Assembly (NCBI GenBank): GCA_018466975.1
Contig: CM031560.1
Coordinates: 1,302,001-1,366,000 of the forward strand
From: Sparassis latifolia
Taxonomy: Eukaryota; Basidiomycota; Agaricomycetes; Polyporales; Sparassidaceae
DNA length: 64,000 nt
Direction of reading: 5' to 3'
Under the pieces are notes generated by a model, which was not told the origin of the DNA, did no database searches, and saw only the letters and a program-made list of their open reading frames with translations. The position numbers and the translations under genes are program-made. Positions 1-64,000 of the stretch are shown here, one piece after another (the first letter of the stretch is position 1; each line of letters begins with the position of its first letter).

Positions 1-1393
1 TTGGAGCAACTGGATATTTTTCATGAGGCTTCGTTCAAGGTTTCACGACGCGACAAGGCTACGCGGATGTTTTATCTAGAGCGCGTAGTCCGGGACGTCA
101 TGAGTACGTCCTCCGATTCTGATTCTGACTCATTCTTCCTATATAACGAATTCCTCTATCCAGACGGCGACGGTTCAGTAGAGACTGACATGTTTGCCAA
201 ATACCCTCGCACGCCATCAGATTCGGCGCCAGCAACGCCAGCGGGTCCACGACGGCGGATTCGGTGCAGGATGTGCAGGTGCGTGCTTTCAGTCAACAAC
301 TTGCTGTTACAGGGCTTACGATGTTTAGGCAAGAACTTGCGACGCGAGAGCACATGCTTGACCACGGTCAGCTTGGGCCCCCGACACCAGCATCTCTGTC
401 AGCGGTTTCTCCTGCGGCGTCGCGGCGACCATCCATGCACGACGGAAAGCCATTCAACGTGCTTTCCCCGCTATCCCCAATCTCCCCTCCGGGCTCCCGT
501 CGGCCTTCCATGCTTGGTAATAGACCCGGGAGCTCACTCTCGCCGATGTCCCCACCAGCCTCACGTCGCCCATCCACTCACGAGCCTGCGATTCGCTCAC
601 GACTCAACTCGAACGCAGACAATCGACCCCTCAAGTCCTCTCTACTTGCGCTTGACGGCGCGGCGCAGTTTGGACACGATCTCTCGGACGCGCTGCAGCT
701 GTCTGAGTCCGCACTTGAGGGCGATGACGACTCTGTAGATGAAGAGTTCGACCCAGCGCCTGCCAAGCCTGAGAGAAAGAGCGCGGCGGTGGTCAACCTG
801 CCGTTGATCACGCCTTCGGCGTCCTCGTCCTCTGAGTCAGGAAACCTTCCCTCTGTTGCCAGACGGCCATCGGCATCATCGCGCTCCAGCAGTTTTGCAC
901 ACCCGTCGGACCTCGCTGCGCAGCTGTACGCGAACCCGAAGCTTGCAGCACTCCGTCGACCGTCGCTATCAGCACTGAATATGTCGCCGATCTCGCCGGC
1001 AGGCCCTTCGAATGGCGCCAAGGCGGTACCGTTCAGTCCACCGATCCTTGCAAACCCGAAGTGTTCAGGTTACTTCGTTGAACCGGTTCGTAGCTCAGGT
1101 TGTTCTATGGACTGCGTTTTGTTGATGGCTAATTGGTTTGGCCCGCAGATGAAGTGGATGGAACCGTTCTTGGAGGAGGGCCAGATGGCCGGGAAGATCG
1201 TGTGCCCGAACAAGAAGTGCGGCGCGAAGCTGGGTAATTATGATTGGGCGGGTGTCTGCTGCAGCTGCCACGAGTGGGTCGTACCGGTGAGCACTGCTTA
1301 ACTCCCCTTGTTGCCCTTACGTGATGAAGTGGCTGACGGGTGTTGTCACAGGGATTTTGTATTCATAGATCGAAGGTAGATGAAGTAGTGTAG
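1..1393 (+). CDS. YVH1: YVH1/DUSP12 dual-specificity phosphatase, C-terminal part
   Basis: Yvh1 is a dual-specificity phosphatase whose C-terminal zinc domain acts in late 60S ribosome maturation. The catalytic domain lies off the left edge, so this gene is 5' partial. Four exons fit: 1-278, 329-1085, 1149-1286 and 1352-1393, all joined by short GT-AG introns. The reading begins EQLDIFHEASFKVSRRDKAT, typical of the helix after the phosphatase domain. Exon 1 to 2 restores a Cys/His zinc motif (RCRMCRQELATREHMLDH). A Ser/Pro-rich linker with repeated RRPS motifs follows. The tail has the second zinc site (CPNKKCGAKLGNYDWAG, then CCSCHEWV), and the last exon gives the family ending GFCIHRSKVDE. 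The long low-complexity linker is probably disordered. Family and splicing are well supported because exon joins recreate conserved motifs. Confidence 0.93.
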
Positions 1394-2626
1394 CTGAATT
1401 CGCTATTGCATCATGGCTGGCTTGTGTGATTCGTTTGTTGGACTTATTGATGTACCCATGTATGTTACAGCATAGCCGAACCATTCTAAGTGTTATGGAT
1501 TTGTGCGATCATTTGGCAATGCAATTTGGAGCTCCGTGGAGCCTTTCTTGCGTGGCTGATGATTCATACTTTGTCGCAGTGGCTTTCTTTTCGTGACGCA
1601 TCTACTCCTTACCCAGTGCTTACTGGTTGGCATTGACAACATTCATGTGGAACCCGAATGCAGTTGGTGTACCTGCCCGTGCAGCCAGCGATGTCCCGAC
1701 TCCGTTCCATCTTGCATTCTGAAACATCTATCAAACTAGAGCGAAATCGAAGTGTGGTACACCTGACTATATAGTCCATCCCTCTGTTTGACTGTTGACA
1801 TGATCCACTCGGGGGCGCCTTCCGAACACTACCTCTCTCAGCTAGTATATATTTTTGATTATGTGTTCTAGCTGCTCTTCGTCTCCACTTGATCCCTCTC
1901 TCTGAAATGTTTCAGCCCGTGCAGTGGTGATGAAGGGCTCCTTGGCACTTGTGTGGGCTTGTGTGTCCTTGGTTATTGCGTAATAAATACTCCACACTCC
2001 CACACTCATAGTAAAAGCAACTCCGTTGATGCTGAGGCCTTTTGGTGTGGAGGCTGGAGGCACCATCTCTACAGGCTCGTATATAAGAGGTGAACATTTG
2101 GCAGTGGCTTTGCAACATATTTTGAGTCTTGTTCTTCGAACCCAAAGCCAGGTACGGGCTAGCATGTGGCATTGATGTGGCATGTGCTATGCCATGATGA
2201 ACGTCCGAAATACTCCTTACCTCTTCAGATACTGACATGATGGTTTCGAGCACATATCTCAGAAGCTGGAACAATCAGCGTAGATTCCCTCTCGCAGATT
2301 CTTTTCCGCTGTTCCACTGACACTTCTCGCCACTGCTATGACTTATCCTGCATACGAGACCCAGCTCGCCTTTCCTCGTCGCCAGTCCGTACTGAATTGA
2401 TACCCTTACTCTATCATTCTGATACTAGCATCCCTGCTAGCATTAATGTTTGGCGGGGATTAAGTTGCGACTTTCAGCGCTTCATGCTCAGTGCCATCCT
2501 TCTCGCTATATACGGATGACAGAGTAAACAGACGCCCACTTGACTCTTGAGTCGATCACGTCCCCGGAAATGTTTTATAACGCTCAACGCCTTGACTACA
2601 TAGCCTGCATTTGAACTTACCACCTC
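1394..2626. other. Intergenic stretch with one weak antisense ORF
   Basis: Between YVH1 and NCA2, both on the plus strand. It should hold the YVH1 3' UTR and the NCA2 promoter. A minus-strand ORF at 1842-2183 is open for 113 codons and overlaps another at 1912-2274. I recognise no family in either. The motif SINGVAFTMSVGVWSIYY within it is somewhat protein-like, but no supported splice model was found. Confidence 0.5.
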
Positions 2627-5043
2627 ATGTCAACATTTGTTGGTCATCTGACGCGCGACCTGTCGCAGAGGATCGTTCCGCCAACGACCAGCGCACCTCC
2701 GAGCCCACCAGGGTTGGAGAGCCACGAGAAACACTCGCTGCGGACGCTCTTCCTAGGTCTCAATCACCCACTGTCTCTCGATGAAGTGACGGGCTCTCTA
2801 CACGCGTTACCGAAGTCCGAGCACTTCCATGCCGCTCAAGCCGACGATGAGGAGGGCGCGCTGCAGCGAGCCATTCTTGGGCGACTGGCCGTGGAGCTGT
2901 ACGGGCATGCGCTGCACACATTTCTGCAAGAGGCAAGCGATGCAGAAAACGAGCTGGAGTGGTGGAATGATATCGAACGCTCACGCGTGAATTTGGCTAT
3001 GTACCTGTTGCAGAGTACGTGCATAGTCTCTTTTTCTCCATCCCAAGTCCTGGATGCCTTCAGATGTTCTGCTTGAATATGCGGCGGTATAGTTGTGTTA
3101 GACCTGTTGGTCAGGCAAGTGCCGTATGCTTGGTGTATGACTTCCAGTCTCACTGCCTGTTCTTGAGATGGTTGTGCGCTGTGAAATTGGTCCTCACGCT
3201 GCCCACCTATCCTCTCATTGTAGACCACACTTTTTTGTGCAACCGACTCATCGATCCTCCTCAGCTCTCCCCGCACGTATTATCCGTCTCTCCAACACCA
3301 TCCTGTCAACGCTGAGAACACGCAACCTGCCATTACACCTGTCCCTCCTCACGCCCTCATCTCTCCGTCAATTATTCTCCTCGAGTAACATACTCCGCCC
3401 CAATCCCCTGACAATTGCCCTCTTCCCTCACCTCCATTACCAGCCTTACAGTATCGCCCTTTCAACCGCCCACTTCCCATCTACATCTGCGTTCGCCACC
3501 TCCCCTCGAGCGAGCGTGGAATCCGCATTCAAAGCAATGTCGACTTCGCTCTCTGATTTTGCCCGGAGCGTCGTCGCGCTCATCACGCTGCCTCTAGAGC
3601 TGACGAAGGGGGAATGCAGGTATAAGCAGCAAGAGCTCAAGCGCATCCGCGACGAGCGAGCCGAGATCCTCGGCACGCTCGCAGACATGCGGGACCTGCT
3701 CGCGTCAGGGGTCGATGAGAGTGCGCAGGAGCAGAGCATGACGAAGCTCGCAGAGTTCACGAGCTCGCTGCAGGGCGCCGTGCAGGACGAGAGCGCAGCG
3801 CTAGAAACCAGCCCGGTGCATTCGCTGCGGCTCGTCGCGGGCATCCTGCTCCCGACACACATATCGATTCACGCGGTGGACACGCGCGGGCTGATGCGCC
3901 CCTCGCGGCTCACGCTACTCTGGCCGCGCCTCGTACTGCTCCCGCCGCTCGTGCTGTATGGCGTGCGCATGGCGTATGCGTCGAGAGCGTCGCTGGAGGA
4001 CGTGGCGTGGGAGGCGGTGAAGACGCTGCGCGGCTTCTGGGAGGGGTGGCTCATAGAGCCCCTCAAGGGCGTTATCGATACCGTCCAGGCGAGCAGAGAC
4101 GACGGGGTCATTATCACTCGGGAGAGTGTCAAGGCGGATTTGAACGTAGGTCCTTCGGTGCTCCATGATTCTGAGACGAGGCGACTTACGTCTCCTTGAT
4201 GCTCAGTCTCTGGAACGCATGACTTTGGCACTCGCGCAGGAGAAGCTGCATTACGACGTACCACAGCTGCAGGCGCTCTCGCGCCAGGTTCAGCTTGGCG
4301 ACCTGACCTCTGTCATGCAGATCTACGAGCAGGACATCAAGAGCCCCTTCAACTCCGTCATTAGAGGTACCCTACTCAGATCGCTGTTCATCCAGGTGCA
4401 GAAAGCGAAGGTTAGTGTGCGCGTACCCTCGCGTAGCTCTCTCCTCACTTGCTGCGTCTTAGGTGGACATCGACCAAGCGCTCTCCGGCATCGACAAGCT
4501 GCTCAAGTCGCAAGAATTGACGTTCGCGTTTGTGGGTGTCGCACCTGCGTTCGCCATCGTGTACGTTCTGGTAGGGTACATTCGCAGCCTCTGGATGGGT
4601 GGACGAGGCAGCGGGCGCTATGGCGGGAAGAAGCGCAGGGCAAGTCTCTGGCTTAAAATGCGGTACGTTCGTCTCCACGTTTATCTCATTGACATCCTCA
4701 CGCAGGACACATGGCTCTCCCTCCCAGGAGGATCGAGCGAATCCTCGTCGCGCAGCCCAAGTCGCACCACAACCGCCAGCACAGCAGCACGCCTCGCGAC
4801 ATGCAGATCCCGGCGCTGACATCCGGGCTGCTGCTGCTGTCGCTCAGCCACCTCCGCACGTACGCGGAGAAGCATCTCCCTGCGAACTCGCGCCTGCGTG
4901 AAGGTTTCCTGGAGGACGTTACCGACCTCGAGGACCCGGCGCTGGGGCGTGCGGAGAAGCTGCGTGTGCTGGACCGCATGTGGCGATCCTGGGGAGAGGT
5001 ACTGGGCTGGGGGAGGGTCGCGGGGGAGATAGGTTTGAAGTAA
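2627..5043 (+). CDS. NCA2: NCA2-like mitochondrial protein (nuclear control of ATPase)
   Basis: NCA2 is a mitochondrial membrane protein linked in yeast to expression of the mitochondrial ATP6/ATP8 transcripts. Proposed exons are 2627-3014, 3265-4145, 4207-4410, 4463-4662 and 4728-5043, giving about 662 residues, a normal family length. The diagnostic C-terminal region is spread over three exons: GTLLRSLFIQVQKAKVDIDQ, then ALSGIDKLLKSQELTFAFVG with a following membrane segment, GGKKRR, and MRRIERILVAQP. The ATG at 2627 is followed by a plausible N-terminus. The first intron as drawn (3015-3264) is unusually long for this locus, so a missed small exon there is possible. Joins 2 to 5 restore conserved motifs and are firm. 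The exon before the first join has no strong anchor. Confidence 0.9.
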
Positions 5044-6206
5044 GTGGGACTCTTCACGGTTCTCGCGGAAGCCCATCTGTGCGATGATGTTGTTCATCGC
5101 GGCATGGCCTCCATGGGATGGGAATATCACCAGCGCCTCGCAGTATCAACAGATATTGTTGGAGGAAGGGGCGTTTATCTTCCAGGTTGAAGGATTTGAC
5201 AGATGATGACATCTCCGAGTTATCTGGCGTGCAAAGTATTGACCGGGACCATGGATTCTGAGTTCAGGAAGTAAGTACGTGGGCTATGACATATGGATCT
5301 GGACCTCCGTTTCGATTTCGCGCTGTTCGCGTTCACATACCTGATGTGTTCCACATGATTATCTGAGTATTTCAGGCAGCTGAAACTTTCTGCGTACTCG
5401 CCTCTTCGGCATCGAATGCTTGGATATGCACTCTGCTTGTGGACGCGCGTTGTGTCTTGGTCAGTCGATGTCATCTGCCCGAGGACGGCAGTGTGCGAGC
5501 GTTATCTCGAGGCTATTCACCGCCGTCTAATGGCCAGGCCATGAAGAAGAATCATGTGCCACGCCCGTCAATAAGCTTCGCGTTCGTGAGAGCATTGCAG
5601 ATACGCCGGCAGAGAGGATACTATCCTCCAACCAGAGTCTCGCAAGAGGCTGATGTTCGCTGCCCGGATACGTCCCCCGCAGTGCATGTGCCCACCTAAC
5701 CCGTGTGCCGGGATCAGCTTACCAACATAGGACTCGAAATTTGGGGTGCTCCGGGGCGATGCTCGAGTGATCAGTGGAAGTCCCTCGAAGCCTTTAATAG
5801 TCTTACTGTGTGCATGAACCTGCGAACACCCTACTCAGAGCTGCAGCGTCTCCGCGTGCGGCACCGACGTACCTCTTCGACCGTCTCAGCACCGCGCTCT
5901 CGGATCTGACTCTCGGCTTGCGGCACTGATAGTTCTGCGACGGTCGCCGGGCACCCGAAGGACTCGGACACTTGGAGCGCAGGGAGGCGATGTGTATTCG
6001 TGTCCCCGGGAGCCAAGTATATAACCCTTCTGACGCTGGCAGTGAGCCGATCTAAACTTGGGGCCTGCAAGCTGCGCACCACCGCCTCCTCCCGACTGTT
6101 TGCGTCCGCTGGGTCTATAAAGGGTCGGCCAGGACCGTGCGCGTCCTCCCATCCCACCCACACTCACTCGTCATACCAATATCCCGTCCCAGCAGACCGC
6201 GCCCGA
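5044..6206. other. Intergenic stretch, no gene recognised
   Basis: Contains only short unrelated ORFs on both strands. The right end must carry the promoter of the SH3 gene. A TATA-like element lies near 6115-6123, about 85 bases before its ATG. Confidence 0.5.
6113..6124 (+). promoter_or_regulatory. TATA-like element before SH3 gene
   Basis: The sequence TCTATAAAGG sits about 85 bases upstream of the ATG at 6207, a usual distance for a fungal core promoter with a short leader. Function is inferred from position and sequence only. Confidence 0.4.
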
Positions 6207-7140
6207 ATGACGACCACAATCCAGATTCCGTCCGGGCCCCATACCTCGAGTTCCCCCCGCAGCTTCTTCGACTGGCATGAAAGCCCCAGCGACCGGCCGT
6301 ACCCGAGCACGCTGCCCGCACTATCTCCGAGTTCCCGTTCGTCCTCGCTAGAATCCGACTCCGACTCGCCGCGGTCCCCAGTATCGCCCACCTCGCCCTG
6401 GGTGATCGCTGCTGCGGAAGCGCAGGTGGGCGTGCACTATGTGCGTGAGCGCTTCCCTGCGTCGGGGACCGTGTGCGGCGCGCCGCCGTTCGTGCACGAG
6501 CCGCTCTTGGTCCGCGCGGACGACCGCGTCGCGCTGCTCGAGGAGGAGGGCGATCATGCGCTGCGCGTGCGGGTGATCGCGACGGGCGAGGTCGGGCTCA
6601 TACCGATATGGAACGTCGAGGGGGCGCTGGAGCGCCTCGCGCGGCTGAACATGGAGTTCAACGAGGCGGTGAGTGCCGCGCCGCGCTGCTCGCATGATTC
6701 GTGGTGCGATGCTGATGCCGGCGCGTGTGCAGGCGACGTGTCCTGTCGAGAGCCGATACCTGAGAGGAAAGCGGGGCGCAGAGGCGTCGATTGCGCACAT
6801 GCACTCGCGGTGCATACCCTTCGCGATGCGCTACCCGCTTTCGCTGCATACCCACGAGTATGAGGTCGATGAGAGCTTCGACGAGTTCGATGCGGATGAT
6901 GAGGACGTACCGGTGTCAGCGCGCCGGCAGAAGTCGGTCGAGTTCGCCAAGTGTGAGCACCCGGTGGTGTTCCGATACCCATCAGAGTCGCTTGTGTTTG
7001 GGGAGGACGAGGGCACGGACATCGAGGACGAGTGTGAGCATGAGTGGTGGTCGGGATGGGAGGAGGATAAGGAGAAGTTTGAAGTACGGGTCGAGGTGCA
7101 GGAGTGTGAGGTGGATTCGGAATTTTATCCTGGCTCTTGA
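6207..7140 (+). CDS. SH3-domain protein, possibly Tea4/Bud14-like
   Basis: Two exons (6207-6668 and 6733-7140) give about 289 residues. The N-terminal third is Ser/Pro rich. Residues about 75-150 read as an SH3 fold, with LLVRADDRVALLEEEGDHAL and GLIPIWNVEGALERLARLN. The C-terminal half is acidic. It holds KSVEF, which fits the (K/R)x(V/I)xF docking motif for type 1 protein phosphatase. SH3 plus a PP1-docking motif is the arrangement of Tea4 and Bud14, polarity factors that recruit PP1, but overall similarity is too weak to name it. The intron has GTGAGT and GTGCAG ends. Function as a PP1 regulator is inference. Confidence 0.7.
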
Positions 7141-7603
7141 TCTGCTGCATGAAGTTTCTCTTTCGTCACGCGTCGTGGACTATGGATCTTTTTTCTCCCG
7201 TCTAGTTGTTCCTGTCTTGTCTGCTACCTGTGTATAATAGCATTAGTCCTGTACTGCGTACTCACCAAAATGTATGTTTTATGTATGTTTTATATTCTTG
7301 GCTCGCAAAGATGTGCGTGACGACGGGTGAGTGACGCGTGACGATAAAGCACGTGATCGCGCGCTATGACGTCGACGGCGCTGCAGTCTGACTGTCTGAC
7401 TTTGAGTGATGCGGCCTCTCATGCAAGCCGAGCGTGGCCTGCTCCAAAGCCGCGACAGCCACGCAACCCACCCATTCGTCGTACCCCCACGTTCGCCATA
7501 GAATCCCTTCTACTCTTTCTTCCTCTATATTTGCTGTAGCGATTTAGTTAGACCGTCTACGGAGTAGAATTTGATTGGCATATCCAAAAGTGTTATCGTT
7601 TAT
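7141..7603. other. Intergenic stretch, no gene recognised
   Basis: Short spacer between two plus-strand genes. It should contain the terminator of the SH3 gene and the promoter of the phosphate carrier. No long ORF or repeat is seen. Confidence 0.5.
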
Positions 7604-9016
7604 ATGGCAGACTCCAGCGAGAAGAGTGCGCCGTTTCAGGTGCCGCAGTTCACGGCCAAGGACTATTCCTCGTTCTTCCTCGCAGGTGAGCAGGCCAGTG
7701 CGTGCTAGACAGCCATTGACTTCATGTACCACTGGCAGGCGCACTATGCTGCACGTAAGCCAGCGCATTTTCACCGTCTGGCACTCGTAACTTACCGAAC
7801 GTGCAGCATCACGCATGGAGGAATGACGCGTGAGTTCGGAATTCATCCATATTAATACGACGTAGTAGTTGCACGCTGAGAACTCACCTGCAGCGATTGA
7901 CGTCATCAAGACACGCATACAAATCGACCCCGACCTCGCACACCAATCCCTTCTCTCCGGAGGACGCAGAATCGTCGCCAAAGAGGGCCCGTCTGCTCTC
8001 CTTACAGGCTTCGGTCCCACCGCCGTCGGCTACCTCGTCCAGGTACGTCCCGTCCAGCTCAGGGAAATTGCCCATGCACTGAACACTGGGCATTAGGGCG
8101 GCGCGAAATTTGCGGGTTACGAATACTGGAAGAAACAGTTCGTGCAGATCGCCGGGAGCCAGGATGCCGCCGTGCGCAACCGCACCGCGATCTACCTCGG
8201 CGCGTCCAGCGTGGCAGAGTCTGTCTGCCCCCTCCGTCCGTAGCGCACCGTCATTTGCTGACCGTGCGTCCGGACGCCCCGCAGGTTCTTCGCGGACATC
8301 CTCTTAACCCCTCTAGAAGCCACCCGCATCCGCCTGGTCTCGGAGAGGCACTACGCGACGGGGCTCACGACCGGCTTCATGCGCCTCACGCGCGAGGAGG
8401 GCCTGCGCGGGCTGTATGCTGGCTTCCTGCCCATCCTCTGCAAGTGCGTCTTCCACCGTCTTCCCACTCCCCGTTGTCTTCCCATGCCTGCTAGCCATGT
8501 CTGAAACGCATACGGACAGACAAATCCCCTATGCAATCGGACAGTTCACGGTGAACGAGTTCTGTCACGAGCTCGTATTCCGCAACATATCTGAGCAGAC
8601 GCGCGCCAACCTCAGCAGCAGCGCCAAGTTCACCATTGCTCTCGGGAGCGGGGTCGTCGCCGGATTCGCCGCGGCGATTCTCAGCCAGGTACGTCCATCC
8701 ACCCCCCCTCCCGCCTTCCCGCCGACCGGTCCAACCACACTAAGTACACAAGGGCTGAAGGAAAGACGCTGACTGCCCACCCATGCAGCCTGCAGACACG
8801 CTGCTCTCGCAGATAAATAAAGGTCACGGGCCCTCGGGCTCGATGGTCTATCGCCTGCGCACGCTCGCCGTGCAGGCGGGCTTCCGCGGGCTCTTTGCGG
8901 GGCTCGGCCCGCGCATGGTCATGACCGCGGGGCTCGTGTCCGGCCAATTCTTGCTGTATGGCGCCATAAAGGACATGCTCGGCGCGCCACCGGGGCTGGA
9001 GATACACAAGGAGTGA
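7604..9016 (+). CDS. MIR1: Mitochondrial phosphate carrier (MIR1/PIC type)
   Basis: Imports inorganic phosphate into the mitochondrial matrix for ATP synthesis; inner membrane, SLC25 family. Eight exons fit: 7604-7685, 7739-7754, 7807-7829, 7894-8042, 8097-8218, 8285-8443, 8520-8688 and 8789-9016. They total 315 residues, matching the family. Two exons are only 16 and 23 bases. Joining them gives [20 protein letters not shown], the classic start of phosphate carriers. The three repeats show carrier signatures [19 protein letters not shown] and [13 protein letters not shown] joins [13 protein letters not shown], and LCK joins [14 protein letters not shown], both standard for this subfamily. 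Splicing at every join restores conserved sequence, so the model is firm. Confidence 0.96.
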
Positions 9017-9242
9017 GGGATTTCCCCCACTGAGAGTCTCGGCTTGTATGAACTGTAGAATTACCAGCTGTATAGGCCTTATACGATTGACCTGTAGAGT
9101 AGAGCTTGTAGTGTTGTATTATTGTTGTTGTGTTAGATGTCATCATCATTCGATCTTCCGAGACCACGATGACATGCATGAGGTGCACCGGCAAGTCAAA
9201 GGACAGTCTAACAGAGGTGCCTCGAGGCAAGATTATCAGAGA

Positions 9243-12200
9243 TTATTCTTCAACCTCGCGCCCCAGCACCTGGGCCAATACCGACTTGACACCGTCACTC
9301 TCATCCTGATCTTCGTTCCCGGATCCACGCGCATACCGGTCCAGCTCCCATGCGAGGAACCGCCTACACACATCCTCTGCATCCTGCAAGTCCTTTCGCT
9401 CTTCCTCGCCCATCTCCTCATCCAACAGCTGCCCCAGCGCATGCATCGCCAGTAGCTTGCTGCAGCACCCGCCCCATGATCAGTGCATACACAAAACACC
9501 AGCGAAGGGGCGAGTGAACGCACCTAACGTGTCGAGCCCGCTGTGCAACGCGCCGCGGGACACCGAAGATTTCCGCGCAAAGAGCGGCATGCGAGTCCAG
9601 TGACAGACCCTTTGCAACTCTGCCATACATGATATATTTCTTCATCTGGAGTTTTAGAAAGCTTGAGCGTACCGATACAGATAGGTGATGCGCTCGCCCG
9701 GCGCCAGCGTAGCGCGTTCCTCCTCGTCAACTATAGTGTCTGCCTCGTCGTCGGCTTCGTCTTCTGTCTCCTCCGCGCCTGCACTTGCACCCAGCAGCTT
9801 ACCTTTGCGTGTCGTGAGCATCACCTGCATGTGCAGGAGCGTGAGAGGCAACGCGCGCGGGGCGAGGAGCGCGTCCGTGAAGATATCGTGGAAGTGAGTT
9901 GCGGCCAGGACTTTTGGGCAGCCGGAGCCGCGTTGCGCAAGGTGCTTGAGTACGCCGCAGAGAAGGCCGGCACCATCTGCAGCAGGGCATCCAGGATGGA
10001 GTACACAAGTTACAAAGAACGAGACCAGCATACAAATAAGGCAGCAGATCAGAAAAATGCGAGATGCAGATCAAATGACCCAGATCCTAAGAGGTACTGG
10101 CCTGCAGATATAGTCCCTTTGCCGAATTCGTCTAGCAGTATGAGAGAGCGAGCGGTTGAGTTTCTCAGAGCCAAAGATACTTGGTTCAGATCGATCATGA
10201 ACGCAGACTGGACCTGGTTAATAGTATTCGCGTGCAGCCAGTTCAGTCGAGCAAGCCACATGACGCAAGAGGTAGAAATAGTCACTCTTGAGACCGACTC
10301 TCGAGTCTGGATCCTCGTGAAAACTGGCCAGAAAAGAGATGAGACGAAAAACAGAAGCCAGAAGGAACATAACAAGTTACTCTTGTCGACCACGCCGAGG
10401 GTCGCAGATTCGGCTGGGACGAAGCTGGAGAAGATGTGACACTAACGGAAAGAGTAAAGAACGGAACAACGGACCATCCGATCTGCATTCCATGTCGCAG
10501 TTAGGGTATGGCGAGTACTAGAAACACAGACGTACCTGTGCCATGTACTGGATCAGCGCAACCTAAGCGAAATGGTTAGATTGTCCTGGTTGATAGCCTA
10601 CTTGCATTGTACGAACCTGTTTGAGGTAAACACTCTGCTTCGCGGTCAGATGAACTGCATATGAGCTGTCAAAGGCTAAAAAGTGCTACCTTGCCGCAGG
10701 CGTTCGCGCCTGTGCATATGATGATGCTATTTTGTTCCTGCCTGCGTTCAATTTCATCCGAGTTAATCTCGCTCAGATATTCAGGAACATCTGAATCGAC
10801 TCCGGCGCCACCGACTAGGAACGCATCATTTGGAACGAAAGTATCCACGACAATCTCCTGTAAGGGATGTCTGGTCCACCTTCAGCCTGAGAGTACATGA
10901 GCGCAGAGAGGGCGCACTTCCGACGTACCTTCCCTGTTTGATATCTAGAATATTATCCTCTGTCATCTGTGGCTGCCTGTAGTCACATGCACGGGAAGCT
11001 TGCGCAAAGGATAGAAGGCAGTCCAGTTCCGCGCATACGTCGCATGCATGGCCCATATGTTCATCATATACCAGTATTCTATCCTGGAGAGATTGCACGA
11101 TCTCTATTTCCCGGTCTGTCGCGAGGTAATGTCCAATAATTGTGCACATACGAGCTTAAACAAGCTCACCAACAATGGAGGGATGCAGGTCGCCGATATG
11201 ATTGTCCATGTCTATTTTATAGCAGAGTTAATAGACAGTCGTACTACTACGTATGATTGTTTCGATCTTACCGTGCATCTCGTCTGTTTTGAAGTAGACG
11301 TGAGATCTTCGTTTCCGCATGTTAGTCGCATTCGTGTGTTCGCGTAGACGCCAATAACTTACTCGGACGAAAACTGTCGCACAATTTGGGAGGACAACTC
11401 GAAACGCCATTATCTAAAACGTACCTGGAAGCTCCAGCCATCCAAGACAGTGATCCCTTGCTCTGTCTTCCATTCTTCCAGCATCGGCACACAGACGAGA
11501 AACCCTGTATTAGCGATTGTAAATTTTTGCATTTGGGTGAGGGCAGCAAAGCCGTACCGAGTTGAGGAAAATATACAACATTTAAGGTCGAGGCATAGTC
11601 TGGAGGAACCTTGGCTGATACGTTCTGCGCGACTCTTGACTGTCGAAATATAAAAAGCAGTAAGTGGGATACGCCAATAAGGAGGCTAATTGTATTCGCA
11701 CAAGGACGGCATCAATACCGTTGTAGATGTGCTTGAGCCTATCCAGCTCTTCATCAATGTGTGGTCTCACACAAATGCGACCTGCGTTCGCTGATTCTTC
11801 CCAGTCAACCTACGACGGAACGTGAGGTAAATAGTAAGCTTGAAGTATATGTGACCTACAGTTTCATTTACTGCTGTCCCAACCTCCTTGGAGCTCGCAA
11901 CATCTAAGGCTTCAATAAGCTAGAGCAGTTGTTAATCGTCAGAAGCATTAATCGATAGAGCAATCGTAACATACTCGCTTGACAATCGGAACACTGCTTG
12001 CATGAGCTAGCTCAAACAGCGCATCTCGCAGCATCAAGGTATGGAAGGTAAACTGGCTCAATAAGCAGAAATCGGTTGTCTGACAGACCACACGGTGAGA
12101 AAATGGCCGACCTTGACAAGACCCTGCCAGTCCGACACCTTGGCCCGCCCAGCTCGCATGGCTGCAAGGATGCGCGGAACATTCTTGATCCCCTTCAGAT

Positions 12201-13567
12201 GAGTATGCATCGCATCCGCAGTCACCTGGTTCTCCGGCCGCAGGAAACACGCAAGAGCATCGTGCCTCGCATTAATGATGGGCAAACTCATGGACGGGCG
12301 GAGAAGCCATTCACGCAGCATGGCGCGGCCTAGAGTCGTCTTGGTATTGTTCAGGATGCCAAACAGCGACAGCCCTTCCTTCGTCTTGTCCGAGTGGATC
12401 GACGCGTGCGTCTCATCCTCGAAGATCTGCAGCGAGAAAAGGGCATCTGCGTTGATCTGCATAGTCTGCTCTAGCGTGAGTGCTTCAATTCCGCGGACCT
12501 CTAAACCTCCAACGCCCTCGTCCTCAAGGCTGCCGACCGCGCGTACTCGAGCGAGGTGATCAAGTAGCGCCCCAATTGAGCCAAGCTACGCGAATATAGA
12601 GTAAGATACGAGAATATGCGCCTTGTGATCAACTCACACAGAGAGGCGATCCCTCCAGAGATGCGTAGTTCGACAGACGGATGGAGGCATTCCAACATTG
12701 CATAGTGGGGTCCACTCCTGCCTGTCCCCTACTGCGCATAAAATCATACGCATTTCTTGGCTCAGAAACTGAGCCAGGGTCAGAAGTGATACGAGAATCA
12801 AAGTTGTCCATGGGTAATTCCGCGAGAAGGCGTAAAGATAAGACTCGATCGCGACCTTTAATTGTAGAGAAATCTTTGTGAGGTCTGATCTGGAATGTAC
12901 CTCCGGAAGCACCCACTAAATGGTCATGAATGAAGGCCTATCGGAGATTAAGCACATCAACGCACTATGATCGCGGAGAATATTCATGAAATTATCATCT
13001 GCCTTCGAACTGGTGAGAGCGATGTCTGGACTAGCTTGTCCAAGTACTAAGACGTGTTTCAGCTGCCAGCAGCTAGAACTTAGAGCGCATATACCCACTC
13101 ATCTTCGTCAAATCGAAGTGCTTGTTCTCTTGAGTGTCTTCGAAAACGTGTATCGTGCATTTTACTGGATCATAGTATGCGCATCCAATTCTGCCGCTGT
13201 AGACATATCAGAGCGGCCCCAAAGTCTTTCGCGGAGATAGACACGCACAATTGACACGATGCAGCTAAACATATCTGGTAGAAGGATGAGAGCAAGCGGG
13301 GCTTTCTGGGATCAAAAGTAAAGTCAGAAGTACCTTGACACCGTTAGTTATCATATTGTCGTCTTCCTCATCTTCGGTATCCTCAGAGGTGCCAACACTG
13401 CCTCCCCATCGCACCCTCTTAGCCTGTTTTGCCGATGCTGAGGGGTTGGGTGTCTCCTCAGAATCAGACCTGATATCCACTGGCTCTTCTTCAATCCGAT
13501 TTCTCTTCGCGGTAGTCCTCCGTTCAAACCGTTGCGCTCGAAAACCAGTCTGTTTCCCCCGTGGCAT
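9243..13567 (-). CDS. MSH5: MSH5 meiotic MutS homologue
   Basis: Msh5 pairs with Msh4 as a sliding clamp that stabilises recombination intermediates for meiotic crossovers. It has no mismatch-repair role. The gene runs from ATG at 13567 to a stop at 9243-9245 with many introns. Anchors in order: a charged N-terminus with RWGGSVGTSEDTEDEEDD; GRIGCAYYDPVKCTIHVFED near 13100-13210; LGQASPDIALTSSKADDNF near 13000; NADALFSLQIFEDETHASIH and REWLLRPSMSL near 12300-12455; the ATPase Walker A TGANACGKSVYLKQ near 10630-10725, interrupted by an intron after GK; FVPAESATLGVVDK near 10400; RESVSR and SAFMIDLNQVSLALRNSTA near 10150-10310; Walker B SLILLDEFGKGT near 10120; and ATHFHDIF near 9890. The C-terminus has an acidic insert. 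Identity is sure; not every splice site was fixed. Confidence 0.92.
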
Positions 13568-13792
13568 GATAGGAAGCAGAACAGAGTTAGCGGGACTTGC
13601 GGCGGGACTTGGACGCGTCTGTCACGGTGTCACAGTCGCGAGGCACGTGACGTAAATACTCACATGTGAGGCGGGAGCTCGCAGAACAAACTGAATTATC
13701 ATCCTGTGCTTCAACGACATCAAAACGTGGGATACGGTGTGTTGGTTACTCAAACAACAGCACGTCAAGCCCGCACTCCCGCACCGTGACCA

Positions 13793-15202
13793 TCACTTCT
13801 TCTTGTTGAACTGAAGGAGATCACTCGCATCTTCCGTGACTGCAGAGGGAAATTAGTATCATTGTGCCAAGCTAAAACACGCCGGAAATGACAGATGCGC
13901 GGTAGAGCAGTTGGCTCACCATTCAGAAGCAGACTGTGCGAGTCAAGCATCACCCGGTTTCCTGATGCTGCAAGGAGATTCGCGATGTCACGCGCCGCCT
14001 CGAGGCGACGCAATTGCAGGAACCCTTTGTTCGACCGCACCGCGTCTCCGATGAGCTCAGCGCTCTGGGCTTCGCCCTGTGCCCGGACGATGATTGACTA
14101 TAAAGAGATCACGGTTAGGGTGTGTGCACTTTACGTGTATAGAGAAGATAAGACAAACCTGCTTCTCCTGAATGGCCTGGTCAACGAGAAAAGCGGCCCG
14201 AAGGGCGGTTTGTTGTGCGACCTGGAAAGAGTAAGTACAACCCAACATTAGCAAACGGTTGGTAACGCACTTGTTTCGCCTCCACAGCGTGCGTGAACTC
14301 TGGTGAGAATGCAACGTGCGTAATTGAGACGTCATCCAGCACGAGATTGAACCGCAATGCGCGGCGAGTCAAGTTCTCGCGTACAAGCCGAGACACCTGA
14401 TATTCAGTAATTAGGCGGGCGCGAGTGCATCACTGAGATTAGAAGCTAGCTCGTAATTTGCAGTGGCACGAACCATTTCTCGTTGTGTGATCAGCTGACT
14501 GGCGTTGAACTGTGCTACCACGCTTTTCAGGACTTCATTTACAATTGAAGGGAGTACACGCTCGTCGTAGTCCGTGCCGAGCTCGCGGTAGATTGTAGGT
14601 AACGAACTGGGGTTGGGTCTTGACAGTACACGACATGTGATGTTGACCATCTGGAGATCTATGCACTAATGTCAGTAATACTCGACATGATATGCTATAT
14701 TGAGAAAGATACCTTTTGTGCCTGTGAGACTGGCGATGTTACGTGGCTTTGCACGTATGTCGAAGACGATAGGTGTCTCGAACCAGGGGATCTGTACTCT
14801 CATCTTGCAGTGCACCAGGGACAAAACAAGTAGAACAACGTACCATGAGATGAGTTCCTTCAGGGTAGACGGTCTCTGTCACACCGTTCAACCTGCGCGA
14901 GTGTGTAAGCCCTCTAGACTTATGTCAGTTATATATCCCATTCACCGTGTGTATTTGATAGCACGGTGACCACCATCAACTGCACGATTTTCAATTTCAG
15001 CCTCCAATAGCTTTAGCACATGCTCAAAGTAAGACGAACCATTGAACAAGCTTGCGTTAAGCGCGAGACCTCCGCCTATGAGAGCGATCAACAGACCACC
15101 TCCAGCGGTAAGCCCCTTGCCGCTGGGCATACGACCGCCACCGCCTTGGCTTGCACGTTGGACCTGTTGAGCAAACCGTCTGAAAGCTTCTGGGCCATTC
15201 AT
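13793..15202 (-). CDS. PHB2: Prohibitin 2
   Basis: Prohibitin 2 forms ring assemblies with prohibitin 1 in the mitochondrial inner membrane, supporting m-AAA protease control and cristae. Nine exons fit on the minus strand: 15040-15202, 14946-14979, 14844-14892, 14713-14791, 14474-14658, 14271-14396, 14159-14221, 13920-14097 and 13793-13839, giving 307 residues. A glycine-rich N-terminal membrane anchor ([20 protein letters not shown]) precedes [16 protein letters not shown]. The SPFH/Band 7 domain includes [40 protein letters not shown] and [17 protein letters not shown]. The coiled region ends [19 protein letters not shown], the usual PHB2 tail. The start at 15202 is preferred over the longer frame because it opens at the family N-terminus [13 protein letters not shown]. 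It is divergent with the PQ-loop gene. Confidence 0.96.
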
Positions 15203-15427
15203 CGCTGAAGAGGAGACGGAGAGTGCGCTCAACGACGTCGTGAGCCGGTGCGCGTGCACTGACGACAGATTCCGGCAGCTGGTCGCGGCAACTTCCGGAC
15301 GCTTTTCTTCTTGACTCAGACGCTCGCCGACCCGTGCAGCCTCTCAAGCTTGTCAAAATCGTGCTCTCATTGCCGGAACAGTGTCAAAGCCTCGCAAGAT
15401 ATCGCGTAGGTATCCAAGAGTAATTCT
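15203..15427. promoter_or_regulatory. Shared divergent promoter, PHB2 and PQ-loop gene
   Basis: Only 225 bases separate the start codons of PHB2 (minus) and the PQ-loop transporter (plus), so both core promoters and leaders must lie here. No clear TATA box or named operator is visible. Confidence 0.45.
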
Positions 15428-16666
15428 ATGGATGCCCGCGGGAACCAGAATCTGAGCAGTGTCGTATGCAGCACTACCTAACCAGCATGCCGATGTTCTC
15501 ACTCAACTATCACACACGCAGCTGGGTTGGGTATCTATTGCCTGCTGGTGAGCTCGCTTGATTGCTGCTGTGTGTGGCCCAGACAAATCTCTGTACGATG
15601 ATGTCACGACAGGCTCGTTGTGTACTCTCCGCAGATCATCGAAAACTACCAGCTCAAGTCCGGTGAAGGTCTCAGTGTGCCTTTTGTCGTAATCTGGTTG
15701 GCCGGAGATCTCTGCAGTCTGACTGGCTCGGTGCTGGCTGGCCTTCTTCCCAATATCATCATTCTTTCTGCTTATGTGAGTATGCTTCCCTCGCAGTGCG
15801 TCTCGGAGCTCTCACGTAGTATGCCCTACTTTAGTATGCTGTATGCGATTCCATACTGCTGTTCCAGATATACTACTATCGCCGAACAAACCCTGCACTG
15901 TCGAAGGGATCACTCCTCATACCTGACGAGCCACCAGTGTCCTCGGAATATCCCGATGAAAGTATCCCGCTACTGGACAGCCAGGGAGAGAAGGCGAATC
16001 CTCCTATGGTCCGCGAGGTTATAAAATATGCAGGTGCCCTTGTATTTGTTTCAGCCGTTGGAGTAGTGGCATGGACGGTGGATGAATACTTCCATAAGGG
16101 TGCGTCTAGCTCCAAGCCTGACGAGGTCCTCGAGTGGAAGAGCCAGGCGCTGGGTTGGGCCAGCGCTGCAATGTTTTGTAAGTGGGGCGCGTGGCAATGT
16201 ACGCTTCAATGGCTCACAGTAGCTTTAGTGGGGGCGAGGATACCACAGATAGGTGCGCATGTTACCTCCTTTGCCATGATGAAGGGCTAATCTCGGGTGG
16301 TCGCAGTCAAAAATGTCAGCACCAGATGTGCGGGGCTGTCCCCCTTCCTGTTCGTGTACTCAATCACCGGAAACACGACGTACTTTCTTGCCATTTTGGC
16401 GGCGTCAATGGACATGAAGCATCTCATTGCGAATGCATCGTGGATTGCCGGTGAGCCGCTTGTATGCGATAGGAGAGCGCGCTGCTGATGGACTGCGGGT
16501 GGGCGGCGCTAGGGAGCACTTTGACGGTGTTCTTGGACGTCTTTGTAAGATGGTTCATGCAACTCTGTTCTCTCCGTCAACTGAAACGCTCTTGCAGGTG
16601 CTTTGCCAGTTTATGTACTATCAGACGATAGATAGGCGCACATCTCATAGGCGAGCGGGGTGCTGA
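15428..16666 (+). CDS. PQ-loop vacuolar basic amino acid transporter (YPQ1-like)
   Basis: YPQ/PQLC2 proteins carry lysine and arginine across the vacuolar or lysosomal membrane. Eight exons fit: 15428-15463, 15522-15547, 15613-15775, 15835-16177, 16229-16252, 16307-16450, 16513-16544 and 16598-16666, giving 278 residues. The joined N-terminus is MDARGNQNLSSVLGWVSIAC. The first PQ loop reads VVYSPQIIENYQLKSGEGLS and the second LGARIPQIVKNVSTRCAGLS, with hydrophobic segments between. A hydrophilic loop of about 100 residues starts after IYYYRRTNP. The first exon codes for 12 residues. Family assignment is strong because both PQ motifs appear only after splicing; substrate is inferred from the family. 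Confidence 0.92.
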
Positions 16667-17491
16667 GGAGCGTGGTAGAGATCTGGTGCAGTTCTCAATG
16701 TAAATTGCTAAAATGAAAACATGTACAACCTGTTCCCGCGAATGCTGCGTCGCTGCTGCGAGCCCAGGGGACCGGGGATGAGTGATAAGAGAGGGAAAAG
16801 TTCTTTGGGTCCGCGTGGCCGGTTGAGGAGGATATCTTTAAGAGCCGAAGGGTGTGGCAGGTACTTTGCGCCATCTCTGCCTCGTTTCTAACCTCGTGTT
16901 GCCTGTGGTTGTTCGACGTCCCACGTTGCAGGTCAGCTTTAAACACTTCGAATGGCATGTACCGTTCGGACTGAACATGCACCCAGCCTCGTGCTCCTCC
17001 ATCACCCACCGCACAACAAAACTCTTTATCAATGTCAAATCGCCCGCCAACTTATATTCTCCCCCATATGCTTCCCCTTCCCCACCCTCGTCCTCCACCC
17101 CAGCCCACCGAGTCTTAGGCCATCTCAGTTTGAGGTTGCAGATGCTCAGGTGAGTCGCTACTCCACCCCGACCTCCGTTCTCGGACCAGCTTCAGCTAGC
17201 GTCACACTGCGAACCCATCTGCCTCCGTTTCAGACTCTGAACTGACGCCGCACTGCATTGTCTAGTGTTTTGTGACCACTCTCCATTCTTCAGGGTCCCA
17301 TTTAAAGCTAGCAAGGCCACCTCGGAGCGCCTCTCTTCACGAAACAAGCACTTTTTAATCCACTGTGTGGCGACTGGAGATTTCAAAGCAACGAAGGTGC
17401 AGGACTCGCGACTTAAATTTGGATGCGCCGTACGCCGGTTCTGCATTCCTGCACTTCACACAGGCAGCCCAGCACACCCCCTTTGCCAATT
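16667..17491. other. Intergenic stretch and leader of F-box gene
   Basis: Only short ORFs in mixed frames. A pyrimidine-rich zone around 17040-17130 is consistent with promoter or leader sequence of the downstream gene. No repeat or RNA gene seen. Confidence 0.45.
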
Positions 17492-19393
17492 ATGGCGTAC
17501 GCTGCAGTCGACCCAGCTCGCTCGAGGACCTTCTCCTGGGTTTCAAACCAACTAGCTTCTCCACCTCCGTACGAGTATCATGATGTTTTCCCAGCGATTC
17601 CTGCTCCTGTCACGTATTCAGTCGACCCTCCTCCAAATCTCAGTTCGTTCCCGAAGGCCCAAGACATGGGTGGGATGCACGCTGACATCTCGCGAGCATC
17701 CCGTTCCCGGAGACCAGCGCAACCCCTGTCGATCCCACACCTGCGAGAGGCCCTGCATAGCCTTGAATCAGAGATGGCGTCATTGCTGACCCAGCGGGAT
17801 CTGCTCGAGTCGAAACTGGAGCAGGCCGTGCGACTGCAGTCGCCCATCCAGCGGCTGCCAAATGAGCTCCTCGCTTCGATCTTCGTGATCGGCGTGCTAG
17901 ATGGAGAGGAGGAGGATTCGCTCATGATGTCAACCCTGATGCTCGTCTGCCGGTATTGGCGAGAGGTCGCACTCGGTACTCCGGTGTTGTGGTCGCGGAT
18001 CGTAGCTGGCACACGGCATTCGCTAGACAGAGTGCGATTGAAGCTTGACAGGTCGAAGTCTGCGCCTCTGTACATATGCGTGGACTTCAGCCCACGGATG
18101 GAGCATGGCAGCGTCACGACGGAGAACATCATGCTAGCGATGGACCTCTTACGTCCCTCGATTTGGCGGTGGCGTTCATTTCAGTTGACCATCCTGAACC
18201 GCCCGCAGGCGCATGCCGCGCTGACGCGATGCAAGGATCGTGCACCACTACTCGAGGTGCTCTCGGTGCGTGTCTCGCATTCTATGCAGGAAGACCACTA
18301 CTCGCATCCGCCACTCCCGCTCTTCGCCGCTTACACGCCCAACCTCCGCTCGTGCTCGTTCACCTCGTTTAACTTCAATTGGGATCTCAGACTCGTTAAC
18401 CGGCTGCGCGTGCTCAAGTTGGGTGGATACTGGAATGGATTCACGCCCTCCATGGATGTCATCCTGGGGATGCTCCGCGCGTGTCCGCAGCTGGAGGAGC
18501 TTGCACTGCGAAACATGTCTGACGTGGACCCGGACTCATGTGCGACGTTTGATACTGACCCTCCCGAACATGATGGGGTTCCGGAGCAGCTCGTGCGGGT
18601 CAGCGATTCCAGGACAATCCAACTGCCGCGGCTCGTGAAGGCGTCGTTTTACTACTCCGGCGTTGTACGTACGCGAACGATACTGAGCATGCTCTCCTTT
18701 CCTGCACTGCAGAGAATCGAGCTGTGCTTCTTGGATAATGTCTCTCCGGTCGTGGAGCATCTGCGGCGTCAGTCGTTGACTTCGCTGCCGTTGCACCACA
18801 TTCGCATCGAAGCCAGTTTCTTCAATGAGCTGAAGCTTGTGAGGTTACTGCGTCGGCTTCCTGCTCTGATTACGCTCGAACTGGTGGATGTGGAGGACGC
18901 CTCGTCAAATTTGATGAAGGTATTTGATTGGCTTTTGAAGCACAGGCTTTTATTGACGGATTTCAATTGCCAGAATCTGTCAACGCCACCGGCTTCGCAG
19001 ACATGGATCTGTCCCAAGTTAACAAGTCTGAGTTTGGAAGGATGCACCTCGCTTGACTGGGAATCCTTACGGTCATTCGTCGAATCGCGCCTACCCGCCC
19101 AAACCCGCGCGTTTCCCCGCCAACTTCCCACCTCCGCAGAACCACAGCCAACGCACCCTTCGACGTCGTCAGCTTCGGAATTCGCCGCACATGCGCACAT
19201 TCTCTCGCGGGTGCCGGTCACTTCCTCCGCAAACCAAGCCCTGACTGCGCGCGTCTGGCCGCACCGCCTGCAGTCCGTCGACCTGACGCGCTGCCATCAG
19301 ATCAGCAAGGAGATGGTGCAATGGTTGCGCATGTATGTCGCGGAGGTCAAGTGCGAGACTGTCAAAGGGGTGTGGGGGGAAGCTACGACATAG
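17492..19393 (+). CDS. F-box protein with leucine-rich C-terminal part
   Basis: F-box proteins are substrate adaptors of SCF ubiquitin ligases. This intronless gene codes for 633 residues from the ATG at 17492 (MAYAAVDPARSRTF). The frame is open 23 codons further up, but that extension looks untranslated. A short coiled coil (about 85-115, ESEMASLLTQRDLLESKLEQ) leads into the F-box at about 117-170: PIQRLPNELLASIFV, LVCRYWREVALGTPVLW. This coiled coil plus F-box layout is typical of the large basidiomycete F-box family. The rest resembles irregular leucine-rich repeats (LRACPQLEELALRNMSDVD; SLSLEGCTSLDWESL). The target is unknown. Confidence 0.88.
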   Translation: MAYAAVDPARSRTFSWVSNQLASPPPYEYHDVFPAIPAPVTYSVDPPPNLSSFPKAQDMGGMHADISRASRSRRPAQPLSIPHLREALHSLESEMASLLTQRDLLESKLEQAVRLQSPIQRLPNELLASIFVIGVLDGEEEDSLMMSTLMLVCRYWREVALGTPVLWSRIVAGTRHSLDRVRLKLDRSKSAPLYICVDFSPRMEHGSVTTENIMLAMDLLRPSIWRWRSFQLTILNRPQAHAALTRCKDRAPLLEVLSVRVSHSMQEDHYSHPPLPLFAAYTPNLRSCSFTSFNFNWDLRLVNRLRVLKLGGYWNGFTPSMDVILGMLRACPQLEELALRNMSDVDPDSCATFDTDPPEHDGVPEQLVRVSDSRTIQLPRLVKASFYYSGVVRTRTILSMLSFPALQRIELCFLDNVSPVVEHLRRQSLTSLPLHHIRIEASFFNELKLVRLLRRLPALITLELVDVEDASSNLMKVFDWLLKHRLLLTDFNCQNLSTPPASQTWICPKLTSLSLEGCTSLDWESLRSFVESRLPAQTRAFPRQLPTSAEPQPTHPSTSSASEFAAHAHILSRVPVTSSANQALTARVWPHRLQSVDLTRCHQISKEMVQWLRMYVAEVKCETVKGVWGEATT

Positions 19394-19952
19394 AATGGCG
19401 TCGTCTGGAGACTTGGACAGGGATTTGGATATATACCTTGACCGACGTTCGGTCACCCTTCTGCGACAGTCTCAGGACCTCTGGATATCATCTCTGACGG
19501 GACACACAGTCTTCTTCTGAGCCCTCTTTCTGCCGTACGTTTGATCTCCTTCGCTGCTGTTTTGTGCTGCACCGAAAAATCGAAACTCGGACTGAAGGCA
19601 CGAAGCGCGGGGGCCCATCCTCTTTTCTGTGCATGATGTTTTTTGATACCCAGGACATCCTACGCTTCATGTTGCTTTCGCGAATGCATAAATTAACGTA
19701 TTGCTTTACCCCTTCCCAGTTTCTGCCCGTTCCCTTGTAACTCTACGATAGTAGTGTATCTATACTACGCTGTACAGGACACGTCGCACCCGTAATATCA
19801 CTAGCCAACAATTCATTCGCAGTGAGATGATTTATTAGATCGGGCGTCTGAACGCAACTGACGTAAGTATAAATCACATACATGGGGCGCTTAATACTTG
19901 TTCTTCGACACTCCGAGTCTGTTCTTCTTGTTCTTGCACTGTTAGCGGGACT
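19394..19952. other. Intergenic stretch, no gene recognised
   Basis: AT-richer spacer between two plus-strand intronless genes. No long ORF, repeat or structured RNA seen. Confidence 0.5.
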
Positions 19953-21176
19953 ATGGCTACTGTAACCCACTACATCTATTCTCATTATGATCCTGCGCAG
20001 CGTGAAGCTCTCGAACGAGCGACTGGCCAAGTCCCAGAGGCTCCGCCTGAGCCAGAGATCGACCCATGGCAGACGGAGTCAGCGTTTGGTGCCCAGCGAC
20101 GCGCACTTGCTCCGCGGTTCGTGCCAGCAATAGTTTCCTACGACGAGATCAATGATAAGATGAGCGAGACCTCGCTTGGTCCGGCTACGCGAGCGGAGCA
20201 GGTCAATACCAATGATGTGAGCGGGTGGTACAGATCTCTGACACAGCAGGCTCGAAGTACCAGCGCACCTGCAGTTGCAGTAGCAGTGTCGTCCACGGTG
20301 ACTTCCACCATTTCTCCTCTAGCCAGCCCAGCACCTGCCACGGCAGCGTCTATTTCGATTGCTCACCTAGCAGTGCCGCCTACAAGTCAGAGGCAAGAGG
20401 TAGACAGGAGGAAGAGCAAGAAAGATTGGTTCATCTCGAGGGCGCTTCAATCTGAGCCAGCGACAACGCGGTCGACTCCTGCACCCACCCTTGCGGACAT
20501 TCTTTCGCGCGAGCCTCCTCCGCTGCCCTCAGAGAGGCGCTTTGCTCCGCCGGTGTTCCTTGCGCTCGGCCCGACGAACAAGGGTTTCGCTATGCTCCAG
20601 CGGAGCGGATGGAGCGAGGGAGAGCCTTTGGGTCCTGGGGTGCTGCGCCGTGCCGTAGCTAAGGAGTCGGAGACGTCAAGGAAGGCGAAGGCGAAGAAGG
20701 ATCGGCAGGAGAGGCCGATAGTTGTCAAGAAGGAGGAGCGCGAAGTGAAGTGTGGGGACGATGAGGAAATCAGTGAACTGCGAGAGGTGGACGTAATTGA
20801 CCTCACGGTATCCGACTCGGAGCGCGAAGAAGCGGAAGAAGAGGAGGAAGTAGAAGGCGAGTCACTGGAGGATTTGTCCGGGACTTCCTATTCCACCTTC
20901 TCTTCGCACAATCCTACCGCACTGCTTACACCGCTCCCCACGGTGCTCAAATCCGACCGCCTCGGAGTCGGATTGAAGGCGAAGACTGTGGGGCCTTACA
21001 AGGAGTCGAAGAAGCGTATCACACATGGTGCCGCTGCGCTTGCGGCGCACATTCGAGCGAACGAAGAGATGCGGCGGACGAAGAAGCTCATGGGGCGTGG
21101 TACGCGTGGATTTGCAAGGATAACCAAAGCGGAGGCGGAGAGCAGGCAGCGGCTGCTGGCGAGTCTGAAGGACTGA
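19953..21176 (+). CDS. G-patch domain protein
   Basis: G-patch motifs bind and stimulate DEAH-box RNA helicases in splicing and ribosome assembly. A single exon codes for 407 residues. The G-patch appears in two blocks: NKGFAMLQRSGWSEGEPLGP at about 208-230 and GVGLKAKTVGPYKESKKRIT from about 337. About 100 residues of highly charged sequence lie between (poly-Glu and Lys/Arg runs). The C-terminus is basic and helical (HIRANEEMRRTKKLMGRGTR). The N-terminus has a conserved-looking acidic stretch. The interrupted G-patch is the odd point. The helicase partner cannot be told from sequence. Confidence 0.85.
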   Translation: MATVTHYIYSHYDPAQREALERATGQVPEAPPEPEIDPWQTESAFGAQRRALAPRFVPAIVSYDEINDKMSETSLGPATRAEQVNTNDVSGWYRSLTQQARSTSAPAVAVAVSSTVTSTISPLASPAPATAASISIAHLAVPPTSQRQEVDRRKSKKDWFISRALQSEPATTRSTPAPTLADILSREPPPLPSERRFAPPVFLALGPTNKGFAMLQRSGWSEGEPLGPGVLRRAVAKESETSRKAKAKKDRQERPIVVKKEEREVKCGDDEEISELREVDVIDLTVSDSEREEAEEEEEVEGESLEDLSGTSYSTFSSHNPTALLTPLPTVLKSDRLGVGLKAKTVGPYKESKKRITHGAAALAAHIRANEEMRRTKKLMGRGTRGFARITKAEAESRQRLLASLKD

Positions 21177-22839
21177 AGATTTGCAGGCGCACGCATCGTT
21201 TGGTGCCTTCGCATGGCGGCACGATTTATCCATGACGTCTCGCCGAACGATCACTGGAAAAGTTCATTTGTGGGCTACTCATCTAATCTTCGGATTTTGT
21301 TATACACAAACCCAGCCCCCGATATTGGAGGCACACTGGCTTTAGATTATGCTCGGCAATTTCTGCTCCGCGTAGGCCGTTCCTCCATCGCTTGCCCGTC
21401 CAGTTCTGGTATCGTCCTGCGTGATGAGACTCTGCAGGTCTGCTCTGTGTAGTGTTCGCTGAGACTGTCTGGTGCGTGTAAGTAGAATTGCCTTGGTGTT
21501 AGTATGTCGCATCTTATCACAAGCGTTGCCAGATTCTCTGAATGTATGATCTTTTGGAGCAGCGCACAGAATCGACGTAATGTGTGCCTCACCGTACCAG
21601 TGAGACGATCGTATACTCTCGACTACTTCCCTGATGCGTCTGATTGCAGAAAGATATCATTGTCGAAACGGGACAAGGTTTGACGTCACGAGTGATAATC
21701 CTCGATGAAAATTGGTGGTCGCACTTCATGAGCTGATGGTTCTATTGCAACCAACAAATTGAGCTCCCCAGCATCTGTATGAACTTGATCCCAGGATGTT
21801 CAACCGGGTGTATTAAGAATTCAGTAGCGATCAATTGCAATGGCCGAGCATTCTGCTAAGTGGCCTTCAATTTTTATGGTCGTCGAGGGATCAGGAAACA
21901 GGAGATATGGTGATTCAAGCCTGAAGTTGACGAGAGTTGACAGTCTGATATGATGGCTGTACAAGGACTTCATCTGCATCTCATCTTTAAGCTCCATATG
22001 ATCACTGAATGCGCTAATTCAGGTGGCTGGCCTTGACTCTTTCGGCGAATTGGGCTGTGCTGACAGTCCCCTTTACCAGCTCATTCGGCTTAGGACGGCG
22101 CCACTGGGGGCAGGCACCTCGGATCTGAAACTGGCCTTTGTTGAGGAGATGGCAGAACTATAAGTCTATAACTGACTTGCGCGCGCGAGTCGGTTAAGGC
22201 TCTGCTACTGGGCGCTATATCGTTGTCGATTACACAGCCTTGCTGCAGCGAAAGAGCTCTGTAGCCGCATCATGGATCTTGATATGACGTGGAGCTCCTG
22301 GTGCGCTTGTCGCTTGGAGAGGCCTGAGTCGGGTTGATCTCAGCTTCCAGGGATGGACGGTCAGTATACAGTAGTAGCGTCTCGCTATCTCAGCTGACTA
22401 AAACTTGATAGGTTGTTTTGCCACCGCGCATTGGAAAAAGCGCTCCATCTTGGGACGTAGCGAACTGCCATCGGAATTGATGGCATGCTCACGAACAGTA
22501 AAATTGTCAAGATCGCATACGGTCCCGGCGATTTAGTGTGACTAGCATTGCAAGTGAATGATAGGTGCGATCCTGTGCACTGTGATTTTGACGTGAAACA
22601 CTGCCACCGCTATGCTCCCTGTATATATGGGCGATCTCCTCAAACTCGACGCTTTCTTTCCATCCACACTACAGCCCTTCTTCTAGTATCTTACTCGCCT
22701 TTCATCTATTGCTGCAATTTTATCACCGCTCGCAGGTCGACTTTTCCTCTGTTCTCTCTTCCGCACCCTATACCTCATATTTTGGACGCCCAAAACCCTG
22801 CATAACGTTCTATACCACACCACTCATACCCTATATCCA
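21177..22839. other. 1.7 kb intergenic stretch, no gene recognised
   Basis: No ORF of interest on either strand and no repeat noticed. The right end carries a TATA-like element about 220 bases before the next ATG and pyrimidine-rich leader sequence. Confidence 0.5.
22617..22630 (+). promoter_or_regulatory. TATA-like element before ssSPT-like gene
   Basis: The sequence CTGTATATATGGGC lies about 220 bases upstream of the ATG at 22840. A role as core promoter is inferred from position. Confidence 0.35.
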
Positions 22840-23285
22840 ATGCCGACGCCAGAGTGCTCGCTCGAGCGGTGGAAGGCCGTGCCCACAACGGCGGAAGTGC
22901 TATTCAGCCTGCGCCTTCCCTACAAGCCCCCACGGAGCCCAGTCGCTGCTTTCATCTGGCGCAAGCGGCTATGGTTCGAGACGACCTTCGGATTGGAGAG
23001 CGCTGAATCCTGGGAGAAGGTACTCGTGCGTACGTTACCATCTTACGCTCCGTGTCCACTGCTAATAACCTAACACGGTGTGCTTTTTTACGATATCCAG
23101 TCATGGTGTACCTCACCCCCTTCGTGCTTCTGCTGGTAATCATATACAGCTACCTCCCGACGCTCGTCCAATTTCTTCAGCGCCGTGCTGTGCATCATCT
23201 CACTGGCCACGAGCCATACGCACACGCAACCGCTAAGCATGTGCTTACAGGCTGGGCGGCAGGCAATGCCTCTGGCGAGCTATAG
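22840..23285 (+). CDS. Small serine palmitoyltransferase subunit-like membrane protein
   Basis: Two exons (22840-23029 and 23101-23285) code for 124 residues. The intron has a GTACGT donor and a CTAAC-type branch site. The join reads WEKVLVLMVYLTP and leads into a hydrophobic segment (FVLLLVIIYSYLPTLVQFLQ). Upstream is WRKRLWFETTFGL, then a short acidic loop. An aromatic and basic stretch before one membrane helix is the pattern of small SPT subunits (ssSPT), which activate serine palmitoyltransferase, the first sphingolipid enzyme, in the ER membrane. Similarity is short, so treat the name as a good guess. It is convergent with the VAP gene. Confidence 0.62.
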
Positions 23286-23905
23286 GCCGAAGAAATCAAG
23301 CGCACAAGACTTAATGGAACGAGGGAGAAGGGTGACTTCCGGTCGGTCACCTGCTAGGATGAATAGTCGAAGTTCTCTATATATTCTTACCCAAGCTTAC
23401 TTAGACGAGGGACCGCTGATTCAATATTTTGCTACTGCGAGGGTTCAATGCCTTTGTCTTTCGTGCTTGCTCTGGCTGTCTACGTACATACCCTAAGTAG
23501 GAACACCACTAGTAGACTCTACATACGTCGTAACTTATTCCGCTTTGATTATTATGGCAGAGTTGTCTGCAGTAAACTATTCCATCCAATATATTATCTC
23601 TCCTGGTCCGTTAACTATATATATGGCAGTCGTGAGCGTATGTACGGTTGAGCAAAACAGATGAAGTAGAAACCAAGATGGGGGAGCGATCCCGTACAGG
23701 CTGGGAGCCTATCAATAGTGAAAATATCGCAACAAGACGGTTGCTGTAGCGATGCTACGTGGGGTGGGGACTGGAGACCCACGAATTACTCTGGTACGGC
23801 GCAAAGTGACATGGCGAGGAAACGTATATACGCAAAACGAACGGAGGCAAAACAAACACGGCACGAAGTAGGTGCCACGGAACATCCTGACAAATAGAAT
23901 ACGGC
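23286..23905. other. Spacer between convergent genes
   Basis: Holds the 3' ends of the ssSPT-like gene (plus) and VAP gene (minus). AT-rich; no ORF of note or repeat seen. Confidence 0.5.
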
Positions 23906-25187
23906 TCAGAAGAATAGATACGTGGTGATGAAGACCCCGAGTGCAATGATGATGACAACTTGCAGTGGGACACCCTCGGGCTGCGCGAGCGTGTCCTCGA
24001 CGTACGTCCCAACCTCCGTCTCGCCGTCGTATGTTGTGCTCGAGTCGTCTGAGAACGGCCTGCGACGTCTGACCTCCGTCGGGCTCGCCGCGATGGCCGT
24101 GGGCACCGTGCTCGGCTCTGGCATGGATGAGATGAGGTTGCGGAGACGCTCGATCTCCGCCTGTGCCTCGTGCAACCTCCCAGCAAGCTCGGCTGTCTGG
24201 TCTGATAAAACAGGAGCTGGAGGGGCAGGCGCGGGGCGTGGCGGAGACGGTGGTGCATGCACGCTGACGTTAATAATCGGCTCTGCGGCCTCCGCCTCGC
24301 CCGCGAGGTGAGAGTCTTCGTGCCATTCTGAATGTAGGGGAGGCTCTGGAGGCGGTGTCGATGGCACTTCCACATGTTCATCGTACTGTTGCTGGGGAGG
24401 GACGTCATCTGCTCCACTGGGGTCTCTTGTGAAATGACCATTGGCGTCAGGGTGCTGACGAACAGTCTCGTAGTGCTTCAGTGAGTGTGAGTGGGATTCG
24501 AGGGACGGCAATGAGAGACACTTACATCATCCGAAACATTCTGAATGTGTGGTTGCTCGTCTTCTTCGGGAACTGCCTGCCCTTCTGGTGGGAGATACAC
24601 TACTCGAATCTTCTGAGAATGAACGTCCTCGGTCGCATCGTTGAACTACATCACATGAATCAGCATGGCAAGGAAGAAGACAATAGAGGATGAACACACC
24701 ATATCCTGCAGGGGCATGGTCTCCTTCTCCGGAGTGATGGTAGTGCTCTGAATCAAGAACTTGTCTTTGCACTTGGCAGCTAGTGGTGGATCCTGCTTCA
24801 TTGCCTGCAACATGACTACACAAGGAAGCATACCGATTAAACATTATTGAATTCAAGGAGAACGGTCCAATCTGCATACCTTGAACTTCCACGGTACCTC
24901 CAGGCTCCACTCTCCCTGAATTCGGGCGTACGCAGTACAACTGGTTAAATGTCCACATCAGCACACCTACCAGCAACGAAAGAGCTCTATGAACCTTTGG
25001 AGCGGTGGTCTTGACCTTGAATGCGACGGGTTGCGCATTGTGGTTTGAGATGGAGAGCGACCGCTTGACATGCTCAGTGAGGGGTCCTGAACAACACCAC
25101 ACCTCAGACAACGTCAGCGAGGATCTGAGCACCGTACGACGCACTGTTGAAGCCGAGAGAGTTGCTCGGGTTGAGCACGACCGACAT
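23906..25187 (-). CDS. SCS2: VAP/SCS2 ER membrane contact protein (MSP domain)
   Basis: VAP proteins tether the ER to other membranes by binding FFAT motifs of lipid-transfer proteins. Six minus-strand exons fit: 25145-25187, 24995-25086, 24880-24940, 24700-24815, 24526-24645 and 23906-24475, giving 333 residues. The MSP domain (about 1-115) starts MSVVLNPSNSLGFNRPLTEH and contains FKVKTTAPKLYCVRPNSGRV, the basic FFAT-binding patch, then KCKDKFLIQSTTITPEK. A long acidic Pro-rich linker follows. A coiled coil (TAELAGRLHEAQAEIERLRN) precedes a C-terminal tail anchor (LQVVIIIALGVFITTYLFF). Domain order and tail anchor match the family, and each splice join restores the MSP consensus. Confidence 0.95.
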
Positions 25188-27196
25188 TTTGCAGAGGAAT
25201 GGAGTGAGGGATGTGATGACAGTGCTGGGCGCTGTTTAGAGCGGAGTTCACCGAGCTTCCTTTGCGCAGGCTGCCTGGCCGAGTGCGCATGCCTTCCTGC
25301 CACGCCCGCCCAGGCTGCTCTTCCGCACAGCTCTTCTCCCTCGGCGAGGTTGCTTGACTCATCCTGACGCATGGAAGTCGCCTGTGTGATGCTCGGAGCT
25401 CTTAATCTCGTTACCGACCATGTACGGCGCGTTCTCTGCCCTCGGAAGAGGTCTGTGCATCTCAGGAATGGAACTCGATTTGACAGGCCACAGGGACATA
25501 CACTCCCAGTGTCTATGTTATTATTACTTGCGTATGTGGCGGTCATAGGCCACAGTTTTACGCGCCATATGTGGTGTACGTTCGTTGGCGATGTGGAAGG
25601 ACGCCGACGTTCGATCTCCTACAGGCGGGAGGATCATCATATGGTGCGTACCTTGTCTTTCAGGATCTTTGTTTACTGGCATGACTGTGGGATGAATCTG
25701 TAATGCCCACGAGCTGCTTCCGATATCTACCCTTACCTGCCTCGGACTTCCCTTCCTCTCCAGAATGCTGCGTTCAGAGACGCATACATCAAAGATGATC
25801 TTCTGAGGGTTGCCTGAAGGGCTTCTGAACAGCCGTCATACTAGCCATCGACGCTCACCAACCACCCGATAGACTCTTGGGCCATTATCCCCCGCCCGCG
25901 CTTGTACCATTCAATGCCAGATAGGATACCCACTACTGATTCGTCAGCAGGCATCGTCGCAGATGGCCTCTTTTCACTGCGGATGCCCGCGGCGTTCTTG
26001 ATTCTCAGATACTGCCCCTCACTACACGATGTCGTTCCTGGCGTTGCTCCAGCGCGAGTTGCGAGCCTGCTGCAGTGTGACCTTCTCGCTACAAATCCGG
26101 CCTAAATCAGACTTAGACGGCCGCATTTTGTGTGTTAGCAAAACCGATATTACGTTCACGACAGGACACTCTGATTTCCCCACAGTGGACAGTTTCTGTA
26201 GCCCTTTGCGCTATGACAAGTAGTCTTGCATGGTGTATCTCCTTTTCTGAATGGCGGACAGTACCATCCATCCCATCTATAAAGGAGATCGTTACGAAAC
26301 ATATTTAGTCGGTCCTTGACTCCTGGACGATCTACTCGTTATTTTCCTCATGTGAACTAGCAAATCTTTGACAGCGATATTCCGCTCATATACGTATATA
26401 TCCGCTCCGATTTCTCTGCAGCTGGCAACGTTGTCCCGCGCGGTCATCTCAGAATACAATATCAGTCATTACACGTATGGCATCCGCATGTACGGCTGCT
26501 ACTCCCCGCCGATATGCAGTAACCCACAGTGGGCTTGGACAAATCGTAAACGAAGTCTGAGATCTTGAAGGACAGTAATTACGACTTTGACTGTCGACGT
26601 CGGTGCTTGTTCTGTGTTGGGGCCCAGTGCTTATTTTTAATTTGTTCTGTATTGCATTCAGGTTACCCACGGTGGCATTCGGGGGTGTTCTTCCGGTATC
26701 ACCACTCACTGTGACGGGGACATCATGTCGAGGCGACGACCCTATCCTTTGTCAGTTATCACGTCGAAGGCACACCTATATCATTTATACATGATGGCGC
26801 CATCCCGCTATACTTGTCGGAGATGAGGCGTCTGATACTGCTCGAAAAATTGAGTGTGTTTCCTGCTCGATCGCTGTCATCCGACTGGACGTCCTCAATG
26901 ACAAAACCATCCATTCCTATCCTAAGTCTATAAGGGACATGTCACTGCCAAGCGGTGGGGTATGATTAAGCGGTGCATACAGCATTTGCTTCGTATCGCA
27001 GCCCTCTCGTTCAATGATACAGAAAAAAGCGCAAACGAGGGATCGACGGGAGGTATCTATGTGCATCATGATGCTCACCTCATAGCATCGTGTCGTACCG
27101 CGAACCATGCGTGCAAATTAATGAATGTAGTGCGTGAGAAGTGCGTGGCAATGCAGATGATCAAGATAAAATAAGTCAGAAAAAAAGTCCGCTCGT
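25188..27196. other. 2 kb intergenic stretch, no gene recognised
   Basis: Between the VAP promoter side and the 3' end of the ABC transporter. Only short ORFs of mixed frames (longest about 110 codons at 25371-25703, no recognised motif). No repeat noticed. Confidence 0.5.
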
Positions 27197-30100
27197 TTAA
27201 GTCTTACTCAGAGCCTGCAATTGCACGTATTCGTAGTAGCCGCCCTTGAGTGTGAGCAGCTGGTCGTGGGTACCTGATTCGCTGACCACTCCATCCTTGA
27301 TGAAGTATCTGCGACAAGATTACGACGTAAAGTCAGACAAAGCGCCTCCGAAAACTTCTCTGAAGCTGCTTACATGCGGTCAGCATTCTGAATCGTTGAC
27401 AGACGATGTGCGATGGCTATGGTCGTGCGACCTCTTGCTGCCTGATCCAAAGCTTCCTGTACAACCTTCTCCGATTTGGAATCGAGGGCAGACGTGGCTT
27501 CATCCAGAAGCAGCACCTTGGGGTTTCGGAGCAGAGCGCGCGCGATCGCGATGCGTTCTGGAGTAACGATCAGACCACTGAAGACAGCGGTCGAATATGG
27601 GAAAGCCTACGTTTCTGTCCACCAGATAGCTGCGAACCCTTACCACCAACCTCGGTATCGAAGCCCCTGAACATATAGGTGAGTCCATCAACTCTCAAAG
27701 CGCCAGCCGTTAACACGTACTGAGGCAACGACTCGATGAAGTCCAAGATATTCGCATTGCGGCAAGCGTCTTCGATCTCCTCCTGTGTGACTTCAGATTC
27801 GGGCTTGGTGGCGCCCAGCAAAATATTGAATCGGATGGTTCCCGCATACAACGTCTACATCTTCTCAGTACGGTTGCCAATGCAGGAAGTCACGCTGCCG
27901 CTCACCGGTTCCTGTGATACCAGAGAAATGTGTTTCCGGTACTCCGACACATTGTACTTGTGGATGGGCTGGTCGTCGAGCTAACGAAAGGATGAGTTAG
28001 GACATGCAGTAAGACAACCATGAGCGTTAACTTACATAGACTTCGCCTGACAGAGGATCATAGAACCGCTCGATGAGTTGAATTCTGGTTTCGAACCGTC
28101 AATGTCATGGACAGTACAGGTATAACCCGGAATACGTACGTGGTACTTTTGCCGCATCCACTGGCACCGACGAGCGCGACGTATGTGCCGGGTTCGACCG
28201 TAATGTTCAGGCCGCGGAGCACGCGCACGCCGGGACGTGAAGGATAGCGGAAATGAACATCCTCGAACCGGATATGACCCTCGACAGTCAAAGGAATTTC
28301 GCCCTCCTTCGACTGCGCATCGATCTCAGGGCGCATGTCCAAGAGCGTAACGATATCGGAGGCAGAACTCTTCGCGGAGGAAACATCAGGGACGAACGAG
28401 AACACGTTTCCGGCCTGGATCGCGCTGAATGTCGAGGCCTGGAACATACAATTTTAGCCTACCGCTGTGGATGTAATAATGGCTGCGCCATCACTTACCA
28501 TAAGACCGACGAAAAACTGGAACGTCGAGTATTCCAACGAGGCCACGAGACGCGAACCATACCAGAAGATCAGCGCAATGACGAAGAAAGACATGGCTTG
28601 CGAAAGCGCGTAGATGGCGTTGGAGTAGATGGCCTTCCGGTTCGAGTTGCGGAGCGGACCCTCCAAACTTTCGCTGTAGAGCCGCAAGCAGTCGGCCTCA
28701 CGTGTCAGAGAAGCGACGGTCCGAATTGCACCTGCTGCCTCGCAAGCAATCTGGGCGGAGTGCTCATGAGCGCGTTTATTTTGCTCATCCTTGAGAACAA
28801 CCACGCGCTAACGATGAAAGACGTTAATATGCAACGTAAGGTGCCTCGCTGAGAATACGCACAAGACGAATGAAGCCAGCAGAGAACAGAATTGGTGTGC
28901 ACGCTTTCAAATAACCCATGAGCTTTTTGTCACACTGGTGCAGCAATCGAACTTACCCAAGCCGACGAGACCCAGTTTCCAGGCGATAGCAAGACCGATA
29001 ATAGTTCCAGTCGCAAGAGTAGCCATTGACTGCACGATACTGAAAAATTGAAACCGAAGTCCCCGGTAAGCGTCGACCAGACAAAGTTGTGAATATTACT
29101 CACGCTCCCAAGGTCACACCGGCCAAACCATTAACCTTCTGAGGATTGTCACTCAGGGTGGATGTGAGTTGACCACTCTGAAAAAGTACTCGTCAGCGCT
29201 GGCACGTCGCAGCACGCATGTTGACTCACATTGTTCTCATCCTTGTCGAAGAACTCAACTGCAAAAACAATCAGCCGAGCGAAAAGTAATATAGAAAAAT
29301 CGTATTCACTGTCTTGTCTGAGAATGGCCCGGAATGTGAGAGTTCGGATTTTGGCTGTCAACTCCGCCGAAGTGGAAGCGAAGAGCAGATTCTGAAATCC
29401 AATGGCAATGGAGGAGAGAATGGCAATGAGGAAAAACCTGCAGGTAGAATGCCGTCAACGATAACTCTACAGAATGGAAATGAAATAATATACCATAACG
29501 AGACGCGATCACCGTCATGGCGACGGTTGGCATTTGTGGTATCAGAGAATGCATTGATACCCTTGGCTGAAAAGAGGAGTGGATATGAGACAGAGACGGA
29601 CTAAGAAGGGAGAAAAAATACCGTAAACAATACCGAACGACGGGTAGGTCGCGCCGTTGGCTATTGTAAAAATCAATTAAACAATGAGCAACACAGGGTG
29701 GAAAATAATCGCACCGACAGCGGCCACAAATCCAAACATGTACTTGGGCCAACTCGCCTTGTTAATCGCACCCAAGCGCTTCATAAGGTAATACATGCTG
29801 TATTGCTTGTCAGTGCGGTCACCGTGTTCCTTCATCCTCTGCTCCATGAGTTCGCTGGCGAGGGAACGACCCGACTTCTCGCGGGCAAGGGGGACTTCTT
29901 CCTGAGCAGCCTTCTCGTAGTCTTCCTCTTCCTCTTCCTCAACGCTTGCGACGGTGTCGCTCGAACCATCATCGCCGCCGTTGCCGCCGCGCTTCTCCTT
30001 GTTGTCGCGAAGCTTCTGGGCCTGCACGAGACGCGCATACGGTCCATTTTCGTCCTGCAGTAGTTCGTTGTGGGTGCCCGACTCGAGCACAAGGCCGTCA

Positions 30101-32274
30101 CCCATGACATATATACGGTCCGCATCCTTGATCGTCGACAAGCGGTGGGCAATGGTGATGGTCGTGCGGCCCGCAGCGGCTTTGTCGAGCGCGTTCTGCA
30201 CGATGCCTTCGCTCTGGGTGTCAAGCGCACTGGTGGCCTCGTCGAGCAGGAGGATCTTGGGGTCGGACACAACAGCGCGCGCGATGGCGATACGCTGCTT
30301 CTGGCCGCCGGACAACAGGAAACCGCGCTCACCAACCATAGTCTCGTAACCCAACGGCAGCTTGGAGATAAACCCGTCCGCATTCGCCGTGACACACGCC
30401 TCCTTGACGAGCGCCATCTTCACCTCGTCCGACGCATCCTCATGCTCTGTGCCGATCAGCCCATGCGCAACGTTCCCAAAGATAGTCGTCGCGAACAGCG
30501 TCGGCTCCTGCGAGACGAGGCCGATCTGCGAACGCAGCCACTTGACGTTCAGATCCCGCAGGCTACGACCGTCCAGGCGCACACTGCCCGACAGCGGGTC
30601 GTAGAACCGCTCCACGAGCGAGATCACCGTCGACTTGCCCGAACCGGATGCGCCTACCAGCGCCGTCGTCTTCCCCGCCGGGAACTGGATCGTGAGGTCC
30701 TTGACGATCCGCACCTCCGGCCGCGAAGGGTAGTTGAACTTGACGTTCTCGAACGTGATCTCCCCCGCGCACTTCTCTGGCTTCAGTCCGCTTTCGTCCT
30801 GCGAGTCGATCGGCGGCACCCGGTCGATCGTCTCGTACAACTTCGCCGCTGCACCCATCCCGTGCGTAATCGCTGCATGGAACGGTCAATGGGTAGACCG
30901 AGGGATACAGGTGCAACATACCTTGCATCTCCGGCGCAAGCAGCGCCAGAGAGAACGAGCCGATGAGAATGGCCAGGATCACGTTGACGACTTGTCCTGC
31001 CGTGCCCTCACCCCTGTCGATCAGTGTCGTGCCGAAATCGAATGCTACAACCAGTCAATATCACCAACGCACTCGGGGAAAAATCACAGACTCACCGAGG
31101 GCGTAACCGCCGTAAACCACAAAGAAGAACACTGCAAGACCGCAGCCGTGGAAGACCGCCGCCTTCATGTCCACGCGCCGCGAGAGCAGGATGTGGGAGT
31201 TGTACCGATCCGAGAGCACCTCCTGCGTGCCGAACGCCTGAGCCGTGCGCACCGTCGAAAACACCTCTTCCGCAAGAGTGCCACCGTCCGCGACGTACGC
31301 GAGCGAGAGCCTGCACCGAAATTCCGTCAATATAATCGATCCACGACGGGAACGGACCGTACGCACTTCATGTACCTCGACACAAACTTGTTCATCACCC
31401 CGCCCGTCACAGCGATGCATGGAAGCATCGACGACAGCGCGAGCGCGAGCCGCCACGAGCGCACGTACGCGAGCACGAATCCCGTCACGAACGACGCAAA
31501 GAAGCTCACGCAGATCGCGACCTTCTCCGAGATGCCTTGCTGCACCAGGTGCGTGTCCGTCTGGATGCGCGTCGCCACCTCTCCCGCCCCGACGTGGTCG
31601 AAGAACGCGATGTCCTGCCGCAGGATCGCCTTCAGGTACCGCTCCCGAATCCGCTTCGCGTTCACCTCTCCCGTGTACACCCATACCAACATGTACACGT
31701 ACGTGCACACGAACATCCCGAGTCCGATGTACACCAGGTACGACGCATCCTTTGCCGCCGTCGTCCTGAAGTGGTTCTCCGCCGCCGTCAGGGCGCCCGG
31801 GTCGGTCAGCGTTCCCGCCTTGGACTCCTGCACCGTCGAGCCGAAGGTGACAAACGCTTGCACCAGGTTCCCGAACAGGAGGGACATGAGCGGCTGCGGT
31901 GCGGGGACGACGCTGTGAGCGATCAGGGACAAAACGATATGTATGTCGGACTCGCCTGTGCAGCACCTGCAGCCGCCGCGGCAATCACGCCGATAACGTT
32001 GAACGTCAACTCGGTCCTGGTAGAGAATCTGCATCGAATGAGACGGTGCCCGTAACGATGGCAGAACATGGGGCACTCACCGGAAAAGCGAAACAAAAGA
32101 GACTGGCTGGATAACCTGTGACTGCGGTGCATTGGCGGACTCGGGGGGTTCCTCAGGCTGTTCCTTGGAGGACGACTCTGTTGAGGGTACGACCTGGAGC
32201 TGGCTTTCGGAGATCGCATCGCCTTTCTCCTTGCGAGAGAAGAAACCTCGCTTCTTGGAGGGTTGGTCGGCCAT
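27197..32274 (-). CDS. Full-size ABCB (MDR-type) transporter
   Basis: A pump with two membrane and two nucleotide-binding domains, related to fungal Pmd1 and P-glycoprotein; exports hydrophobic compounds or peptides across the plasma membrane. ATG at 32274 ([12 protein letters not shown]), stop at 27197. First exons: 32081-32274, 31956-32028 and 31367-31893, with exon 4 from 31310. NBD1 has [46 protein letters not shown] and [12 protein letters not shown]. An acidic linker ([20 protein letters not shown]) follows. NBD2 has [33 protein letters not shown] and QLSGGQK, and the C-terminus ends [12 protein letters not shown]. Intron 2 needs a GC donor (CAG then GCGAGT at 31955). The whole 5' end is duplicated at 43.5-44.9 kb. 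Substrate unknown. Confidence 0.93.
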
Positions 32275-32353
32275 GACGGTGGAGGGCCTGGGTGGAGAGG
32301 GAGGGACGTGGTGAGAACGAAAGCTGTAGAGCGCCTGAGAGTGGCGTGCGGAG

Positions 32354-32370
32354 TGCCTCTTATATCTCGG
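32354..32370 (-). promoter_or_regulatory. TATA-like element of ABC transporter
   Basis: On the minus strand GAGATATAAGAGGC lies about 85 bases upstream of the ATG at 32274. The same element survives in the duplicated copy near 44720. Conservation through duplication does not itself prove function. Confidence 0.45.
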
Positions 32371-34873
32371 AGAAGGTGACGCGGACAGACGGCACGACTC
32401 ATCTTCCACCTCACGACGACGGGGCGGGTAATTTATTTCGCTCCTCTTCTGGCCTTCCGCCCGGTCTGTGCGCTAGGTGAGCTCCCTGTGCGATGTTTTT
32501 TGCAATATTTGAATCGATTTCTTGAGCTGCGACGCACGACTCGAAAATACGGTGTTCGGATGGATTGGCCGCTGACGCATCTGGCTTACATCTGCCTCGA
32601 TCGCTCGATCTGGTCCCGAGGCTATCTCAGAGCCCCTGGCCGAGCTTCCCGCGCATACTCCCACTGTGCTCGACGGCGTCCCCCGTCTCCATGCCTCCGG
32701 CCAAGTCGGACGTCGTCACTCTGACTCGACTCGTCCTCTGACGTCTCCCGCCTCCGCGGCCTGACTCTCCCCGCAGCATCCTTGGCGTGCGCTCCACCAG
32801 CCTCCGATGATGTCCCAGCGCTCTCGACCCACGCGTCCACCTGCGTCCAGCTTGGACGTCGACTGTGATCGACTTGCACGGCTGGCGCACAGCTGTTTGA
32901 CTCGCGTCCGGTGAGTGTCTCCGCGTTCTCCTGCTTCTGCACACTGGCCATCCCCACCACCGACTCTCGCGCGTCGACCTCCGCGGTGCGACAACAGCAA
33001 GCCCGGGCGTCTCTCCACTCGCAGGATCTCAGCAAGAGGCCGTGCCAGCGTTGCTCCACGGCGAGAACGTTCAGCGGACGCGCAAAAGTGACGAAGGAAT
33101 TTCGTCCTCGAGCATCGTTCCTCCCACCGACTCTCCCAGCCCATCGACATGAGAAGCTCCCCGGCGGACGCTCGCCGCTTCCTCCCCGCGGTAATACTTC
33201 CACATCGCGTGCTCTCAGCAAGAAGCAGCACGACGGCTGACAGTGCGGCACGTGTCGGACCACCGGACGCATAGAAGAACCAAGACTCCGCCCTCCACTT
33301 TGACGACATCGCGCTTCCCCCAGCACGCGTTCGACCCTCGCCCCAACTGTACGAGATCTCCGGTGCGGGAGGCTCGTCCCCGGTCTGAGCTCTACCCGCA
33401 GAGCCATCGCGCGCGCCCCTACATCTCACCGACAGGCGGCTCTGCACGATACGCGCGGAGAACGATGGGACGCGTCCACGAGACGAGACGGACCGCGTCC
33501 GCCGCCTTCAGCGTGGATCGACCTCCTCGCACATGACGGCCGCCGCGTTCGGTGTGGAGACCACGACTCGCGCGGTCCGCGGTCCGCAGCCCGGTGAGAA
33601 AGCTATTTGGGGCTGGCTGCGCGTGGAACAATACGCCCACGCGGACGCGGAGGCCGTCTCGCAGAGTGAACGAGCCCTCACGCGCACGTCGTGAAGGGCA
33701 TTGCGACCGGTGGACTTGCGGCGTGGACGGCGTATGCGAGCGCAAATGACCTCTGCGCATCGCGAAGGTGTGCGTCCTGTCGCACGTTCGTACGTAGACA
33801 CCGCGCGGACACGAAAAAATATATATTTCCTCAACTCTACTACACGCGCATCCCTCGCGCGAGCGACGACACATCGCGCCACGTAGCACCTCGACTGCCT
33901 GCTCTCGCCATCGCTATTCGGACGAACGCCACACGGCCTGCACGATCGACTCGGCGTCTCGAGACGCGCCCGTCAACGAAAACCGCCGCGTTCAGGCGCG
34001 TAGCGAACTGGGGTAGAGCACGCGTGTCCGGGCGTTGAGATATCTACCGCAGAGGGTACGCACACAGAAACCTCCTCCACCACCTCCGCGACAGCGCTCC
34101 TCCGCATCACGCAGCAGCGCGCCCGTGCCAATCCCCCAAGATCGCAAGACACGCGCCGGCGCGAGGATCACGAGCGCGACATCCTCGACATCACACGCGC
34201 TCTCTCGTCAAATTCGCGCCGACGCCGTAAAATCTACGCCGATCTACGTACTCTCACTCTGCGAGCGCTCCGCCGCATCACGGAACGGGCTACGCAACGT
34301 CGACCTCTCAGCGGGCAGAACAGAGACGGGGTCTACAGCCCGGATCTATACCACCAGTAGCGCCCCGCGCCACATCCAGCCGCGCGACAAAGCATACCGG
34401 CCCGACGTAGACTCACGCACGACGCCGAGTGCTGCGAGGTTCACGTCGGCAGCACGACACCTAGCAGAGTGTCAGCATCGCGCCGCACCAGAGAACGCGT
34501 CGCAGCATCTCATCTGTGACGCTCTAGCCGCGTTCTGCACAACGCTGGCGTCGACGTCGAAACCTGGGCCCTACTCGGAAGACGTCAGCCTCCGCAGTGT
34601 CGGGGAATACGTAACGGGCTCACCCGCGCTGTCCAAAGCATTCTCGTAGCGATCTGGGGTCGATTCCGACGTTGCGCGCCATTCGCGTGGCGGGCAAGGT
34701 GCATCACCATCCAGAAGAGCAAGAAAACCGCGCAATACTCACCTGCAAACTCGGACATCGAAGAGCGACACGCACGCGCGCCGAGGAGCCCACGAGTGGA
34801 GGGATAAGGGAGGCGGAACGACGCTGCTGGTGAGCAAACCCGGGAGAAGCTGGAGCTCTGCAGCCCAACCCCC

Positions 34874-34887
34874 GGCTTTTTATACCG
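34874..34887 (-). promoter_or_regulatory. TATA box-like element in CpG-rich region
   Basis: Minus strand reads CGGTATAAAAAGCC, a good TATA match, 116 bases upstream of an ATG at 34758 that is followed by an exon-like 16 bases and a GTGAGT donor. It suggests an unrecognised transcript on the minus strand. Confidence 0.35.
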
Positions 34888-35077
34888 CGTTGCGTCCCAG
34901 TCCCTACCCCAATTCCGCCAGCTCCCTCGCCTGGAATCGGCCACCGGTCCCCTCGCATCCGTATCCAGGGTCTGACGGGCCAGGAGTTCCAAGTCAGAAG
35001 CCAGGGGGAAGACGTGAAACGGAAGAAGTGCGCGAATACGTACGTGCGCTTCGCTTCGTGATCGTATCTGCGTGCAT

Positions 35078-35096
35078 CGTCGTCGTCGTCGTCGTC
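35078..35096. repeat. (CGT)n microsatellite
   Basis: Six tandem CGT units. Short and uninterrupted; likely variable between strains. Confidence 0.8.
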
Positions 35097-36400
35097 TCAT
35101 CCCCGGAGGCGTCCTTCTGCGTGCTGCATGCCCCGTTTCCGAAGCATGCAGAAATCTGCAGAATCGAACGGCGGATGCGATGGCCGCGACACGGAGAGGG
35201 AGTTCACCCGCATGCAGCCAGCTTGACCTCTAGAAGGCACACGGGCAGCTGCTCGGACAAGTCCTGGATAATGCAGAACGGCATGCCGTTGCATCGTTCA
35301 GGTTCGCCGTAATGAATTTGCGCCGCGCACGGACCTTCGCAACGCGATCAGACGTTTAGTGTCACGGATAATACGCGAATAAACACCGCACGTACGTACG
35401 TTCCATCCATACGGAAATTGCATTGCGTGCTCTTCTGTCCTCCGGTGCTCTCCTCGCAAATGCAAACTCGCCGAGGCATGGCACGTCGTTGCACGAGCTG
35501 CAGCGAGCAGCTCGCTGTGCCCCACCCGCAAGAGGATTCACCGCGGGCATTCTGCCTTGAGAGAACGCGACGACGAGATGACATCTGCAACGAACGGGAA
35601 AAATTAGCGCGGCGTTTGCGATCGCATGGGCCCGCCCCGTGTACCTCCAGCAGCTTCTCACCGATCGCGAGATCTGCCCGCCGCGCTTCTCGCACCACCG
35701 CCGTGCTCTGCTTAGCGACGCAGAGAGATAGAACGAGCCAGCCGCAGCTCCAGAGTCCAGAGCGGAGGCTGTTGTCGTCAGAAAAAATATTTTGTCGCGC
35801 GCTTCGCTCCACCCCGGAATTGGTGACTTGCGGCAATTTATTCGGGTAGATGTGAGTAAAAGAATTAGAATAATGTCCGTACCTGCTTGTGCCTGTGACG
35901 GTCGAGGACTCGCCTACAGATGAGATACACGATCCCGAGAGACGAGGAGAGATCGTCGGATGAAGTCATTTTGATCGCGCGACCTTGAGCATTCAAACAG
36001 CCACAGCCACAGCCAGAAGACTCGACCGCTAGAGGATCGGTGAGGGCTCCACTACAGCGGTTGCGAGTGCCGGTGCATGAGCCAGAGTGATCGGTTCGAC
36101 GACATAAGAAAGCACCCAGTCGAGGGAACGAGCAAGACTTCGATCGCTGTGCAAAAACCACAGCCAGCACAGAATCCAGAAACTCGGCTTCCGCGAGTGT
36201 TGCCAGACAATTTGTGAACGAGAGGCATACTTGTAAGCACTGAGAAATAAACGACGCGAGAGGCCTGCAGACAAGAGCAGCTCAACGGACGGCGAGACGC
36301 AGAGAAGAATTGAAGTTGAACGTACTTGCGCAGAGACTTGCCAAATGTGGCTGAACGCCACAACTCGGTTTCGTCTGACATGTCTTGAACTTCGATGTCT

Positions 36401-37374
36401 GCCTCGATCCGAGCGTCCGGTCCCTCTCACTCCGAGGCCTTGCGTTGTGCTTGAGCGCTGAGCTCTGTCCCTCTCGCTATCGTTCTCGAATGAGCTTCAA
36501 GTCGATACAACATGTTTCTACTTTACTCTTGCAAGTTCCCGCGGCCGCTCGAACCGAAGTACCGAAGTACTCAAGATCGCTGCAGATATCTAGCGTCCAG
36601 ATGCTCTGCTTGCTCTCGACCTATCCCGTATCCTCTGTCCATTTATCCCACCGCTCTCTTGTCTCGCATATTCAGATCCATCCGTACATGCTATCTTGGC
36701 GGCGGCGGGGCCCATCCACCAAGCCACTATGTTGCTTGCTCTCCCTCTTTGTTCACACTCATTCAGCATCATCTGCCCGAAATGCTTCTGCCTTTGGTAG
36801 CCAGATTTATCTGCACTCGCATACGACTTACATCTCACTGGTCGAGTTTGCCAATCAACTACATCTTTCTAGCTTGCCGCTGCGCGACATGACTGATCCG
36901 GTAATCTGGGTATGTAGTGGATACTCTTATGCTCTGGCCTCCGAAACAGGTGAGTGTAAGGACTGTAGATACAATTAGTTACAATGAGCTCTGTAGTACA
37001 TTAGTGCTTCGACTACATCTGTAGCTGTAGAGATAGCAGAAGTACTTACCTATGCTTCTGGTTTACTGACTAACCAGGCTTATAGTGATGATGTGCCAAC
37101 CTCCCGGTCTGGATCATTCCCGACCGAGAGTTCCGTTCATGTGTGAGTATGTCAATACCGATCAGAGAGGATTCCACTGAATCATATCTAATCAGTATTC
37201 ACACCGACGGTGTCAACAAAACACACCGGGTCACAGATTGTGACCTCTCAGAAAATATGTAAGTGATGAAAATTTTGATTTAAAAATCGTGAGAAATATC
37301 CAGTGACTATGGGCAAATGCTGTGAGCAAATTTTCACACGACTTCATCAAGAGTTGAAACATTGATGCCGGAGA
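36401..37374. other. Stretch before first MITE, no gene recognised
   Basis: A plus-strand ORF at 36385-36978 is open for 197 codons and overlaps a second frame at 36512-36892. Neither has a recognised domain, and the overlap of frames argues for chance. Confidence 0.4.
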
Positions 37375-37380
37375 TTGAGT

Positions 37381-37801
37381 GCTTACAGCGCTTTGCAAGT
37401 ATATGCGGAATCGTCGTCGATGGATTTTGCGCCGAGCTCAGGACCCGAAACCGCTCAGCCACTGCAGCCACCGGTAAATTGCCCAATTGATCAGGTCCGA
37501 GAGTCCGAGCCTAGCCAAAACCAGAGAGACCGTGCCCAGAGTGTCTCATCAACCAATCGCCCCACGTGGGTTTTCTACGGCATCCTAATGCAGGAGCTTA
37601 GACAAGCTTCGGGCATGCCTCGGACAACTGCTTTTGGGAAATTCGCGTCACCGATGGCCCTCCCGGTATCCTCCACTAGACTTCCGGTAGTAACGTGCCA
37701 CTACAACAGTTTGGGGTCCTGGGCTCGGGGCAAGCTCGGGGCGCCTGAGGCCAAAAATCCATCGACGGCGATTCCGCATATACTTGCAAAGCGCTGTAAG
37801 C
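37381..37801. mobile_element. MITE-like element A (421 bp, long inverted ends)
   Basis: The ends at 37381-37428 and 37754-37801 are inverted copies of each other over nearly 50 bases (starting GCTTACAGCGCTTTGC). Partial inverted similarity continues further in. The flanks TTGAGT (37375-37380) and TTAAGT (37802-37807) look like a 6 base target-site duplication with one transition. No transposase is encoded. A 183-codon ORF that crosses the element (37375-37926) is therefore not taken as a gene. Confidence 0.75.
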
Positions 37802-37807
37802 TTAAGT

Positions 37808-38086
37808 TTGAATTGAACCATTTAAAATGCTTAGCCACTAAATTTTCGACTTTTAAGTCTCTCAGAAGTCTTAAGTCCAGTGCATATCACTTTAGAAACA
37901 CCCTCAAATACTCTTACAATGCTTGAGGCACACTGAGACTTAAGTTGGAATTTGCTGCCGGAGTAATTGAGTATGTGACACATGCTCATAATAGAAGTTG
38001 ATGGAGTGGAGTTCTCCCATCGCATGCGAGCACTGGCGCTGTCGCACTTACCTGATCGGAACAGATCACCGCCTGCACCCTCACAA
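37808..38086. other. Spacer between element A and hairpin
   Basis: AT-rich, no ORF or repeat of note. Confidence 0.4.
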
Positions 38087-38155
38087 CCAGGGATGCTTTA
38101 GGGCATCAGTCAATCCAAAGCTTCTGGATTGGCTGATGCTCTGAGGCATCCCTGG
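38087..38155. repeat. Foldback hairpin, 30-base arms
   Basis: Left arm 38087-38116 and right arm 38126-38155 pair with 26 of 30 positions identical in inverted order, around a 9 base loop. The four mismatches are all transitions. It may be a degenerate foldback element or the inverted ends of a collapsed transposon. Confidence 0.7.
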
Positions 38156-38928
38156 TGGTGGGAGTGTCAGGGTCATCACCGCCACCAAGAGCTCTGATCA
38201 GTATGCGGAGGATAATAAAGGCTGGCTTACCTTCCACAGGCTTGTCCTCCCCCCACATGCCCTCATGCTGCCAGTCCAGAGCCTGCTCACCCCTCCCTTG
38301 CCCCTTCTCCTGCCATCTACCCACTTCAACGGCATCAGCATAGGTATGTGTAAGTATTCAGCTCATTGTTTTATTGTTTCGCAGCCTCAGACTCACTTAT
38401 TTGATGTCCATAGGTCGTATGCAAAATGCGGAGGTGTGGCATCAAGTGCGAACCACGATTGCCTAAGTGGGCGATGAGATCGATCAGTAGGCGCCGGTCA
38501 CAACGCGTCTGCAAGTCCGACTTTCAGCCCATCCGACTCATGCATCTATCCCCTCGACCATCCACCCCCTCGTTACTGCTCCTCCCAACTTCAAGATGCC
38601 TTTCTGTGGTGGTCAGCACTGTGGACAACCCTGCGGATGGGTGCGGGGTGGTAAATCGAGGAGCGGGAAGCTTTGGTAGGTGATCGGTAAGTTGGTTATT
38701 TCCGTGACCACCTGTCCAATTCTGACATTTTTGTTGCATTGAAAGGTGCCAGAATTCACTGAAGATGCGAAGAGGAAGAGAGACCACAGAATCTCAGGAA
38801 TTGCAGAGGCACGGAGGTCATGGTATGGGAGTGCAGAACAAGGTATGTTCAAAATTTCGTATGTGTCTAGGGTGAGCATTTGAAATCTTGTATTTGTGCT
38901 GGTAGTGCATTCTGCAACACCCCGTCGG
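38156..38928. other. Spacer between hairpin and element B
   Basis: A run near 38205-38230 (GGATAATAAAGGCTGGC) resembles a retroelement promoter, but no long terminal repeat pair was found. No gene recognised. Confidence 0.35.
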
Positions 38929-38934
38929 CTGTCT

Positions 38935-39350
38935 CAGGACCCCCGACAATTGGTGAATAGGCCTGATCTGGAGAGTGAAAAAATGTCCGTTGGGAAAAGG
39001 CCATTTCGGGCCCAAAATGTCCGTGAAAAATTAGGCCTCACCACATTTTTTGCCTCCGCGGTCCACGTTTCTCTTCAGGTTTTAACCCTAAAAAGGTAAT
39101 TTGGGGCGCTTCGGAGCCGGCAGCTATGCCGCCTCCTCCTTGGCCCTGCCCGCTCTCCCTCGCCTGCCTTCCACAAGTGTTTGTCTGGCCTCGAATCAGG
39201 CTGCTGCCTCCCCGATGTCTGCAAAATGGCTCAGGCTATCCGGCGGTCAACCCCCCTGATTTGTCCGTGAATACCAGGCATGAGGCTCTCGAAAGTTCAA
39301 AATTTGTCCGTAACTGGCTCAGGGACCTTCCCCAATTGTCGGGGGTCCTG
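38935..39350. mobile_element. MITE-like element B (416 bp, TIR CAGGACCCCCGAC)
   Basis: Ends at 38935-38957 and 39328-39350 are inverted copies: CAGGACCCCCGACAATTGG is perfect, then a near match. They are flanked by a perfect 6 base direct repeat CTGTCT (38929-38934 and 39351-39356), a clean target-site duplication. There is no coding capacity. The TIR differs from element A, so it is a different family of similar size. Confidence 0.82.
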
Positions 39351-39356
39351 CTGTCT

Positions 39357-40520
39357 CTCCTTCCCCCTACCTGCCGTCCGATCGGCGATCATCAGAAAAA
39401 TCTCTGTGGGCTGTCCAATTGCACCCTGCGAGTAGGTGTCACTTTCAGCTCAGTGGACACTCGCCTTGACATCGTTGCATGCATGCAGCATGCAGTGTGA
39501 GCACTTGGACACGAACGCGAAGCCTCACCGCATCAAAGCACTTTACATGTCTCCTCGACATATATTTTTGGTGCTCACATTTGCATGTTCATATTAGATA
39601 TCTCAGGGTTTGTACGATGCACCCGCATTGGACCGGGGCACTCTTGGTGCCCTGGAATTTCTGCGTCACATGGACAAATGTGCACTGGTTTGCGGGTGAG
39701 TTCGCCGTAGCATGTCTCTATTTCACCATCTGACAGTCTCCTCATTCAAAGAGTGCGCCTGGTCATCAAGATCCATGCCCGATGTTGTGATCGACATTCG
39801 CACCTACCGCGTATCAGACCCATTCGCAGAAGGACGTGCAGCGTCCACTTCCTGATAGAATGCTCAGTGAGTAGCATCTCCGTTTCTTGTTGGAGTCTCA
39901 CTCATTTCGTGCAGTAGTACTACAGATTTAATATATTCATGTTTTAATTTGTCTCGTGTGATCCCGACACCCAATCTTTCAGGAAATCCACACGGCACTC
40001 TAAAGCTCAAAGCATAAGATGGAGGATGTCCCCATCAATGTCTGGGAGGCTCTCTGCATTGATGATGATGCGTGCATGCCCCGTGCATGGTTCGTCATCC
40101 CCCACTGCATCTGACTGATCTTGCAGTCTTTGCAGGCTTGAACGATATTGGCCGATGCACGGCCGCTAAATGAGATGCATTTCCTTATGTCCACGCACCC
40201 TTGATTGTGGTCGATGTGTTGACATCTGCCGAACGTTGTGGTGATATGCCGTGTAAGCTCAATGTCCTCATGTTCGGTCTCTTGTGCTGATGTTTCTTGC
40301 ATTGCTTGTTCTCGCCATTCAGCATCACCTCCGTGCGATAGATGGCCAGTTCCTGTTCATTCGTGCCCTGCCCCATGAAGACTAGTATCACCTGAGGAGC
40401 GATATTTTGCAGCGGAGGGAAGATGGCTGAAGATGTTCAACGTTGGTGCGCATGCTCAATTCCCTTGTAACATTGGTTGATGCCAGTGTTTTCTTGTTTG
40501 TGCAAATACAGGGCAAAATT
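39357..40520. other. Spacer, no gene recognised
   Basis: Short ORFs only. It leads into the degenerate repeat array. No inverted ends detected. Confidence 0.4.
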
Positions 40521-43225
40521 CCTCCTCGACATATTGTCATCCGATGAACAGCTTGCTGGCTGCATATTGCATCATCGTTCCATGTCCCATCATGCTTGTG
40601 AAGAAGACAATATTTTTCGTTCTCCAGCGAGCAACCCATGGACTCCGTTGCATGTACAGCCCTTTCTGTCTGTCAGCAAGATCCTTCACGTGCAGCAGCA
40701 TGATGGAAGCATGGCGTCATTGACAGCCTCTGTCCCTAGACTGCTCAGGTGGTAAATGAGTCTCGGCCGACGTTGTATGCCCAATGAGTGGTGTTGCCGT
40801 TCCCTTACTCACATCCTGGCGCCCTCCGTTGGTCCCGCGGCTGGACGTGATGTGTGGTAAGTGAATCCGTGGCTTCTCTCTCTCGTGGTACTAATAAGCA
40901 GTTCTCCACTCCTTATGCTGCCAGGCTGCCGTGGCACCCCTTCCCATTTTGGTGGCATTTATCGCCGTCCCACGACTGACACTCTTTATATTTGTCCTTC
41001 CTTCCCTCGGATGTCACGGTATGAAAACTGGACATCCGGAGAGCAGTGTATTGCGTGTCGGTGGGCCATGTTGTCCTTCGTCGGTGAGGGTAAGTACTCT
41101 CCTTCATCTTTTATCCCCGTGGGAGTGTGCACGGCTGATGCACATCTTTTTGTTGTGGACGCCCCATGTGTTGCTTGGCGCGCCATATGAAGCCTGGTGC
41201 TGTCATCGTTCGACGAGTGGCACGCGATGCTTTGTCTCTACTGCTGTGGCATATCACAGCAGGACGTATCATCGTCCGGTGAGCAACGCCACATACATAT
41301 CTCGCACGCAATCGCGTGCGAGTCACATCAAGACTGTATGTATTGATGTCCGGCGGGCGACATGTGACGACGGCCATCCGCGTGTACACTTCCATTCGCC
41401 AGCCACGCTCATCATTCTCCGATGAGTATCTCTTCTCCTATTCCCTCCCCGGATGCTCTCATTCGACAATGACTGTATGGATCGCCGTCCGGCAAGCGAC
41501 GTGTTTTCCCCCTTCTGACATCTCTTCTGGCCTGTCTCACCATGTGACAACTGGTGCTGTCATCATCTGGTGATCTACCCTGCATGAACATCTCTCTTTA
41601 TCCATGGTTCATGTCGACGTCCAGTGGACTTCCCTTACTCCCCCGGTCTTCTTCCTCGTGCAGTCTCATTTGACGAAGACTACACAGATCGTCGTCCGGT
41701 GAGTGTCACAGATAGGTGTTGGCCGTATCCTTCTACGCAACGTCACCTTCAATGACAACTGTATATTTCATCGTCTGGCGATTGACATCCCATCGCGAAC
41801 CTCTGGTGCCTCCCGTACATGCTCTCCCTCAACAACGATGTTCAAGGAGCTACAAGCCACGTGTGTTCTCGCGCATGGCCCCGTTCGACATTGACTATAT
41901 AGATCAACATCCGGCGAGCGTCCATGTTCCTCTGTTCATCTCCAGTGTGCAGCACATTGATCGGTGCTTTTGCCGTCCAGCGAGCAATGCGAGACGGAGG
42001 AGCAGCACGTTCCACCTCTTTTCCCCTACACCCTCTCTGCATGGACCCATTCAACGATGATGGTATAGATCGTCATCCGGTGAGCGAGGTGTGGAGCCCG
42101 TTCACCCTGATTCCTCCTCAGCCGTCACCCCTGATGATGACGGTATGGATCGCCATCCGGTGAGTGACATGTTCCCTCCCTTTCGACCTGTCTCACCAGA
42201 TGACTGGTGCTGTCATCGTCCGGTGAGCTTACCCATGCGGATGTCTCTGTTTACCCGTGGCCCGTCTGGACATCCAGTAGGCTGTGCTTATACCATGATC
42301 TCTGTCCTCATGCAGTCTGGTTCGATGAAGACTGTACAGATCGTCGTCCGGCGAGCGTCACACATGGGCCTTGGGTGTTTCCCTCTCCACAACGTCGCCT
42401 TTAACGACGACTGTATATTTCGTCGTCCGGCGATCGACGTTACAGCTCGCACCTCAAGGTCCTCCTCCAGCTGCTCCCTCTGATCGAGGACACTCGGTGG
42501 GCTCATGCCCAGTGGGTTCTCACATGCCACATCACCATGCTCGACGTCGACAATATAGATCAACGTCCGGAGAGCGTCCATGTTCCCCATCTGTTTTCCG
42601 GCATGCGGCGCATCGATCAGTACCATTGCCATCCGGCCAGCGATGCAAGACAGGAGGGCAGTGGACGTCGCCCCATATCCTGGACTCCCTGTCTGCATGG
42701 ACCTGTTCAATGATGACGGTATAGATCGTCGTCCGGCGAGCGAGGTGCGGAGCCCATTCGCCCTGGTTCCTCCACGGCCGTCGTCACCCTACGACGACCT
42801 TCACTAGTAGGTCAACATCGATGGGAACTACGAGCATCATCATTGAGAACGCCTGGGTGGCTACGGTGAGTACCCCCCTGCACTGGTGTTATCTGTATTC
42901 CTCTGACATCATTTTCCCTGACAGCTATCCTTTAACGAGTAGGCCTGGCGAGCACGTCTATGCCTCTGTTTTCGATGTTCCCCCTTTTTCTTCCGATGAC
43001 AACTGTATATATTGTCCTCCAACGAGGAGTGCGGCTCATTCTCTCTGGCCCGAGTTTGACGAGGAAACCCAGCATGACCACGGGATGCTCTTGAGTGGGA
43101 TGAGCAATTGCATTCCCTTATTCCGTGTTCATTGTGCCTGCAACGTTTATGGCCCGGGCTCTGTCATTCACCTCTGCCTGTCATGGTGGGTGAAGACTAC
43201 ATTTGTCGTCGTCGAGCGCACGTCG
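40520..43225 (+). repeat. Nested degenerate repeat array (core TAGATCGTCGTCCGGYGAGCG)
   Basis: A core close to GATCGTCGTCCGGYGAGC recurs more than 20 times at irregular steps of about 60-130 bases. Clear copies sit near 41266, 41341, 41475, 41685, 41761, 41896, 41970, 42062, 42143, 42206, 42337, 42413, 42553, 42625 and 42718. Fainter ones lie near 40525, 40600, 40957, 41196, 43005 and 43200. Many copies are preceded by GATGAYGRYTGTATA-like sequence. A larger unit of about 652-656 bases is repeated on top (about 41475-42130 and 42143-42790). Copies fall in different reading frames, so this is not one open gene. It is not CRISPR: cores are degenerate and spacers related. No known family recognised. 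Confidence 0.8.
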
Positions 43226-43529
43226 GACAATCTTGGTGAGTCCCCACATTGTCTGGGCTGTCCTTCACTAACATGCATTGTAGCCTTTGGTCTGTCGGAA
43301 TGGTGGTATCTTCATTGTGCAGATTTGGACACACTGGTGAGCTCGTAGATAGCCATTTCGCGAGAGACACCCTTGAGGCTGTCTCTGTTTTTACAAGAAT
43401 AGGCAAGGAGGGGAACAAGGACTCCACGATTCTTGCTGGATGTTACACTTAGAATTTTCGCGCGTTCTCGTAGCACAACAAATATATTTCGTACATCACT
43501 GCTACTACACCATGAGACTGTGAAGACCA

Positions 43530-44635
43530 CCGAAGACCGCCGCCTAGAAGTCCACACGCCGTTGTACCGATCCGAGAGCACCTCCTGCGTGCTGAACACC
43601 TGAGCCGTGCACACCATCGAAAACACCTCTTCCGCAAGAGTGCCACCATCTGCGATGTACGCGAGTGAGAGCCTGGATGGAAATTCCGTCAATATAATCA
43701 AACCACGATGGGAACGGACCGTATGCACTTCATGTACCTCGACACAAACTTGTTCATCACCCCGCTCGTCACGGCGATGCACGGGAGCATCGACGACAGC
43801 ACGAGCGCGAGCCGCCACGAGTGCACGTACGCGAGCACGAATCTCATCACGAACGACGCAAACAAGCTCATGCAGATTGTGACCTTCTCCGAGATGCCTT
43901 GCTGCACCAGGTGCGTGTCCATCTGGATGCACGTCGCCACCTCTCCTGCCCCGACGTGGTCGAAGAACACGATGTCCTGCCACAGGATCGCCTTCAGGTA
44001 CCGCTCCCGAATCTGCTTCACGTTCACCTCTCTCGTGTACACCCATACCAACATGTACATGTACGTGCACACGAACATCCCGAGTCCGATGTACATCAGG
44101 TACGATGCATCCTTTGCCGCCGTCGTCCTGAAGTGGTTCTCCGCCGCCGTCAGGGTGCCCAGGTCGGTCAGGATTCCCACCTTGGACTCCTGCACCGTCG
44201 AGCTGAAGGTGACAAATGCTTGCACCAGGTTCCCGAACAGGAGGGACATGAGCGGCTGCGGTACGGGGATGACACTGTGAGCGATCAGGGACAGAACGAG
44301 ACGCATGTCGGACTCACCTGTGCAGCACCTGCAGCCGCCACGGCAATCACACTGATAACGTTGAACGTCAACTCGGTCCTGGTAGAGAATCTATATCGAA
44401 TGAGACGGTGCCCGTAACGATCACAGAACATGGGGCACTCACCGGAAAAGCGAAACAAAAGAGACTGGCTGGATAACCTGTGACTGCGGTGCATTGGCGG
44501 ACTCGGAGGTTCCTCAGGCTGTTGCTTGGAGGACGACTCTGTTGAGGATACGACCTGGAGCTGGCTTTCGGAGATCGCATCGCCTTTCTCCTTGCGAGAG
44601 AAGAAACCTCGCTTCTTGGAGGGTTGGTCGGCCAT
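43530..44635 (-). pseudogene. Truncated duplicate of ABC transporter 5' end
   Basis: Near-identical to exons 1-3 and part of exon 4 of the transporter at 27197-32274, in the same orientation about 12 kb away. The copy keeps the ATG at 44635 and exon order. It has lost one base in exon 1, near 44505, where CTCGGGGGGTTCC has become CTCGGAGGTTCC, shifting the frame. It also lacks about 19 bases near 43560 relative to exon 4, and stops there, so it has no nucleotide-binding domain. Exon 3 remains open (43698-44306) with many changes such as Ala to Val, Pro to Leu, Arg to Gln/Trp/Cys/His. It cannot make a working transporter. A transcript driven by the copied promoter is possible. Confidence 0.92.
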
Positions 44636-44925
44636 GACGGTAGGGGGCCTGGGTGGAGAGGGACGTACGTGGTGAGAATGAAAGCAGCAGAGTGCCTGAG
44701 AGTGGCGTGCGGAGTGCCTCTTATATCTCGGAGAAGGTGACGCGGACAGACGGCACGACTCATCTTCCACCTCACGACGACAGGGCGGGTAATTTATTTC
44801 GCTCCTCTTCTGGTCTTCCGCCTGGTCTGTGCGCGTAGGCGAGCTCCCTGTGCGATTTTTTTTTGCAATGATTCGAATCGTTTTCTTCACTTCTAACGCA
44901 CGACGAGAAAATAATGGTGTCTGGG

Positions 44926-44942
44926 CATCAGCAAAAGTGCAC
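44926..44942 (+). repeat. Left terminal inverted repeat of 2.49 kb element
   Basis: Seventeen bases, CATCAGCAAAAGTGCAC, exactly inverted at 47395-47411. Confidence 0.88.
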
Positions 44943-47394
44943 TTTTGTTACCATCGGTTATATCGCATTATAATTTACGAAATCCATTACAATGATCAAA
45001 ATTATTAAGCAAAGTTGTAATGGATAGTAACTTCTCTACGGTGGTTCCGAACTTTTCTCAATGTCTTAAATTATTCAGTAATCCATTCGCAATCAACATA
45101 ATCTATTCCGAATGCACAGAATTCTTGGCACTTATTATAATGGATTCGAGCTTTATAAGGCATTGTGATACTCTTGTAAGCAGTACCAATGGAGGACTTA
45201 CAAATAAACAGACTTCTTCCTCACGGGCAGGGCAAGAAATGCAGTAATCATAGTACAATATTACATATGACAGGTGTGATTATCAATACAGAGCCCATGA
45301 AGCCCACATGAGCCCATGGAGATAACAACATGACACCGAACAGAGCAGGAGCACAGCACAAAAGCCGAAGAGAGCACGAGAGCTGAACATCACAAGCTGG
45401 GACAAGAAGAGCAAGACAACCACGAGAAAGTGAGCATGGAGTCTGAGAGAACGCAGGAAAGATACGAGTGAGTGAGAGGCGGTGAGAAGGCACCTTTAGC
45501 GAGTGACAGTAAACCACAACCAGAGAGACAGCGAGAGGGGAGAAATATGAGGTTGGCAGTCTCCGCACAGAAGGCTGTAAGATGTCACAGGACACGATGC
45601 ATACATCGAGGTACTTACTGTCTATAGTGATGTTGAAACGGAGGCAGACAGTAGTATGTGGCACCGAGTTCTCTTGCCAGACCGTTGCGACCGTTCTCGG
45701 TCCAGCAGTTTGCGTGATCATTCTCATCGGCCTCGGTTCATGGGATTTGACTATAACACAATAATTCAGTATGGTGGTGCAGGCATGAACACGTACTCAT
45801 TCCACCACTGAACAGCAGAATCCGGCTATGTGCGTGCATTCCCCAGTTTGTTGAATAGACCGACAAAGTTCTGGAAAAACTCCACAGTGCCAAAACTCGC
45901 CATCACACTCCGATACATCTGAGAGTTCAGCCACAGCGCACGCTCTGGAAATTCGCGGAGGCACTCACAGGCTCACATATCTAGAGTATCACTGCGCGCG
46001 CAACTCCAATGTGATCAAGCACCTAAACGTGCGGCTTGATGCCACTGTGGAGGAGAGGGCGAAGAGGATGAGCGTGATGCATGCAGGCTCAGCTGGGCAA
46101 CAAGGTGGGTGTGCATTGCTGTAGACGACGCTTCGGGATGAATGAACGGACGAGGTCGCATAACGTCACCTTCCCCGAACAATAGCTATGATGTCATTTT
46201 GGAACATCACAAGTAACAAGAACTCACTGCCATGAGGAACGGGCTTTGTATCTCCGGTATCCACACAAAGGGCCTGTCTATAATAAAGGAATCCATCAGC
46301 TACATTATCATGCAGACAATGATACATAATCATGATATCCCTCACAGTTTCTGGGGATCGCACGCCGCCTCGCTGTGTATCGATGGTGCCTAAACTCGGT
46401 ATATGCGCCCTGTATGGACACAAAGCATGAAGTCAAGGCAGTTAAGGGAGGCTGTACATCGGAGATACTTAGCACCTACCATACTCAGATAGGCATGCGA
46501 GGAGCAGAACTGCAAGAATGCATCACTTTGGAAGCAAAGCTCATAGGAAGTCTCCTGGAGAAGGGTCTTTTGGAGAGCAGCAGAAGGACTAGAAAAGTCG
46601 GTCGTAGGCAGGAGGGGAGCAGCATTGGTGGGAACCAATTCTACGGAGTTCTTGATATCTTGAAGTCGTCAGTAAAGCGGGAGGATATAAGGAGAAGGAA
46701 CGAGGGAGTATTTGACGCCAGAGGGGGCTCGCCGTCCATTATATACGCCAGGGTTAAGGTATGCAAGGAGAAACAAGCTACTACGTCATGCTCTTACTTC
46801 CAAATCGGGAAGAGTCGCTACGGGCTTAGGGCTTTGGATTTTCACCACTAGAGTATGGTAGCTGTAGGTAATTAGCTAGGTAGGTAAATTACCGACATTG
46901 AGAAATTTGACGTGGAGCACTGGATGCCTCAAGATCCTATCAATGTATTCCCGGCACATCTATACAGTGACGGAATGCAGAACTCACAGCGAACGTAGAG
47001 ATTCGAAGGTGGCCCGCAAAGGAAGCAATACTAATCTCGGAGGGCACGGTGTGTCCAAACCGTTCAGTAGATCGCTCTCTGGACTTTACGCCGTGCGTGT
47101 GCCAACCACTTGATCGACTGTTTTTGGGTCTCCCTTCGTAGTTGCTCCTGTGATTTGACAAAAATTCGCTCAACATTACAAGCACTTTGTACTCCTATAC
47201 CTACCTTACATAGCATTGCAGCACATTGTGATGCCATTGCGATGAATTGTCTATATTACTGAGGGTTGCAATACATTGGGAAGGATTACGGAGGTTGTAA
47301 TACAATCCAAATATTCCGAGGGCTTGCAATGCCGTTCTAATCTCTTACTACGTACAGGCAAGTATTACAATCGTCGGAATCTATTGTAACAATT

Positions 47395-47411
47395 GTGCAC
47401 TTTTGCTGATG
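47395..47411 (-). repeat. Right terminal inverted repeat of 2.49 kb element
   Basis: Perfect inverse of 44926-44942. Confidence 0.88.
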
Positions 47412-47487
47412 CCGGGAGAATTGGCCGCTGACGAATCTTTCTTACATCCGCCCCAATCTTTCGATCTCGCTGAGAATATCGAGGACC

Positions 47488-49236
47488 CCTGATACGAATA
47501 ATTTGTCGGAGTGGAGAAGCTATGTCGGAGAAATAATTAGCACAGCCACTGACTCGTACGTACCTCAACGGCTTGGCAGACTGTCGCAGACATGTGCATG
47601 AGTCTGCAGTGGGACCCAGTTCGCGCAGATCGGAATCTCAGATTGTGTCCTAGAGGAAGGCTCAAGGGTCATCTTCTGGGTAGATAGTTTCAGTGACATT
47701 GCAAGTGGTCTATTTTGCGAGGAAACGAGGAAACGAGTACGATTAGCGGACTACGGTTAAAGCTAGAAGGTCACATGAATGGGATTGCTTTGTTTGAGAA
47801 TTGTTTTAAAATTGTTTTGTATTATTTTTTTGCTATAACATAATCCTTCAATGCAAAGGTCGTCCAATTCAAGGATCAAACTGCAATACGAAAACCTCAC
47901 GGACTGCCCTCCTCCCAATCATGGAAATTGGCGTTCCTCAAACTCGATATGATCAAGAGAGTGTCCGCGAGGACCCCGCCGCCCTGATAACGTAAGCTAA
48001 TCCAGATTTCCCAGAACGCGGAGTATTGCCCGCATCAAGCCCGCATGGTCAGAACGTCAAGCGCCCTGCAGCTCTTGTTCTTGGCCAACAGCGATGCCGA
48101 GAGCTACGCGTACATCCTTCTGCACCCTTCTACTACCCATTCGGTTGAGTCCCGGCCCCTGAAATGATCACTATCTGAGTGAGATCGGGTCTCGTAGCGG
48201 TGCTTCTCGAACTCCTATACTCGAGCACTATAGTAGTCTTGAGCAAGCATATATGAGTGCGTCGTTACCTCTACCTCTTTTCCCTGGCAGTCGTCAGTGT
48301 GCGCAGCAACGCCCCATTGTGTGTACCTTCGCGATCAGCCCACGTTCTGTCGCGACGCAGCCGGGTATTTTAAATTTTGAAATACTCGCTGGATATCTCG
48401 AGTGAGTAATTTCCGAGTCATTGAGATTCCACGGTCGACGCGGTCCTACCGCTATGAATCTGTCGCATCCGAATGTCTAGTCACGAAGATAACAACGCCG
48501 GCGCCGCAGCCCTGCCAACCTTGATCTAGGCTAAGATAGAAGCAATGCTGACTTAGGCTGCTGTCAATGTCAATGTGCGCAGCACTGAACATTATTATCG
48601 TTCATCGACATCCGCAGTCCATGCGGTGGGCCGCAGCACATGAGTTGTCCGTCTTAAGGGAAACCTATAGGTACATACATATTGTGATCGTGTTGATGCA
48701 AATTGTGCCACGACATAGCCTAACCACCGTTTGAATGACAGCGAATACGAATGCTGGCATCATTTCGTTGAATAACCACTTCAATCATCATCATCGTGGA
48801 CAACGATGCCGCTTCTGCGCGTACGTCCTTCAACATTACCTTGCTTGCAAGGTCTCTCCACCCTCTTAATTAATTGTCGCGCTTTTCGACTCCCCAGTTC
48901 CTTCCGTGCATCTGAATCTTGCACGACAAGTCCCGACTCGGCTTGCAACGTCTCAAGTTCGAATCTGTACGGTGGCAAATGTCGCAAGCAAGGAGGAGGC
49001 GGCGCTTCCCTCGTTCTTAAACACCTTCTATATTCGGATGTGACACCAACAAGGGAGGCTGCAATCAATATTCCGAGTCCCGTCGGACATCAGTGACGCA
49101 CTGACAGGATCATCTGCATACCACCTTCACTCGAGCGCACAGCCGGTCTTGCTCTCGCGATACCCAACAGTCTATCAGTCTATCAGTTCTACCTCAATCT
49201 GCATCTGCTCTGACACCTGTGAAACTACCGTCGACT
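47488..49236. other. Intergenic stretch before kinase gene
   Basis: No gene recognised. Overlapping ORFs of about 95 codons on both strands at 48781-49096 are probably chance. The right end is the promoter and leader of the kinase. Confidence 0.45.
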
Positions 49237-51298
<2,062 letters not shown>

Positions 51299-51917
51299 GT
51301 AGACGTCATTACATCCTCCCGTGTCTCACATCTTCAGATACCATTAGATTAGAGTTTAATGTTCTGTCAATGGTTTTTGGCTCTCATATGCATCTTTCAG
51401 TCGATCTTTGCTGAGTTCCCCTTTTTTCCTTCACATATTTTACCATTCGTGTTGTCTTGATGTCACGTATGCATACATCGCCAACACAAATCATGTCGTA
51501 ATACTAATTCAACACTCGTTACCTATCACTGGATTTTACTCTGTTCCTTGTACTTATTCACTGGGTTAATGCCTAGAAAGTATGGGTGATCTGCCCATGA
51601 ACTGATCATGAAGCCACACCAACACCGAATGGAAGTACCTCATGGCTGGACCGCATGCTCTGTGCATTCCCTAGTGCGTTCACTACGGCGCAGAGCTGTT
51701 TGAAGGCATAATATTCGGACCACATGAGTTGGGGTCGGCGTTCACGTTGAAGAACGGCGACTTGCTCATTGCTGCCGCCAATGACGACCTGCTTGGCTTC
51801 GATCATCGCAGGCACTGCCGGCAGATAACAGAAATAGCGACCATCATCAGTCATCCGGGTCCACCGAGCGATATTCGCGCCAATCCACCTGCGAGTCTTT
51901 CCCCTCGAACAGCACGC
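51299..51917. other. Intergenic stretch before superoxide dismutase gene
   Basis: AT-rich; no gene recognised. A long minus-strand ORF (51606-52214) is a shadow over the start of the dismutase gene. Confidence 0.5.
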
Positions 51918-52824
51918 ATGGACACTTTGTACCGTGCCCGCCAGAATAAGCAGCCGCTCGTGCTTACCGCCCTTGGGACTCTCGCCGCCGCTTTCCTCAT
52001 TTGGGCGGCGTTCCTTCGGCCTGGGACCCCTCCCGCTGCAGCTCCAATTGTTACGAAGGTATCTTACATGTACAGTCGTGTGGACCAGCTCTCGGAAAGC
52101 TGAAGTGTCTTCCAGGCCGTAGCAGTACTCAAAGGAGATGCTGGATATTCCGCCAGCGGAACTGTCACCTTTACGCAGGCTGCGCCCACCACGCCCGTCA
52201 AAATCACTGGTCAACTGAGTGGACTTGATCCATCCGCGCTACGCGGTTTTCATATCCAGTATGTCCTCGCTATGTCTAGCTCTCTTTTTAAATTACTGCG
52301 TGCTGAACACCCATTTGCTTCGTCAGCGCGTCCGGCGATCTCTCTTCTGGGTGCGTCTCCGCGGGTCCCCACTTCAACCCGCTCGGGTACACACACGGCG
52401 CGCCCTCCGCACCTGTGCGCCATGCGGGCGACCTCGGAAACGTTGTCAGCAATGCACAGGGCGTCGTTACCCTCGACTTTGAGGACGCAGGATTTTCGCT
52501 GAGTGGACAGCTCGGCGTCGTAGGGTTTGTTCACCTTTTGATAGTGTCGCATCCCAAACTGATTGCTCGTACCGCTTAGACGTACAGTTGTGCTTCATGC
52601 GGTTAGTCATACAAGTAGCGACACCTGTACGGTGTTGTAAGACTGACCGACTCCCGCAGGGAACTGACGACCTTGGAAAGGGGGGGAATGAGGAGTCTCT
52701 GAAGACAGGTAACGCGGGTGCTCGCGCAGCGTGTGGTGTTATTGGTGCGTATTCATCTTCCACGGTTACTTTTACTGTCGATGTCGTCTTGACTGCGGTA
52801 TGTTCAACAGGTCTTGTAAACTAA
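51918..52824 (+). CDS. Membrane-anchored Cu/Zn superoxide dismutase
   Basis: Converts superoxide to oxygen and peroxide. Five exons fit: 51918-52058, 52116-52258, 52327-52524, 52580-52601 and 52660-52824, giving about 222 residues. The N-terminus has a basic head and one hydrophobic segment ([18 protein letters not shown]), pointing to a type II membrane anchor with the enzyme on the luminal or outer side. Copper and zinc ligands are present: GFHIHASGD (split by an intron), [27 protein letters not shown] and [32 protein letters not shown] keeps the substrate-guiding Arg and the disulfide Cys. The 22 base exon restores VVLHAG. The frame runs about 25 residues past the usual end (CGVIG); an unmodelled last intron could remove this. 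Confidence 0.9.
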
Positions 52825-53695
52825 GCATATCGGACCACACGGGGAAGAGATTGACTGTTCAAGGAATCTAAACCAAAATTTCAGCGACACGGTGACGTCA
52901 TCCTATGAGTCTGCAGCCACCAACTATTTTGCGGGACAATTACACGGTGGTGACACAGTTAAAATGAGACTTCCCAGCACATGATTAAACACGCTGCATG
53001 CAAAATATTACTGTTCATCTCTTACTGCCCTATGCAGACCCTCCTGATTCAAACACCCTCCGTGGCCACTTCTTACGTAGGTATGATATCCATGTCTCTG
53101 ACACTCTGTTAGCAGTAACAAGCACCTCTTCCCAAGAGGGCCCAGCCGGAGATTCACATGTTGGCGCAACGTGCTTGTAAATCGTGTCCAAGTCGAACAC
53201 GTCGTGTTTCAAGCACAAGAAGTCCTCCTGACGTCCCCGTTGTACTGCACGGCATCCATTTATCATACTTTCCAATGTTAATATTATTTAAGACTGGTTC
53301 CAGGGACTTTTGCTGTGTTATCTGCTCTGTATTGGTTTAAGAGGTACAATATGTCTGAGTCTCGCAGGACTCGCCATTTTCTCTGTCTCACACCGAAGGA
53401 TAATACACCTCTCTATCATATATCTATTTCTGCACCTCGTCACGCCTACTCAAACTGGGGTGGAGCCAAAGCATCAGACTCTAGTGAAATTTACCGCGCC
53501 ACGGGCATCACGTGTTACTACAAAGGTTTAAGACTCCGTGTTATTAATTGCTACAAAATTCTGAGCTCCGCCTAAATTGTCCGACCTCGACCATGAGGCG
53601 CCTCAGAAAGCAGACTAACCTTTCGACTGTATCGACAATCATGCGATGGATGTGGTTCCTCTCCGGTGCCGCCTCTCCCGTTCACTGTGACTCTA
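52825..53695. other. Intergenic stretch, no gene recognised
   Basis: Short ORFs only; no repeat or RNA gene seen. Confidence 0.45.
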
Positions 53696-53817
53696 ATGAT
53701 GCCGAGAGGTCACCGAAGTACCGAGTCTATAAGTCTCTCAGGACGCGTTTAGGATCGGAAGATACCACAATCACCACCACAACACGTCCGAGAGTACTAC
53801 TAGTACAACTGCGACAG

Positions 53818-54607
53818 GGGAGGTGAAGCTCACGCAGTTCAAAGCCCTCCTCTTTGACGTCTACGGGACATTGGTTGTGCGTACTACATCTAGCTGTGAG
53901 ATTCCCACTCAAGCGCTATATGCTCGTTGCAGGACTGGGAGAGCGGTATATACAAAGAGCTGCATCCGCTATTCCCAAGGGCAATTAAGGCCGAAGTAAT
54001 TCACGCGTTCGACAATGCAGAGCGCGAGCTGCAGAAGCGTTTCCCGACGATGCGCTACTCGGACATTCTCGGTCTGGTGCATGAAGAGCTAGAGAAGACA
54101 AAGGGCGACGAGGTTTCTGCTGCTAGTGCGGACGCTCATGTCGCATTTGGCCAAAGCATCGTGCGCTGGCCCGTCTTTCCGGACACCATCCCCGCTCTCA
54201 CCTACCTCGCAACGCGCTATAAGCTCACTGTGCTCTCCAATGTCGATCATACCTCTTTCGCTTACACGCAGCGCGCACTGGAGGGCCCGCCGGACGCCCA
54301 GCGGTTCACCTTCACGGCTGTGTACACTGCGGAGGACGCGGGCGCCTACAAGCCTGCGCCGGGTGCTCTCGCTTACGCGCTGAAACGGCTGGAGACGGAG
54401 TTGGGTGTGCGGAAGGAGGAAGTTCTAGTGGTCGCAAACAGTGTGTTTCATGACATCCTACCGGCACGTAAAGTTGGGATAGAGGGCGTGTGGATTGCCA
54501 GAGAAGGGGCGACAGCTGGCCAGCTTGCTGGGGAGGGGGAGAAATTGCGATGGGTGTTCAAGACACTCGGAGATATGGCTGAGGCCGTGAAGCAAGAAGG
54601 GCACTGA
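53818..54607 (+). CDS. HAD-family hydrolase, 2-haloacid dehalogenase type
   Basis: Two firm exons: one ending at 53876 and one at 53933-54607. The join gives KALLFDVYGTLVDWESGIY, with the catalytic Asp of HAD motif I and the type II dehalogenase DVYGT signature. Motif II is LSNVDH, the Lys is in AGAYKPAPG and motif IV lies in VLVVANSVFHDILPARKVGI. The C-terminal part is a standard HAD core of about 240 residues. There is no ATG in frame before an upstream stop, so a first exon is missing. A candidate is ATG at 53696 with a weak GT donor at 53709 spliced to 53818, which keeps frame (MMPRGEVKLTQF). Substrate is unknown; many such fungal proteins are not true dehalogenases. Confidence 0.88.
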
Positions 54608-54894
54608 CTTGAAGAACTCACCTCCGCATATTGTGTCTCGATATAGACTTGTGAGGTAGAGACATATCCATAAACATATTACGCAGACCGGTCCTAAACA
54701 TGCAGGGGAATGAGTACAAGGGTATAGAGTGTGAATATTGGGTATGATTAGAATGTGGAGCGTGAATGCTGGGGTATGATTGGAATGTCGAGAGTACCAG
54801 CGTATAGGCTGAATCCAGAGAAATACAGGTCATTGGAGATGTTTAATCCATGAATCAAAAACGGAGTCATACGGTCGTAACATAATACGCATGT

Positions 54895-57800
54895 TCACGG
54901 TTCTTTGGCAAACATCCATCTTGTCATCCACGATCCGGGCTCTTGCGCCCACTCAGACTCGGCTACCTCTCCTCTTAACCGTGACCGCGCTTCAGCCACC
55001 TCTTCCATGATAACTTCGCCAACAACCGCTTCCCTTGTTGAGATGACATTTGAGACGTGCTGACCGCGTCCACCCAATTCTGGCATGGCGGACTCGAACG
55101 CATGCTGGGCAGACGGTGACGGATTGGCTGGCCTACGCAATCTCTGTCCACGCTGGATGCCAAGCTCGTAGCCCATCGTAACCGAGCGATCTCTGGGATT
55201 GCATTCCAAAGACGGCGGCAGGCTATTAGAAAAGGGGGTAACAATTGCTTCATCGCCGACTGAGAACGAGCGAAACGTGGAAGGCTGTTCCACCCTGAAG
55301 GCACTCGGACGCCGGATGTCCAATCCAAGTATAGGTGAACGAGAGCCAGAGCCGTTGCTCGGCATACGGCGGTCCAAATGCAATGACTGAGGCCTCAATG
55401 TCGCAGTAGTCTCGACGTCGTCGTCCCTCCTGGGCGATTTTATACGGCTCGCAATGGATGATGGAAGGTCAATCTCCTCACTTCCGTCCAACCCGATACG
55501 CTCGATGGTCGATAACGAGAACGACAACTCATCGTCGTCCAACAAGCAGCTGAATCCACTTCGGATCGACATGGAAAGTGAGATACCTGATGCGATGAGC
55601 TCGTCCTGCCGCCACGTCCCTAGCGCTCCTGAGGCCGGTTGGCTCGTCAGAGAGACACGCATGTCGATAGTGTCGTCGAGATTCAGGGGTCTTAACGGAT
55701 CGCGCGGTAACCACAGAACATCTTCGACAGGTCGCATGTAGAACGGATTATCGTATGGATGGTCGAGCGAAGGTTCGTCGTCCCACGCTGGATGAGGAGG
55801 GTGCCGAGTAACAGGTGCAAATTTTTGCAGTCCTTCCGAGTCTTTCCGCTGTTTAGGTTGTATGATGACTTCCTCCGCTTTGTCCAGCACGCGTGAAAGT
55901 GGTGAAGATTCAGCGGCAGGGGAAGACGGCTTTGATTGATCCTCACATGGATTAAAATATGTTGATCGAAAAGGATTAGGTCGACGTTTGGCCGCCCGTT
56001 GTGGTCGGGTGGGTATCGTCGCGTAGGCGAAGTTGAGGCCAACCGGCAATCGCCAAGTCCAACGAGCTGCCGTTGTTGTGGCCACGTGGTTAGCTCTGTT
56101 GGGGCGAGTTTCCACATTCTGCGACGGGCACCCATTGGCTGATTCCTCGGTTGGGAGCACTTCAGGAGTGGCGAGTTCCGTCCCACAGGTAGTTTCAGCT
56201 TCCAAGACGTCTGCTCGCTCGTATTTCGCGCGGCATATCCGAGTCAAGCTGTCGATGTGGATTGTAAGAAGGCATTGAGTGAGAAAAGAACGGATGCTTA
56301 CGACAGCTTGAAAAAAGCCGTCATGACTATGAGGACAGCAGATACAGCAACGTTGGCAGTCTTCTTGAGAACGACCATGTAAGCTAAAAACACAGTCTGC
56401 GATCTTCATCAAATCAGCAGTCGAAGTCCGAGAGCACCTGGCTAACCTGAGCAAGCAACAATCCTGCACGATGACGATGACATCAGAATGAGTAATTAGG
56501 AACGCGATACGAAACAACATGCCGTCAAGAGAATAGCGCACGACACGAATCAGGATCAATCGGCCGTTTCCCTCGTAGGTTTTTGCGTAGACATGTAGAA
56601 GCTTGCAGGGGAACTCGGTCTCAGTAAACACAGAAAAGGGGCGAAGCTTGTAACACACCTGATTTTTCACAATTACTGCGGATGAAAGGCACTTAAGACG
56701 AAATCAGTTGGAGATCTCTATAACACAACTTACTAGCCTCAACGCCGAAGTAGACAAGGCCGAACGGAAGGACAAGGGGATTCAGCACGGCGAAGACCAA
56801 CAGCACATGGACAACGAGTACATGGTTTGGCAACCAGTCTGAAAGCCACAAACGACAGATGAACCCACTGCAATGAGGGAAACCGTGCAACTCACAATAA
56901 TAGTTGAAGGTACGGGGTCGGATACCTTGTGCCCGCTTTCGTGGAGTCACCTGCCGTTGCGTGGACAGATACGTCACTAGGGGTAGCTGATGGTGCAGAT
57001 GATTCAGACCAGTGAGTTCATGGATGTACATGTGAATCATACCCCAACTATTATGAGAAAGCGTTAACACTGTGGATGCCAGTATGTAGACAGAAACTCA
57101 CATAGAGCAAGTTCGAGCCCTCCATGCATTGCCATGGTGAAGATCACTGACTCAAGATTAGCACATTGCGATGCATAACACTTACGGCGTGATATACTCA
57201 CACCACCCAACGTAGAAAGGACCTGCGGTCGGAAAACTATCTGCAATTTGGTTCACTTCTAACCCAGAGTTTGCACTGAGAGACACTAGGAATGACTGTA
57301 ACGCTGCTGTGCCAACACAGAAGAAAACGAAGACATTGACGACCAGGAACTTGTAGTATCTTGTCATTACTCTATCATGCAACGAGGATAGAGTAGCAAT
57401 CGTGTGTGCTTTCTTCGCAATCAACACTGTCAGGGGTCAGCGTTGGACCAAATGGAATTTGTATGATACTTACGAAGGAGCAGTGGAATAAGCAAAGCCA
57501 GGAGCGCCACCATTATGGTCGGTATGAACGATTGCAGGAGCTCTGCCCCCCATTCATGCTTGTCAAGATATGTCGCCTACAAATGGTCCAGGAGAAAAAT
57601 CAACATGTTACCCAGGCCTGGAATGTAACACCTTACAAGTCCAGGCCAGAAGACACTAATGTTCTGGATAGAAACAAGACCGACGAAAATCGATACAGGG
57701 AATATCCAAAAAATGATGAAGCCCCTGGAGGCAGGGACGTTGTTGGATTACGGCCAGAGGCAAGTGAAAAGTCGTACCAGACACCTAGATCCACTACCCA

Positions 57801-59774
57801 GTCCTTGACAAACTGGTCTATAGATTAGCGACGTACACATCATATCGATGAACAAGATACATGACGCACGCACCTCAACTTTGAAAGTCGGTCTCATCAG
57901 TCTGATCCAATCCAGATCTTCGTACGACGGTGCCATCGTGACAAGACATTGCAGGGGGTTCGCAGGGTGGACAGCGAGATGCTTACATGCCCTCCTTGCA
58001 TGAGCTGGGTCGGCAAAGGTGACAAACGCAGTAGACATAGCTTCATAATCCCCAATTGCGCTGGCCCGTTTCTCCGTTATGAGAGACGTCAAGACGTCCA
58101 GTTTGGCAGTGTAGTAGTCAATGGAAGGAACAGTCTTTCCACGGAAGAGAGTAGACAAATGTATCAAAGGCTGGTAGACGTCTAGTGTGCTGCGAGGAAG
58201 GCTCAGTAGGGCCTCCCACACACATTGTGATTGTGAGTCTGCGGCTGAGACAGGAAGTAAAGGTGGCGTGGTCTGTGGCATGGATGGCCATGAGACATGC
58301 CGTCCGAGAGTGTGAATGAGCAGTTCCATTCTGTCTTCGCCTTCCGCTCCATCAATTCCAGCCGTGCTCTCTGCTTTCAGCGCTGCTGTGGTAGGCTTCG
58401 GTGTAGAGTTTCTTAGAGGCAACTTCGCGATAGCCGCGTGGAGAGGACCTGTATGAGGCTTGCTAAAACGATACATGGCTTCCTTCACAGCAAACAGAGC
58501 CTTCGTTGCTAGCTTGATATGTGCAGTCTCCAGAAGTCGTAGCACTTCTTCACGCCGTTCAAGTAACGAAGCCACCTCGGTCATTCTGCGCACTACCACC
58601 ACACGATCTATTGTGGGAACGTCTTGGGACTTCGGCTGACTGCTCTGAAAGACCCCTTCAGACGTTGTTAAGTCACGATTCCCTGAGGTAACGTGCTTCT
58701 CCCTAAGGTAAAAGGGAATAAGCCTGCTCTGATTGAACAAGAATGCGAGAGACTTGATAATGAATCCAGGCTGAGTGGTAGTTGTGAGTTCAATAGCATG
58801 CCTCGCGACAGGACGCGACATGTAATACTCGAAATATTCTTTTAGGTCCTTCTCAGAACGTAAGAGGGGGGGGATGTTTGTGACCATGACAGTCCGTAAC
58901 CTGAGTCCGCGGTTTGACTGGTCATTGTCGAGAGGAGGCGAAGAATGGAACAGATGTTGAGGATGCAGGTGGGGAAAGTACTGTAACTGCTTCTCTTCTT
59001 GTGGACCTGAGGCCGCCAAACCCGGTGCAGTAAGTATATTTTTTCCACGCAGAGAGAATGCACCGCGACAGATCCAATAGAGCGTGGACATCCAGGTGAG
59101 AGTGACCCAAATCAAGAGAAGTAGGTGGATCCACAGTAACGATAAACCCTCCGTCGTGTTCACCAGAGACGATATAGATGCGCGGACCATGGACGCCGGC
59201 GGTATTGCTCCTATAGAGAAAGTGATGTGGATAGGTAGCAAGATCGGTAGTGTCGTGAAGGTGTGCACCAGCGCGAACCAGAAGCAGCTGAGGAGAAATC
59301 GGACATATAATGTTGCATCAACACCACGAAGTTCGTTAAAGCGATCTTCCGGGAACGCGATGACCTGTCGAACCCAAGAAAGAGGCCAACCTCTTGGGCT
59401 CGGTGGAGAAGGCCTCCTACAAGGTGGTGAGAACATAGTTAGCGACTAACTCTTACCACGTACTTTGCCCACGATCTCCCTTGATATAGACTTGGGGTGG
59501 TCAGTGTGCATACCCGGATGTTCTCACTGGACTCACTAGCCAAAGTGCCAAGACTCGACACTGCCTAGCTCGTCACCAAGGTGCCTTCCTCGCCGCTTTC
59601 TCTTCGCTGTCTCGTAGAATGTGACGCATATCACTATGACGACTCCAGCAATAACCGACTGGTTGATCAGACCACTACCGAAAGTCTGTCAACTAGTTGT
59701 AGGGTGTAGACGGTAATTAAGTTCGAAACACACCTATAGTTCTTCGAGAACGGCCGTTGCTGTATGGTTGCCAT
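54895..59774 (-). CDS. CSC1/TMEM63-type calcium-permeable channel (RSN1 family)
   Basis: OSCA/TMEM63/CSC1 proteins are osmo- or mechanosensitive cation channels; some act in lipid transport. The ATG is at 59774. The first exons are 59734-59774, 59537-59674 and 59464-59490, with exon 4 starting at 59416. They join as KNYSGLINQSVIAGVVIVIC (first membrane helix), ELGSVESWHFGYLYQGRSWA and KRPSPPSPRGWPLSWVRQVI. Next come further helices, a cytosolic Phm7-like domain (VTNIPPLLRSEKDLKEYFEY) with the motif RACKHLAVHPANP, and the seven-helix channel region at about 56300-57830 over several small exons. The long C-terminal tail has NPFYMRPVEDVLWLPRDPLR, common in fungal members. The stop is at 54895. 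Internal exons were not all fixed. The divergent neighbour is NDUFS4. Confidence 0.88.
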
Positions 59775-59964
59775 TGCACCAGCAGCTCCAACCTGGGTGT
59801 CGAGGAGTGCCCGACAGGTGTATGGCGGGACGCTCGGGTGACTCTGCTGGCCCCGAACGCGCGCGAAGACTCCGCGGGTGGTGCGAACCGATCGGTTCGC
59901 TAGCTCCCACAACCGCATCAGCCAGGCGCAATATCCACACCCACCAACCCAACACCATCACGGA
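59775..59964. promoter_or_regulatory. Shared divergent promoter, CSC1-type channel and NDUFS4
   Basis: Start codons on opposite strands are separated by 190 bases, so one short region must drive both genes. No TATA element is obvious. Confidence 0.45.
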
Positions 59965-60707
59965 ATGTTCGCTCTCCGCCTTTGCCAGGGCGCGGTTTCC
60001 CAGCGTGCTGTTGGAAGAACACTTTACGTATCTTCCAGGGCGTTGAACACGCATCAAACGAGCACTCCTGCGGAGACTCGTGAGAAGCAGCGTTCTGAGG
60101 TTACGACCGCCCCCGAGAGAGATGTTGTGACCGCCGACATCATTAGCGGTGCGCCAGGTGAGCAACGAGTTTACAAGGAAAATCCGCGAAATTGATATGG
60201 TGGAAGGCGAGCTTCGTCATCGTGCTGTGAGGATCTTCCAGCCTACGCGTAGCACGACCCAAAGTGGATCGGGGAAATCGCACCGTTGGCGTATTGATTG
60301 GGATGTCCTGCAAGGAGCTGGCAGGTGGGAGAATCCCTTGATGGGCTGGGCCAGTTCGTACGTGTTTACCATTTGTTGTCCATTACCTCTCCATGCAATA
60401 CTACAGCACAGGGCGGACTACATGCAAGGCACTCGCATTTCTTTCAGGTCCAAAGAGGATGCTATCCACTTCGCGGAGAAGCAAGGTGAGTCTAGCGAAT
60501 CTCTCAGTAATTGACTAGAAATTCAACACATCGTTCAGGTTGGGATTACTACGTGTATGTCTCAATCGTATCCGTGGGTAGCGAGTACCCAGCTGAGTCT
60601 CGGTTTCTATCAGGCAACAACCCGAAGTTAAGAGGATCCCCCCGAAGAACTACGCTGAGAATTACCTCTACAGACCGAACAAATTGCGTATCATGCGAAC
60701 CAAGTAG
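59965..60707 (+). CDS. NDUFS4: NDUFS4, 18 kDa subunit of mitochondrial complex I
   Basis: An accessory subunit of the NADH dehydrogenase arm that supports assembly and stability of the N module. Five exons fit: 59965-60157, 60207-60357, 60412-60485, 60539-60554 and 60614-60707, giving 175 residues. The N-terminus is Arg/Ser/Ala rich without acidic residues, like a mitochondrial presequence (MFALRLCQGAVSQRAVGRTL). The core reads ELRHRAVRIFQPTRSTTQSG, WRIDWDVLQGAGRWENPLMG, then SKEDAIHFAEKQGWDYYVQQ. The last exon gives PEVKRIPPKNYAENYLYRPN and the usual basic end RIMRTK. One exon is only 16 bases. Every join rebuilds conserved sequence. Confidence 0.96.
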
Positions 60708-61091
60708 CTTCATTGCCGCGGTTTGTACAATATATAAATCAAGGTCGAAGATATGTGTGCACTTACACCGTGTCTTGTTCAATGGTGTCTCGCTATCCTT
60801 CAAGTTAGTCTCCGCTGCTGACTATATATAGCTATGGACGACAGTCGATCCATCTAGTACTTATATACACTGCCTGCTCGCAGCAAAGGTAACTGGTAAT
60901 ATTCGAAGATCGTATGCGCGTTGTACGTTGGTTGAAGTCATAGGTGCCCAAACTTCAGAAAAAACTTTGTGATTGATATACGTACAGCTATGGAATTTAT
61001 CCCATAAACACGATTAATACAGATCCCAGTACAGGTACACAATGAACAAAGACAGACAGATTGTGGTGATAGTCCCGCTACGCACACACAG
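60708..61091. other. Spacer between convergent genes
   Basis: Carries the 3' ends of NDUFS4 and RICTOR. No ORF or repeat of note. Confidence 0.5.
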
Positions 61092-64000
61092 TCACGAAGC
61101 TGCAAATCCGACAATACGGCTCACAGGTCGCAAACTCATCATAGGGTGTTTGTCTGCCACTTCCAGCCGTCCATCATCGTCCGAAAGTTCAACCTCATCA
61201 CTATTTGATATCCGGTGATGATGAGGACGATCCAAACCAGTGATGAGTTGTATTGGTGGAGGTTTTAGCAGTTCAGCACTGGGCGGCAGGCGAAGAGAAA
61301 CAGCTCTCTCAGAGAGAGCTTTGACGACATCGGCATCAAGTTGAACGTCGAATAAGTCTATGATATATCTGCGCACAGGCAGACGGTATCGTTGAGAGGA
61401 TATCGTATGGAGAGCACGGTAGAGCATAGTCGGCGATATGAAGATGTTCCTGTATTCTGGCCGCGACTTCATCCTGAAATCTTGTCAAACTAACAATCCT
61501 CTTGGCCAACGAATATACGAAATACCTTGCTAAAGACCGTGATGCTGCGTTCGCAATCACTGTGTTTGCAAGGTTGTAGATGGCTGTCATCACTTCCATC
61601 TCCTCTTCTGTTTTTGGAGGCTGAAGCCGGTCGATAGTTTCTTCACATGGTACGCACTCCCAGGGCGGCAACTATGAACTATCATGTCAATCTGCGAACC
61701 CACGAAACGAACGCGCTAACTTACGGAAAGGAAGTTGTCAAGGTCAACAGGCACGCAGATCCCTGTTGGAAACCCTAACGGCGACAGAGTTGCTTCCCAA
61801 TGATAATCGTCAAGAATCTCGGCACCTTGAGGTGTGGAAGATATGAGGCCGAGAACGAAGAAGCAGGTGCTACGGACAGATTTCAGCAAGCTTGTTCTAA
61901 GCACAACCACCGCAGTGGTCTCACCCTCGTACTGAGAGAACAAACGATCGCTCTGCAATCTCTAATATTGCAGGGATGATCTCTTCTTCCTCGAGGAAGG
62001 GTAGACCACCTTCCGTTGCTCCTATGTTTCCCTGGACCATAAAACACAGGACATCAAGACCAGCGATGGCCATCATGCTTGCGAACTCACAACCGCCCAT
62101 AAGGTGCTCTTCAATCGCATTATCAAATCCTGGTCTTCGCTCTCCATACCGTGTTGTCTGATGAATTGAGCAAACTCTGCGAAATGACCTTTCTCCTGTA
62201 GGACTTGACAACCGAGTTCCGTTTTGGCCAATACGCCATAGAAATGCGTGGCGAGGCACCCATCGAGCTTCCTACAATATTGAAGTGAGTAGAGACACTA
62301 TCATAATCAGTATCAACACACTGTATATCATCCTCTTCATCAATGGACGTAAAGTTGAAGACCTTGGCAAGGAAAACTTCGACGTGTACCACATAATGAA
62401 GATTGCGCTCCTGGAAAATGTTGTCAATGATCAGGGACAAGTGGAACAAGCGAAAACATACGTGAAACCAGAGGTCCATCTCCCGATCAATATAATCCGC
62501 GGAATATAAGAATCGAAAGCCGGTTGGCGTAGACATGAACCTTGATGCACACATCAGTATGGGTGCGATAAAATAGCAGCCTTACGCACTTCAACAGTAA
62601 AGGATGCCCTATTTCACCGAGATGATCCAAAGTCGGTTGCATCTCGACTACAGTTTGAAGGACGTCCGGCTGTTCGCACGCCTCTTCCAGAAAACGCACC
62701 GCAACTTCACGCACTTCAACAGCAGGATCATACAGCTGGGTGAGAAGGAGTCGAAGTGTCCAAGCATTCGCTGTCGCACTTCCACGCAATAGTGCGCTCA
62801 GATGGTTCGTTGCGTACAGTCGAATATGCTGACACATCGTCAAAGGGAGAGCCGTACAACCCTTGCGGGTTGAGACGCACCTTGTAGCTAGACGTAAGAG
62901 CCTTAGACAAGACAATCCGCGAATGGCCATCGCTTCAATATCGTGTGAACCTCTTTTGTGAAACCGGATAGTAGAGTGACGTACATGCTATAGTCAAGAT
63001 TCTCAATGATGCTCTTGATTAGATCTTCGCGGCTTCGGAGCTCACTAAGGCGGTAGAAAGCAGTGAAAAGTCTGAATTTCTCCATCAGGCTGCGCGCTGA
63101 GATAAGCCTTTCAACATGTGCAAAACATCAAATCACCTACTCCAGTCCCTCCTTCCGCTTGCTCAAGGTACCGAGCATCTCGAAGTATCCGAAAGTGAGG
63201 GTATCTTGCATACGCTTTTTGGAGAAAATAGGGTCAGATACAGGAGCACTGTTCAACTTCATCTGGTATTATTAGAGCTGGAAAACATATTCCTTCAGTG
63301 TACAACTCACGGGAATCAGTTGCTCTAGGCCCTCAACAATCTGGCCCAAAAACTCGTCCTCGGACAGGAAACGCACGCCATCAGGACTCGCCATCAACGC
63401 ATTGAGTAGGAGGCAACCCAATCGGACCCAACGAATATTCGTCTGGAGTGAGTGAGTGGTAATGTCAGACCAGGTAGAATTAGGTATCGCACCTTCACTC
63501 TAGCTAGATCAGAGAAACGATGGGCGAACGGATGGAAAAAAGACATGAGTCTGCGAATGTATCGGGAAACCTTGATGGCTTCTTCCATCCGTTTGGGATT
63601 GAGGAGAGGACCCTCGATAAGATCCAGCAGAGTCTCGAAACTCCACTTCGTCTGATCTTTTGTGAGCATGACCTTCAGGCACAGATCAAAAACGTCGGCC
63701 GGACAGACCACAGTGAAAGTGTTACCTGCGTGTCTAGGAGGATTGCTTGGAAACTCTTGTCATCAATCTGCATGGCTAGCTTGATCTTGGCCTGTTCCAC
63801 CTGTCGCTGACCACGTCGAACGGCATCTTCGATTGAGTTTGCTCTGAGGATGTAAAATTTGAGTTCGGCATCATATGAGGATGTTGATGAAATACCTGGG
63901 GCGCGAGTCTCCTTTACAGCTGCTGGTTGCAGACGTGCGCGATGACGGTTGTAACTATCAATGGCAGTGAGCGCAGATGTACCGACGATTCGATGCTCGT
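61092..64000 (-). CDS. RICTOR/AVO3/Ste16 TORC2 subunit, C-terminal part
   Basis: Rictor is the defining scaffold of TOR complex 2 and helps choose AGC kinase substrates such as Ypk. The gene continues past the right edge, so the N-terminus is absent; the stop is at 61092-61094. Exons show helical-repeat sequence. Near 63500-63680 lies SFETLLDLIEGPLLNPKRME with SRYIRRLMSFFHPFAHRFSD (Rictor N/M region). Near 62600-62740 lies LLLTQLYDPAVEVREVAVRF. Near 61740-61900 lies the conserved Rictor V block STCFFVLGLISSTPQGAEIL with DDYHWEATLSPLGFPTGICV. Near 61340-61470 is SRPEYRNIFISPTMLYRALH. Family is clear; internal splice sites were not fixed. It lies about 10 kb from the YPK-type kinase gene. Confidence 0.9.

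Follow-up and report, generated by a model that had tools for sequence, protein, structure and literature searches.

The CENP-B box is a 17 bp site within alpha-satellite-type DNA, in which monomers of regular length make up megabase centromeric arrays. In the repeat domains of long non-coding RNAs, examples of which are the A repeat of Xist, the Pumilio sites of NORAD and the DSR motifs of the fission yeast meiRNA, one motif occurs many times in a spliced or polyadenylated non-coding unit, and is thought to gather one protein. A conserved short site within diverging repeats is, as such, a known kind of thing. To our knowledge, a platform composed of a multivalent array of one site has no counterpart in fungi, and we have not seen described a set of many small, dispersed arrays that mostly have the site alone in common.

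Repeat arrays are usually dismissed as decaying noise. The array described here, in the genome of the cultivated edible mushroom Sparassis latifolia, contains its own internal control, in that its spacers are of the same age and in the same place as its cores. Counting this one, the genome holds at least nine such arrays, mostly unrelated beyond the core, and these provide replicates in the search for whatever reads the motif. The core itself is short enough for pull-down tests.

The core array in the window

The window is the whole stretch of 64,000 nucleotides that was analysed (C9:1302001-1366000). Its + strand carries 19 cores of 30 bp between 40522 and 43029 at a threshold of ≥10 bits, and 18 at ≥12 bits, according to a model built from seven other loci; 100 dinucleotide shuffles gave means of 0.03 and 0.02 respectively. 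No cores reach 10 bits on the - strand of the array or in 25,286 bases of + strand flanking sequence, and the sole additions made by this model across both strands of the whole window are two - strand places scoring 9.0-9.2 bits. The cores start at 40522, 40605, 40950, 41017, 41257, 41331, 41470, 41677, 41756, 41892, 41958, 42058, 42138, 42201, 42329, 42408, 42548, 42714 and 43000; the highest scoring out of sample lies at 42408..42437 (31.1 bits), and that at 42714..42743 (TGACGGTATAGATCGTCGTCCGGCGAGCGA, 27.6 bits out of sample) is also among the best.

A 36-bp model trained on the array itself gives 26 + strand matches in the window, 23 of them within 40516-43223 and three weak ones elsewhere, and three weak matches on the - strand, none of which is in the array. 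Five weaker 36-mer copies, starting at 41185, 41542, 41596, 42608 and 43188, are detected by this model only. A pattern allowing three mismatches yielded ten matches, compared with none in 100 shuffles, and a repeat search of 40520-43225 recovered a 28-base family of 15 copies, together with pairs of 186, 132 and 112 bases lying 652-656 apart. The latter reflect a higher-order unit of around 654 bp, found both by this search and by blastn of the window against itself, the two + strand copies of which (41469..42126 and 42137..42782) are 72.6% identical over 671 columns.

The earlier note on this DNA had described a nested array of more than twenty diverged copies, 60-130 bases apart, and had proposed shuffled sequence as the control. 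The array is real, with firm cores far above chance as judged by the out-of-sample model, the shuffles, the other strand and the flank; shuffled sequence did not give as many matches as the array, and the 72.6% identity of the two unit copies bears out the nesting. The firm copies number 18-19, twenty being exceeded only when the weakest are counted, and the core-to-core steps, at 63-345 bp, are more uneven than had been claimed. Tandem Repeats Finder returned no rows for the window, a silence to be expected of copies this diverged. A simple tandem satellite or minisatellite is rejected on this absence of rows, the 63-345 bp steps and the uneven decay.

The array was also correctly placed between small inverted-repeat elements and a duplicate of an ABC gene. 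Upstream, a MITE-like element at 37381-37801 has 53-base inverted repeats, 94% complementary and 315 bases apart, while the palindrome at 38076-38166, with 42-base arms (83%), is probably a small inverted-repeat element; it resembles several microRNA precursor families below the Rfam gathering scores, and accounts for the only matches in a relaxed Rfam search of 36900-43560. An ABC transporter gene has its 5' part (31199-32549) duplicated, at 93% identity, at 43561-44913, which begins about 70 bases past the 3' block of the array described below, the copy being cut off close to this block. The region upstream of the ABC fragment is split by a 2.49-kb insertion bounded by 36-base terminal inverted repeats (44924-44959 and 47378-47413; 86%), such that 32564-32611 matches 47420-47467; this insertion is probably a DNA transposon.

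At least nine arrays share the core

The 41.4-Mb genome was searched with four patterns, allowing at most three mismatches; these matched 18, 34, 16 and 35 times, compared with none for each of the reversed patterns, and a shorter core pattern gave 23 matches as against none for its reversed control. The bare 18-mer given in the earlier note matched 121 times as against 61 for its control, and is alone too short as proof of kinship. The matches of the five pattern searches fall into nine clusters, from which more diverged arrays may have escaped, and these correspond to nine or more arrays, around 0.6-2.5 kb in length and each with 3 to 19 cores in a single direction, the nine lying on six contigs. 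The earlier note, in describing an array that is itself sound, had seen one of at least nine. Besides the window locus (C9a; 18-19 cores), there is a second array on the same contig at 2.428 Mb (C9b), and there are others on C6 at 2.389 Mb, C11 at 0.508 Mb (C11a) and 1.003-1.027 Mb (C11b), C2 at 1.159 Mb, and C7 at 1.693 Mb and 3.127 Mb (C7a and C7b, with three cores each). The ninth, on C10 at 2.089 Mb, was predicted from one genome match and then found to contain six cores, all on one strand.

A joint model identifies 86 cores in the first eight loci, counting C11b once despite its three copies, and none on the opposite strand; 85 of these lie in arrays, the six cores of C10 being extra, and the remaining one, a 15-bit match 8.4 kb off the C6 array, was left out of the identity and intron counts. 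Out of sample, cores were found at all eight loci, totalling 88 at ≥12 bits, with none at this threshold on the opposite strand of the eight arrays or in 129,659 bases of same-strand flank, where four matches appear at ≥10 bits; this leave-one-out procedure is not perfectly clean, as core positions elsewhere were first set by the joint model, and C7a and C7b, like C9a and C9b, are partly paralogous.

The core (YGACNNNATATTTCGNCGTCCGGCGAGCGG) is 27-30 bp long. Over the 85 copies, information is confined to about 27-30 columns, summing to around 23.5 bits, and is near zero outside them. Over 27 columns, the mean identity of two cores is 0.66 if they belong to one locus and 0.60 if they come from different loci, values that are somewhat inflated because copies were picked by score, whilst adjoining 27-column stretches are near random, at 0.33 within and 0.28 between loci. 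The cores of one array are almost as unlike each other as they are unlike cores elsewhere, and most spacers no longer resemble each other between loci; a search of the genome with the whole window array matches only itself, hence the spacers are not recognisably common to the loci. No consensus fold was predicted for 22 core sequences, and an RNA hairpin formed by the core was accordingly rejected. A comparison with viral contigs gave no exact matches.

Steps within arrays range from 36 to 576 bp, and higher-order duplication is locus-specific. The C6 array includes a regular unit of 271 bp, present three times. At C11b, an 11-kb unit is present in three tandem copies, 99.2-99.4% identical, plus the start of a fourth (C11:999824-1032810), and each includes a core array and an ORF of an uncharacterized Sparassis family, one copy of which shifts frame; a ribosomal spacer was considered for this unit, which is of rDNA-like length, and rejected for want of an Rfam match. 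In C2 (8677-9473 of the segment analysed), a related motif near GCAAAATTCGAGATTCGGACKCCCCGCGAGC and an intron-like stretch are copied in three units beside the cores, and a sister form of the core is also present at C9b. Next to the C10 array, a 71-base sequence rich in GGGTA/GGGTAC occurs twice in identical form, the copies lying 192 bases apart (segment positions 2469-2539 and 2661-2731).

The window and C9b have two blocks upstream of the array and one downstream in common, in the same order. The upstream blocks, shared among the loci compared by these two only, lie on the + strand at 37142..37199 (81% identical, and readable by eye as an intron, GTGAGT..CTAATCAG) and 38193..38277 (74%). 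A stretch resembling an exon, upstream of the C9b array, is unique in the genome and without a Pfam match. The 3' block (43345..43490, +), identified by blastn between loci and nhmmer, is also found at C6; it ends abruptly in AAATATATTTC, and at all three loci is downstream of the array in the same orientation. Its nhmmer profile scores 121 bits at C9b, 114 at C6 and 112 in the window, all three being the profile's own members, and the best other match in the eight loci is 3.6 bits; with C10 also lacking it, the block is present at three of the nine loci. A hairpin within the block (43363..43386, +; AGAGACA/TGTCTCT in the window) is predicted to be strong in C6 and C9b (z = -4.6 and -2.8, with none of 200 shuffles folding as well in either case) and weak in the window (z = -1.5; 15 of 200 shuffles); its stems differ in sequence by locus, and are longer and GC-rich in C9b and C6. 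A longer stretch, with 79% identity over 637 bp and more, is common to C7a and C7b.

The earlier note knew of no fungal repeat family that matches, in agreement with which there is no Rfam match at the gathering score and none in the literature listed. Rfam 15 at this score gave no matches in 39000-45000 of the window or in 38 kb at C11. Searches for Sparassis, Polyporales and basidiomycete repeats, satellites and non-coding loci returned no such arrays among the matches listed, which comprised titles and the starts of abstracts and had subscription journals outside their coverage, and a term search of the paper describing the 39.0 Mb S. crispa genome had no occurrence in the text covered (PMC6207663).

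Conservation, coding potential and predicted transcripts

As the two unit copies in the window are of one age, their cores and spacers can be compared directly. With a 27-column core, 84.1% of 189 core positions are identical as against 68.3% of 460 spacer positions (p = 2.7e-5), a test that also includes pairs in which just one member retains a scoring core; an analysis with 28 core columns gives 81.2% of 224 and 68.5% of 426 (p = 6e-4). CpG transitions account for 22 of the 42 core differences in the latter analysis, and with such transitions left out of the 27-column comparison identity is 92.4% in the core and 74.8% in the spacer. Across core definitions the cores are 81-86% identical and the spacers 68%, bearing out the previous observation that the core is better kept than the sequence between copies. 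CpG depletion was rejected as a sign of methylation, the arrays as a group being no lower than their flanks.

Selection on the core or repeated conversion had been suggested as the cause. The seven pairs of cores in corresponding positions of the unit copies show 84% identity, and pairs in non-corresponding positions 66%; hence the cores are not being homogenised across the array, and ongoing conversion among them, judged on this difference between cognate (0.84) and non-cognate (0.66) pairs, is disfavoured. Selection fits the window better, but the test of core against spacer is mostly negative at other loci. No difference was found in four comparisons at C6 (p from 0.46 to 1), and that between C7a and C7b is in the wrong direction (69% in core and 77% in spacer; p = 0.10). 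At C11b, one pair has 89% core and 65% spacer identity (p = 9e-4) and two others give p = 0.53 and 0.77, this one significant result in three being that obtained when copies that have lost the core are counted. The constraint thus fails at two of the three other loci tested and is mixed at C11b. Within the trio of young C11b copies, SNPs occur as often in the array (18 in 2548 columns) as outside it (58 in 8431), and three of the 18 fall in cores, as against 2.67 expected. Hence constraint on the core is demonstrated in the window, and the comparison across loci implies that it has acted over the long term, but it is not general.

It is very improbable that the arrays are the remains or exons of a repetitive protein. 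The core is around nine codons long, and one frame, reading D-x-x-I-F-R-R-P-A-S, has the fewest stops (in nine of 82 cores, compared with 33 and 23 in the other frames), the longest median open stretch (86.5 codons as against 52 and 67) and slightly less information at third codon positions (column averages of 0.76 as against 0.96 and 0.90). However, nine cores have stops even in this frame, the core-to-core steps fall into all three phases (25, 30 and 21 of 76), the indels between the window unit copies are of 5, 4, 12, 3, 1 and 1 bases, and spliced test translations of C11b and C2 contain stops. A 140-codon ORF in the array has words in common with 11 database proteins, none reaching E ≤ 1 among the candidates scored. 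No reading frame is common to the repeats, the arrays do not read as coding, and a gene for a repetitive protein with its frame kept across the repeats is rejected on these grounds. Twenty-nine long ORFs selected from the flanks of eight loci have Pfam matches to Myb, the ABC membrane region (two) and aldo-keto reductase, with a weak NAD-binding match below the cut-off; the sole mobile-element match is a copia-type gag with a zinc knuckle at C2, and no mobile-element protein beside the arrays is common to the loci. Three further ORFs had no Pfam match above the cut-off.

A consensus scan predicts introns on the + strand of the window at 40857..40901 and 42866..42924, both within the array and not overlapping any core, and at 43236..43283, leading from the array to the 3' block. 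Under a strict consensus, the arrays contain six predicted introns in sense (C9a, C9b, C2 and C7a) and four in antisense (C11b), where shuffles lead to an expectation of about 0.7 per strand over eight loci. All ten are without a core, compared with 5.15 expected; under a loose consensus this is true of 12 of 13, compared with 6.74 expected, the other one covering a core. The product of the ten single intron chances is 0.001, an overstated figure, as several of these introns duplicate one another. Since those of C11b are antisense, RNA from that locus would carry the complement of the core. C11b and C2 also have a related ORF (33.6% identity over 134 aa), which precedes the array by around 2 kb. 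Of database proteins, just one matched the C2 copy, an uncharacterized protein of Sparassis crispa with 98% identity across 82% of its length. A link of the arrays to a common upstream gene was rejected, as the 5.5-5.7 kb around and after two other members of this ORF family are free of cores; the family has eleven matches, five further copies being outside this comparison.

These data suggest that some factor in the cell reads the core. We tentatively favour dispersed non-coding loci that are transcribed and spliced, with the exonic core as the site for one RNA-binding protein. The core would be a recognition site, which local unequal exchange may multiply such that many sites come to lie side by side, and which purifying selection would keep as the spacers drift. 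The loci would most likely be transcribed and spliced with the core staying in exons, and the mature RNA would then bear many sites for one RNA-binding protein, as a scaffold or decoy. That the site acts as RNA rather than DNA is the weakest step, and confidence is held down by the antisense introns of C11b and by the negative constraint tests. We rank next, as a less probable reading, a double-stranded site for a sequence-specific DNA-binding protein, serving as a silencer, heterochromatin seed, boundary or transcription factor site, the uniform orientation arising merely from tandem duplication, as with CENP-B boxes in diverging satellite DNA. A 27-bp site with sharp edges, about 23.5 bits and random spacers is the expected look of such a platform, and it would also accommodate a core without a fold whose orientation relative to predicted transcription varies by locus. 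However, avoidance of predicted introns is needless for a DNA site, and the spacings are not consistently phased with the helix: two out of the 13 periods examined between 9.6 and 12 stand out, namely 9.6 (p = 0.02) and 9.8 (p = 0.004), before any correction for multiple testing. Nothing seen ties the arrays, in their nine places on six contigs, to centromeres.

Less probable again, and in our judgement unlikely, is an inert or selfish family, either an old non-autonomous element or a satellite, in which the core looks conserved because the model picks matching copies. The 3' block that ends abruptly at three loci, as element ends do, would suit such a family, as would constraint tests that are negative at two of the four loci examined and give a mixed result at another, young C11b SNPs that are not rarer in cores, and the inverted-repeat elements and terminal-inverted-repeat insertion near the window array. 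However, uniform decay should not yield cores that are 60-66% identical next to direct neighbours at 28-33%, nor window cores better kept than spacers of equal age; the copia-type gag at C2 is the one mobile-element match in the 29 selected flank ORFs, and unsystematic inspection revealed neither terminal repeats nor target duplications at the arrays. With the repetitive protein, largely refuted, ranked far below these, the RNA site remains our preferred explanation. It is conceivable, if doubtful, that mushrooms of this group have array loci that offer one 27-30 bp site to an RNA- or DNA-reading factor while the surroundings turn over.

Comparison with described systems

Non-autonomous mobile elements with subterminal repeats resemble these loci in being dispersed and non-coding with internal repeats, and the 3' block and hairpin common to three loci add to the likeness. 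They differ in that here no transposase is common to the loci, most of which have the core only, and no element body, in common. Satellite DNA with CENP-B boxes is alike in having a short conserved site in diverging tandem DNA, and higher-order units; in contrast, the core here is 27-30 bp, recurs at steps of 36-576 bp in arrays of around 0.6-2.5 kb, and is scattered over nine places with spacers that are mostly unrelated between loci. Unlike the repeat domains of Xist, NORAD and meiRNA, the arrays have transcripts that are putative, carry a longer motif and occupy at least nine loci rather than one gene, with the predicted introns of one locus on the opposite strand; what they share with these domains is many copies of a motif in one direction, in sequence that keeps no reading frame.
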